Assembly: GCA_903928015.1 (NCBI GenBank)
Contig: CAIYPF010000028.1
Location: 1 to 43,005, forward strand
DNA length: 43,005 nucleotides
Source of the DNA: an uncultured Gammaproteobacteria bacterium
Lineage (GTDB): Bacteria; Pseudomonadota; Gammaproteobacteria; Pseudomonadales; UBA5518
Direction: 5' to 3'
Position numbers and translations under genes: made by a program. The notes under the pieces were generated by a model. That model saw only the letters and a list, made by a program, of their open reading frames with translations. It made no database searches and had not been told where the DNA came from. Below are positions 1 to 43,005 of the stretch, one piece after another (positions within the stretch are counted from its first letter, which is position 1; the number at the start of each line of letters is the position of its first letter).

Positions 1-176
1 ACCTCGGCAATTCCGGCAACCTCGGCAATGCCGGCAATTCCGGTAATTCCGGCAACCTCGGCAATTCCGGCAATTCCGGTAATTCCGGCAACCTCGGCAA
101 TGCCGGCAACGGCAATTCCGGCAACCTCGGTAACGCGGGCAACCTCGGCAATTCCGGCAACAGCGGAAACAACTAA
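1..176 (+). CDS. C-terminal end of a Gly-Asn-X repeat protein (5' truncated by window)
   Basis: Only the last 58 codons are present; the start lies outside the window. The reading frame beginning at base 3 is almost wholly Gly-Asn-X triplets with X = Ser, Leu or Ala, and it ends in Asn-Asn before TAA at 174-176. This frame is preferred because the base differences between repeats are mostly silent in it: GGC/GGT/GGA for Gly, AAT/AAC for Asn, TCC/AGC for Ser. The other two forward frames are also open but would change residues. Such repeats usually form extended, surface-exposed beta-solenoid or fibre-like structures. The function is unknown, and no anchor or secretion signal can be seen in this fragment. 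Confidence 0.6.
   Translation, partial: LGNSGNLGNAGNSGNSGNLGNSGNSGNSGNLGNAGNGNSGNLGNAGNLGNSGNSGNN
3..173 (+). repeat. 9-nt tandem repeats, partly arranged in 36-nt units
   Basis: Degenerate 9-nt units encode Gly-Asn-Ser, Gly-Asn-Leu or Gly-Asn-Ala. Two adjacent 36-nt units (21-56 and 57-92) each start with Leu-Gly-Asn. A third unit (93-125) is 33 nt because one residue of a triplet is missing. The array decays to agc gga aac aac at its 3' end. The repeats are contiguous, with no unique spacers, so this is not a CRISPR array. Confidence 0.85.
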
Positions 177-253
177 ATGCGGAAGTCCGGGTAGTTCCAA
201 GGGGAGAGGCTTGGCGTGAGCTTCACAACATGAAATTCCAAGACGGGTGAAGT

Positions 254-3200
254 TTGACCTTGGACGCAGCGTGTTCCGATGGCGAAGCTCCGGATGCAGA
301 GCGCAGCTTCGCTTTTTCACAAGAGCGACAGCACTCCCGGTTTCGGGCCTTTCAGCTGTTTTCGAGAGCCCGTTGGCGGGATCTTCACGTTCTGTTTCTG
401 CCACTGCTCCTGCTGGTGCAGTCTTCCTTTGTCGAATCCCAGTCGATTGCCCTCAAGACCCTTGAAACCAGGGACCTGCTGCTCGTCAACGCAGCTGGCA
501 ATGAGCCGGCCATCGCCTCGCACGCCGCGAAAAGCTACCTGAATGCCTCCGCATTCCATCAGCGACTCTTCCGCTGGGGTCCCGACGGACAGGTGAGCCT
601 CCTGTTCATGGATTTCCAGGATGAAGGCAATGCCTCGGCAGGTGTCGTTCCGCGGAATTTGGTGACGTCAGAAGTATCCCCGCCCGGAAAGGCCTTCGAG
701 TCATTCCCTCCGGTCGACCCCATCTTTGCGCTGATGAACCATGAGGTCGCGCACCTGGCAACGCTTGGCTACAGCGGCCCGTCGGAAACCACATGGAGAA
801 AAATCTTTGCAGGGACGCCGGCCCAGTCGTCCGAGCACCCTGAAACCATTGGCTATGCCTACCTCGCCGCCCCTCGCACCGCCATGCCGCGGTGGACGTC
901 GGAGGGCATCGCGACCTTTATGGACACGTGGATGACCGGAGGTATTGGCCGGGCACAGGGCGGCTTCGACGAGATGGTCTTCCGCGCCATGGTGCGCGAC
1001 GGGACCCCGTTCTACAGCAACCTCGGCGTGGCGTCTGTCGGAGGTGTACTCGATTTCAATACCGGCCGAAACGCTTACCTGTACGGCACGCGATTCATGA
1101 GTTATCTGGCCTTTCACTATTCCCCGGAAAAACTCGTGGCGTGGTTCCGTCAGGACTCGGGCAGCGAGCGTTACTACGCGGATCAGTTCGAGAAGGTCTT
1201 CGGCGAGCCACTGGAGGTCGTCTGGCAGCACTGGATCGACTTCGAACACGAATTCCAGAAAAAAAACCTTTCGGCTGTCAGGGCGCATCCGTTGACGAGC
1301 GGGGAAGCGCTCTCCGCTGAGCCGATAGGCTGGGTGTCGAGAATGTTCGTGGATGAGAAGAGCAACAGCCTGGTGGGCGGGCTGATGTACCCGGGCGTGG
1401 TTGCACACCTGGCGACGATCTCCCTCGACACGGGCACCGAGCAGCCCCTGCACGACATCAAAGGTGAGGTGAAGTACCTGGTCAGCTCCACCGCCTGGGA
1501 TCCCGAAAGCCGACGGCTGTTCTTCACCGAGGACAACAACGCCTGGCGCGACCTGCGCTCGCTGGACATGGCCACGGGCAAGGTAACCGACATCGCAACA
1601 GATACCCGCATCGGCAATCTCGCCTTCAACAGCGCGGACAAGTCGCTGTGGGGCGTCAAGCACCAGGGCGGGAACGTCACCCTTGTCGGGATCCCCGCGC
1701 CCTACGAAAAACTGATCGAGTTACACAAGATGCCCTACGGGCAGGTGATCAGCGATCTCGATATCTCGCCCAACGGGACACTCCTGTCGGCGACGGTGGG
1801 TGACCGGCAGGGCAACCAGCGGCTTCAGGTGTTCCGTATCAGCGAGGTGGTCAACGGTGTCTTCGCGCCCGCAGCCCAGTTCGATTTCGGGCGCGCCTTC
1901 CCGGAGAACTTCGTGTTCTCGCCGGATGGGAAGTACCTGTATGGCAGTTCGTACTACACGGGTGTTTCCAATATCTACCGATTCGATCTGGCGACCTTTC
2001 AGATGGACGCGGTAACGAATGCGGAAACCGGGTTCTTCCGACCGATCCCGCAGGCCGACGGCTCACTCATCGTCTTCGAGTACACCGGTGACGGCTTCAA
2101 GCCCCTGCGCCTCAGGAACCCGCAACCGCTGCAGGACCTGAGCGCCATTTCTTTCCTGGGCAACGAACTCGTCACCAAACATCCGGTGGTCGGCACCTGG
2201 GGCGCGGGCGATCCTGCCAAGGTCGAACTCGAGTCGCAGATCACCAGCCGCGAGGACTACGTGCCGTGGCGCCGGCTGAAACACGAGTCTTCCTATCCGA
2301 TACTCGAGGCCTACAAGGAGAAGGCCGCTGTGGGCTACAGCTTCAACTGGAGCGACCCGGTACAGCTCGATTCAGCACGCCTCGACCTCAGCTACTCCCC
2401 GGGCGGCGGCATCGAGAGTGACGAGCGGCTGCACGTGGATGCACGTTACAAGCACATGGACTGGGGCATCCGATATCGCCACAACGATGCCGATTTCTAC
2501 GACCTCTTCGGCCCCACCGAACGCAGCCGTAAAGGTGATTCGCTGCTCGTGAGCTATGACCATTTCATGGTCTACGACATGCCCAGGACCCTGAAATTCA
2601 GCGCGGATCTGGGCTATTCCAGAAGTCTCGACACCCTGCCCACGAACCAGAACGCCGCAGTGCAGATAGATGAGCTGTGGTCGGGGAATTTCGGCTGGGA
2701 GTTCTCGCACAAGAAAAGATCCCAGGGCGCCGCCGTAGACGAAAAAGGCCTGCGCCTGGAGCTGCGTTCGGACATGGATTACGCGCAGTCCGAACTGTAT
2801 CCGAAGATTCACGGGGCACTCGATGTCGGCTTCGCCCTTCCCTTCAAGCACGCATCGGTGTGGCTCTACACCTCTGCGGGGGCGGCGAACGGCGACCGCG
2901 ATGATGCACTCACGGAGTTCTACTTCGGCGGCTACGGCAACAACTACGTCGACAACGACTCGGTCAAACGCTATCGCGATTACGACAGCTTGCCCGGCTT
3001 CGAGATCGGCGAGATCAGCGCACGGCAATTTGCCAAGGCATTGGTGGAGGTGAACGCGCCGCCGTTGCGATTTGCTGAAGTCGGCACACCCGCGCTCTAC
3101 CTCGGCGAAATCCAGCCCTCGATCTTCGCGGGCACCCTGTTCGCGGAGCCGGGCTCATCCCGTGAAGAGCGCTATTCCGCGGTCGGTGCACAGTTAGATC

Positions 3201-3316
3201 TCTCGTTCACGGCGCTGCACCGCCTGCCCATGACCCTGTCGGTGGGTTACGCACGGGGAATTGCGTCTGGCGGCGACAGTTCGGGTGAGTTCATGCTGTC
3301 GCTCAAGATTCTTTGA
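254..3316 (+). CDS. Envelope protein: HExxH metallopeptidase + beta-propeller + outer-membrane barrel
   Basis: This protein of 1020 residues has three visible parts. Residues about 60-335 hold a gluzincin-type zinc site: HEVAH at 163-167 and a probable third ligand Glu217 in the segment SEGIATFMD. Residues about 360-690 are WD40/TolB-like blades. From about 700 to the end, alternating aromatic strands form a probable outer-membrane barrel, with SLPGFEIGE resembling the Omp85 lid-lock segment. A hydrophobic stretch at about 45-58 looks like a signal sequence. TTG at 254 is the only usual start after the in-frame TGA at 248, which leaves an odd 40-residue lead before the signal, so the start is uncertain. 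prsW follows after 12 nt. The role is inferred to be envelope proteolysis; the substrate is unknown. Confidence 0.7.
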   Translation: MTLDAACSDGEAPDAERSFAFSQERQHSRFRAFQLFSRARWRDLHVLFLPLLLLVQSSFVESQSIALKTLETRDLLLVNAAGNEPAIASHAAKSYLNASAFHQRLFRWGPDGQVSLLFMDFQDEGNASAGVVPRNLVTSEVSPPGKAFESFPPVDPIFALMNHEVAHLATLGYSGPSETTWRKIFAGTPAQSSEHPETIGYAYLAAPRTAMPRWTSEGIATFMDTWMTGGIGRAQGGFDEMVFRAMVRDGTPFYSNLGVASVGGVLDFNTGRNAYLYGTRFMSYLAFHYSPEKLVAWFRQDSGSERYYADQFEKVFGEPLEVVWQHWIDFEHEFQKKNLSAVRAHPLTSGEALSAEPIGWVSRMFVDEKSNSLVGGLMYPGVVAHLATISLDTGTEQPLHDIKGEVKYLVSSTAWDPESRRLFFTEDNNAWRDLRSLDMATGKVTDIATDTRIGNLAFNSADKSLWGVKHQGGNVTLVGIPAPYEKLIELHKMPYGQVISDLDISPNGTLLSATVGDRQGNQRLQVFRISEVVNGVFAPAAQFDFGRAFPENFVFSPDGKYLYGSSYYTGVSNIYRFDLATFQMDAVTNAETGFFRPIPQADGSLIVFEYTGDGFKPLRLRNPQPLQDLSAISFLGNELVTKHPVVGTWGAGDPAKVELESQITSREDYVPWRRLKHESSYPILEAYKEKAAVGYSFNWSDPVQLDSARLDLSYSPGGGIESDERLHVDARYKHMDWGIRYRHNDADFYDLFGPTERSRKGDSLLVSYDHFMVYDMPRTLKFSADLGYSRSLDTLPTNQNAAVQIDELWSGNFGWEFSHKKRSQGAAVDEKGLRLELRSDMDYAQSELYPKIHGALDVGFALPFKHASVWLYTSAGAANGDRDDALTEFYFGGYGNNYVDNDSVKRYRDYDSLPGFEIGEISARQFAKALVEVNAPPLRFAEVGTPALYLGEIQPSIFAGTLFAEPGSSREERYSAVGAQLDLSFTALHRLPMTLSVGYARGIASGGDSSGEFMLSLKIL
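1259..1266 (+). other. A8 run forming an in-frame A_AAA_AAC slippery heptamer
   Basis: Eight adenines sit in a GC-rich gene at codons 336-338 (Lys-Lys-Asn). They are phased so that the zero frame reads A AAA AAC, the classic -1 slippery heptamer. A -1 shift would stop at 1318-1320 after about 17 further residues. The site lies where the peptidase part ends and the propeller begins. Confidence 0.4.
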
Positions 3317-3328
3317 GAAGGGCTCCTC

Positions 3329-4360
3329 ATGGGCGCAGCCGCAGCACAAGCCCTGAGCATTGCCGTCGCCATCCTGCCGGTGCTCGCCCTGCTCGCGCTG
3401 CTGAAATTCCTCGACAGCTTCAAGCTGGTCCGGTTTCCGGTGATCTTGCGGATGATCGCCGCCGGTGGCTGTGCAGGGCTGATCGCCTATCTGATCAACG
3501 GCTACTTGCTGTCAGCCACGGCCATGGAGTTGCACAGCTACTCGCGCTACGTGGCGCCGGTGATCGAGGAATTGCTGAAGGCCTCGGTGCTTGTCTACCT
3601 CTTCGGCAGGCACCGTGTGGGTTTTCTGGTTGATGCCGCCATTCTCGGTTTTGCCGTGGGTGCGGGTTTTGCGGTGATAGAAAACAGCTACCTCCTGTTC
3701 AACGCCCAAATGCAGCTCGGTGTGTGGATCGTGCGAGGCTTCGGGACGGCAGTGATGCACGGCGGCGTGACCGCCATTTTTGCCATTCTCACGATGGCGG
3801 CCATCGAGCGGCGCGAGGCGCTGACGCCGGTCACCTGCCTGCCCGGTATTGCCGCGGCCACTCTCATCCACTCGGCCTACAACCACGTGTTCTTCTCTCC
3901 CGTTCTCTCCGCGCTCGGGATTTTCGTGTTCATGCCTCCCTTCATGATCTGGGTGTTCTCACGCAGCAACGAGACGCTCACGGGTTGGATGGAACTCGAT
4001 TTCGATGCTGACGTGGACTTGCTGCAGCAGTTGAATTCCCACGAGTTCCGCGCCACCCATGTGGGGCAGTACCTGAGGGCGCTCGGTGAGCGCTTCGACG
4101 GCATGACGCTCGCCGACATGCTCTGCTATCTGCGGATCTACACCGAGCTTTCGCTACGGGCCAAGGGCGCGATGATGATGCGCGAGCTTGATGTCGTGGC
4201 GCCTCCCGATCCCGCTCTTGCCGGGATGTTCGCTGAAATGCGGGCGCTGGAAAAAAGCGTCGGCAAGACCGCGCTGCTGGCTCTGGCGCCCCTGGTGAAT
4301 ACCAACAGGCGGGACCGGTGGCATCTGGGACAGCTGGAGGCCGAGCTCGGCGGTACCTGA
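3329..4360 (+). CDS. PrsW-family intramembrane metalloprotease
   Basis: This is a 343-residue polytopic membrane protein. It has the PrsW signature set: an EExxK motif (Glu80-Glu81 with Lys84) after a hydrophobic segment, GFAVIEN (Glu118-Asn119), MHGG (His144) and HSAYNH (His181 and His186). About eight hydrophobic segments fill residues 1-210, and a soluble tail of about 130 residues follows. In Bacillus, PrsW starts cleavage of an anti-sigma factor; many family members act on unknown targets. The ATG at 3329 has a GAGAAGG-type ribosome site and lies 12 nt after the metallopeptidase gene, so the two are probably co-transcribed. The gene ends 13 nt from the convergent ECF sigma gene. Confidence 0.82.
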   Translation: MGAAAAQALSIAVAILPVLALLALLKFLDSFKLVRFPVILRMIAAGGCAGLIAYLINGYLLSATAMELHSYSRYVAPVIEELLKASVLVYLFGRHRVGFLVDAAILGFAVGAGFAVIENSYLLFNAQMQLGVWIVRGFGTAVMHGGVTAIFAILTMAAIERREALTPVTCLPGIAAATLIHSAYNHVFFSPVLSALGIFVFMPPFMIWVFSRSNETLTGWMELDFDADVDLLQQLNSHEFRATHVGQYLRALGERFDGMTLADMLCYLRIYTELSLRAKGAMMMRELDVVAPPDPALAGMFAEMRALEKSVGKTALLALAPLVNTNRRDRWHLGQLEAELGGT

Positions 4361-4373
4361 GGCCCGCGTGCTG

Positions 4374-4922
4374 TCAGTCGCGGCTCTGCAGCAGTTCTGC
4401 AAGTTTCCGGCGGGCGCTGAAGAGGCGGGATTTCACGGTCTCTTCGTGGATCTGCAGGACCTCGGCGATCTGGGCGTAGTTCAGCTCGGAGAAGTGCCGC
4501 AAAACGATCACCGAGCGCGCATCTTCTTTCAGTTGCTGCACGGCCTGATGGAGCCTTGCCGCCTCGCTGGCCTGCCCGAGGGCCTCTTCGGGGCCCGGGT
4601 CCATGGGCTCGGTGGACTGTGCATCTGCCGGGTAGCCCTGACGGCGTGAAGCGTTCAGTGCCTCGTTGATGGTGATGCGGTAAATCCAGCTGAAGAACTT
4701 CTGGTCGGCATCGTAGAGGTGGAGCTTCTCGAAGGCCTTGATGAAGGCGTTCTGGACGGTGTCGGCGGCGTCGTCGGGGTTGCGTTGCAGCCGCAGGGCG
4801 ACGTTGAACAACGGCCGCTGGTATTTGCGCACCAGGAGGTCAAGCGCCTGACGATGGCCGTCCCGGCAGCGGGCTACCAGGTCGGCGTCTTCAGCGGCGC
4901 TGTCTCTCTCTGAATCAGCCAT
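4374..4922 (-). CDS. ECF-type RNA polymerase sigma factor (sigma-24/RpoE-like)
   Basis: This 182-residue protein has sigma70 region 2 at about residues 10-90, with the core-binding and -10-melting segment around DAADTVQNAFIKAFEKL and FFSWIYRITINEALN. Region 4 spans about 120-178, with a helix-turn-helix in the segment LNYAQIAEVLQIHEETVK. Region 3 is absent, as in ECF factors. The frame stays open upstream to 5129, but that part overlaps apt; the ATG at 4922, giving MADSERD, fits the usual family length. No anti-sigma gene is adjacent: a convergent prsW-like protease gene lies downstream and apt upstream. The regulon is unknown. Confidence 0.88.
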   Translation of the reverse strand: MADSERDSAAEDADLVARCRDGHRQALDLLVRKYQRPLFNVALRLQRNPDDAADTVQNAFIKAFEKLHLYDADQKFFSWIYRITINEALNASRRQGYPADAQSTEPMDPGPEEALGQASEAARLHQAVQQLKEDARSVIVLRHFSELNYAQIAEVLQIHEETVKSRLFSARRKLAELLQSRD

Positions 4923-4972
4923 CAGCCTGGCGGCATTCCCCGGTTTTGACGTGGCGAATCTCCAAGGGGGCG

Positions 4973-5001
4973 ATACTACAGAGCGTGGGTATGATTGCGA
5001 A
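4973..5001 (-). promoter_or_regulatory. Candidate sigma70-type promoter of the ECF sigma gene
   Basis: Read on the minus strand, TTCGCA (4996-5001) and TAGTAT (4973-4978) are separated by 17 nt. Each matches the consensus at four of six positions. The predicted start site is about 45 nt before the ATG at 4922. The pair lies between the apt stop and the sigma gene. Confidence 0.3.
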
Positions 5002-5010
5002 GCGATTGGC

Positions 5011-5538
5011 TCAGTGCCCGGCGAACTCACCCAGCCAGAAAGTGCTGATTCCGAGCGCCTCGAGGCGCCGTGTACCGCCCAGATCCGGCAGGTTGATGGC
5101 TGCGGCCAATTCCACGATCTGCCCGCCAAGCTCTTGCACCAGTGCGATGGCGGCCTCTGCCGTGCCTCCGGTGGCGATCAGGTCATCCACCAGCAGCACC
5201 TGCTCTCCCGGGGCGATGGCATCGACATGGATTTCCAGCCTGTCGCTGCCGTACTCGAGCGCATAGTCGCGTCCGATCACCGCGGACGGCAGCTTGCCGC
5301 GCTTGCGCACGGGTACGAAGCCGGCGCCCAGCGCCCAGGCAAGCGGCGCCCCGAGAATGAAACCGCGCGCCTCGATGGCGGCCACCTTGTCGATGCGCAC
5401 GTGGCGGTAGCGCTCCACCAGCGCTCCGATCATCAGCCGGAAGCCATCGGCATCCTGCAGCAGCGTCGTGATGTCGCGGAACATGATTCCGTCGCGCGGG
5501 TAGTGGGGGATCGTGCGGATGCGTGACTCGATGTGCAT
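5011..5538 (-). CDS. apt: Adenine phosphoribosyltransferase
   Basis: Apt salvages adenine to AMP using PRPP in the cytoplasm. The 175-residue product has the normal family length. It begins MHIESRI and carries IPHYPRDGIMFRDIT near the N-terminus. The type I phosphoribosyltransferase PRPP-binding loop is VLLVDDLIATGGTAEAA (about 114-130). The frame is open upstream to 5817, but the ATG at 5538 gives the standard Apt N-terminus. It starts 8 nt after the hydrolase gene ends, so the two are likely co-transcribed. The identification is firm. Confidence 0.95.
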   Translation of the reverse strand: MHIESRIRTIPHYPRDGIMFRDITTLLQDADGFRLMIGALVERYRHVRIDKVAAIEARGFILGAPLAWALGAGFVPVRKRGKLPSAVIGRDYALEYGSDRLEIHVDAIAPGEQVLLVDDLIATGGTAEAAIALVQELGGQIVELAAAINLPDLGGTRRLEALGISTFWLGEFAGH

Positions 5539-5546
5539 GGGGTTCC

Positions 5547-6290
5547 TCAGGGCTGCGGCCAGAGCCCGAGCAGCCAGTTCCGCAGCAGCCGGAACGACAG
5601 CTTGCCCATGGCGGGTATCTCGTAGAGCGTGTGGGTGGCCTCTTCCAGCAAGTGGTAGTCCACGCGCTCCGCGCCTGCGGCCGCCACGAAATTGCGGATC
5701 GTCTGCAGCGGGATCGACTCGTCCCTGCCAGCCGCGATGATCTGCACGGGCTGCGTGAAATCGCAGAGCGCCGCGAGGGCGCGATTGTCCGCGGCGCTGC
5801 GCGGCTCCGATCGCCACGCGCGCGAGGCGCCGCTCTCGATGTAGTGTCCGACCGGAGGCCCGCTGAAGATCTCGTCCGGGTAGTTTGCGGGCACGCGCAG
5901 GCTGAGCGCTGCCACGGGGCGCTCACGCGTAAGGAGTATCGAGAGATACCCGCCCAGGCTGCAGCCGCACACCACGATCGGGCTGCCGCTGCCGGCGGCG
6001 CTGGCGAGCCAGTCGAAGGCGGCCCGGGTCTGGGCGAGGAAGGCCTCCAGGCTGAAGTCGTGCAACTCGCCATCGCTCAGCCCGTGCCCGCCCAGATCGA
6101 AGCTGAGACACAGGAAGCCATCGCGTGCCAGCACCCGTGCAAGGCGAACGTCGTTCGCGTCCTGCGCGCCGGTCCAGCCGTGCACGAACAGCACACATGC
6201 GCGCGGCCGTGTCCCGCGTTCGGGTGGGCGGAAAAGGCGCAGCGCCACGCGGCGCCCGTCGCACTCGAGATACTCCAGCGACGGCATCAT
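5547..6290 (-). CDS. Alpha/beta hydrolase (serine hydrolase, esterase-like)
   Basis: This 247-residue cytoplasmic-looking protein has an alpha/beta-hydrolase fold. FVHGWTG (about 35-41) supplies the oxyanion hole. Ser111 in GCSLGGY is the nucleophile elbow, Asp190 in AAGRDESIP the acid and His220 in EEATHTLYE the base. There is no signal peptide. It resembles dienelactone-hydrolase and acylglycerol-lipase-like proteins, but the substrate cannot be read from the sequence. A second Met follows immediately, so the start may be 6287. It is the first gene of a probable hydrolase-apt pair and is divergent from the SDR at 6378. Confidence 0.8.
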   Translation of the reverse strand: MMPSLEYLECDGRRVALRLFRPPERGTRPRACVLFVHGWTGAQDANDVRLARVLARDGFLCLSFDLGGHGLSDGELHDFSLEAFLAQTRAAFDWLASAAGSGSPIVVCGCSLGGYLSILLTRERPVAALSLRVPANYPDEIFSGPPVGHYIESGASRAWRSEPRSAADNRALAALCDFTQPVQIIAAGRDESIPLQTIRNFVAAAGAERVDYHLLEEATHTLYEIPAMGKLSFRLLRNWLLGLWPQP

Positions 6291-6331
6291 CCCCCGTTGT
6301 TCTCCGTATGTTGCGCCCGCGGGCCATGCAA

Positions 6332-6350
6332 TAGAATCGCGGCGATTCTA
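6332..6350. promoter_or_regulatory. Perfect 19-nt palindrome over a -10-like hexamer
   Basis: TAGAATCGC-G-GCGATTCTA is a perfect inverted repeat with a one-base centre. Its left edge, TAGAAT (6332-6337), matches a -10 hexamer at five of six positions. It lies in the 87-nt gap between the divergent hydrolase and SDR genes, 28 nt before the SDR start. This is the geometry of a dimeric repressor operator of TetR or similar type. No regulator gene is adjacent. Confidence 0.45.
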
Positions 6351-6377
6351 CCCCTCACGCCCTGCAGGAATCTTCCC

Positions 6378-7157
6378 GTGAAACCCACCGCCCTCGTCAC
6401 CGGCGCCGCGCAAGGCGTTGGACTTGTTACCGCCACCCTTCTTGCCGAGCGCGGCTATGCAGTGTTCCTCACCGATGTGCAGTCGCTCGACGACACCGTG
6501 GCTCGCTTGCGTTCGGCGGGGCATGCGGTGGAAGGCATCAGCGGTGATGTGTCATCCGAATCTTTCGCGCAGCAGCTGGCAGCACATGTGGCGGCCGCGC
6601 ATGGCGCGCTCGATGTGCTGGTGAACAACGCCGGGATCAGTTGCATCGTCCCTGCGGAAGACACCACCGTGGAGCAGTGGCAGCGGGTGATGGACGTGAA
6701 CCTCCTCGGTCCCTTCCTGCTCTGCAAGCACCTCGGTGCACAGATGCTTGTGCGCGGCCGCGGCAGCATCGTCAACATCGCCTCCATCGCGGGGCTGCGC
6801 GGCGTGAGCCATCGCGCCGCCTACAACGCATCCAAGCACGGATTGATCGGTCTGACCCACACGTTGGCGGCGGAGTGGGGCGGGCGTGGTGTGCGCGTGA
6901 ACGCCGTTTGCCCCGGCTGGATCAAGACCGGGATGGACGAGGCCGATCAGGGCCCCGGCAATTACAGCGATGACGACATCAAAAACCGCGTGCCCATGGC
7001 GCGTTTCGCCAGCCCGCGGGATGTGGCAGAGGCCGTGGTCTTCCTTGCGGATGCGGGCCTGAGCGGATTCGTGAACGGCGTCAGCCTGCCGGTGGACGGC
7101 GGCTGGCTGGCGGACGCGAGCTGGGAGACACTGAGGTTGAGGACACGCAGTACCTGA
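6378..7157 (+). CDS. Short-chain dehydrogenase/reductase (classical SDR)
   Basis: This 259-residue NAD(P)-dependent oxidoreductase has the Rossmann motif TGAAQGVG at the N-terminus and NNAG in strand 4. Ser in IVNIASIAG and the YNASK motif form the catalytic triad, followed by the segment VCPGWIKTGM. The frame is open far upstream, but that part lies antisense to the hydrolase. The GTG at 6378, with AGGAA about 8 nt ahead, gives the standard SDR N-terminus (VKPTALVTG). The family reduces or oxidises alcohols and ketones such as 3-oxoacyl groups; the substrate is unknown here. It stands alone behind the palindrome at 6332. Confidence 0.85.
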   Translation: MKPTALVTGAAQGVGLVTATLLAERGYAVFLTDVQSLDDTVARLRSAGHAVEGISGDVSSESFAQQLAAHVAAAHGALDVLVNNAGISCIVPAEDTTVEQWQRVMDVNLLGPFLLCKHLGAQMLVRGRGSIVNIASIAGLRGVSHRAAYNASKHGLIGLTHTLAAEWGGRGVRVNAVCPGWIKTGMDEADQGPGNYSDDDIKNRVPMARFASPRDVAEAVVFLADAGLSGFVNGVSLPVDGGWLADASWETLRLRTRST

Positions 7158-7306
7158 TGTTCACCTGATTCCGCCCGTTTCTGGAAAAGGTCATGAACGG
7201 CGTCTAGGCTGAGTCCTGTTGGCGGTACGCAGCCACACGGATGGACCTTTGGCGTCCGGGCGCAAGACTACTGTCCGCAACGCCGCATGCAAGGGAAGCT
7301 TTTTTG

Positions 7307-9907
7307 ATGTCATGGACGAATACCTCCTCTTTTGCAGGGAAATTGCAGAGTTTTGCTACCAGCCCCGCACTCAGTACCGAGTGCGGGCGTCATATCACAT
7401 ATGCCGAGCTCTGCGCTCTGGCGGACGCATTCGCTGCGGGGACCAAGGGCGAGCATTCTTTGCTCCTGATCGAGATGTCACCCACGCCGGAGGCTGTAGC
7501 CGCTTATGTCGGAGCGCTGCGCGCCCGAATTCCGGTGATTCTTGCCTCGCCGGGGACTTGTGAGGCCTCGCCCGGGCTCCTCGAGACCTTTTCGCCTGAT
7601 TATGTTTACCGCGAGATTTCCGGCAGCTGGATTCTCGAGAACCTGCAGGGCGATGCCCGCCGGCTCCCGCCTCACCCGGATCTTGCAGTGCTGCTCTCGA
7701 CCTCGGGATCCACCGGCAGCCCCAAGCTGGTAAAACTGTCGATCGGCAATGTGAGCGCCAACGCCGCGTCCATCGCCGAGTACCTCGGAATAGACAATCG
7801 GCGCGTGGCGATCACCAACCTGCCGCTGCACTACTCCTATGGGCTATCTGTTCTCAACAGTTTCCTTGCAAGCGGTGCGCGCGTCGTCCTCACCGATCTC
7901 TCCGTGGTTGATCCGTGTTTCCGTGCGCTGGCAGTGCGCGAGGGCGTCACGGATCTTGCGGGCGTGCCATACACCTACGAGTTACTCGAGCGCAGCGGCT
8001 TCCGGGACAACGTGCCGCCAACACTGCGTGTGATGACGCAGGCGGGCGGGCGCCTGCCGTCCGATCTCGTCTCCACTTATGCCTCATTCGCTCGCGACAA
8101 TGACCTGCGTTTTTACGTGATGTACGGGCAGACCGAAGCAACGGCCCGCATGGCCTACCTTCCGCTCGAGCACGTCGAGGCCAATCCCGGATGCATCGGG
8201 ATCGCGATTCCCGGTGGGGAATTCAGCATTCTCGGTCCCGACGGCGTCAGTCCCGTGCCTGAGCCCGGGGTGGCAGGCGAGCTCGTATATCGCGGCCCGA
8301 ACGTCATGATGGGCTATGCCTTCACCCGCGATGATCTTGCTGCGGGACCCTCCCTCGAGGAGTTGCGCACGGGGGATATCGCGCTGCGCGAGCCCAACGG
8401 TTTGTTCCGCATCGTGGGGAGAGCGAGCCGCTTCAGCAAGATCGCAGGGCTGCGCATCGGCTTCGATGACGTCGAACGGATTGTCCGCGAAGCTCGTGCA
8501 GCCGGCTTTGTGACCGGGACGGACGATTGCATCGCCATCGCACTCACACGGGGCGATCCCACTACGGTCGCGCGCCATGTGTCCGAGCGCTGCGGCTTGC
8601 CGCAGCGCCTGATCGCGATACTGCCCATGGCGACCCCGCCGACGCTGGTATCAGGCAAGATCGATTATGAGGCGATAAAACGCGATGGCGTGGCTCTGCT
8701 CGCCCAGCGTCGTTCAGTCGCGGCAGAGGCTGGTGCCGGGCGCAGCGTGGCGGCGATATTCTGCGATGCGCTTTCCCTCGACGATGTCGACGAAACGCGC
8801 ACGTTCGTGGAACTGGGCGGTGACTCGCTGACGTTCGCCGTGGTCTCTCTCGCCCTCGAGAGAGCCATTGGATCGGTGCCGGAGGGTTGGCAGGGCACTC
8901 CGATTGCCACGCTCCAGGCCCTGCTGGATGAGGGTGCCGGGAAAGCCGGTGCTTCGCCGAGCGTCCAGCTCGGCAGCGATGTGATCCTGCGGCTGATCGC
9001 CATATCAATGGTGTTTCTGGGCCACGGCGCACCCCGGGATGTGGTGGGCTGGTTGAAGGGAGGCTCCGTCGTGCTCTTCATGCTCGCCGGTTTGAGTTTT
9101 GCCACCTACCAGGTGCCGCAACTCCTGGCCGGAGGTGCGAGGGTCGTCATGAGAGGAGCCCTGATCCGTCTTGTTCTTCCCTACTTCGTGCTGATGACGG
9201 TCGTATTGCTGGGATCGCAAGCGGAGAAATCGCCGGCGTGGTACCTGCTCGGCACCGTTTTCACGCTGACACCTGATGAACGCGGCGTGCTGTTCCCGTT
9301 CTGGTTTATCGAGACATTGGTGCACGCGATGCTTTTCTCGTGCCTGTTGACGGCATTGCCCCCCGTGCGGGCAGCACTGCGGACACGTCCGTTTGAGCTC
9401 TCTGTCCTCTTGATGCTCGTGGCTGGAGCCCTGTGTTTCTGGGGTGCGAGTGAGTGGCCCAACGGACGGGGTCTCAACCGCACACTGGACGGATGGCTCT
9501 ACGCCTTCTTCCTCGGTTGGGCCATGCACTACGCCGACACCCCGGCTCGCCGCGCCATCGCGGGCCTGCTGGCAGTGTGCATAGCCGTCGTACAATTCGG
9601 CCCCGAGAGTTCGCGGCCGTGGTGGTTTCTCGGCGCGATCAGCGTGTTGGTTACGATGCCTTCAGTGCGACTCCCGCGCAGTGTGGCCGAGGTTATGGTG
9701 TCGATCGCGGGTGCCACCTACTTCATGTACCTGGCGCATCCGGTCGTGATGCACTTCGTGCTGTATGAGTTCGGTTCACTGTTCCATAGGCGTACGGAAA
9801 TCGCCCTTGTGTACCTCGGGTCGGTAATCGCGGGCCTTGTCTATGCGCGCGCATGGCGGGAGTTCATGCTGCTTTCCCGTCGTGGGATTGCCCTGATAAA
9901 ACGCTGA
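7307..9907 (+). CDS. Adenylation-carrier-acyltransferase 3 fusion (NRPS-like membrane acyl-transfer enzyme)
   Basis: Three domains lie in one 866-residue chain. An ANL adenylation domain (about 1-465) has STSGSTGSPK (131-140), YGQTEA (273-278), RTGD (354-357), the GRASRFSKIAGLRIG hinge and Lys451 in SGKID. A peptidyl/acyl-carrier domain (about 475-545) has the phosphopantetheine serine in LGGDS (Ser507). A membrane acyltransferase-3 domain (about 555-866) has the family's Arg-X10-His (Arg562, His573) and about nine hydrophobic segments, including YLAHPVVMH. There is no condensation or thioesterase domain. By analogy with DltA/DltC/DltB it probably activates an amino or other acid, loads it on the carrier and passes it across the inner membrane. 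The ATG at 7307 is preferred over 7241 because AAGGGAAG lies 8 nt ahead. Confidence 0.88.
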   Translation: MSWTNTSSFAGKLQSFATSPALSTECGRHITYAELCALADAFAAGTKGEHSLLLIEMSPTPEAVAAYVGALRARIPVILASPGTCEASPGLLETFSPDYVYREISGSWILENLQGDARRLPPHPDLAVLLSTSGSTGSPKLVKLSIGNVSANAASIAEYLGIDNRRVAITNLPLHYSYGLSVLNSFLASGARVVLTDLSVVDPCFRALAVREGVTDLAGVPYTYELLERSGFRDNVPPTLRVMTQAGGRLPSDLVSTYASFARDNDLRFYVMYGQTEATARMAYLPLEHVEANPGCIGIAIPGGEFSILGPDGVSPVPEPGVAGELVYRGPNVMMGYAFTRDDLAAGPSLEELRTGDIALREPNGLFRIVGRASRFSKIAGLRIGFDDVERIVREARAAGFVTGTDDCIAIALTRGDPTTVARHVSERCGLPQRLIAILPMATPPTLVSGKIDYEAIKRDGVALLAQRRSVAAEAGAGRSVAAIFCDALSLDDVDETRTFVELGGDSLTFAVVSLALERAIGSVPEGWQGTPIATLQALLDEGAGKAGASPSVQLGSDVILRLIAISMVFLGHGAPRDVVGWLKGGSVVLFMLAGLSFATYQVPQLLAGGARVVMRGALIRLVLPYFVLMTVVLLGSQAEKSPAWYLLGTVFTLTPDERGVLFPFWFIETLVHAMLFSCLLTALPPVRAALRTRPFELSVLLMLVAGALCFWGASEWPNGRGLNRTLDGWLYAFFLGWAMHYADTPARRAIAGLLAVCIAVVQFGPESSRPWWFLGAISVLVTMPSVRLPRSVAEVMVSIAGATYFMYLAHPVVMHFVLYEFGSLFHRRTEIALVYLGSVIAGLVYARAWREFMLLSRRGIALIKR

Positions 9908-9982
9908 CCGATCCTGTTGCTGGTGGCGCCCCCACGCACTGCTGCCACATCAAGGACATTCCGGGCCGTCCTCAACAACGTG

Positions 9983-10009
9983 GCGGGCAGGGCTATGATT
10001 CCTGCCCGC
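9983..10009. promoter_or_regulatory. Dyad of 9-bp arms enclosing a -10-like TATGAT, before the esterase
   Basis: GCGGGCAGG (9983-9991) and CCTGCCCGC (10001-10009) are perfect inverted arms around a 9-nt loop that contains TATGAT (9994-9999). It ends 23 nt before the esterase ATG. It could be an operator overlapping a promoter or an mRNA hairpin. I see no convincing -35 hexamer. Confidence 0.35.
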
Positions 10010-10032
10010 GAACTCTCGAAGGAGGCTCCCGC

Positions 10033-11682
10033 ATGCGCGCCAATCGATGTGGCTCGTCCATCAGGTCGGCGGGAATTGCCTGGATTCTTTTGCAGGCGCT
10101 GAGCGCGCTTCCTGCCAATGCCAGCGAGCCCCCATCGCTCACCGTACAGACCGCAAGCGGCCCGGTCCGCGGTTTCAGCGCCAATGGCGTGCGCGAATTC
10201 CGCGCCATTCCCTATGCGGCGTCCACCGCAGGCGAAAAACGCTGGACCGCGCCCGTGCCACCCGCGCCATGGACCGCCCCGCGCGATGCCACGCAGTACC
10301 GCCACGGCTGCCCGCAGGTCGTGCGCTTCGACGCCACCGAGGCGAGCGAGAACGAAGACTGCCTGCACCTGAACATCGCCGTGCCCGAATCCGCGCCTGC
10401 CGGCACGCCGGTGCTGGTGTGGATCCATGGTGGAGCCTGGGTGGGTGGCTCGAACGACATCTACCCGATCGACTACCTCGCACGAGAGACCGGCCTCGTG
10501 GTGGTTGCCATCAACTACCGGCTCGGCGCCTTCGGCTTCATGCCTCATCCGTCTTTCGATCCGGACGCAAACGGTGCGCTGGGTCTCGAGGACCAGCGCC
10601 TGGCACTGCGCTGGGTGCAGCGGAACATCGCCGCTTTCGGTGGCTATCCGGGCACGGTGACGCTCGCTGGCGAATCCGCGGGTGCGGCCAGCGTCTGCCT
10701 GCAACTCGCCAACCCCGAACGCGCGGAGGGTCTGTTCCACCGCGGCATCATCCAGAGCGCGGGCTGCACAACGCCGCTGCGCACGGTAGAGGAGGGCGAG
10801 GCGGCAGGGCTGGAATTCGCGCGGGAACTGGGTTGCGCGAATACCGGTGAAGAGCTCGACTGCATGCGGAAGGCGCCGCTTGCACGGATTCTCGAGGTCC
10901 AGACAGCCCTCGCCGGGAGGCTGTCGCGGGCGTTCTCTCCCAGTGCGGGTTCCGCCGCACTTCCGCGTGATGGCGCAACGGCGCTGCGCACGGGAAAGGT
11001 TCTGCGGATGCCGCTGCTGAACGGCGGCACCCGAGACGAGATGCGCCTGTACGTCGGTTACGAGGCGATGGCGGGTGCGAAGGTGACGCCGCAGAACTAT
11101 CCCGATGCGCTCGCGGCGCGCTACGGCGAGCACGCCGCCGCTGTCGCGCAACGCTACCCGTCTGCGTCCTACTCCTCCGCGTCAACCGCGCTGGGCACGG
11201 CCATGTCGGATTTCCTGCCGTTCGCCGGCATCACCAACTGCCAGTTCCTTCACACCGCCCGGCTTGCCTCGCCGCTCATGCCTGTTTACGAGTACGAATT
11301 CGCTGATCGCGGGGCGCCGCCCGTGATGCCGGATCCCGGCTTCGAGCTGGGTGCCGTGCACTCGGCGGAGCTCGCGTATTTTTTCCCCGGCTTCACCAAC
11401 AAGCGGGTTTTCGACGGGCCGGCATTGGCGAGCGCCTCACGCAAGCTCGGCACGCAGATGTTGGCGTGGTGGAGTGCTTTTGCCCGCACCGGGGAGCCCG
11501 CCGTTGCAGGATTGCCGGCGTGGGAGCGCTTCCGGTCCGAAGACGCCGTGATGCGGCTGGACGCGCCCGCGCCGCAGATCTACGACGCGGGGCGGGAGCA
11601 TCAGTGCGGGTTCTGGCGTTCGATTTACCCGGGGATGCTGGGCGCACAAAGCGATAAGACGCGTGCGGCCGCACGGGGCTGA
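10033..11682 (+). CDS. Secreted type B carboxylesterase
   Basis: This 549-residue esterase of the carboxylesterase B/cholinesterase family has a signal peptide (about 1-30, with a hydrophobic core and cleavage near NASEP). EDCLHLNI is at 108-115. The oxyanion-hole segment is IHGGAWVGGS and the nucleophile is Ser215 in GESAGAAS. The probable His is in AVHSAELAYFF, and the acidic member is probably the Glu in the GGTRDEM region. The ATG at 10033 has a strong AAGGAGG about 8 nt upstream; the open frame before it has no such site and would bury the signal peptide. It probably hydrolyses esters in the periplasm or outside the cell; the substrate is unknown. Confidence 0.9.
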   Translation: MRANRCGSSIRSAGIAWILLQALSALPANASEPPSLTVQTASGPVRGFSANGVREFRAIPYAASTAGEKRWTAPVPPAPWTAPRDATQYRHGCPQVVRFDATEASENEDCLHLNIAVPESAPAGTPVLVWIHGGAWVGGSNDIYPIDYLARETGLVVVAINYRLGAFGFMPHPSFDPDANGALGLEDQRLALRWVQRNIAAFGGYPGTVTLAGESAGAASVCLQLANPERAEGLFHRGIIQSAGCTTPLRTVEEGEAAGLEFARELGCANTGEELDCMRKAPLARILEVQTALAGRLSRAFSPSAGSAALPRDGATALRTGKVLRMPLLNGGTRDEMRLYVGYEAMAGAKVTPQNYPDALAARYGEHAAAVAQRYPSASYSSASTALGTAMSDFLPFAGITNCQFLHTARLASPLMPVYEYEFADRGAPPVMPDPGFELGAVHSAELAYFFPGFTNKRVFDGPALASASRKLGTQMLAWWSAFARTGEPAVAGLPAWERFRSEDAVMRLDAPAPQIYDAGREHQCGFWRSIYPGMLGAQSDKTRAAARG

Positions 11683-11691
11683 CGATGCGCT

Positions 11692-11703
11692 GCGGGTTCC
11701 CGC
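11692..11703. terminator. Short GC hairpin between convergent genes
   Basis: GCGG-GTTC-CCGC forms a 4-bp stem with a 4-nt loop in the 25-nt gap between the convergent esterase and SDR stops. There is no T-run, so this is only a weak candidate for shared termination. Confidence 0.2.
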
Positions 11704-11707
11704 GGCC

Positions 11708-12568
11708 TCATTGCCCTTCGCGAATCCATTCCGAACTGCGTCGCCAGAGTTCCCCGGCCAGAGCCATGTCCTGCGCCACGGGGCTCGGTGCGATCGGCCG
11801 GCAGTCGCTGTAGTACAGGCCAGTCTGCCCCGCGGCCTCGGGGGATACCGCACAGTGGATCGTGGTCTTCGCGCCTTCCTCGGGTGAGACCAGGCGCAGG
11901 CGGTTCAGCATCCGCAGCGGCCACGACAGCGTGCGCCAGATTTCGGAGTCGACGACGCCCGGATGGAGCGAGTAGCTCGTGACACCGCTGCCGTGGAGCC
12001 GACGCCCGAGTTCCGCGCTGAAGAGCACGTTCGCGAGTTTCGAGACTCCGTATTCACGCACCCCGAGAGCGGTAGCTGTGGGTTTGCGGACGGCCTCCCA
12101 GTCGATTCCGCCGACGCGTTTGTGCGCGCGACTCGCTACCGTGACGATGCGCGCGGGGGCCGACTCGCGGAGGCGATCCAGCAGCCGCATGGTGAGCAGG
12201 AAATGGCCCATGTGGTTTATGCCGAAGCCGGACTCGAAGCCTGACTGCGTCAGGCCTCGCGAGCCTGCGAGCCCTGCGTTGTTCACCAGCAGGTGCAGGG
12301 GCAGGCCGCGTTCGAGGAAGGCCTCCGCGCAGGCATTCACCGATGCGAAGTCCGACAGCTCCAGCGGCAGCCACTCGACGTCTGAAGCCGGCATCTCCGC
12401 GCGTATGGCCTCGATAACCGGTTGTGTGCGTTCGCGTGAGCGGCAGGCGAGGAACAGACGGAAGCCGTGGCGGGCAAGTTCGAGCGCAGTAACCCGCCCG
12501 ATGCCCGCGTTCGCTCCGGTGATGAATGCGACGGGGGCTGCTGGAGACGAAGGCGTACGCTGTTGCAT
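11708..12568 (-). CDS. Short-chain dehydrogenase/reductase, retinol dehydrogenase-like
   Basis: This 286-residue SDR has the cofactor motif TGANAGIG, an Arg-rich segment after strand 2 (ACRSRERT, suggesting NADP(H)), LVNNAGL, VTVASRAH and the catalytic YGVSK. The overall pattern (INHMGHFLLT, SLHPGVV) matches the retinol-dehydrogenase/WWOX-like subgroup rather than FabG-type enzymes. The ATG at 12568 gives an N-terminus ten residues before the Rossmann strand; the upstream open frame overlaps the permease gene. Its stop faces the esterase. The substrate cannot be told from sequence. Confidence 0.85.
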   Translation of the reverse strand: MQQRTPSSPAAPVAFITGANAGIGRVTALELARHGFRLFLACRSRERTQPVIEAIRAEMPASDVEWLPLELSDFASVNACAEAFLERGLPLHLLVNNAGLAGSRGLTQSGFESGFGINHMGHFLLTMRLLDRLRESAPARIVTVASRAHKRVGGIDWEAVRKPTATALGVREYGVSKLANVLFSAELGRRLHGSGVTSYSLHPGVVDSEIWRTLSWPLRMLNRLRLVSPEEGAKTTIHCAVSPEAAGQTGLYYSDCRPIAPSPVAQDMALAGELWRRSSEWIREGQ

Positions 12569-12665
12569 GGTGCCGGGTTTCGATGGCGGACTCAGGATGG
12601 GTTTCCCGAGATCCTGCTGCACCCGTGTTACGGCTGTGAGGCGGCCAACGGCAGTGCCGCAGGCC

Positions 12666-14054
12666 TCAATCCACCGCCAGCACAGCGCTTCTCGGCCTGC
12701 TCGCCGCCACCACCGCATAAGCCCCCAGCGCCAGCGCCACCGACAGCGCGCTGGTCCAGAACTGCGATTGCAGTTCCGGCGTCAGCGCCATCGCGAGCAG
12801 CACGGCGGTCATGGCGAAGATCGTGAGGTAGCTGAGCCAGGGGAAGAGCCACATCTTGACCACGGGTTCGTGGCCCGCAGCCGCGGCGCGACGACGCAGG
12901 CGCACCTGAGAGACCGCCATCGAGAGGTAGATCACCACGATCAGCGCGCCGGATGCGTTGACGAGGAAGGCGAAGACGCCGTCCGGAGACCAGAGCTGTG
13001 CGCCCACGCCGACGAATCCCGCGATGCTTCCGAGGATCACCGAGCGCGAAGGCACGCGGCGCGTGTTCAGCTTCACCAGCCAGCGCGGCGCGTCGCCTTT
13101 CTCGGCCAGCACGAAGAGCACGCGCGAGCAGACGTAGTAGCAGGAGTTGAGGCAGGACAGCACGGCCGTGAGGATCACGAAACTCATGATGGTGCTGGCG
13201 AGCGGAATCTGCATCACATCGAGCGCGGCAGTGAAGGGGGACTGTCCGGGCACGATGTCGGTCCATGGCACCACCGCCACGATCATGCTGAGCGAGCCCA
13301 CGTAGAACAACATGATCCTGCCGATGATGGAGGAGGTCATGCGTGCCACCGCCTTGGCCGGTTCGGCGGACTCCGCTGCGGCGATGGTCACGACCTCGGT
13401 GCCCATCATCGAGAAGATCACCGTGGTCACGGCCGCCAGCACCGCGAGGCTTCCCTTGGGCGCGAAACCGCCGTGAGCAGTGAGGTTGGAGAGCCCGGGG
13501 CCTGCCTCGCCGTACAGCCCGAAGACATGCGCCGCCGCCACGAGGATGAACGCAATGATCGCGCTCACCTTGATCGAGGAGAACCAGAACTCGAACTCGC
13601 CGAAAGAGCGTGCCGACATCAGGTTCACGCCGGTCATGATCACCATGAGCGCGCAGCCCGTCTGCCAGGTGGGCAGCGTGAGCCCGAGTTCCTGCAGGAT
13701 GTTGGCGCCGGCGATGGCCTCGATGGGGATCACCACCGCCCAGAAGAACCAGTAAAGCCAGCCCACCGAGAAACCCGCCCAGTTGCCCAGTCCCACGCGC
13801 GCGAACTCGGTGAACGAGCGTACCTCCGGGTGGCTTACGGCCATTTCGCCGAGCATGCGCATCACCATCAGGAGCAGGGTGCCCGTGACCATGTAGCTGA
13901 TCACCACCGCGGGACCGGCTGCGTGGATGGCCGCGCTGCTGCTCACGAAGAGACCGGCGCCGATGATGCCGCCGATGGTGATCATGAACATGTGGCGTGG
14001 CTGCAGCGATCGGCTGAGCGTGTTGTCTTCGTGCTGCGCAGGTGTGATGGACAC
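12666..14054 (-). CDS. Amino acid permease, APC superfamily (AAT/GABA-permease-like)
   Basis: This 462-residue inner-membrane proton-coupled transporter has twelve predicted helices. Helix 1 carries the substrate-binding break MITIGGIIGAGLFV, and the segment MVMRMLGEMAVSHPEVRSF is typical of the AAT family (AnsP, GabP, ProY, CycA). The GTG at 14054 is chosen because GAGGA lies about 10 nt upstream and the length is normal for the family; the frame is open further but without a ribosome site. It diverges from a second transporter at 14197 across 142 bp. The transported amino acid is unknown. Confidence 0.86.
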   Translation of the reverse strand: MSITPAQHEDNTLSRSLQPRHMFMITIGGIIGAGLFVSSSAAIHAAGPAVVISYMVTGTLLLMVMRMLGEMAVSHPEVRSFTEFARVGLGNWAGFSVGWLYWFFWAVVIPIEAIAGANILQELGLTLPTWQTGCALMVIMTGVNLMSARSFGEFEFWFSSIKVSAIIAFILVAAAHVFGLYGEAGPGLSNLTAHGGFAPKGSLAVLAAVTTVIFSMMGTEVVTIAAAESAEPAKAVARMTSSIIGRIMLFYVGSLSMIVAVVPWTDIVPGQSPFTAALDVMQIPLASTIMSFVILTAVLSCLNSCYYVCSRVLFVLAEKGDAPRWLVKLNTRRVPSRSVILGSIAGFVGVGAQLWSPDGVFAFLVNASGALIVVIYLSMAVSQVRLRRRAAAAGHEPVVKMWLFPWLSYLTIFAMTAVLLAMALTPELQSQFWTSALSVALALGAYAVVAASRPRSAVLAVD

Positions 14055-14196
14055 GACGTGGCGATCCTCGGGGCTTTCTTGAGAGCGGCAGAAGGTAGCG
14101 TGAAATGCGCCCAAGGGATAGCGTAAAGTCCGTCGTCCCGCGCCGTTGCCAGCGCGGCTTCGGGTGAATCCACTACAAGAACCGGACGGTCCGAGT
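14055..14196. other. Divergent intergenic region between two amino acid transporters
   Basis: This 142-bp gap must hold the start signals of both transporters. A weak plus-strand pair is visible: TTGAGA at 14079-14084 and TGAAAT at 14101-14106, with a 16-nt spacer. I see no strong dyad, riboswitch-like structure or small ORF. Confidence 0.3.
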
Positions 14197-15612
14197 ATGA
14201 GCAGCGCAACGGGAGCACCGCATCTCAAACGCAGTCTCGGCGTGCGCGATGTCGCACTGTTCATGGTCACCGCAGGCTGTTCCCCTCAGTGGGCCGCCAC
14301 GGCTGCCTCGGCGGGACCGAGTTCGCTGGTGGTGTGGATTCTCGGCGGGCTGGGGATGTTCCTGCCGCTCTCCGTCTGTGTGGTGTTTCTCTCCTCGCGT
14401 CATCCTGACGAGGGCGGGCTCTACGTCTGGGCCAAACGTGCCTTCGGCCCCATGGCAGGGTTCATGACGGGCTGGACCTACTGGACATCGAACCTGCCCT
14501 ACCTCACGGGTCTGCTGTACTTCTCGGCCGGCAGCGCGCTCTACATCTTCGGCAGCCCGGACGCTGCCGCCAGTGCCTCGCCGCAGTACTTCATCCTGTT
14601 TTCCCTGGGCACGCTCGCCTTCGCGGTATGGCTGAACTTCCTCGGGCTCGACGTGGCGAAGTGGCTGAACAACGCCGGTGCGCACGCGCGCTGGATGCAG
14701 TGCCTGCTGCTGATGGTGCTCGGTGGCGTGGTCTGGTGGCAGTTCGGATCGGCGGTGCCGCTCACCGCGGATTCGATGCTCCCCGGCTTCCGTCTGCAGG
14801 ACTGGATCTTCTGGGGAACCATCGCTTTCGCGTGGACGGGGCCGGAGGCGGCCTCCTTCATGGGCGGCGAGATCCGCGACCCGCAGCGCACCGTGCCCCG
14901 TGCGCTGCTCGCGGCCGCGCCCGTGATCGCGGCGGTCTATCTGCTCAGCACGGCGAGCGTGATCGTGGCCGTTGCGCCCGAGCACCTGAACGCGCTCTAT
15001 GGCGTGATGGAGGCGATCCGCCTGTCGGCCGAGCGCCTGGGGCTCGCGTGGCTGATTCCGCTGGGAGCGTTGCTCGTCGTGCTCGATCGTGTCGCCGGCG
15101 TGGGGCTCTGGTTGGGCGCCTCGGCGCGCATCCCCTTTGCCGCGGGCATCGACCACTACCTCCCTCGCAGTTTCGCGCGTGTGCACCCCGTACACGGTTC
15201 GCCCACGGTGGCGCTGTGGGTGCAGGCGGCGGTGATCGTGGTCTTCGTATTCGTCGGGCAGGCCGGCACCTCTGTGCGCGGTGCCTACAACGTGCTTGTG
15301 AGCCTGATGGTGGCTGCCACGATGCTGCCTTTCCTGGCGCTGTTCGCGTCGGCCATAAAACTCTCTGGCGGTGATCCGGTGCCGGGCGAGGCGCGCATCC
15401 CCGGCGGCAGTCGGACCGTGGTGCTGATGGCACTGGTGGGCTTGGCGACCACGATTGCAGCCATCGTGCTCGCGCTTGTGCCCGCGCCGGGAGAGCAGCA
15501 TCCCCTGCTCGCCCTGCTGAAGGTCGCAGGCACCACGCTGGTGCTGCTGGGGATCGGTGTTGCGGTCTATCTGGCGGGAAGCCGCGCAGCGCGTCGTGTT
15601 GACGCCGCCTAG
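14197..15612 (+). CDS. Amino acid transporter, APC superfamily
   Basis: This 471-residue protein has about twelve hydrophobic helices. It begins with a short cytoplasmic stretch and LGVRDVALFMVTAGCSPQW, then HPDEGGLYVWAKRAFGP, a segment like that of glutamate:GABA-antiporter and APA-type transporters. GTIAFAWTGPEAASFMGGEI is the typical helix 6 region of this group. It differs clearly from the neighbouring permease, so the two are not a recent duplication. The ATG at 14197 is chosen for the usual short N-terminus. Its last 4 nt overlap the 3' end of the convergent SDR gene. The substrate is unknown. Confidence 0.82.
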   Translation: MSSATGAPHLKRSLGVRDVALFMVTAGCSPQWAATAASAGPSSLVVWILGGLGMFLPLSVCVVFLSSRHPDEGGLYVWAKRAFGPMAGFMTGWTYWTSNLPYLTGLLYFSAGSALYIFGSPDAAASASPQYFILFSLGTLAFAVWLNFLGLDVAKWLNNAGAHARWMQCLLLMVLGGVVWWQFGSAVPLTADSMLPGFRLQDWIFWGTIAFAWTGPEAASFMGGEIRDPQRTVPRALLAAAPVIAAVYLLSTASVIVAVAPEHLNALYGVMEAIRLSAERLGLAWLIPLGALLVVLDRVAGVGLWLGASARIPFAAGIDHYLPRSFARVHPVHGSPTVALWVQAAVIVVFVFVGQAGTSVRGAYNVLVSLMVAATMLPFLALFASAIKLSGGDPVPGEARIPGGSRTVVLMALVGLATTIAAIVLALVPAPGEQHPLLALLKVAGTTLVLLGIGVAVYLAGSRAARRVDAA

Positions 15613-16355
15613 GTCAGGCCGCCCAGTGCCACGGTGATGGCCTCGCCGTTCACGCCGCCAGCGCCATCGCTGCAGAGAAAGGCGATCACCTCTGCCACTT
15701 CCTTCGGCTCCAGAACGCGGTTCTGCGGGTAAAGCGCGGCGCGTTCGCGCCAGACATCGTCCGTGCTGATGCCGCGGCGTTCCGCCTCCGTGCGTGCCGA
15801 GCGTTCGGCCATTTCAGTCCGCACCCAGCCCGGCAGCACCGCGTTCGAGGTCACGCCGAAAGGACCTGCGTCCTGGGCTATGGCACGGGCGAGGCCGATC
15901 AGGCCGTGCTTCGATGCGGTGTAGGCGCTGCCGCGACGCTCCGCGATCTGCCCGGCGGTGGAACTCGTGAAGACCAGTCGTCCGTAGCCGCGTTCGCACA
16001 TGCCGCCCACCGTGAGGCGCGCGAGTTCGAAGGGGCCGTCCAGATTGATGCGCAGCGTCTCGCGCCAGACCGCGGGGTCCTGCTCCCACACGAGCTTCTC
16101 GTGCGCCGAACCGATGCCGTGGTTGCAGACCAGGATGTCTACGGGCCCGAGGCGCCGTTCTGTCTCTGCCACCGCGAGTGCACAGCCCTCCGGAGTGCCC
16201 AGATCTGCGGCCACCCACTCGAGGCCCAGCCTCGCCAGTTCGGTCTCGCTGCGCGCGGTAGCCATGACCTGCGCGCCGGCCTTGGCGAGCAGCAGCGCTG
16301 CCTCGCGGCCAATGCCGCGCCCTGCACCTGTCACCAGCGCAACCTGTCCGCGCAT
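15609..16355 (-). CDS. Short-chain dehydrogenase/reductase (FabG-like)
   Basis: This 248-residue classical SDR begins MRGQVALVTGAGRGIG. It has CNHGIG in place of the usual NNAG, Ser in LVFTSSTAG, and the catalytic YTASK followed by HGLIGLARAIA. The C-terminal segment VNGEAITVALGG closes the fold. A GGGAA sits 6 nt before the ATG at 16355 and directly abuts another ATG at 16361, so 16355 is the better start. CNHG for NNAG is unusual but leaves the Asn-containing loop intact. A 25-codon membrane micro-ORF lies 26 nt upstream on the same strand. The substrate is unknown. Confidence 0.83.
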   Translation of the reverse strand: MRGQVALVTGAGRGIGREAALLLAKAGAQVMATARSETELARLGLEWVAADLGTPEGCALAVAETERRLGPVDILVCNHGIGSAHEKLVWEQDPAVWRETLRINLDGPFELARLTVGGMCERGYGRLVFTSSTAGQIAERRGSAYTASKHGLIGLARAIAQDAGPFGVTSNAVLPGWVRTEMAERSARTEAERRGISTDDVWRERAALYPQNRVLEPKEVAEVIAFLCSDGAGGVNGEAITVALGGLT

Positions 16356-16381
16356 TTGCATTTCCCGTATTCGAGGTGTGT

Positions 16382-16459
16382 TCAGAGTCCGGCGCGTCGT
16401 CCCGCCAGTCCCACGAAGACCGCCACCAGGATCACCAACAATGCGATCGTTCCGAACAT
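16382..16459 (-). CDS. Putative 25-residue single-span membrane micropeptide
   Basis: An ATG (16457-16459) opens a 25-codon frame. It starts Met-Phe-Gly-Thr, continues with about 15 aliphatic residues (IALLVILVAVFVGLAG) and ends Arg-Arg-Ala-Gly-Leu before TGA (16382-16384). A purine-rich GGGGGCGGA precedes the ATG by a few bases. One membrane helix followed by positive residues suggests an N-out/C-in or tail-anchored peptide. It lies just ahead of an SDR gene and may be co-transcribed with it. I do not recognise a family. A chance ORF cannot be excluded at this size. Confidence 0.45.
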   Translation of the reverse strand: MFGTIALLVILVAVFVGLAGRRAGL

Positions 16460-16527
16460 GTTCCGCCCCCGCTTTAACGATGCCGTTGTTCGTTGTGCGT
16501 GCGTCGGTTTCGCGACGCCCGGGCTTC

Positions 16528-16533
16528 AATATA
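16528..16533 (-). promoter_or_regulatory. -10-like TATATT upstream of the micropeptide-SDR pair
   Basis: On the minus strand TATATT stands out in a GC-rich gap, about 70 nt before the micropeptide ATG. No good -35 hexamer is visible at 16-18 nt. Confidence 0.25.
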
Positions 16534-16547
16534 GTCGGGATTGCGCG

Positions 16548-17171
16548 CTATGCCGGGGCCCTGCCGGAGGCCGCCTGGCCGAGTGCATGATCGACCAGCG
16601 CAAGGCGGTCGTTACCGAAGTACATATCGCTGCCGTTCACGAAGATCGTGGGGCTTCCGAAACCCCCTCGGGCCACCAGTTCGTCGGTGTTGGCGCGCAG
16701 GCGTGCCTTGCAGTCCGGGCCTGCGATCTCGGCGAAAAAGGCATCGGGGTCCATTCCCAACCCCGAGGCGATGCGAGCGAGAACCTCATCCTGCGAGATG
16801 TCCTCGAGCCGGCCCCAGTAGCTCTCGAATACAGCGGTGCAGTAGGGGACAAGCAGCCCGCGGTCTTCGGCCGCGAAGGCGCCGCGCATGGCTTTCACGC
16901 TGTTCACGGGGAATACAGCGGGCCAGCCGATCTCGAGTCCGTAGACACGGGCCCAGTCCGCCAGATCCTTGCGCATGTAGCTCCAGCGCAGGGGGTTCGG
17001 ATTCGCGCGGTTCTGGTAGACCTCGGCATTCACGGCGTTGAAGACGCCGCCCACCAGAATGGGTTTCCAGGTGACCTCCACGCCGTGGCGCGCGGCGATG
17101 GGCTGGATGCCCACGTAGGCGAGATAGGTCCACGGGCTCGAGCAGTCGAAGAAGAGTTCCAGCGTCGCCAT
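16548..17171 (-). CDS. 2-hydroxychromene-2-carboxylate isomerase-like (DsbA-fold, kappa-GST type)
   Basis: This 207-residue protein has a DsbA/thioredoxin fold with a helical insertion. The N-terminus LELFFDCSSPWTYLAY carries the CSSP-type active site of the HCCA-isomerase/kappa-class GST family; the redox CxxC is missing, so it is not a disulfide oxidase. VKAMRGAFAAED and the C-terminal GGFGSPTIFVNGSDMYFG are typical. Family members isomerise aromatic-degradation intermediates with glutathione. No other naphthalene-type genes are nearby, so the true substrate may differ. The dedA gene upstream ends 21 nt away, so the two may be co-transcribed. Confidence 0.85.
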   Translation of the reverse strand: MATLELFFDCSSPWTYLAYVGIQPIAARHGVEVTWKPILVGGVFNAVNAEVYQNRANPNPLRWSYMRKDLADWARVYGLEIGWPAVFPVNSVKAMRGAFAAEDRGLLVPYCTAVFESYWGRLEDISQDEVLARIASGLGMDPDAFFAEIAGPDCKARLRANTDELVARGGFGSPTIFVNGSDMYFGNDRLALVDHALGQAASGRAPA

Positions 17172-17192
17172 TCCTGTTGTCCCCGGTTACGT

Positions 17193-17798
17193 TCAGTTGC
17201 GTTTGCTGCGTTGGCGCAGCACGAAAAGCGCCACGCTGGAGCCGATGATCCCAACCGCGGCGCCCACCAGCAGCGCCGGTGATGCGCCCTTGCTCTCGAC
17301 GGCGGCGCCCAGCATGTAGCCAGGCAGCACGTACAGCGGCGACCAGGCCGTGCCCGAGACCACATTTATCAGGAAAAACCGCCTGGCGGGCATCGAAAGA
17401 ATTCCAGCCACCAGCGGTATGACCGGCCTGATGGGTCCCACGAAGCGCCCGAGCGCCACGCCCCATGCGCCGTGCCGGTCAAAGAATGCCTCGCCGTTGG
17501 CGATCCATATCGGGTGCTTGCGGAAGGGCCAGGCGCGTTTGATGTCGGCGTGGAAGATGCGTCCGAGCATGTAGCTCACGCCATCGCCCGAGACGGCCCC
17601 TGCGAAGGCTGCGATCAGGCAGCCCGGCAGCGAGAGATCGACCGCGCCTGCAGCAAAACTTGCCGCGCCGAGGATGATGATCCCCGGCACGATGATCCCG
17701 AGCAGAGCGAAGGATTCGACGAAGGATACCGCCCCTATGCTGGCGATGACCCAGCCCGGGTTGGCGAGCAGCCAGTGCTGGATAGCGGTGATGTCCAT
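17193..17798 (-). CDS. DedA-family membrane protein
   Basis: This 201-residue inner-membrane protein has the SNARE-associated/DedA domain. The segments are [14 protein letters not shown] (first re-entrant part), [35 protein letters not shown] (the conserved amphipathic F/GRFxPxxR region) and [18 protein letters not shown]. DedA proteins are linked to phospholipid flipping and membrane homeostasis. The start at 17798 (MDITAIQ) gives a normal length. It diverges from proA and precedes the isomerase gene. Confidence 0.9.
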
Positions 17799-17886
17799 CG
17801 AGGTTGTGGTCCCGAACTACGTTTTTGCAGCGAAATCCGCGGCATTCCGGCCAACGGGCGCGGGTGCGGTGCCGCGACTCGGCCGA

Positions 17887-17892
17887 TATAAT
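17887..17892 (+). promoter_or_regulatory. Consensus -10 (TATAAT) ahead of proA
   Basis: A perfect TATAAT lies 57 nt before the proA ATG in the 151-bp gap divergent from dedA. No strong -35 hexamer is visible at 16-18 nt. It is the likely promoter of the proA-nadD-rsfS-rlmH run. Confidence 0.4.
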
Positions 17893-17949
17893 GCCACTCG
17901 GGCACGCAAGCGCGCGCCGTCCCGCATTCCCTTGGCCCAAGAGTACCGC

Positions 17950-19206
17950 ATGGATTACGTCCGTTACGTGGCCGACACAGGCCTTGCAGCACGCGCTGCC
18001 GCACGCGCCATGGCGAGTGCGTCCACGCAACTCAAGAACGCCGCGCTGCTGGCCGCGGCCGATGCCCTCGAGGCTGAGCGCGCGCAGATCCTCGCGGCCA
18101 ACCGTCTCGATGTGCAGCGCGCCCGCGAACGTGCTCTGGAGCCTGCGCTTGTTGATCGCCTCGCCCTCGACGATGCCCGTATGAGCGCGATGATCGACGG
18201 TGTGAGGCAGGTGGGAACCCTGCCGGACCCGGTGGGCACCGTCACCGATCTCGCCTACCGCCCGAGCGGAATCCGTGTGGGGCGCATGCGGGTGCCGATC
18301 GGTGTGATCGGCATCATCTACGAGTCCCGGCCCAACGTGACCGCAGACGCGGCCGCGCTCTGCATCAAGTCGGGCAATGCCGTGATCCTGCGCGGCGGTT
18401 CCGAGGCGATCGAGTCGAACCGCGCCATCGCGGCCTGCCTCGCGCGCGGTCTGGACCAGGCGGGCCTGCCCGGCGCCGCGGTGCAACTCATCGCCCACAC
18501 CGACCGAGAGATCGTTTCGGCGCTGGTGTCTTCGCCGCAGGCGGTGGACGTGATCATCCCGCGAGGTGGCAAGGGGCTGATCGAGCGCGTCTCGCGCGAT
18601 GCCCGCGTCCCCGTCATCAAGCATCTGGACGGCGTCTGCCACGTGTACATCGATGCCTCCGCCGACGCAGCGCAAGCCGAGGCCATCGCGCTGAACGCCA
18701 AGACCCATCGTTACGGCACCTGCAACACCATGGAGACGCTGCTGGTTGACGAGGCCGTGGCAGCCGGACTGCTGCCCCGGATCGCGGCGTCCCTGATCGC
18801 CGCCGGCGTGGAGTTGCGCGGCTGCCAGCGTACCCGCGCGCTGGTGCCGCAGGCACTGCCTGCCACCGAAGAAGACTGGTACGCGGAGTACCTCGCGCCC
18901 ATTCTCGCCGTGCGGGTCGTGGACGGCATCGATGCCGCCATGGAGCACATCGCGCGCTACGGTTCCCAGCACACCGACGCCATCGTCACGCAGCACCACG
19001 CGCGCGCCATGCGATTCCTGCGCGAGGTCGACTCCAGTTCCGTCGTGGTCAACGCCTCCACGCGTTTCGCTGACGGATTCGAGTACGGTCTTGGCGCCGA
19101 GATCGGCATCTCGACCGACAAATTCCACGCCCGCGGGCCGGTGGGGCTCGAGGGGCTCACCTCGCAGAAGTGGGTTGTACTCGGCGAGGGGCAAGTGCGT
19201 GCTTGA
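17950..19206 (+). CDS. proA: Gamma-glutamyl phosphate reductase
   Basis: ProA reduces glutamyl-5-phosphate to the semialdehyde with NADPH, the second step of proline synthesis. The 418 residues match the E. coli length. Visible signatures are [36 protein letters not shown] and the catalytic cysteine in [12 protein letters not shown]; the C-terminus holds [17 protein letters not shown]. The ATG at 17950 (MDYVRYV) is chosen on family length; the open frame upstream lies over the dedA promoter region. proB is not in the window. It overlaps nadD by 8 nt. Confidence 0.96.
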
Positions 19207-19909
19207 AAGCGGGCGGGGCACCCTTGCCTCGCAGCCCCTGCGCCGCATCGGCGTTCTGGGCGGCACATTCGACCCGGTGCACCACGGCCACCTGCGCATG
19301 GCGCTCGAGGCCGCAGAACTGCTGGGCCTCGACGAACTGCGCATGATCCCGGTGAACACCCCCGCATTGCGGACACAGCCGGTTGCGGGCCCTGAACATC
19401 GACTTGCAATGCTCCGCCTTGCCACCGCCGGCGTGCCCGGCCTGACGGTCGACGACCGCGAACTTCGCCGTGGCGGGGTGTCCTACAGCGTTGACACCCT
19501 GCGCGAGATCCGCCTCGAGGCAGGGGATCACCACCGGCTTTGCATGATCGTTGGAGAGGACGCATTCGCTGGCCTCGAGCGCTGGAAAGAATGGCCGCGC
19601 CTGCTCGATTACGCGCATGTCGTGGTGCTCACGCGGCCCGGCGACACCAGCGCCCCCGGCCCCGCGCTGGCGGCATGGACGGCAGAGCACCTCGCCGCCG
19701 ATTCCAATGTGGCGCTGCAGGCGGCAAGCCGTGGCCGTATCCTGCGCCTTGCCCTGACGCAGCTCGCGATATCCTCGACCCAGCTGCGTGCGCTGCTCGC
19801 CGCAGGACGCAACCCCCGATTCCTGCTGCCCGGCCCCGTGCTGGACTACATCCACGAACACCGCATCTACGGCGCCAATCCGGGCGCCGACACCGGAGGA
19901 TCACCGTGA
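19199..19909 (+). CDS. nadD: Nicotinate-nucleotide adenylyltransferase
   Basis: NadD joins ATP and nicotinate mononucleotide to make deamido-NAD. The nucleotidyltransferase motif [12 protein letters not shown] is near the N-terminus and the closing ISSTQLR motif is near the C-terminus, with the segment [17 protein letters not shown] between. GTG at 19199 overlaps the proA stop by 8 nt and has GAGGGG 7-8 nt upstream, giving 236 residues, slightly longer than usual because of a 16-residue lead and a short tail. The gene order proA-nadD-rsfS-rlmH is conserved in pseudomonads. Confidence 0.94.
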
Positions 19910-20250
19910 AACCCACCGACAGCACCGCGCTCGCGGAGCTAGCCGTAAAGGCCGTACTGGACCTGAAGGGCCGCGATCCGAAGCGGCTCGATGTCACCGA
20001 GCTCACCGACGTCATGGACGAACTCGTGATCGCGAGCGGCACCTCCGCCCGGCACGTGCGCTCCATCGCCGAGAACGTGCTCGCAGAGGCGCGCAAGGTG
20101 GGCGTGCGCCCCATCGGCGTCGAGGGGCAGGAAACCGGCGAGTGGGTGCTGGTCGATTTCGGTGGCGTGGTGGTGCACGTCATGGGCGAGGACCAGCGCA
20201 AGTTCTACGCGCTGGAGAAACTCTGGACCGCGCTCCCGGGCCGGGAATGA
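19906..20250 (+). CDS. rsfS: Ribosome silencing factor
   Basis: RsfS binds ribosomal protein L14 and blocks subunit joining in starving cells. The 114-residue protein has the Iojap-fold segments [42 protein letters not shown] and [10 protein letters not shown]. The GTG start shares the GTGA with the nadD stop, and GGAGGA lies 5 nt upstream. Its stop overlaps the rlmH ATG in the same way, so translation is likely coupled along the run. Confidence 0.95.
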
Positions 20251-20714
20251 GCTCGAGGCTGCGGCTCCTCGCCGTGGGCACGCGCATGCCCGGCTGGGTG
20301 CAGGAAGGCTTCGAAGACTACCGCAAGCGCCTGCCGCGCGAGTGGTCACTGGAACTGCGCGAGATACCGCTCGCGCGCCGCGGTGCGGATGTGGCGCGTG
20401 CCATGCGCGACGAGGGCGAGGCGCTGCTCGCGGCGCTGGACGGCGACGAGTTCGTGGTGGCCATGGAAGTGGGTGGAAAGCCTGTCTCCACGCCTGATCT
20501 CGCGGCGCGCCTCGGACGCTGGCGCGAAGATGGCCAGCGCGCGGCCTTCCTGGTGGGTGGGCCCGACGGGCTCTCTGATGTGTGCCGTGCCCGCGCGCGC
20601 GAGCAGTGGTCGCTATCGCGCCTCACGCTCCCGCACCCGCTGGTGCGCATCCTGCTGGCCGAGCAACTCTACCGGGCGTGGAGCCTCATGGCCGGCCATC
20701 CTTATCACCGCTGA
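20247..20714 (+). CDS. rlmH: 23S rRNA pseudouridine-1915 N3-methyltransferase
   Basis: RlmH is a SPOUT-class methyltransferase that modifies pseudouridine 1915 in helix 69 of 23S rRNA. The 155 residues match the family. The C-terminal trefoil knot binding S-adenosylmethionine is [11 protein letters not shown], followed by [20 protein letters not shown] and the end segment AGHPYHR. The ATG overlaps the rsfS stop (ATGA). The mrdA start is 8 nt downstream of its stop. Confidence 0.96.
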
Positions 20715-20722
20715 GCGAGCAC

Positions 20723-22744
20723 GTGGCCGGGCAACTCTCCATCCGCGACACCCTCACCGAGACGCGCGTCTTCAGCAAGCGTGCGGTGCTGGCTGCGGTG
20801 GTTGTGGTGCTGGCCACAGGGGCGTTGCTGGCACGCTACTTCCAGCTCCAGATCGTGGAGCACGAGAAATACCGCACGGAGTCCGATCGCAACCGCATCC
20901 ATGCCCGCCCCGTGCCGCCCCGGCGCGGGCTGATCTTCGATCGCCATGGCGTGGTGCTCGCCGACAACCGGCCCATTTTCAATCTCGTGGTCACGCGGGA
21001 GCGTGTGCGCGACATCGACCAGACGTTGTCGATCATCGGCAGCACCATCGGTCTCGATCCCGCAGACGCGGAACGCTTCCGCAAGCGCTTGCCGCGGCAA
21101 CTGCCCTTCGAGGCGGTACCGCTCAAATTCAATCTGAGCGAGGAGGAGATCGCGCGCCTTGCGGTAAACCGCCACCTGCTGCCCGGCGTGGAGGTCGAGG
21201 CCGAGCTTGTACGCCATTACCCCTACCGGGAGTTGCTGGCCCACACGCTGGGATATGTCGGCCGCATCAACGAGAGCGAACTCGCGAGCCTCGACGAGAC
21301 CGACTACGCAGGCACCAACCTGATCGGCAAGAACGGTATCGAGAAATTCCACGAGAGCGCGCTGCACGGCAGCGTGGGTTACGAGAACGTCGAGACCAAC
21401 GCGCGCGGGCGCGTGCTGCGGGTGCTCGAGCGCATCGACCCCGGCGCCGGCCAGGATCTGGTGCTTGAACTCGACCTCGAGGTGCAGCGCGTTGCGCAGC
21501 AGGGCCTTGGAAGCGATCGCGGCGCCGTGGCTGCCATCGATCCGCAGACCGGCGGTGTGATAGCGCTCGCGAGTTCGCCGAGCTTCGACCCCAACCCCTT
21601 CGTCTCGGGCATCAGCGGGCCTGCCTATGCCCTGCTCCGGGACTCACCGGACCACCCGCTCATCAACCGCGCGATCCAGGGGCTCTATCCGCCAGGCTCC
21701 ACCGTGAAGCCGATGTACGCCTTGGCGGGACTTTTCTACGGCGTTTCCACGCCCGCAAGCTCTGTGCCTGATCCCGGCTGGTACCAGTTGGGTGGTGTGG
21801 GGCGTCGCTACCGTGACTGGAAGAAATGGGGGCACGGAGGCGCGGTGAACCTCTCGCAGGCGATCACGGAATCCTGCGACGTCTACTTCTACGATCTTGC
21901 CAACCGCATGGGCATCCAGCGCATGCACGACTTCGCGCTTGATTTCGGACTCGGCTCGGCCACCGGCGTCGACCAGACCGGCGAGCGTCGCGGCGTGATG
22001 CCATCCAATGCCTGGAAGCTCGCGGCCATCGGGCAGCGCTGGTTTCCGGGCGAGACCCTGAGCGTGGGCATCGGACAGGGCTACATGCTCGCCACGCCCA
22101 TGCAGCTTGCCGTCATGACGGCCACCATCGCGAGCCGCGGGCGCCACTACCGTCCGCGCCTCGTCCAGCGCATCGGCGGGCGGGTTCTGGAGCCGGAGCT
22201 GCTGCATACCGTCGAGATGCCCGATCCGACCTATTGGGATGCCGCGATCAAGGCGATGGAGGATGTGGTGCACAGCCCGCACGGTACGGCCAAGGCGATC
22301 AACAAGAACCTCGGTTACCGGATTGCGGGCAAGACCGGCACGGCACAGGTCGTGGGTATTGCGCAAAATGCCACCTATGACTCGGCCAAACTCGACAAAC
22401 GTCAGCGTGACCACGCGCTCTTCATTGCCTTCGCCCCGGCCGAGGACCCGCGCATTGCGGTGGCCGTGATCGTGGAAAACGGCGAGCACGGCAGTACCAC
22501 CGCAGCCCCCTTGGCCCGCAAGGTCATCGACGCGTATCTGTTCCCGAATGGCGCTCCGGGCGCCCAGCCTGCAGCACCCGCGCAGCCTCCGGTTACGCCC
22601 GGTGCTGCGCCTGCCGCCGCCGATGGCGCTGCCGCTCCGGCAATGCCGGCTGCGGCCGCTCCCCAAACGCCCGCCGGGACGCAGGCTCCTGTGGCGCCGC
22701 AAGCGCCCGCGACACCAGCGCAAGCCCCGGGGGTCGTGCTGTGA
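20723..22744 (+). CDS. mrdA: Penicillin-binding protein 2 (peptidoglycan transpeptidase)
   Basis: PBP2 cross-links peptidoglycan during cell elongation in complex with RodA. The 673 residues contain a membrane anchor (about 20-40), RGLIFDRHGVVLADN opening the pedestal domain, and the transpeptidase domain with Ser326 in GSTVK, the SxN-type SCD in TESCDVYFYDLA, and KTGTAQV. The tail from about residue 612 is almost entirely Ala, Pro, Gln and Gly and lacks domain character. GTG at 20723 is the likely start, with only a weak ribosome site, so it may depend on coupling to rlmH. The stop overlaps the rodA start. Confidence 0.95.
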   Translation: MAGQLSIRDTLTETRVFSKRAVLAAVVVVLATGALLARYFQLQIVEHEKYRTESDRNRIHARPVPPRRGLIFDRHGVVLADNRPIFNLVVTRERVRDIDQTLSIIGSTIGLDPADAERFRKRLPRQLPFEAVPLKFNLSEEEIARLAVNRHLLPGVEVEAELVRHYPYRELLAHTLGYVGRINESELASLDETDYAGTNLIGKNGIEKFHESALHGSVGYENVETNARGRVLRVLERIDPGAGQDLVLELDLEVQRVAQQGLGSDRGAVAAIDPQTGGVIALASSPSFDPNPFVSGISGPAYALLRDSPDHPLINRAIQGLYPPGSTVKPMYALAGLFYGVSTPASSVPDPGWYQLGGVGRRYRDWKKWGHGGAVNLSQAITESCDVYFYDLANRMGIQRMHDFALDFGLGSATGVDQTGERRGVMPSNAWKLAAIGQRWFPGETLSVGIGQGYMLATPMQLAVMTATIASRGRHYRPRLVQRIGGRVLEPELLHTVEMPDPTYWDAAIKAMEDVVHSPHGTAKAINKNLGYRIAGKTGTAQVVGIAQNATYDSAKLDKRQRDHALFIAFAPAEDPRIAVAVIVENGEHGSTTAAPLARKVIDAYLFPNGAPGAQPAAPAQPPVTPGAAPAAADGAAAPAMPAAAAPQTPAGTQAPVAPQAPATPAQAPGVVL

Positions 22745-23889
22745 GACGCGGTGATTTTGTCAGGCAGATGCCGGAGTCTGGCCAGGGCCTGGGCTCTGGC
22801 GTATCGCTCGGCGAGCGTCTGCGTATCGACTTCTGGCTGCTGCTCATCCTGCTCGCGCTCTGTGCCTACGGACTTGTGGTGCTTTACAGCGCGAGTGGCC
22901 GCAACGTGGAGTCGGTGGAGCGGCAGGCGGGCTTCATGCTGCTTGGCATGTTTGCCATGGCTGCGGTCGCACAACTGGGCGTGAAACAGTTGCGACGCTG
23001 GACACCGGTGGCCTATCTCGCCGGCTGCCTGCTGCTGCTCGCGGTGGACCTGTTCGGCACCGGCGCCAAGGGAGCGCAGCGCTGGCTGGAAATACCCGGG
23101 CTGCCGCGATTCCAGCCCTCGGAGATCATGAAACTCATGGTGCCGCTCGCGGTGTCGAGTTTCCTTGCCGCCTCCGTTCTGCCGCCACGCTTTCTGCACG
23201 TGATGGTGACGCTTGCGATCGTCGCTGTTCCCACGGTCCTCGTGCTGGTGCAGCCCGACCTCGGCACGGCTGTGCTGATCGTGGCGGCCGGGCTGATCGT
23301 GCTGTTCCTGGCGGGCTTGCGCTGGGTCTACATTGCGGTGGTGGTGGCTGCGCTCGCGGTGGCTGCGCCCGTCATGTGGACCTACGTTCTCTACGACTAC
23401 CAGAAGCAACGCGTGCTTACGCTTCTCGACCCCGAGAGTGATCGCCTTGGCGCGGGATGGAACATCATCCAGTCGAAGACCGCTATCGGCTCGGGTGGCA
23501 TCGAGGGCAAGGGATGGCTGAGCGGCACGCAGTCGCACCTGGATTTCCTGCCGGAGGGGCACACCGATTTCATCATCGCGGCGCTTGCCGAGGAGTTCGG
23601 GTTCCGCGGGGTGGCGGGCTTGCTTGCGCTCTATCTCGCGTTGATCGGGCGCGGACTGTGGATCGCGCTGCGTGCGCAGGACAGTTTCTCGCGACTTGCT
23701 GCCGGCGGGCTCACGCTGACGTTTTTCGTCTATATTGTCGTGAACATGGGTATGGTCTCGGGGCTTCTGCCGGTGGTCGGCGTCCCGCTACCCCTGATCA
23801 GCCAAGGTGGTACGGCGCTGATATCGCTGCTCGGTGGCTTTGGCGTCGTCATGGCAGTTTCAACCGAGCGCCGCCGGATGTTGGGCTGA
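22741..23889 (+). CDS. rodA: Rod-shape-determining peptidoglycan glycosyltransferase
   Basis: RodA is the SEDS-family polymerase that builds glycan strands from lipid II together with PBP2. The 382-residue protein has about ten membrane segments. Typical segments are LVVLYSASG, GAQRWLEIPGLPRFQPSEIMKL, LVQPDLGTAVL, the large periplasmic loop with SGTQSHLDFLPEGHTDFIIA, and GVPLPLISQGGTALI. The GTG start overlaps the mrdA stop (GTGA). The partners therefore lie in one transcript. Confidence 0.96.
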   Translation: MRRGDFVRQMPESGQGLGSGVSLGERLRIDFWLLLILLALCAYGLVVLYSASGRNVESVERQAGFMLLGMFAMAAVAQLGVKQLRRWTPVAYLAGCLLLLAVDLFGTGAKGAQRWLEIPGLPRFQPSEIMKLMVPLAVSSFLAASVLPPRFLHVMVTLAIVAVPTVLVLVQPDLGTAVLIVAAGLIVLFLAGLRWVYIAVVVAALAVAAPVMWTYVLYDYQKQRVLTLLDPESDRLGAGWNIIQSKTAIGSGGIEGKGWLSGTQSHLDFLPEGHTDFIIAALAEEFGFRGVAGLLALYLALIGRGLWIALRAQDSFSRLAAGGLTLTFFVYIVVNMGMVSGLLPVVGVPLPLISQGGTALISLLGGFGVVMAVSTERRRMLG

Positions 23890-23923
23890 GCCGACCCGTC
23901 GTGCAGTCATGCGGGAGTTGATC

Positions 23924-24901
23924 GTGTTTCGCATCCTTTTCCTTCTCCTGTCGCTGTTCGCCTCCACCGCGTTTGCCGCAGGCTATGTTTCGCATCCGGC
24001 CTATCCTGCCTTCGAAGCGAAGATGATCCGCGAGCACGGATTCAGTGCCGGAGAAGTGCAGCGGCTGCTCGGCCAGGCCGAGCGCAAGGACTCCATCCTC
24101 GAGGCCATCGCGCGGCCCGCCGAGAAACGCCTCACTTGGGGCGAGTACCGCAAGCTCTTCATCACCAAAGCCCGCATCGACGGCGGCGTCGCGTTCTGGC
24201 GCGAGAACAAGGACGCTCTGGCGCAGGCAGCCAAGCGCTTCGGCGTCGACCCTGAAGTGGTGGTGGCCATCATCGGTGTCGAGACCCGCTACGGCGGCAA
24301 CATGGGCTCCTATCGCGTCATCGACGCGCTCGCCACGCTGGCCTTCGATTACCCCCCACGCAGCGCCTTCTTCGGCGGTGAGCTCGAGCAGTTCCTCGTG
24401 ATGGCCCGCGAGCAGGGCTTCGATGCGCTGCAATTGAAGGGCTCTTATGCGGGCGCCATGGGCATGGGGCAGTTCATTCCGAGCAGCTTCCGGGCCTATG
24501 CCGTCGATTTCGACGGTGACGGCCACGCCGATATCTGGAACAGCCGCGCCGATGCCATCGGCAGTGTGGCCAACTATTTCAACCGCCACGGCTGGGCTGC
24601 GGGCGCGCACGTGGTGGACGCTGCACGTGCGGTGGGCGCTGTTGCTGCCGATCGCATGAATCCGGGCCTGGAACCCAACACCCCGGTATCGGAGCTGCGG
24701 GCGCTCGGCCTCGCGCCCCGCAGCAGCCTCCCGGCCACGGAGCTTGTGCTGCCGCTCATGCTCGAGACGGACGACGGCCCCGAGTACTGGCTGGGTCGGC
24801 ACAATTTCTACGTGATCACCCGCTACAACCGCAGTCCGCTCTACGCCATGGCCGTTCACCATCTGAGCCAGGAAATCCTGGCGGCCCTGAGGCAACCCTG
24901 A
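23924..24901 (+). CDS. mltB: Membrane-bound lytic murein transglycosylase B
   Basis: MltB cuts glycan strands with 1,6-anhydro ring formation. A hydrophobic signal (FRILFLLLSLFASTAFA) precedes a family 103 transglycosylase domain. The catalytic Glu lies in IIGVETRYGGNMG; GAMGMGQFIPSSFRAYAVDFD and DIWNSRADAIGSVANYF follow. The GTG at 23924 is favoured by GGGAG 6 nt ahead; an in-frame ATG at 23909 lacks a ribosome site. No lipobox Cys is seen at the signal end, so the protein is probably soluble in the periplasm, as in SltB-type relatives. Confidence 0.92.
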   Translation: MFRILFLLLSLFASTAFAAGYVSHPAYPAFEAKMIREHGFSAGEVQRLLGQAERKDSILEAIARPAEKRLTWGEYRKLFITKARIDGGVAFWRENKDALAQAAKRFGVDPEVVVAIIGVETRYGGNMGSYRVIDALATLAFDYPPRSAFFGGELEQFLVMAREQGFDALQLKGSYAGAMGMGQFIPSSFRAYAVDFDGDGHADIWNSRADAIGSVANYFNRHGWAAGAHVVDAARAVGAVAADRMNPGLEPNTPVSELRALGLAPRSSLPATELVLPLMLETDDGPEYWLGRHNFYVITRYNRSPLYAMAVHHLSQEILAALRQP

Positions 24902-24912
24902 GTCCGCGACGC

Positions 24913-25860
24913 ATGAAAGCCTGGCGTTGGCTCCCTGGCGCGGCGCTGCTCGCGCTGCTCGGCGGTTGCGCATCGGGCCCGATGGAGATCCCCGAGCGAG
25001 CGCCGCAGCAATCTCCCGCAGGCTCTGACAAAGACGGCACGCCGGGTTTCCGCGCCGATCTGATGAACGTGCCCGACGCAATCCCGCGCCCGGAGGCGCG
25101 CACCAAGGCGGGCAACAAATCTCCCTACACCGTTCTCGGCAAGACCTACACCGTGCGGCCCGTTCCGCCGGGTCATCGCGAACGTGGTCTGGGCTCGTGG
25201 TACGGCACCAAGTTCCACGGCCGCAAGACCTCGCTTGGCGAAGACTACGACGTCTACACCATGACCGCGGCCCACAAGACCCTGCCGCTGCCCAGCTACC
25301 TGCGCGTCACCAATCTCGAAAACGGCAAGCGGGTGGTGGTGCGCGTCAACGATCGCGGCCCCTTCCACGAGGACCGGGTGATCGATCTTTCCTATGCCGC
25401 TGCCTACCGGCTCGGCTACTCCGGCAAGGGCACTGCGCTGCTCGAGCTCGAAGTTCTGGATCCCATGGCGCCCGAGTGGGTGGCGAAGCGCGCTGGTCGC
25501 GAGTACAGCGAGCCGGAGGCAGTGGCCCGCGCCTTGCCCGCCGTGGTGCCGGAACCCGGGCCCGAGGCGCTGCCCGATGTGGTGGCTGGCGCGGATCCGG
25601 GGGTCGAGGCCACGTCTTCTTCCTCAGGCTCAGGCCAGTCACGGCACGTGTGGTTGCAGGCGGGCGCCTTCCGCAGCATCGAGGGTGCCCGCAACCTGCA
25701 GCGCAGCATTGCCCCGCTGCTCGATCAGGATGTCATCATCCAGAGCGTTGCCGGATGGCACCGTGTTCGCGTCGGCCCGCTCGCCAGCGACGCCGTCATC
25801 GAAGAGGCCCTCCGCCGCCTTGCCTCTGCCCGCCTCGCCGCACAGGTGGTGACGGAGTGA
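24913..25860 (+). CDS. rlpA: RlpA septal-ring lytic transglycosylase, lipoprotein
   Basis: RlpA cleaves peptide-free (naked) glycan strands at septa in pseudomonads. The 315 residues start with a lipoprotein signal ending LLGGC (lipobox Cys near 20). The double-psi beta-barrel (about 95-190) contains GLGSWYGTKFHGRKTSLGE and VVVRVNDRGPFHEDRVIDLS, including the catalytic Asp. The C-terminal SPOR domain (about 240-315: WLQAGAFRSIEGARNLQ to RVRVGPLAS) targets denuded glycans. It starts 11 nt after mltB. Confidence 0.95.
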   Translation: MKAWRWLPGAALLALLGGCASGPMEIPERAPQQSPAGSDKDGTPGFRADLMNVPDAIPRPEARTKAGNKSPYTVLGKTYTVRPVPPGHRERGLGSWYGTKFHGRKTSLGEDYDVYTMTAAHKTLPLPSYLRVTNLENGKRVVVRVNDRGPFHEDRVIDLSYAAAYRLGYSGKGTALLELEVLDPMAPEWVAKRAGREYSEPEAVARALPAVVPEPGPEALPDVVAGADPGVEATSSSSGSGQSRHVWLQAGAFRSIEGARNLQRSIAPLLDQDVIIQSVAGWHRVRVGPLASDAVIEEALRRLASARLAAQVVTE

Positions 25861-25881
25861 TATCGCCCTGCGCGGGATGCG

Positions 25882-25887
25882 TATAAT
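25882..25887 (+). promoter_or_regulatory. Consensus -10 (TATAAT) ahead of dacC
   Basis: A perfect TATAAT lies 63 nt before the dacC start, in the 90-nt gap after rlpA. No good -35 hexamer is visible, but an internal promoter for dacC-ybeD-lipB-lipA is plausible. Confidence 0.4.
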
Positions 25888-25950
25888 TCCGCTCTGATTC
25901 CTGCACGCCCCACCGTCTCAGCCACTGCCGTCAAGCCAAGCGGAGCCAAC

Positions 25951-27168
25951 GTGACCCGATTCCTCCTCGCCTGCGTCCTGTCCCTGCTGTTGCCTGCCGT
26001 GCCCGGCATCGCGCAAACGCCCGCACCGGACGCTGCTCCCGCCGCTGCGGCGGCGACCTCGCAGCCGATCATCCCCGCTGCCCCGGACGTCGCGGCCAAG
26101 GCCTGGATACTCGTCGATGCAAATACCGGCAATGTGATCGCCGAACACGCGGCCGACGAGCGCATGGCACCGGCCAGCCTGACGAAGATGATGACCGGCT
26201 ACGTGCTCTCCGAGGCCATCCGCACGGCCAAGGTGAAGTGGGAGGACACTGTGCACATCACGCCCAATTCCTGGGCCCAGAACCCCGCGTTCATCGGCTC
26301 CTCGCTGATGTGGGTCGACATCAATTCCGATGTCAGCTATCGCGACCTCTACCACGGCCTGGTGATCTCCTCTGGCAACGACGCCAGCGTGGCCATCGCC
26401 GAGGGTCTGGCAGGCTCCCAGGAAGCCTTCGCCGACATGATGAACCAGCAGGCCACGCGGCTCGGTCTTGCCAACACCCACTTCGTCAACGCCCACGGGC
26501 TGCCAGATCCGCAGCACTACACCACCGCGCGGGATCTCGCTTCCCTCTCGCGCGCCATGATCAACGACCACCCGCAGGACTACGCCGTCTACTCGCAGAC
26601 GCATTTCAGCTTCAACAACATCCGCCAGATGAACCGCAACGAACTCCTCGGCGAGCCGGGTGTTGACGGTATCAAGACCGGGCACACAGAAGAGGCCGGC
26701 TTCTGTCTGGTGAGTTCTGCGAAGCAGGGCGACATGCGGTTGGTGGCGGTGGTCCTTGGCACGGCCAGCCGCGCTGCGCGCACCGAAGAGAGCCGCAAGC
26801 TGCTCACCTACGGATTCCGCTTCTACGAAACCGCGACCGTGCTCAAGGCTGGCGCGAAGATCTCCTCCGCACGGGTCTGGGGCGGCGCCATCGACAGCGT
26901 TGAACTCGGCGTCGCGCGTGCGCTGCACGTGACCGTGCCGCGCGGACGCAGCAACGACATCAAGGCGCTCGCCGTGGACATGCACACGGCGCTCGTGGCA
27001 CCTGTTGCGGCTGGCCAGGAGCTTGGGCGCGTCTCGGTGACGCTGGACGGCAAGGAGGTTCTGAACGAGCCGCTGGTTGCGTTGCAGCCTGCCGAGGCCG
27101 GCGGATTCTTCACCCGTTTCTGGGACTCGCTGGTGCTGTTTTTCATGCAGCTCTTCGGCAAGGCCTGA
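25951..27168 (+). CDS. dacC: D-alanyl-D-alanine carboxypeptidase (PBP5/6 type)
   Basis: This enzyme removes the terminal D-Ala from stem peptides in the periplasm and so limits cross-linking. The 405 residues have a signal peptide (about 1-22) and an Ala/Pro-rich linker. The active sites are SLTK (Ser76-Lys79), SGN in VISSGNDASVA and KTGHTEEAG. A C-terminal beta domain follows, then the terminal amphipathic anchor FWDSLVLFFMQLFGKA. The GTG start has CGGAG 5-6 nt upstream. The name follows the pseudomonad gene at this position; dacA would be equally fair. Confidence 0.94.
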   Translation: MTRFLLACVLSLLLPAVPGIAQTPAPDAAPAAAAATSQPIIPAAPDVAAKAWILVDANTGNVIAEHAADERMAPASLTKMMTGYVLSEAIRTAKVKWEDTVHITPNSWAQNPAFIGSSLMWVDINSDVSYRDLYHGLVISSGNDASVAIAEGLAGSQEAFADMMNQQATRLGLANTHFVNAHGLPDPQHYTTARDLASLSRAMINDHPQDYAVYSQTHFSFNNIRQMNRNELLGEPGVDGIKTGHTEEAGFCLVSSAKQGDMRLVAVVLGTASRAARTEESRKLLTYGFRFYETATVLKAGAKISSARVWGGAIDSVELGVARALHVTVPRGRSNDIKALAVDMHTALVAPVAAGQELGRVSVTLDGKEVLNEPLVALQPAEAGGFFTRFWDSLVLFFMQLFGKA

Positions 27169-27178
27169 GAGGCCACGA

Positions 27179-27439
27179 ATGGAGCGCCCGCAGATCGAGT
27201 TTCCCTGCGAGTACCCCATCGCGGTGATGGGCGAGGCTGCGCCCGACTTCCAGGCCCTGGTCGAAGGCATCGTCGAGCTGCATGCGCCCGGTTTTCCGCG
27301 TGATCGCACGACGGTGCGCACGAGCGGCGGCGGACGCTACGCCTCGGTGCGGGTCAACATCATCGCTACCGGGGAGCCGCAGTTGCGGGCGCTTTTCGAA
27401 GCGCTGAAGGCCTCGGGCCGGGTGCAGTGGGTGCTGTGA
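27179..27439 (+). CDS. ybeD: DUF493/YbeD-family protein
   Basis: This small cytoplasmic protein of 86 residues has the ACT-like ferredoxin fold of the YbeD family. Its segments are [40 protein letters not shown] and the end VQWVL. It is conserved between dacA and lipB in gammaproteobacteria; the function is not settled, and lipoate-related regulation has been suggested from gene context. The ATG at 27179 has GAGAGG 6 nt upstream. The last 4 nt overlap the lipB start. Confidence 0.92.
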
Positions 27440-28134
27440 ACGCGACGGCCGTCCCGCAGTTGCAGATATGGCGCAGCGAGCGCCTCGATTACGGGAGTGC
27501 CTGGCGCGTACAGCGAGGCTACACCGATACCCGCGGCATCGACTCTCCGGATGTGCTCTGGTGGCTTGAGCACGACTCCGTCTTCACGCAGGGGCAGGCC
27601 GGCAAGGCCGAGCACCTGCTCGATCCGGGACCCATTCCCGTGCTGCAGTCAGACCGTGGCGGGCAGGTAACCTGGCACGGTCCCGGGCAACTCGTGGGTT
27701 ATCTGCTTGTCGACCTGCGGCGCCTTGGCCTCGGAGTGCGCGATCTTGTCGATCGCATCGAGGGCGCGGTGATCGCTTTGCTCGCGGGCTACGGTATAGA
27801 TGGGCGTGCGCGGCGCGACGCGCCCGGCGTGTACGTGGACGGCGCGAAGATCGCATCGCTCGGTCTGCGGGTACGCAAGGGCTGCTCTTACCACGGACTG
27901 AGCCTCAACCTTTCGCCGGATCTCTCGGCCTTCGCCCGCATCAACCCCTGCGGGCAGGCGGGACTGACAGTTACCCGCCTCGCCGATCTGGCGCCGGCAG
28001 GTGCGGACGTCTCGCGCCAAGGCGTCGAGCTGCGTCTGGAGGCCGAGTTGCGGCGCGCCTTTGGCTATGATCCTGCGCTGTCGCCGGCGCAGGACGTGCC
28101 GCGCGAACGTGACGATGAACACCACCCCGGCTGA
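27436..28134 (+). CDS. lipB: Octanoyl-[acyl-carrier-protein]:protein octanoyltransferase
   Basis: LipB moves octanoate from ACP to the lipoyl domains of 2-oxoacid dehydrogenases and GcvH. The signature is [18 protein letters not shown]. The catalytic Lys lies in [20 protein letters not shown] and the catalytic Cys in [13 protein letters not shown] at 27436 overlaps the ybeD stop (GTGA); another GTG 9 nt upstream is possible. The C-terminal 20 residues are charged and extend slightly beyond the usual end. lipA follows 22 nt later and completes the pathway. Confidence 0.95.
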
Positions 28135-28156
28135 AGCCGGCAGGGAGCACGCAACG

Positions 28157-29131
28157 ATGAGCGAGCAGGGCCGTGCGATTCCCCGCAAGGTGGTGCAGGG
28201 AGAGAAACTCCGTGGCGAGGACAAGACCTCCCGCATCCCCGTGAAGATCGTTGCCACCGAGGCGCCGCTGCGCAAACCCGACTGGATCCGTGTCCGCATC
28301 CCCGTCTCGGCAGAGGTGGAGCGCATCAAGGAAATCCTGCGCCGCAACCGTCTTGCCTCGGTCTGCGAGGAGGCGAGTTGCCCGAACCTCGGCGAGTGCT
28401 TCGGCGGCGGCACCGCCACCTTCATGGTGATGGGCGAGATCTGCACGCGCCGTTGCCCCTTCTGCGACGTGGCTCACGGCCGTCCCAATCCCCTCGATCC
28501 GGGCGAGCCTGCACATCTCGCGGCCGCGATCGCCGAGATGGGCCTGCGCTATGTGGTCATAACCTCGGTGGACCGCGACGACCTGCGTGATGGTGGCGCC
28601 GCGCATTTCGCCGACTGCATCCGCGAGACCCGCGCCCGCAACCCGGGCATCCGCGTCGAGGTGCTGGTGCCGGATTTCCGGGGCCGCATGGATGTCGCGC
28701 TCGACATCCTCGCTGCCGAGCCGCCGGACGTCTTCAACCACAACATGGAGACTGCCCCGCGGCTCTACCTTCAGGCGCGTCCGGGTTCCGATTTCGACTG
28801 GTCGCTCGATTTGCTGCAGCGCTACAAGGAGCGTTGTCCCGGCGTGCTCACCAAGTCCGGCCTGATGCTCGGCCTTGGCGAGACCAACGAGGAAATCGTC
28901 GACGTGATGCATGCGCTGCGAGCACATGATGTCGACATGCTGACGCTGGGCCAGTACCTGCAGCCCAGCCGGCATCACCTGCCGGTCGCGCGTTACGTGC
29001 ATCCCGACGAGTTTGCGGAGTTGGGACGCATCGCCGAATCACTGGGTTTCCGCAGCGTGGCGAGCGGGCCTCTGGTGCGTTCGTCCTATCACGCCGACCA
29101 GCAGGTCGATCTCAGCCTCCTGCGCGGTTAG
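28157..29131 (+). CDS. lipA: Lipoyl synthase (radical SAM)
   Basis: LipA inserts two sulfurs into protein-bound octanoate using two [4Fe-4S] clusters. The auxiliary-cluster cysteines are in [12 protein letters not shown] and the radical-SAM cysteines in [10 protein letters not shown]. The C-terminal [10 protein letters not shown] carries the conserved Arg-Ser-Ser-Tyr that ligates the auxiliary cluster. The ATG at 28157 has GGGAG 9 nt ahead and gives 324 residues; an in-frame ATG at 28115 would overlap lipB without a better ribosome site. Confidence 0.96.
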
Positions 29132-29143
29132 GTCCCTGGCCGC

Positions 29144-31063
29144 ATGCAGGGCAGTGCCAGCGCCGAGGCCCTGCGTCGCGGGCACCATGCGCGGCAGGCA
29201 GGCGATGCCTCCCTTGCCATCGCTTGCTACCGCGAGGCTGCAGCCGCGGATCCCCACTCTGCCGAGGCCCACGGCGCGCTTGGCCTGATGCTGCTTCGCG
29301 CCGGGCAGATCGAGGCCTCTGCCTCCCCTCTGCAGCAGGCCGTAAGGCTTGATCCCGTGCAGCCCGCCTTTCGCATGAACCTTGCGGAATTCCACGCGCG
29401 CCGCGGCGATGTGCCTGCAGCCCTTGCGCTGGTGCAGGCCATCGCCGCCGAGTGCCCCGACGCCTGGTGGGCCTGCGAGCGTCTGGGCGAACTGCAGGCG
29501 GGCCTGAAGCATTTCGCCTCGGCGCGGGATGCGTTTGCGCGGGCACTCGAACTGCGCCCCGGGGATCCCGCGATTCTCTACAAGCTGGCGCGTGCAGAGT
29601 TCGATTGCGGCAATGCGCAGGCGGCGCAGGCAGTGCTGCGCGAGGCAGCCGGGCGTGCGCCGGGTCACGAGGCAGTGTTGGGGCTGCAGGCGGAGTTGCT
29701 CGCCAGCCGCGCCGATTGGCCGGCGCTGGAGGCGCATGCGCGACGCTGGCTGACGTTGTTGCCCGGCCAGGGAATGGCCCTGCGCTGGCTCGCGCGCGCG
29801 CAGTGGGAGAGCGGTTTCCTGCACGAGGCGCTTCTGGCCTGGCAATCGGCGCTGCGCGCGGGCCCGCGTGACGTGGCAGGACTTGCCACGCTGGCGCGGC
29901 TCGCGCTGCTTGCACTGGATGTCGACAGCGCCGCCCTTGCGATTGAAGAGGCCGAATCCCTCGAGCCCGGGTCTGCGCAGCTGTTGCATGGGCGCGCGAT
30001 TCTTGCGATGTATCGCGGCGATACCGCCACGGCGGAGCGCTGTGCACGGCTTGCCTTGTCGCAGGATGCGCGTGATGTGTCCGCGTGGAAAACGCTGGTG
30101 CAATTGCGTGGCGGCCGCATTGACGCGGCGGAGCGCGCAGCGCTGGAGCAACTGGAACAATCGGACACGCTCGATGCACGCGACCGGGCCACGGCGGCTT
30201 TCGCGCTGGGTGACTGTCTCGATGCCGCGGGGCACTACGAAGAGGCGCTTGCAGCCTGGCACAGAGCGAATGCCGGGCAGGCCGCGCGCGCCGCTCAGGA
30301 AGGCCTTGCGTACGACGCTCGCGAACGCGAGCGCGAGGTGGAAGCGATCATCTCGGCCTTTGCAGTGGCGCCGGCACCCGTTGCCCTGTCGCACGCAGGG
30401 CTTCGGCCCGTGTTCATCGTGGGCATGCCGCGTTCGGGCACAACGCTGCTCGAGAGTGTTCTGGGCGCACATCCGGAGGTGCTCGCCTGCGGCGAACGTG
30501 CCGCCATGCGATCGATCATGCGCGAGCGTATGGCGCTGGGACGCGAGCCGCACGCAGAGGAAATCGCGCGCTGGCGGGAAGACTATTTCCGCGGCGTCCT
30601 CGCGCAGGACGGGCATCGCGTGCTGATCGACAAGAATCCGTGGAACTTCGATGCGGTCGGCCTGATCCTGCTGGTCTTTCCCGAGGCCTGCATCCTGCAC
30701 CTCGAGCGCGATGCCGAGGAAACGGCGCTGTCGATCTTCCGCAACGAGTTCCCCAAGTTCGCGAGTTTCTCCAACCGCTTCGAAGACATCGCGCACTACC
30801 GCGGCCAGTACGAACGCCTGATGCGCCACTGGGATTGCGTGCTGCCGGGGAGGGTGCTTCGATTGCGGCACGAGGAACTGCTCGCAGACTTCGAGCGCGT
30901 CGCTCCTGCCGTGGTAGGGCATTGCGGCCTGGACTGGGACGAGCGATGCCGCGATTTCGCAAGCACGGGCCGCGTCATCGCCACGATGAGCACCGTGCAG
31001 GTGCGCCAGCCGCTAGGCAGCCAGCCTGGTCGTGCGGCGCGGTACAGGGAATTTCTCCAGTAG
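29144..31063 (+). CDS. TPR-repeat sulfotransferase
   Basis: This 639-residue protein has TPR-like helical repeats over about residues 1-400 (first units around AEALRRGHHARQAGDASLAI and AHGALGLMLLRAGQIEAS). A sulfotransferase domain follows, whose PAPS 5'-phosphosulfate loop is VFIVGMPRSGTTLLES near residue 422. FSNRFEDIAHYRGQYERLMRHW and VLRLRHEELLADFE match the Sulfotransfer_3/tyrosylprotein-sulfotransferase-like group. No signal or membrane span is seen. TPRs probably present a protein or glycan acceptor; the acceptor is unknown. It starts 12 nt after lipA and so may share its transcript. It is not part of the usual pseudomonad order. Confidence 0.86.
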   Translation: MQGSASAEALRRGHHARQAGDASLAIACYREAAAADPHSAEAHGALGLMLLRAGQIEASASPLQQAVRLDPVQPAFRMNLAEFHARRGDVPAALALVQAIAAECPDAWWACERLGELQAGLKHFASARDAFARALELRPGDPAILYKLARAEFDCGNAQAAQAVLREAAGRAPGHEAVLGLQAELLASRADWPALEAHARRWLTLLPGQGMALRWLARAQWESGFLHEALLAWQSALRAGPRDVAGLATLARLALLALDVDSAALAIEEAESLEPGSAQLLHGRAILAMYRGDTATAERCARLALSQDARDVSAWKTLVQLRGGRIDAAERAALEQLEQSDTLDARDRATAAFALGDCLDAAGHYEEALAAWHRANAGQAARAAQEGLAYDAREREREVEAIISAFAVAPAPVALSHAGLRPVFIVGMPRSGTTLLESVLGAHPEVLACGERAAMRSIMRERMALGREPHAEEIARWREDYFRGVLAQDGHRVLIDKNPWNFDAVGLILLVFPEACILHLERDAEETALSIFRNEFPKFASFSNRFEDIAHYRGQYERLMRHWDCVLPGRVLRLRHEELLADFERVAPAVVGHCGLDWDERCRDFASTGRVIATMSTVQVRQPLGSQPGRAARYREFLQ

Positions 31064-31073
31064 GACAGCACGC

Positions 31074-31757
31074 ATGTACACGTTATGGATCGCCAACAAG
31101 AACTACTCCTCCTGGTCGCTGCGGCCCTGGGTGCTGATGCGCGCGCTGGGCATTGCCTTCCAGGAGCAACTGCGACCTTTCGGCGAGGCGGGAGAGGGCA
31201 GCGGCTTCCGCGACTTCTCGCCGAGCGGGAAGGTGCCCTGCCTGCACGATGGCGCTGCGGTGGTGTGGGATTCGCTCGCGATCGCGGAGTACCTCGCGGA
31301 GCGTCATTCGGGCGTGTGGCCGGCAGATCCGCTCGCCAGGGCGTGGGCGCGCTGCGTCGCCGCCGAGATGCACTCGGGTTTCGGTGCCCTGCGCAACATC
31401 TGCAGCATGAATTGCGGGGTGCGAGTCCGTCTTCACGAGCAGAGCGACGCGCTGAAAGCCGACCTCGCGCGGCTGGAGGAGTTGTGGGTCGAGGGCATGG
31501 TGCGACACGGCGGCCCCTGGCTCGGGGGTGCGGGCTTCGGCGCAGTCGATGCCTTCTTCGCGCCTGTGGCCTTCCGCATCCGGACCTACGATCTGCCGCT
31601 CGGTCTCACAGCGCGCGCCTATGCCGATCGTCTGCTTGCCCTGCCCGCGATGCAGGAGTGGTACGAGGCCGCTCTCGCAGAGACCTGGCGTGATATCCCG
31701 CACGAGGAGGAGATCCCGCTGGTGGGCGTGCTCATGGAGGATGTGCGCGCGGTCTGA
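31074..31757 (+). CDS. Glutathione S-transferase family protein
   Basis: This 227-residue cytosolic GST begins MYTLWIANKNYSSWSLRPW, a pattern in which Asn, Tyr and Ser residues surround the glutathione site, as in maleylacetoacetate-isomerase/zeta-like and YfcF-type proteins. The N-terminal thioredoxin-like part has SGKVPCLHDG (cis-Pro) and VWDSLAIAEYLAERH. The C-terminal helical domain runs from about residue 90. The ATG at 31074 has AGGA about 8 nt upstream and lies 10 nt after the sulfotransferase stop. The substrate is unknown. Confidence 0.87.
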   Translation: MYTLWIANKNYSSWSLRPWVLMRALGIAFQEQLRPFGEAGEGSGFRDFSPSGKVPCLHDGAAVVWDSLAIAEYLAERHSGVWPADPLARAWARCVAAEMHSGFGALRNICSMNCGVRVRLHEQSDALKADLARLEELWVEGMVRHGGPWLGGAGFGAVDAFFAPVAFRIRTYDLPLGLTARAYADRLLALPAMQEWYEAALAETWRDIPHEEEIPLVGVLMEDVRAV

Positions 31758-31766
31758 CGCCCGGTC

Positions 31767-31779
31767 GGGGCATGGCCCC
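31767..31779 (+). terminator. GC hairpin after the GST gene
   Basis: GGGGC-ATG-GCCCC lies 9 nt after the GST stop, with a T-run (TTTT) about 10 nt further on. The left arm also pairs with GGGCCATGCCCC at 31846-31857, so a longer structure spanning most of the convergent gap is possible. Confidence 0.35.
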
Positions 31780-31796
31780 CCTCCTGCATTTTCCGG

Positions 31797-31819
31797 GTGG
31801 GAGCGCGCCATGCGCGCGA
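31797..31819. repeat. REP-like palindromic element in a convergent gap
   Basis: GTGGGAGCGCGCCATGCGCGCGA has the layout of Pseudomonas-type REP elements: a GTGGGAG head, a GC-rich palindrome and an ending GCGA. It sits in the 114-nt gap between the convergent GST and holA genes, the usual position of REPs. Only one copy is seen in this window. Confidence 0.4.
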
Positions 31820-31871
31820 CAGCAGCCCCGGGCGCGGCAGCACCCGGGCCATGCCCCCTGCGACGAGGCCG

Positions 31872-32897
31872 CTAGCGCGAGGCGCTGCGCACCTTCGGCA
31901 GGCCGCCGGCTGCGTCGATGACCAGCGAGAGCAGTTCGTCCCAGGGGTCCGCGAGCTCCATGCCTTTCACGCTCCGGTCCACCCGCGTGGCGCGAAGCAG
32001 CAAGCGGTGCAACCCGCGCGCGCCCAGCCTGCGCACGGCGCTGGCGTAGTGGCGCTTGGCGCCGCCACGTTGCGACTCTGCCGCACGCTCGAGCGGTTCG
32101 CCACCGGCGTGCCGCTCGGCAATAGCCAGCAGCTTGCGGATTTCCCAGCCCAGCGCGCCGAGGATCGCGAGTGGCTCTTCGCCTTCGGCGCGCAGGCCGC
32201 TCAGCGTGCGCGCCGCGCCCGCGTGATCGCCTTCGAATGCACGGTCGCAGAGGTCGAAGGCGGTGTAGCGGGCGCTGTCGGTCACCACGCTCGCCAGCGT
32301 GCGCGCGTCGAGCGGGCCCGGTTCGGCGAGGAGTTTCAGTTTTTCGATTTCCTGACGCGCGGCGAGCAGGTTGCCCTCGACGCGCTCGGCGAGCATGCGC
32401 AGTGCTTCCTGGTCCGGGCGGAATCCTGCGGCCTCCAGCCGTTGCCTGAGCCATCCGGGCAGCTCACCGCGGCGCATCGGCCAGGCACGCACGCTGACGC
32501 CCGCCTGATCCAGCGCCTTGAACCACGCGGCCTTCTCGGTATCCCGGTCGCTCGCGCCAAGATGCACACAGACCACCGTATCGGGAGAGGGATGCGCCGA
32601 GATCTCGCGCAGCACCGCGCCGCCCTCGGTGCCGGGTTTGCCGGTTGGAATGCGGATCTCGAGGAGTTTGCGATCGCCGAAGAGCGACATGCCCGCGCAA
32701 GCACCGCTCACGCGTGACCAGTCGAAACCGGGCTCGACGTCCAGCACTTCGCGCTCGCTGAACCCCTGCGCGCGCGCTGCTGCGCGCAGCGCGTCCTGGC
32801 ATTCCAGCAGCAGCAGGGGCTCGTCGCCGTAGAAGACGTGGAAGGGCGCGATGCCGCGCTGCAGTGTGCGGGCGTAGTCCTCGGGGCGCAGGCGCAC
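31872..32897 (-). CDS. holA: DNA polymerase III delta subunit
   Basis: HolA opens the sliding clamp within the clamp loader. The 341 residues match the family. The N-terminal RecQ/AAA-like part has PFHVFYGDEPLLLLECQDALR, the clamp-contact region MSLFGDRKLLEIR and VCVHLGASDRDTEKAAWFKAL; the helical C-terminal domain includes RMLAERVEGNLLAARQEIEKL. As expected for delta there is no functional P-loop. The start is GTG at 32897, 3 nt after the lptE stop, without a clear ribosome site, which suggests coupling. The gene order leuS-lptE-holA is classical. Confidence 0.94.
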   Translation of the reverse strand: MRLRPEDYARTLQRGIAPFHVFYGDEPLLLLECQDALRAAARAQGFSEREVLDVEPGFDWSRVSGACAGMSLFGDRKLLEIRIPTGKPGTEGGAVLREISAHPSPDTVVCVHLGASDRDTEKAAWFKALDQAGVSVRAWPMRRGELPGWLRQRLEAAGFRPDQEALRMLAERVEGNLLAARQEIEKLKLLAEPGPLDARTLASVVTDSARYTAFDLCDRAFEGDHAGAARTLSGLRAEGEEPLAILGALGWEIRKLLAIAERHAGGEPLERAAESQRGGAKRHYASAVRRLGARGLHRLLLRATRVDRSVKGMELADPWDELLSLVIDAAGGLPKVRSASR

Positions 32898-32900
32898 GGT

Positions 32901-33401
32901 TCAGCGCGCCAGCATTTTCGCGTCGATGCGCCCGAGCTGCCGGAACAGCTGGCCGACGAGGTTTTCCTGCAGCTCCTGCCGGATGATCTTTTCCTCGTCG
33001 AGTTTGGCGATCACGCTGTTCGGATCGTAGGCGTAGACGCGGCTTGCCGAGAGCAGGCGCGGACCGAACACGGTGTCGCCGTTACCGTCGCGCAGCTCGA
33101 ACTGCATCTCGAGGCGCATTTCCTGCTCGGCGCTGCGCGCGCCACGGTCGAGAGCGACGTTGCGCAGCGCAGGCTCGGGCGTGGTGGCGTGCAGCGAGTA
33201 AACCCCCGCGCGTTCCACCACCTTCACGCCGGCCACGGCGAGCGAGCGCTCGAGGCTGGCGACGAAGCGCGGCTCCGGCGGTGTGACCACCAGTTGCATC
33301 TCCTTCAGTTCGGGGGGCAGTTGCTGCGCGCCGCGCGGCTGGAAGCCGCAGGCGGCAAGCACGCCGAGCAGGAGGAATATGGCGAGGCTGCGTGTTTTCA
33401 T
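32901..33401 (-). CDS. lptE: LPS-assembly lipoprotein LptE
   Basis: LptE plugs the LptD barrel and helps put lipopolysaccharide into the outer leaflet. The 166-residue product begins MKTRSLAIFLLLGVLAACGFQPRG, with the lipobox Cys at 18 followed by the typical GFQPRG. The rest is a small alpha/beta fold with QEMRLEMQFELRDGNGDTVFGP and a C-terminal helix EEKIIRQELQENLVGQLFRQ. The ATG at 33401 lies 4 nt after the leuS stop and uses a GGTGGG-like site within the leuS end. A frame start at 33422 would spoil the signal. Confidence 0.93.
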   Translation of the reverse strand: MKTRSLAIFLLLGVLAACGFQPRGAQQLPPELKEMQLVVTPPEPRFVASLERSLAVAGVKVVERAGVYSLHATTPEPALRNVALDRGARSAEQEMRLEMQFELRDGNGDTVFGPRLLSASRVYAYDPNSVIAKLDEEKIIRQELQENLVGQLFRQLGRIDAKMLAR

Positions 33402-33405
33402 GGCA

Positions 33406-36043
<2,638 letters not shown>

Positions 36044-36059
36044 AACGGGATCGGCACCA

Positions 36060-36842
36060 TTACTCCAGCACGCGCGGATCACGCCGCAGTTCGCGCCGTG
36101 CCATCGCTTCCCACAGGAAGGGGAAGCCGTTGCCGTCGGTCATGGCGCCCATGGCGGCTGCAGTCTCGGGCACCACGGGCTGGCCGCCACCGAGTTGCTC
36201 CACCCGCCAGGCCATCCGGCAGCGCCATTCCAGCGTGATCGCGCGCAGATGCGCCTGGCGGATGTCGCGCGCCACCAGGAACACGCCGTGGTTCGCGAGC
36301 AGCGCCCACTTGTGCTCGCCGAGAGCCTCGACCGCCGCGCGCCCGGAGACATCGTCGTTCACGGTGCCGCGGTACTCGTCGTAGATGGCGGGGTCGGTGT
36401 CGACCAGCGAGGAGGTCTGGTCGTAGATGGGCGGTACGCGCTTGCAGGCGGCCCATACCGAGCCCCACTCGGGATGGTTGTGGATGACGATGCGCACGTC
36501 GTGTCGCAGCGCGTGCATGTCGCGGTGCACATTGATCGCGGGGGTCACGTTCCACTGGCCCTCGATGATGCGGCCATCGGCGTCGATGCGCAGGATGTCC
36601 GAGGCAGTCACCTCGTCCCACGCGAGCTCCCACGGGTTCACCAGCATCGTGCCATCGTCCATGCGGTAGGTGATGTGGCCGGCGATGTGGTCGTTGTAGC
36701 CCTCAGCGAAGAGCACGCGGCAGAGCAGCGCCACCTCCTGTTGCGGTGTCAGTGCCGGCAGGATCGGGTAGCGACCGGGGTTGGGAATCAGCGGCGAGAG
36801 GCGTGCCCAGTTCAGTGTCGGGTCGTTCGGGTTCGCGGACAT
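36060..36842 (-). CDS. Class II aldolase/adducin family protein
   Basis: This 260-residue protein has the class II aldolase fold. Metal-binding histidines are in IVIHNHPEWGSVWA and in ALLANHGVFLVARD, and the segment GHITYRMDDGTMLVNPWELAWDEVTASDIL matches the substrate-loop region. Family members include fuculose-phosphate aldolase, RhaD and decarboxylase-like relatives; the exact reaction cannot be assigned. The ATG at 36842 has GGGAAA about 8 nt upstream. It follows glpD by 31 nt, hinting at a shared role with triose or glycerol phosphates, which is inference only. Confidence 0.85.
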   Translation of the reverse strand: MSANPNDPTLNWARLSPLIPNPGRYPILPALTPQQEVALLCRVLFAEGYNDHIAGHITYRMDDGTMLVNPWELAWDEVTASDILRIDADGRIIEGQWNVTPAINVHRDMHALRHDVRIVIHNHPEWGSVWAACKRVPPIYDQTSSLVDTDPAIYDEYRGTVNDDVSGRAAVEALGEHKWALLANHGVFLVARDIRQAHLRAITLEWRCRMAWRVEQLGGGQPVVPETAAAMGAMTDGNGFPFLWEAMARRELRRDPRVLE

Positions 36843-36873
36843 GGTGGTTTCCCGTGTGCGTTGCGTGTGTGCG

Positions 36874-38427
36874 TCAGGAGGCGAGGATGTCTTGCAGCGC
36901 TGCCATGCTCTCACGCGTGGCGTTTTCGCGCAGTGCACCCATGCGGATGCGCCGGAACAGCAGATCCTCGGCGTTGCGTGCCTGCTCGTGGCGCAGCCCC
37001 CAGGCAAGCGCGGCCAGGGTGCAGGGCATCTCGGGGTGCACGGGCGCGGCAAGTGCCGGCTCATCGCGCATCCATGCCTGCAGCGCGGGGGCTTCGGTGC
37101 CGTAGACCTCCAGCCATTCCTCTGCGGGCCATTCGGCGCTCGTGCGGTCCACGGCGCCGAAGATCCGCAGCTTCTCGGTGCGGCAGGGGGGTGCCTTCAG
37201 TCCGGCCGCGCGGAGGGCCTCGTCCAGTCCGTCCTCGGCCATCTTGCGATAGGTGGTCCATTTCCCGCCCATCACGCTGACAAGGCCGTGCGGCCCGGTT
37301 TCCACCACGTGTTCACGGCTGATCTTCTTGCTGGCCACGCCATCGGTGCCCTCGGGGTGCACCAGAGGGCGCTGTCCCGCGAAGGAAGCGAGCACATCGC
37401 CGCGTGTCGGCACGCGCTGCAGGTAGCGCCCGGCATTGGCGAGGATGAAGTCGATTTCTTCTTCCGTGGGTTGCGGGTCGAGTTCGGCGCGCGGCATGGG
37501 CGTATCGGTGGTGCCCACCAGCGTGTGCCCGTGCCAGGGGATCACGAAGAGCACGCGGCCGTCGTCGGTGTGCGGCACCATGATCGCGTGCTCGCCCGGC
37601 TGGAAGGAGCGGTCGAGCACCACGTGCACGCCCTGTGCGGGTTCTATCAGCGGTACCGCACGCGCACTTTCCATGGCGCGGATGCTGTCGGCGAAGATGC
37701 CCGTGCAGTTGATGACGGCGCGTGCGCGCACGGTGAATGCCGCGCCGCTCTCGTCGTCGTGCACGCGTGCGCCGCGTACGCGGCTGTTTTCCAGAAGGAG
37801 TTCATCCACGCGCAGCCCCGTGGCCGCGGCCGCACCGCATTCCACCGCTGTCCGCATCAGGCTGATCGCCATTCGCGCGTCATCGAACTGCCCGTCGAAA
37901 TACTCCACTCCCCCGCGAAGGCCATCGAGATGCGCGTTCGGGATGCGCGCCAATACTTCCTCGCGGTCGAGGAAGCGGCTGGGCTTCAGGTTGAGCCGCC
38001 CGGCGAGTGCGTCGTAGAGCAGCATGCCGGTGCCGTAGAAGGGGCCTTCCCACCACTGGTAGCTCGGCACCACGAAAGCGAGCGGGTGCACGAGGTGGGG
38101 TGCGTTGCGGTGCAGCAGGCCGCGCTCGTGCAGTGCCTCGCGTACGAGGCCGAACTCCATCTGCTCGAGGTAGCGCACGCCGCCGTGCACGAGCTTGGTG
38201 CTGCGGCTGCTGGTGCACTTGGCCCAGTCGTGGGCCTCGACGATCGCCGTGGAGAGCCCGCGGCTCGCGGCGTCCACCGCCACGCCGAGTCCGGTGGCGC
38301 CGCCGCCGATCACCAGTACGTCGAAATCGGTGGATCGCAGCCGCTGCAGCACCGCAGCGCGCGCCTGTGCCCCGGCACGATGCGCTTCGCGCAGGATCCG
38401 TACGGCAGACTCGTTCCATGCTGTCAT
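36874..38427 (-). CDS. glpD: Aerobic glycerol-3-phosphate dehydrogenase
   Basis: GlpD oxidises glycerol-3-phosphate to dihydroxyacetone phosphate and passes electrons to quinones at the inner membrane. The 517 residues contain the FAD Rossmann motif DVLVIGGGATGLGVAVDAASRG, then TSSRSTKLVHGGVRYLEQ and VIPWHGHTLVGTTDTP, with a C-terminal DAO_C helical domain. AAGGGAG lies 7 nt before the ATG at 38427. It begins 12 nt after the lnt stop. No glpF, glpK or glpR is present; this site is an insertion relative to the pseudomonad order. Confidence 0.94.
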   Translation of the reverse strand: MTAWNESAVRILREAHRAGAQARAAVLQRLRSTDFDVLVIGGGATGLGVAVDAASRGLSTAIVEAHDWAKCTSSRSTKLVHGGVRYLEQMEFGLVREALHERGLLHRNAPHLVHPLAFVVPSYQWWEGPFYGTGMLLYDALAGRLNLKPSRFLDREEVLARIPNAHLDGLRGGVEYFDGQFDDARMAISLMRTAVECGAAAATGLRVDELLLENSRVRGARVHDDESGAAFTVRARAVINCTGIFADSIRAMESARAVPLIEPAQGVHVVLDRSFQPGEHAIMVPHTDDGRVLFVIPWHGHTLVGTTDTPMPRAELDPQPTEEEIDFILANAGRYLQRVPTRGDVLASFAGQRPLVHPEGTDGVASKKISREHVVETGPHGLVSVMGGKWTTYRKMAEDGLDEALRAAGLKAPPCRTEKLRIFGAVDRTSAEWPAEEWLEVYGTEAPALQAWMRDEPALAAPVHPEMPCTLAALAWGLRHEQARNAEDLLFRRIRMGALRENATRESMAALQDILAS

Positions 38428-38439
38428 CGCCCGCTCCCT

Positions 38440-39972
38440 TCAGCCGTCTTCGGGAATTGCAGCACCCGGCCGTGCCAGCGCCGACACCAGCATCAGCAGG
38501 CACAGCACGATGACCGGCCAGTAACCCGCACGCGTGAACGGTGTGCTGCCCTCGCGTGGCTGCACCTGCCCGCGCACTACCTCGCGGCTGAACTGCCCGC
38601 CGCGCACCGTGATCGCGCCGCGATGATCGACCAGGGCCGAGATGCCGTCGTTGGTGGCGCGGAGCAGATCCCTGCTGTTCTCCAGAGCCCGCATCCGCGC
38701 CATTTCCAGGTGTTGCAGCGGGCCTAGCGAGGCGCCGAACCAGGTGTCGTTGCTCACCGTGAGCAGCAGGCCCGCGCCGGCCGCTCCGCGACGCACCAGT
38801 TCCGGATAGACGATCTCGTAGCAGATCGAGGGCGCAATGGTGGTGCCGCCGCCGCGCAGCAGCGCCTGCTCCGGCGGGCCGCTCGAGAAACTCGACATCG
38901 GCAGATCAAAAAAGGCGATCAGGCCGCGCAGCGCGCTCTCCAGCGGCACGTATTCGCCGAAAGGCACCAGATGGCGCTTGTGGTAGATGCCGGTTTCCGC
39001 GCCCAGCCCGACCACGCTGTTGAAGGCCACGTAGCCGCGCTTGCGGGAGGGATCCTCCTGACGGCTCGGCAGCCCGAGTATCAGCGTGCTGCCCGATGCC
39101 GCTGCGCGCGCGGCCTGCGTCGAGAGGAACTCGGTGACCGTGTCGAAGTACGCCGGCACCGAGGACTCGGGCCATACGACAAGATCGGTGCCCCAGAGCG
39201 GTTCGCTGAGATTCGCGTAGATGGCCAGCGTGTGCTCGAGGTGGTCTGGCTCCCACTTGAGAAGCTGGGGGATATTGCCCTGCACCAGTGCCACCGACAG
39301 GGGCTTGCCCGCAGGCTGGCTCCATTCGATGCGGCCTAGCGGCCAGGCGGCGAGCCACAGCGCAGCGAGCAGCGCCAACGCAGCGCCGCGCCGCAGCGGT
39401 TCGCTGCGTGAGGGGCCGGTAAGCAGCCACACCGCCGTCGCCGCGCTGAAGGCCAGCAGCAGTGCGATGCCATAAACGCCCACGACCGGCGCCCAGCCCG
39501 CAAGCGGGCCGTCGATCTGGCTGTAACCGGTGAGCAGCCACGGGAAGCCGGTCAGCACCCATTCCCGCGACCACTCGCACAGCACCCATATCGCAGGGAA
39601 TCCGAGCAGCAAGCCGCCGGGGCGGCCGCGCAACCAGCGCGCCCAGGCTCCCATCGCCAGTGCCGGGAACAGGGCGAGCCCGCCGCAGAACAGGAAGGTG
39701 AGTCCGGCGGCGAGCGGCACGGGCGCGTCGCCGTAGTGATGGATACTCACGAAAATCCAGGAAGTGCCGACGCCGAAGGAGCCCAACCCGAAAAGCCAGC
39801 CCCGCCAGGCCACTGCCGCCACCGGGCCGTTCAGGCAGACCGTTGCCAGCATGGCGAGCGAGAGCGGTGCCACCGCCCACCACCCCGTGGGCGCAAGCGA
39901 CAGCGGCAAGGCCGCACCGGAGAGCAGCGCTGCGGCCTGAGCCGCAAGGCCCGCGCGCTGGAAGCGTTTCAT
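38440..39972 (-). CDS. lnt: Apolipoprotein N-acyltransferase
   Basis: Lnt adds the third acyl chain to lipoproteins in the inner membrane. The 510 residues have about seven membrane spans around a periplasmic nitrilase-like domain. The catalytic residues are Glu in VVWPESSVPAYF, Lys in YHKRHLVPFGEYVPLE and Cys in PSICYEIVYPEL. The ATG overlaps the corC stop (ATGA), so translation is likely coupled. It serves the lipoproteins RlpA and LptE encoded nearby. Confidence 0.95.
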   Translation of the reverse strand: MKRFQRAGLAAQAAALLSGAALPLSLAPTGWWAVAPLSLAMLATVCLNGPVAAVAWRGWLFGLGSFGVGTSWIFVSIHHYGDAPVPLAAGLTFLFCGGLALFPALAMGAWARWLRGRPGGLLLGFPAIWVLCEWSREWVLTGFPWLLTGYSQIDGPLAGWAPVVGVYGIALLLAFSAATAVWLLTGPSRSEPLRRGAALALLAALWLAAWPLGRIEWSQPAGKPLSVALVQGNIPQLLKWEPDHLEHTLAIYANLSEPLWGTDLVVWPESSVPAYFDTVTEFLSTQAARAAASGSTLILGLPSRQEDPSRKRGYVAFNSVVGLGAETGIYHKRHLVPFGEYVPLESALRGLIAFFDLPMSSFSSGPPEQALLRGGGTTIAPSICYEIVYPELVRRGAAGAGLLLTVSNDTWFGASLGPLQHLEMARMRALENSRDLLRATNDGISALVDHRGAITVRGGQFSREVVRGQVQPREGSTPFTRAGYWPVIVLCLLMLVSALARPGAAIPEDG

Positions 39973-40829
39973 CCGCCCGATGCGCCCGGATCCAGATTCA
40001 GCCGCAGCAGGTGGATCTGGCGACTGTCGGCGTTCAGTACCTTGAACTGGAAGCCGTCGATCTCGGCCACCTCGTTGCGGCGCGGCAGGTGCCCGAAGGC
40101 CTGCATGACGATGCCGCCGATGGTGTCGAACTCCTCGTCGTTCAGCGCCGCGTCGAAGTACTCGTTGAATTCCTCGATGGGCGTGAGCGCCTTCACGAGG
40201 TAGTCGTTCTCCGAGAGCTTCTTGATGAAGGTGTCCTGCTGGCGATCGTGCTCGTCCTCGATGTCGCCGACGATTTCCTCCAGCACGTCCTCGATGGTCA
40301 CCAGCCCGGCCACGCCGCCGTACTCGTCGATCACGATCGCGATGTGATTGCGGTTCTCGCGGAATTCGCGCAACAGCACGTTCAGTCGCTTGCTCTCGGG
40401 GATGAAGGTGGCGGGACGCAGGAGCTGCGTGATCGCGAAGTGGTCGGGCGTGCCGGAGAGCAGCTGCGGCAGCAGGTCTTTTGCGAGCAGGATGCCGAGC
40501 ACGTCGTCGCTGGACTCGCCGATCACCGGGTAGCGGGAGTGTCCTGCGTCTATCACCTGCCGCAGCACGGCCTCGGGCTCGGCATCGGCGTGCAGGAAGA
40601 CCATCTGCGGGCGCGGGATCATCACGTCGCGCACCTGCTGGTGGGCAACGTCGAGCGCCCCCTGCATGATCTGGTGCGTCTCGGCGTCTATGACCTCGTT
40701 CTGCTCGGCCACCGCGAGGATGTCGAGCAGGTCTTTGCGGGTGTGCGGGTCGGAGGAGAAGATCTGGGCGATCTTCTCGAGCCAGGAGCGCTCGTCATTG
40801 TCGTCGTCGTGGTCGCGGTCGTCGCTCAT
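39969..40829 (-). CDS. corC: CBS-domain protein CorC/YbeX
   Basis: This 286-residue cytosolic protein has an acidic N-terminus. A CBS pair follows (about 65-185: VRDVMIPRPQMVFLHAD and IAIVIDEYGGVAGLVTIEDVLEEIVGDIEDE). The C-terminal CorC/HlyC transporter-associated domain contains EFNEYFDAALNDEEFDTIGG and LPRRNEVAEIDGFQFKVLNAD. It is linked to magnesium and cobalt efflux and to ribosome maintenance with YbeY. Its ATG overlaps the ybeY stop, and its stop overlaps the lnt start. Confidence 0.95.
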   Translation of the reverse strand: MSDDRDHDDDNDERSWLEKIAQIFSSDPHTRKDLLDILAVAEQNEVIDAETHQIMQGALDVAHQQVRDVMIPRPQMVFLHADAEPEAVLRQVIDAGHSRYPVIGESSDDVLGILLAKDLLPQLLSGTPDHFAITQLLRPATFIPESKRLNVLLREFRENRNHIAIVIDEYGGVAGLVTIEDVLEEIVGDIEDEHDRQQDTFIKKLSENDYLVKALTPIEEFNEYFDAALNDEEFDTIGGIVMQAFGHLPRRNEVAEIDGFQFKVLNADSRQIHLLRLNLDPGASGG

Positions 40830-41299
40830 CTGGCGGTGTCGGAAGAGGTGGGTGTGTAAGGGTCCGGTATGCCCATGTCGCCGAGGATACGACGCTCAAG
40901 GCCTTCCATGTGTGACGCCTGGCGTGGGCGCTCGTGGTCCAGGCCCAGCAGGTGCAGCGTGCCGTGCACGACCAGATGGGCCCAGTGCGCGCGCTCGGGC
41001 TTGTGCTGCTCGCGGGCTTCGCGGCGCAGCACGGGCGCGCAGAGCACGATGTCGCCGAGCAGCGGGAGCTTCACTCCGCGCGGGAGTTCGGCCGGAAACG
41101 ACAGCACGTTCGTGGCGTAGTCTTTGCCGCGGTAGCGGCCGTTCAGTTCCTGCATTTCGGCTTCATCGACCACGCGCAGGCAGAGTTCGGCGTCTTCGCG
41201 ACGGCCTGCCAGAGCGGCCCGTGACCACTCGCGCAGGCTGCGTTCGGAAGGCAGTCGGGGCAGGGCGCTCACCCGTTCCACATGGATGCGCGCCGCCAC
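40826..41299 (-). CDS. ybeY: Endoribonuclease YbeY
   Basis: YbeY is a zinc-dependent RNase for 16S rRNA 3' maturation and ribosome quality control. The zinc site is the HxxxHxxxxxH motif in VHGTLHLLGLDHE. DYATNVLSFPAELPRG and LLGDIVLCAPVLRREA are also typical. GTG at 41299, one base after the phoH stop, gives 157 residues, the usual length; the open frame beyond it overlaps phoH. A later in-frame GTG at 41281 is possible. Confidence 0.94.
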   Translation of the reverse strand: MAARIHVERVSALPRLPSERSLREWSRAALAGRREDAELCLRVVDEAEMQELNGRYRGKDYATNVLSFPAELPRGVKLPLLGDIVLCAPVLRREAREQHKPERAHWAHLVVHGTLHLLGLDHERPRQASHMEGLERRILGDMGIPDPYTPTSSDTAR

Positions 41300-41300
41300 C

Positions 41301-42314
41301 TCAGTTGCGTCCTGTGGGAGCGGGATTGCGGTTGTCGGGGTTCTCGAAGGCCTCGTAGGCCTCGACGATGCGCTGCACCAGCGGGTGGCGTACCACATCG
41401 CGCGGGCTGAACCAGGTGAAGCCGATGCCTTCCACGCCCTCCAGGAATTTCACCACCTGCGCGAGTCCCGAGGCGGTGCCGCGCGGGAGGTCGACCTGCG
41501 TGATGTCGCCGGTGATCACGGCCTTGGAGCCGAAGCCGATCCGCGTGAGGAACATCTTCATCTGTTCCGGCGTGGTGTTCTGGCTCTCGTCGAGGATCAC
41601 GAAGGCGTTGTTCAGCGTGCGGCCGCGCATGTAGGCGAGCGGGCAGACCTCGATCACGTGGCGCTCGATCAGCTTGGCTACGTGCTCGAAGCCCATCATC
41701 TCGTAGAGCGCGTCATAGAGAGGGCGCAGATACGGGTCGATCTTCTGGGCGAGGTCGCCGGGCAGGAAGCCGAGCTTCTCTCCCGCTTCCACAGCCGGGC
41801 GCACCAGCAGGATGCGCCGCACCTGATCTGATTCCAGCGCCGCCACCGCACAGGCCACGGCGAGGTAGGTCTTGCCGGTGCCCGCGGGCCCGATGCCGAA
41901 GTTGATGTCGTGGCCCAGGATCGAGCGCACGTAGTGCTGCTGGCTGCGGCCGCGGGGGCGCACCAGCATGCGCCGCGTACGCACGACGCCCGACAGGGCG
42001 GCGTCGGCATCGCTACCGTCTGGCACAGCCTCCACGGCCTCGGTCCCGGCCTCGCGCAGTTGCAGATGCACCTGCTCGGCGCCCAGCTCCAGATGCCGGG
42101 CGGTCTCGTCGTAGAGGGCGGAAATCACGGAGCGCGCGGTTTCGCAGGCCTCCGTGGACCCCTCGACGCTGAAGTGCGCGCCGCGGGTGCTGATGCGCAC
42201 ACCGAGCCGCTGTTCGATCAGCTGCAGGTGTTCGTCGTACTGCCCGCAAAGCCTTGCGAGTCGGCGCGAGTCAGCGGGTTCGAGGAGAAATCGGAGTGGA
42301 GGACTGCTGTTCAA
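41301..42314 (-). CDS. ybeZ: PhoH-like ATPase (YbeZ)
   Basis: This 337-residue P-loop ATPase of the PhoH family acts with YbeY. An N-terminal KH-like part covers about 1-110. Walker A is GPAGTGKT (142-149) and Walker B is in AFVILDESQNTT; the segments LVRPAVEAGEKLGFLPGD and VITGDITQVDLPRG are diagnostic. The only plausible start is TTG at 42314, since no ATG or GTG lies between it and the in-frame stop upstream at 42366-42368. The rare start may keep expression low. It heads ybeZ-ybeY-corC-lnt. miaB, the usual upstream neighbour, is absent. Confidence 0.93.
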   Translation of the reverse strand: MNSSPPLRFLLEPADSRRLARLCGQYDEHLQLIEQRLGVRISTRGAHFSVEGSTEACETARSVISALYDETARHLELGAEQVHLQLREAGTEAVEAVPDGSDADAALSGVVRTRRMLVRPRGRSQQHYVRSILGHDINFGIGPAGTGKTYLAVACAVAALESDQVRRILLVRPAVEAGEKLGFLPGDLAQKIDPYLRPLYDALYEMMGFEHVAKLIERHVIEVCPLAYMRGRTLNNAFVILDESQNTTPEQMKMFLTRIGFGSKAVITGDITQVDLPRGTASGLAQVVKFLEGVEGIGFTWFSPRDVVRHPLVQRIVEAYEAFENPDNRNPAPTGRN

Positions 42315-42433
42315 GTGGGGTGTGTTGGCCGCTGCGGCGGCTGGGGATGAGGCCGCAGGATAACGTCAATCCATGGGTGGTGAAAGCGTGCTCGCAGTGG
42401 GGCTGAGAACCGCCCCCGCCGCCCTGATGCTGG

Positions 42434-42511
42434 TCAGCTGCAGGCGGAGGCGGAGGCGATGCTGCCGAAAAAGCCGCATCCCGTGTCGCAGACTTTGCCC
42501 TTAGAACTCAT
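42434..42511 (-). CDS. Putative 25-residue Cys/Ser-rich peptide overlapping the receptor stop
   Basis: The ATG (42509-42511) lies in the last codons of the TonB-receptor gene (tATGagttctaa) and the frame runs to TGA at 42434-42436. The product starts MSSKGKVCDTGCGFF and continues GSIASASACS, giving three Cys and six Ser. Codons from the first Cys onward mostly end in C, like the genes around it. The shape recalls a precursor of a modified peptide, but no modifying enzyme is visible here. There is no clear ribosome site, so translation would rely on coupling. It may be a chance ORF. Confidence 0.3.
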   Translation of the reverse strand: MSSKGKVCDTGCGFFGSIASASACS

Positions 42512-43005
42512 AGACCAGATTGACGCCTAGGGTTCGGCGTTCCGACCAGGCGAGGTCCTGCGTGGTATAGCCTGCCGGCGAGGCACTGCCGTCCGGGGCC
42601 GGTACGGGGATTGCGGCACCGTTCGCTATGCCGTGCAGTATCCATTCCTTGTCGGTGACGTTGTTGGCGTAGACATCGATACGGCCCCTATGGCCGTTGG
42701 CCAGGTCGAGCCTCCACGAGAGTCGAGCATCCAGCAGCCCGGTCGACGGACGCGTGTAAAGATCACGCCCGGGAACGATCTTGCCCACAGGCGCAGAGAG
42801 GTAGATGAGGTCCTCCCAGCGATAGTTCAGTATCAGTGACACGTTGCTGGATGCGAGCTGCAGGAACTCCCAGTCGAGCGCCACGTTGTAGCTGTTCTTC
42901 GGCGCGTAGGGCATCGAGAACACACTGGCGACGTTGTCGCCGACTTTGTAGGGGGAGTAGGGGTTCGAGGCCGGATCGAAGGTCGTTCCTGCCGGCGCGA
43001 TGACC
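42501..43005 (-). CDS. TonB-dependent outer-membrane receptor, C-terminal part (5' end outside window)
   Basis: Only the last 167 codons are inside the window and the frame is open to the edge. It shows the final beta-strands of a TonB-dependent receptor: NSYNVALDWEFLQLASSNVS, SLILNYRWEDLIYLSAPVG, LDARLSWRLDL, GRIDVYANNVTDKEWI, and the ending RRTLGVNLVYEF with the terminal Phe needed for Bam insertion. The NNVTDKEW segment is the classic next-to-last strand motif. Ligand and plug domain cannot be judged. Confidence 0.9.
   Translation of the reverse strand, partial: VIAPAGTTFDPASNPYSPYKVGDNVASVFSMPYAPKNSYNVALDWEFLQLASSNVSLILNYRWEDLIYLSAPVGKIVPGRDLYTRPSTGLLDARLSWRLDLANGHRGRIDVYANNVTDKEWILHGIANGAAIPVPAPDGSASPAGYTTQDLAWSERRTLGVNLVYEF

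Follow-up and report, generated by a model that had tools for sequence, protein, structure and literature searches.

A one-chain adenylation, carrier and AT3-fold protein as a candidate acyl exporter from a family associated with predicted iron-starvation control

Introduction

Can a single protein activate a small acid, load it onto a carrier domain and hand it over to the far side of the membrane, and what would such a product be used for? This question is raised by a gene in a stretch of 43,005 bases (the window; G000:C28), which belongs to an assembly of 4.27 Mb in 220 contigs. A sequence-only reading had described the gene product as an adenylation domain, a carrier and an acyltransferase-3 (AT3) domain in one chain of 866 residues, which would transfer an activated amino or hydroxy acid by a logic resembling that of the Dlt system. 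Our analysis bears out this architecture and the Dlt-like logic, speaks against an amino acid as cargo, and adds two aspects which that reading had overlooked, the breadth of the family and its link to iron.

Results

The open reading frame is intact and stop-free from the ATG at 7307 to 9907 (Table 1). An alternative in-frame ATG at 7241 would lengthen it, and the ATG at 7307 is preceded by AAGGGAAG-CTTTTTTG. All three domains scored above the curated Pfam cut-offs: AMP-binding (PF00501) with 145 bits versus 29.9 and its best stretch at residues 121-337, PP-binding with 28.1 bits versus 20.8 (residues 481-522), and Acyl_transf_3 (PF01757) with 51.3 bits versus 31 (residues 561-846), which agrees with the earlier assignment of the membrane part. 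Condensation and thioesterase families, by which an NRPS would be recognized, were absent from the Pfam scan of the window protein, as had been stated. The AMP-binding core and the catalytic Lys451 place the protein in the ANL superfamily. Lys451 (A10-type), Ser507, Arg562 and His573 were located as claimed and are invariant in an alignment of 40 rows that includes the window protein. Helices are seen in the carrier of the full-length predicted model, in which domain docking is unreliable because the pTM is only 0.57. Eleven further matches in the window genome each covered part of the adenylation domain; hence, no second full copy was found there.

Table 1. Position of the fused gene and its parts in the window.
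Feature	Position	Strand	Evidence
Fused ANL-carrier-AT3 gene (866 aa, stop codon included)	7307..9907	+	Translation, Pfam, 100% self match
ANL adenylation domain, residues ~5-458	7319..8680	+	Pfam, alignment, pocket, VinN alignment, VIA
Carrier domain, residues ~481-545	8747..8941	+	Pfam PP-binding; helices in predicted model
Ser507 codon in GGDS, expected phosphopantetheine site	8825..8827	+	Sequence; invariant in 40-row alignment
AT3 membrane domain, residues ~555-866	8969..9904	+	Pfam, AF2, VIA match to HGSNAT
Arg562-X10-His573 motif, first membrane helix	8990..9025	+	Both residues in 59/59 fused proteins and 24/24 ordinary AT3

On its own strand the gene is preceded by a short-chain dehydrogenase gene, which ends at 7157 and leaves a gap of 150 bp, and followed by a carboxylesterase gene. 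Of 67 related loci, 6 contained a match to the dehydrogenase, but only those in L067 and L041 (27-32% identical) were no more than 600 bp away from the family gene. The esterase was matched in a single locus (L047, 2.2 kb downstream, 31% identical). With so few matches neither qualifies as a conserved neighbour, and it was fair to describe the gene as standing alone.

Relatives were numerous. By tblastn, 77 plasmid records contained one place covering at least 80% of the protein, with 35-37% identity in the 20 plasmid matches listed; plasmid-borne relatives thus exist. A scan of genome contigs confirmed at least 479 relatives, of which the best 80 were used together with eight of the 20 listed plasmid matches, so that the sample leans to close relatives. 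This set contained 59 loci with ANL, carrier and AT3 domains in one open reading frame, 37 from Actinobacteria and 22 from Proteobacteria among the matches listed. These counts include L062, whose AT3 part contains a frameshift; L055 and L063, both from one species, are near-copies of each other. Two further loci (L047 and L057) carry a different type of AT3 at the C-terminus, and 27 loci contained the ANL domain without the other two, mostly standalone enzymes and in some cases genes cut by contig ends. A chance or assembly artefact is ruled out by the 59 loci with three domains per reading frame among the matches listed. Cargo of a phage was also rejected, since none of 19 matching phage records covered 80% of the query and a scan of viral contigs confirmed none.

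Profile matches to carrier-AT3 were found in 6 out of 390 genomes of the window's order (four with an open reading frame of fused size, its own genome included, one with AT3 alone and one with ANL-carrier alone), in 0 out of 5 other genomes of its genus and in 2 out of 369 genomes of a class sample, again including its own. The gene thus occurs sporadically in these groups. A description of the architecture or its regulon was not found in the open-access collection searched. The family is broad and apparently undescribed, and the architecture observed is not unique to the window. Full-length trees with midpoint roots, one of which omitted five rows, placed the window protein (P0001) as sister to L021 with SH-aLRT support of 96 and 98. 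A quick tree of the ANL domain, which omitted seventeen rows, grouped it with L023 and L021 (support 87 each). The standalone enzymes formed one clade (99) nested among the proteobacterial fused rows of this tree; hence, a single origin of the fusion is not shown by it.

The substrate pocket of the adenylation domain comprises Ser177, Tyr178, Ala246, Met272 and Arg281. VIA matches of the domain were MenE, VinN, MatB and DltA. VinN, which adenylates 3-methylaspartate, is a fold match with Z 36.8 (3wv5). Ser177 aligns with the amino-binding Asp230 of VinN (residue and numbering as given in the available part of PMC11253843), and Arg281 with Arg331 in the Lys-Arg loop between beta13 and beta14, which is one residue longer in the alignment of the window protein. 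Among 90 sequences position 177 was Ser in 49, Cys in 37, Thr in 3 and Val in 1, but never Asp, and Arg281 occurred in all 90. In VinN, Arg331 binds the second carboxylate. The pocket thus speaks against an amino acid as activated cargo, one of the two options raised earlier, since the residue that would hold the amino group is replaced throughout the 90 sequences. The lack of Asp at position 177 together with the universal Arg281 points to a small acid without an alpha-amino group. Close to Arg281 this acid probably has another anionic or polar group, and it is perhaps a di- or hydroxycarboxylate, which is the weakest link in the argument.

The AT3 part modelled alone was predicted with high confidence (AF2 pLDDT 91.1, pTM 0.90). 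VIA aligned it with HGSNAT (8vlv; Z 14.2, rmsd 4.8, 272 residues aligned) and GWT1 (8xik; Z 10.5, rmsd 4.7, 252 aligned), the other matches listed having Z of 4.7 or less; from these two matches the domain shows the ten-helix TmAT fold. A Foldseek search with the model gave no match at E <= 0.001. Among the relatives, L021 (30.0) and L109 (27.5) scored under the PF01757 cut-off of 31, and for L107 this family was not listed at E 1e-4.

Published work, in the parts available, assigns CoA contacts to Asp and Arg in TMH1, Phe in TMH2 and an RXXR motif in TMH3 (PMC12423673, PMC9833829). These positions were compared between 59 fused rows (58 fused loci and the window protein, leaving out L011, L047, L057 and the frameshifted L062) and 24 ordinary AT3 proteins from related genomes, which remained from 30 loci after removal of one without an open reading frame and five with spurious ones. 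Arg562, His573, the glycine of TMH6 (Gly737) and the tyrosine of TMH9 (Tyr808) were kept in 59 out of 59 fused proteins. The acidic residue of TMH1 was found in 0 out of 59 fused versus 19 out of 24 ordinary proteins, the Phe of TMH2 in 0 out of 59 versus 22 out of 24, and RxxRxxP in 1 out of 59 versus 15 out of 24. The window protein has Ala618 and Arg621 in the columns aligned with RXXR, and the second Arg of TMH3 was kept in 30 of the 59. In AT3 proteins R-X10-H in TMH1 is absolutely conserved, as it is here, and RXXR in TMH3 highly so. Because of the rarity of RxxRxxP and the altered RXXR, we refer to a divergent AT3-fold domain rather than to a standard AT3. The loss of most CoA-gripping residues with retention of the catalytic ones fits the phosphopantetheine of the carrier as donor. 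This loss is not universal, since L057, which is also fused, retains canonical AT3 features as judged by eye.

The same loading module is combined with other outlets elsewhere. The related ANL-carrier of G097 has a fused GDSL/SGNH-like domain, which at 31.9 bits narrowly misses the Pfam cut-off of 32.9. This reading frame is followed 1 bp later by a gene for an MBOAT protein (78.6 bits against a cut-off of 27). In G011 a 552-aa ANL-carrier protein lies 12 bp behind a separate AT3 gene. Together with the family AT3 and the type found in L047 and L057, four kinds of outlet are thus served by one kind of loading module, suggesting that, as in the Dlt system, a membrane acyltransferase receives the loaded acyl group. 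The order of adenylation, carrier and membrane acyltransferase proposed in the sequence-only reading gains support from the MBOAT of G097 and the separate AT3 of G011. A standalone relative, L088, accompanied by SDR, LuxE, LuxC and DegT aminotransferase genes, recalls the Vibrio tetronate genes.

Regulatory sequences were searched in 38 actinobacterial loci (37 fused ones among the matches listed, plus L069, which is truncated) with a DtxR/IdeR consensus. Boxes were counted as near if they lay at -250 to +260 of the start of the reading frame, starts being uncertain, or at most 350 bp upstream of a binding-protein match. When up to 3 mismatches were allowed, 38 predicted boxes were found in 32 out of 38 loci; every one of them was near, and no other position in 742,001 bases had one. 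With up to 4 mismatches, 35 out of 38 loci had a predicted box, likewise without any outside these regions. As a control, shuffling the sequence once in 3-base blocks yielded a single match with 4 mismatches. Neither nine actinobacterial loci with a standalone ANL gene (191,109 bases) nor 25 proteobacterial loci (484,563 bases) contained a box with up to 3 mismatches.

In 23 out of 37 actinobacterial fused loci the family gene has a ferric-type substrate-binding gene and a permease gene as neighbours, joined by an ATPase gene in 21 of these 23. The transporter genes lie downstream in 5, upstream in 9, divergent in 8 and convergent in 1. Such a transporter was found in none of 22 proteobacterial fused and none of nine standalone actinobacterial loci. 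The binding proteins are of two types: 13 share at least 45% identity with their L013 counterpart, and the other 10 less than 40%. For all three tried, the nearest solved proteins were ferric-binding (sfuA/YfuA for L013, 7w3w for L034 and L035), and three Rhodococcus records annotate the adjoining transporter as an iron ABC transporter. The nearest NCBIfam models for binding protein and ATPase were 2-aminoethylphosphonate families, all below cut-off and far below it for the binding protein; the iron assignment therefore rests on the solved structures and the annotation. Predicted boxes were also present in 12 of the 14 loci without a transporter, and hence the box does not belong to the transporter alone.

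For the Proteobacteria we used the RirA box consensus TGA-N9-TCA (from the available part of PMC6386902). A predicted box at -120 to +60 of the start was found in 14 out of 17 loci of one mainly rhizobial tree clade, compared with 19 out of 220 other genes of those loci; over all proteobacterial fused loci the motif occurred in 14 out of 22. Irr boxes gave only weak matches with 4 mismatches in the alphaproteobacteria. In the window's order, a predicted Fur hexamer array lies at -68 in G694, with no second array in 19.9 kb, and none was found near the gene in L108, L109, L085, L039, L110 and L112.

The ndk gene of S. meliloti is SMc00595 according to the portion of PMC2912261 available. In strain Ak57 the gene order is family gene, DinB, GST, ndk. 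Counting along this order, the S. meliloti family gene would be SMc00592, which we take to be its locus tag. In the accessible data of a swarming transcriptome, in which surface and not iron was varied, SMc00592 ('hypothetical transmembrane protein') had M values of -0.44, 1.47, 1.30 and -0.23, close to those of hmuV and hmuT among haem and siderophore genes (PMC2848241).

Iron boxes were not detected on the branch of the window protein (L021, L020, L023, L040, L044 and L109). The 43,005 bases of the window contained no Fur hexamer array with up to 2 mismatches, and in a Fur-box test the best 15-mer upstream of the gene was equalled by 85 out of 300 random windows. A single query with the ferric-binding protein of L013, run without a positive control, had no match in the window genome.

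Discussion

From the domains, conserved motifs, predicted boxes and transporter linkage, all read from sequence, we infer the following route. The ANL domain would adenylate a small carboxylic acid other than an alpha-amino acid, which would then be loaded as a thioester on the phosphopantetheine of Ser507. From the cytoplasmic side, the tethered carrier would insert this arm into the pore of the AT3 domain, where carrier-bound phosphopantetheine would take the place of CoA as donor. With the support of Arg562 and His573, the acyl group would then reach an acceptor on the non-cytoplasmic side. For most family members this would take place during iron starvation, and their product would probably aid the capture of Fe(III) as an acylated chelator, either secreted or bound to the surface; in Actinobacteria it would be delivered to an importer of the FbpABC/SfuABC type.

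The best explanation, which we hold to be probable, is a self-contained acyl exporter with an iron-related product in most of the family. That one protein activates, loads and exports the acyl group is very likely both for the family and for the window gene, and an iron role is likely, to a slightly lesser degree, for the actinobacterial and rhizobial branches. For the window gene such a role is doubtful. These three grades are judgements and were not computed. The gene sits on a side branch where no iron box was found, and its sister lies by a flippase gene; the mechanism can thus be extended to it with more confidence than the iron role. We regard the window protein as a divergent member with the machinery and pocket of the family, whose acceptor may be a surface glycan.

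An alternative for the window organism is that a surface polysaccharide or LPS receives an unusual acyl group, the iron control seen elsewhere only timing a change of coat without any chelator. Flippase genes adjoin L021 (Polysacc_synt) and L047, L020 has another AT3 and a GT2 as neighbours, and the exopolysaccharide-type cluster of G011 contains two AT3 genes, a flippase and a Wzz/kinase-type gene. The standalone ANL relatives L080 (with carrier, KR-type SDR, KAS III and PglD) and L088 are located in sugar-type clusters, and AT3 proteins commonly acylate glycans according to the part of PMC9558356 available. Boxes tell when a gene is made and not what its job is. An example is AimS, an AT3 of Acinetobacter baumannii, which is induced by metal starvation or low iron and acts without altering the metal content of the cell (available part of PMC13345540). 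However, no polysaccharide genes were seen among the 20 window genes annotated out of 33 picked, and changes of the coat alone would hardly account for the recurrent ferric importer next to the gene in Actinobacteria. We give this alternative serious weight, somewhat short of an even chance.

Two other readings concern the machinery itself. An ordinary NRPS-like amino acid module of the DltA, AlmE or poly-lysine type with an AT3 outlet would agree with the PP-binding type of carrier and with the many NRPS A domains among the solved-structure matches, but appears improbable given the pocket residues and the NCBIfam ranking, in which the acyl-CoA ligase model TIGR03098 (154 bits versus 592, far below cut-off) precedes an amino-acid adenylation model (113 versus 317). 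Only slightly less unlikely is an AT3 domain that uses acyl-CoA as usual, next to an ANL-carrier half with a separate job. In its favour are the partly retained second Arg of TMH3 and the kept Arg562, whose position is the proposed contact of the CoA 3'-phosphate in the accessible AT3 literature (PMC12423673, PMC9833829), and acyl-CoA is the donor in the published view as far as PMC9558356 was available. Against it stand the loss of most CoA contacts, a fusion kept in 59 loci of two phyla among the matches listed, and ANL-carrier proteins that elsewhere adjoin other membrane acyltransferases.

Beyond the preferred reading of an acyl exporter, we tentatively propose, as a possibility that may well fall short, a one-protein route in which the carrier replaces CoA and which came under DtxR/IdeR, RirA and Fur separately by lineage. 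It would make an extracytoplasmic acyl iron ligand, probably a hydroxy- or dicarboxylate, for FbpABC/SfuABC, and would be of siderophore type without NRPS condensation or an NIS synthetase. If true, this would be an unrecognized single-gene acylation route for iron starvation common to soil actinobacteria and rhizobia. It would also provide a natural case of carrier-fed AT3 chemistry, as opposed to the acyl-CoA donor described in the available part of PMC9558356.

Comparison with known systems

In the Dlt system of D-alanylation DltA is the ANL enzyme, DltC the carrier and DltB a member of the MBOAT family, which acts with DltD. Likewise, in the family described here a carrier is charged by an ANL domain and supplies a membrane acyltransferase, and in the G097 relative the ANL-carrier is even paired with an SGNH-like domain and an MBOAT. 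In contrast to DltABCD, the window protein is one chain, has an AT3 instead of an MBOAT outlet and has Ser177 in place of the amino-binding Asp. It works like the Dlt system but is not a member of it. ANL and carrier proteins also feed surface acylation in the tetronate genes rfbKLMNO of Vibrio cholerae O1 and in AlmEFG, which differ from the fused protein in consisting of separate genes with other transferases.

OafB, OatA and the TmAT proteins HGSNAT and GWT1 resemble the fused protein in PF01757, the R-X10-H motif and the fold, whereas the fused protein is without most CoA contacts and its donor is probably tethered. SGNH, alanine racemase and NRF, and not ANL-carrier, are the fusion partners of AT3 named in the available AT3 literature. 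The ferric importers FbpABC and SfuABC, whose binding proteins are similar to those encoded beside the actinobacterial genes, are separate transporters and not homologues of the fused protein. AimS is likewise an AT3 of low iron, but consists of the AT3 alone, without ANL or carrier.

Gene neighbourhood of the fused enzyme

The short-chain dehydrogenase gene upstream of the fused gene was not borne out as a conserved neighbour across the related loci searched. The dehydrogenase frame belongs to a long ORF starting at 5523 of the window, the N-terminal part of which seems to be spurious. No Pfam match was obtained at 1e-5 for the 1020-aa ORF. Among the 23 actinobacterial loci with a linked ferric ABC transporter, the same enzyme family pairs with two types of ferric-binding protein (13 vs 10 loci). 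In five Sinorhizobium/Ensifer loci (L015, L024, L028, L029, L049), the 3'-end of the fused gene is overlapped by about 59 bp by a convergent gene, annotated as DinB in L015. The L017 protein (NZ_CP084753.1) clusters with rhizobial sequences, and the Roseateles (UNVERIFIED_ORG) label of this record may be wrong.

Features of the window and of related loci
Locus	Position	Strand	Feature
Window	254-3316	+	ORF, 1020 aa
Window	about 6370-7157	+	Same-strand short-chain dehydrogenase, 150 bp 5' of the fused gene
L088	8200-15214		SDR, LuxE, LuxC and DegT aminotransferase grouped with standalone ANL
L110 (G484)	9206-10132	-	Orphan AT3, 309 aa; matches AT3 profile of the fused family
L111 (G011)	2946-9064		Exopolysaccharide-type cluster: 552-aa ANL-carrier, flippase, two AT3 genes
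L112 (G097)	8601-12687		ANL-carrier and GDSL/SGNH-like domain in one protein, then MBOAT gene

Relatives with separate domains or other outlets

For the orphan AT3 of L110, no Pfam model matched at 1e-4, and neither an ANL nor a carrier match was found nearby within the 19.9 kb examined. The gene set of L088 resembles the tetronate genes of V. cholerae. Judged by eye, both AT3 proteins of L111 (rows L127 and L140) lack the TMH3 RXXR motif usual in AT3, as do most of the fused proteins. In L112, the MBOAT gene starts 1 bp past the ANL-carrier-GDSL/SGNH-like gene; the two form a compact pair resembling the Dlt system, with an outlet different from that of the fused family.
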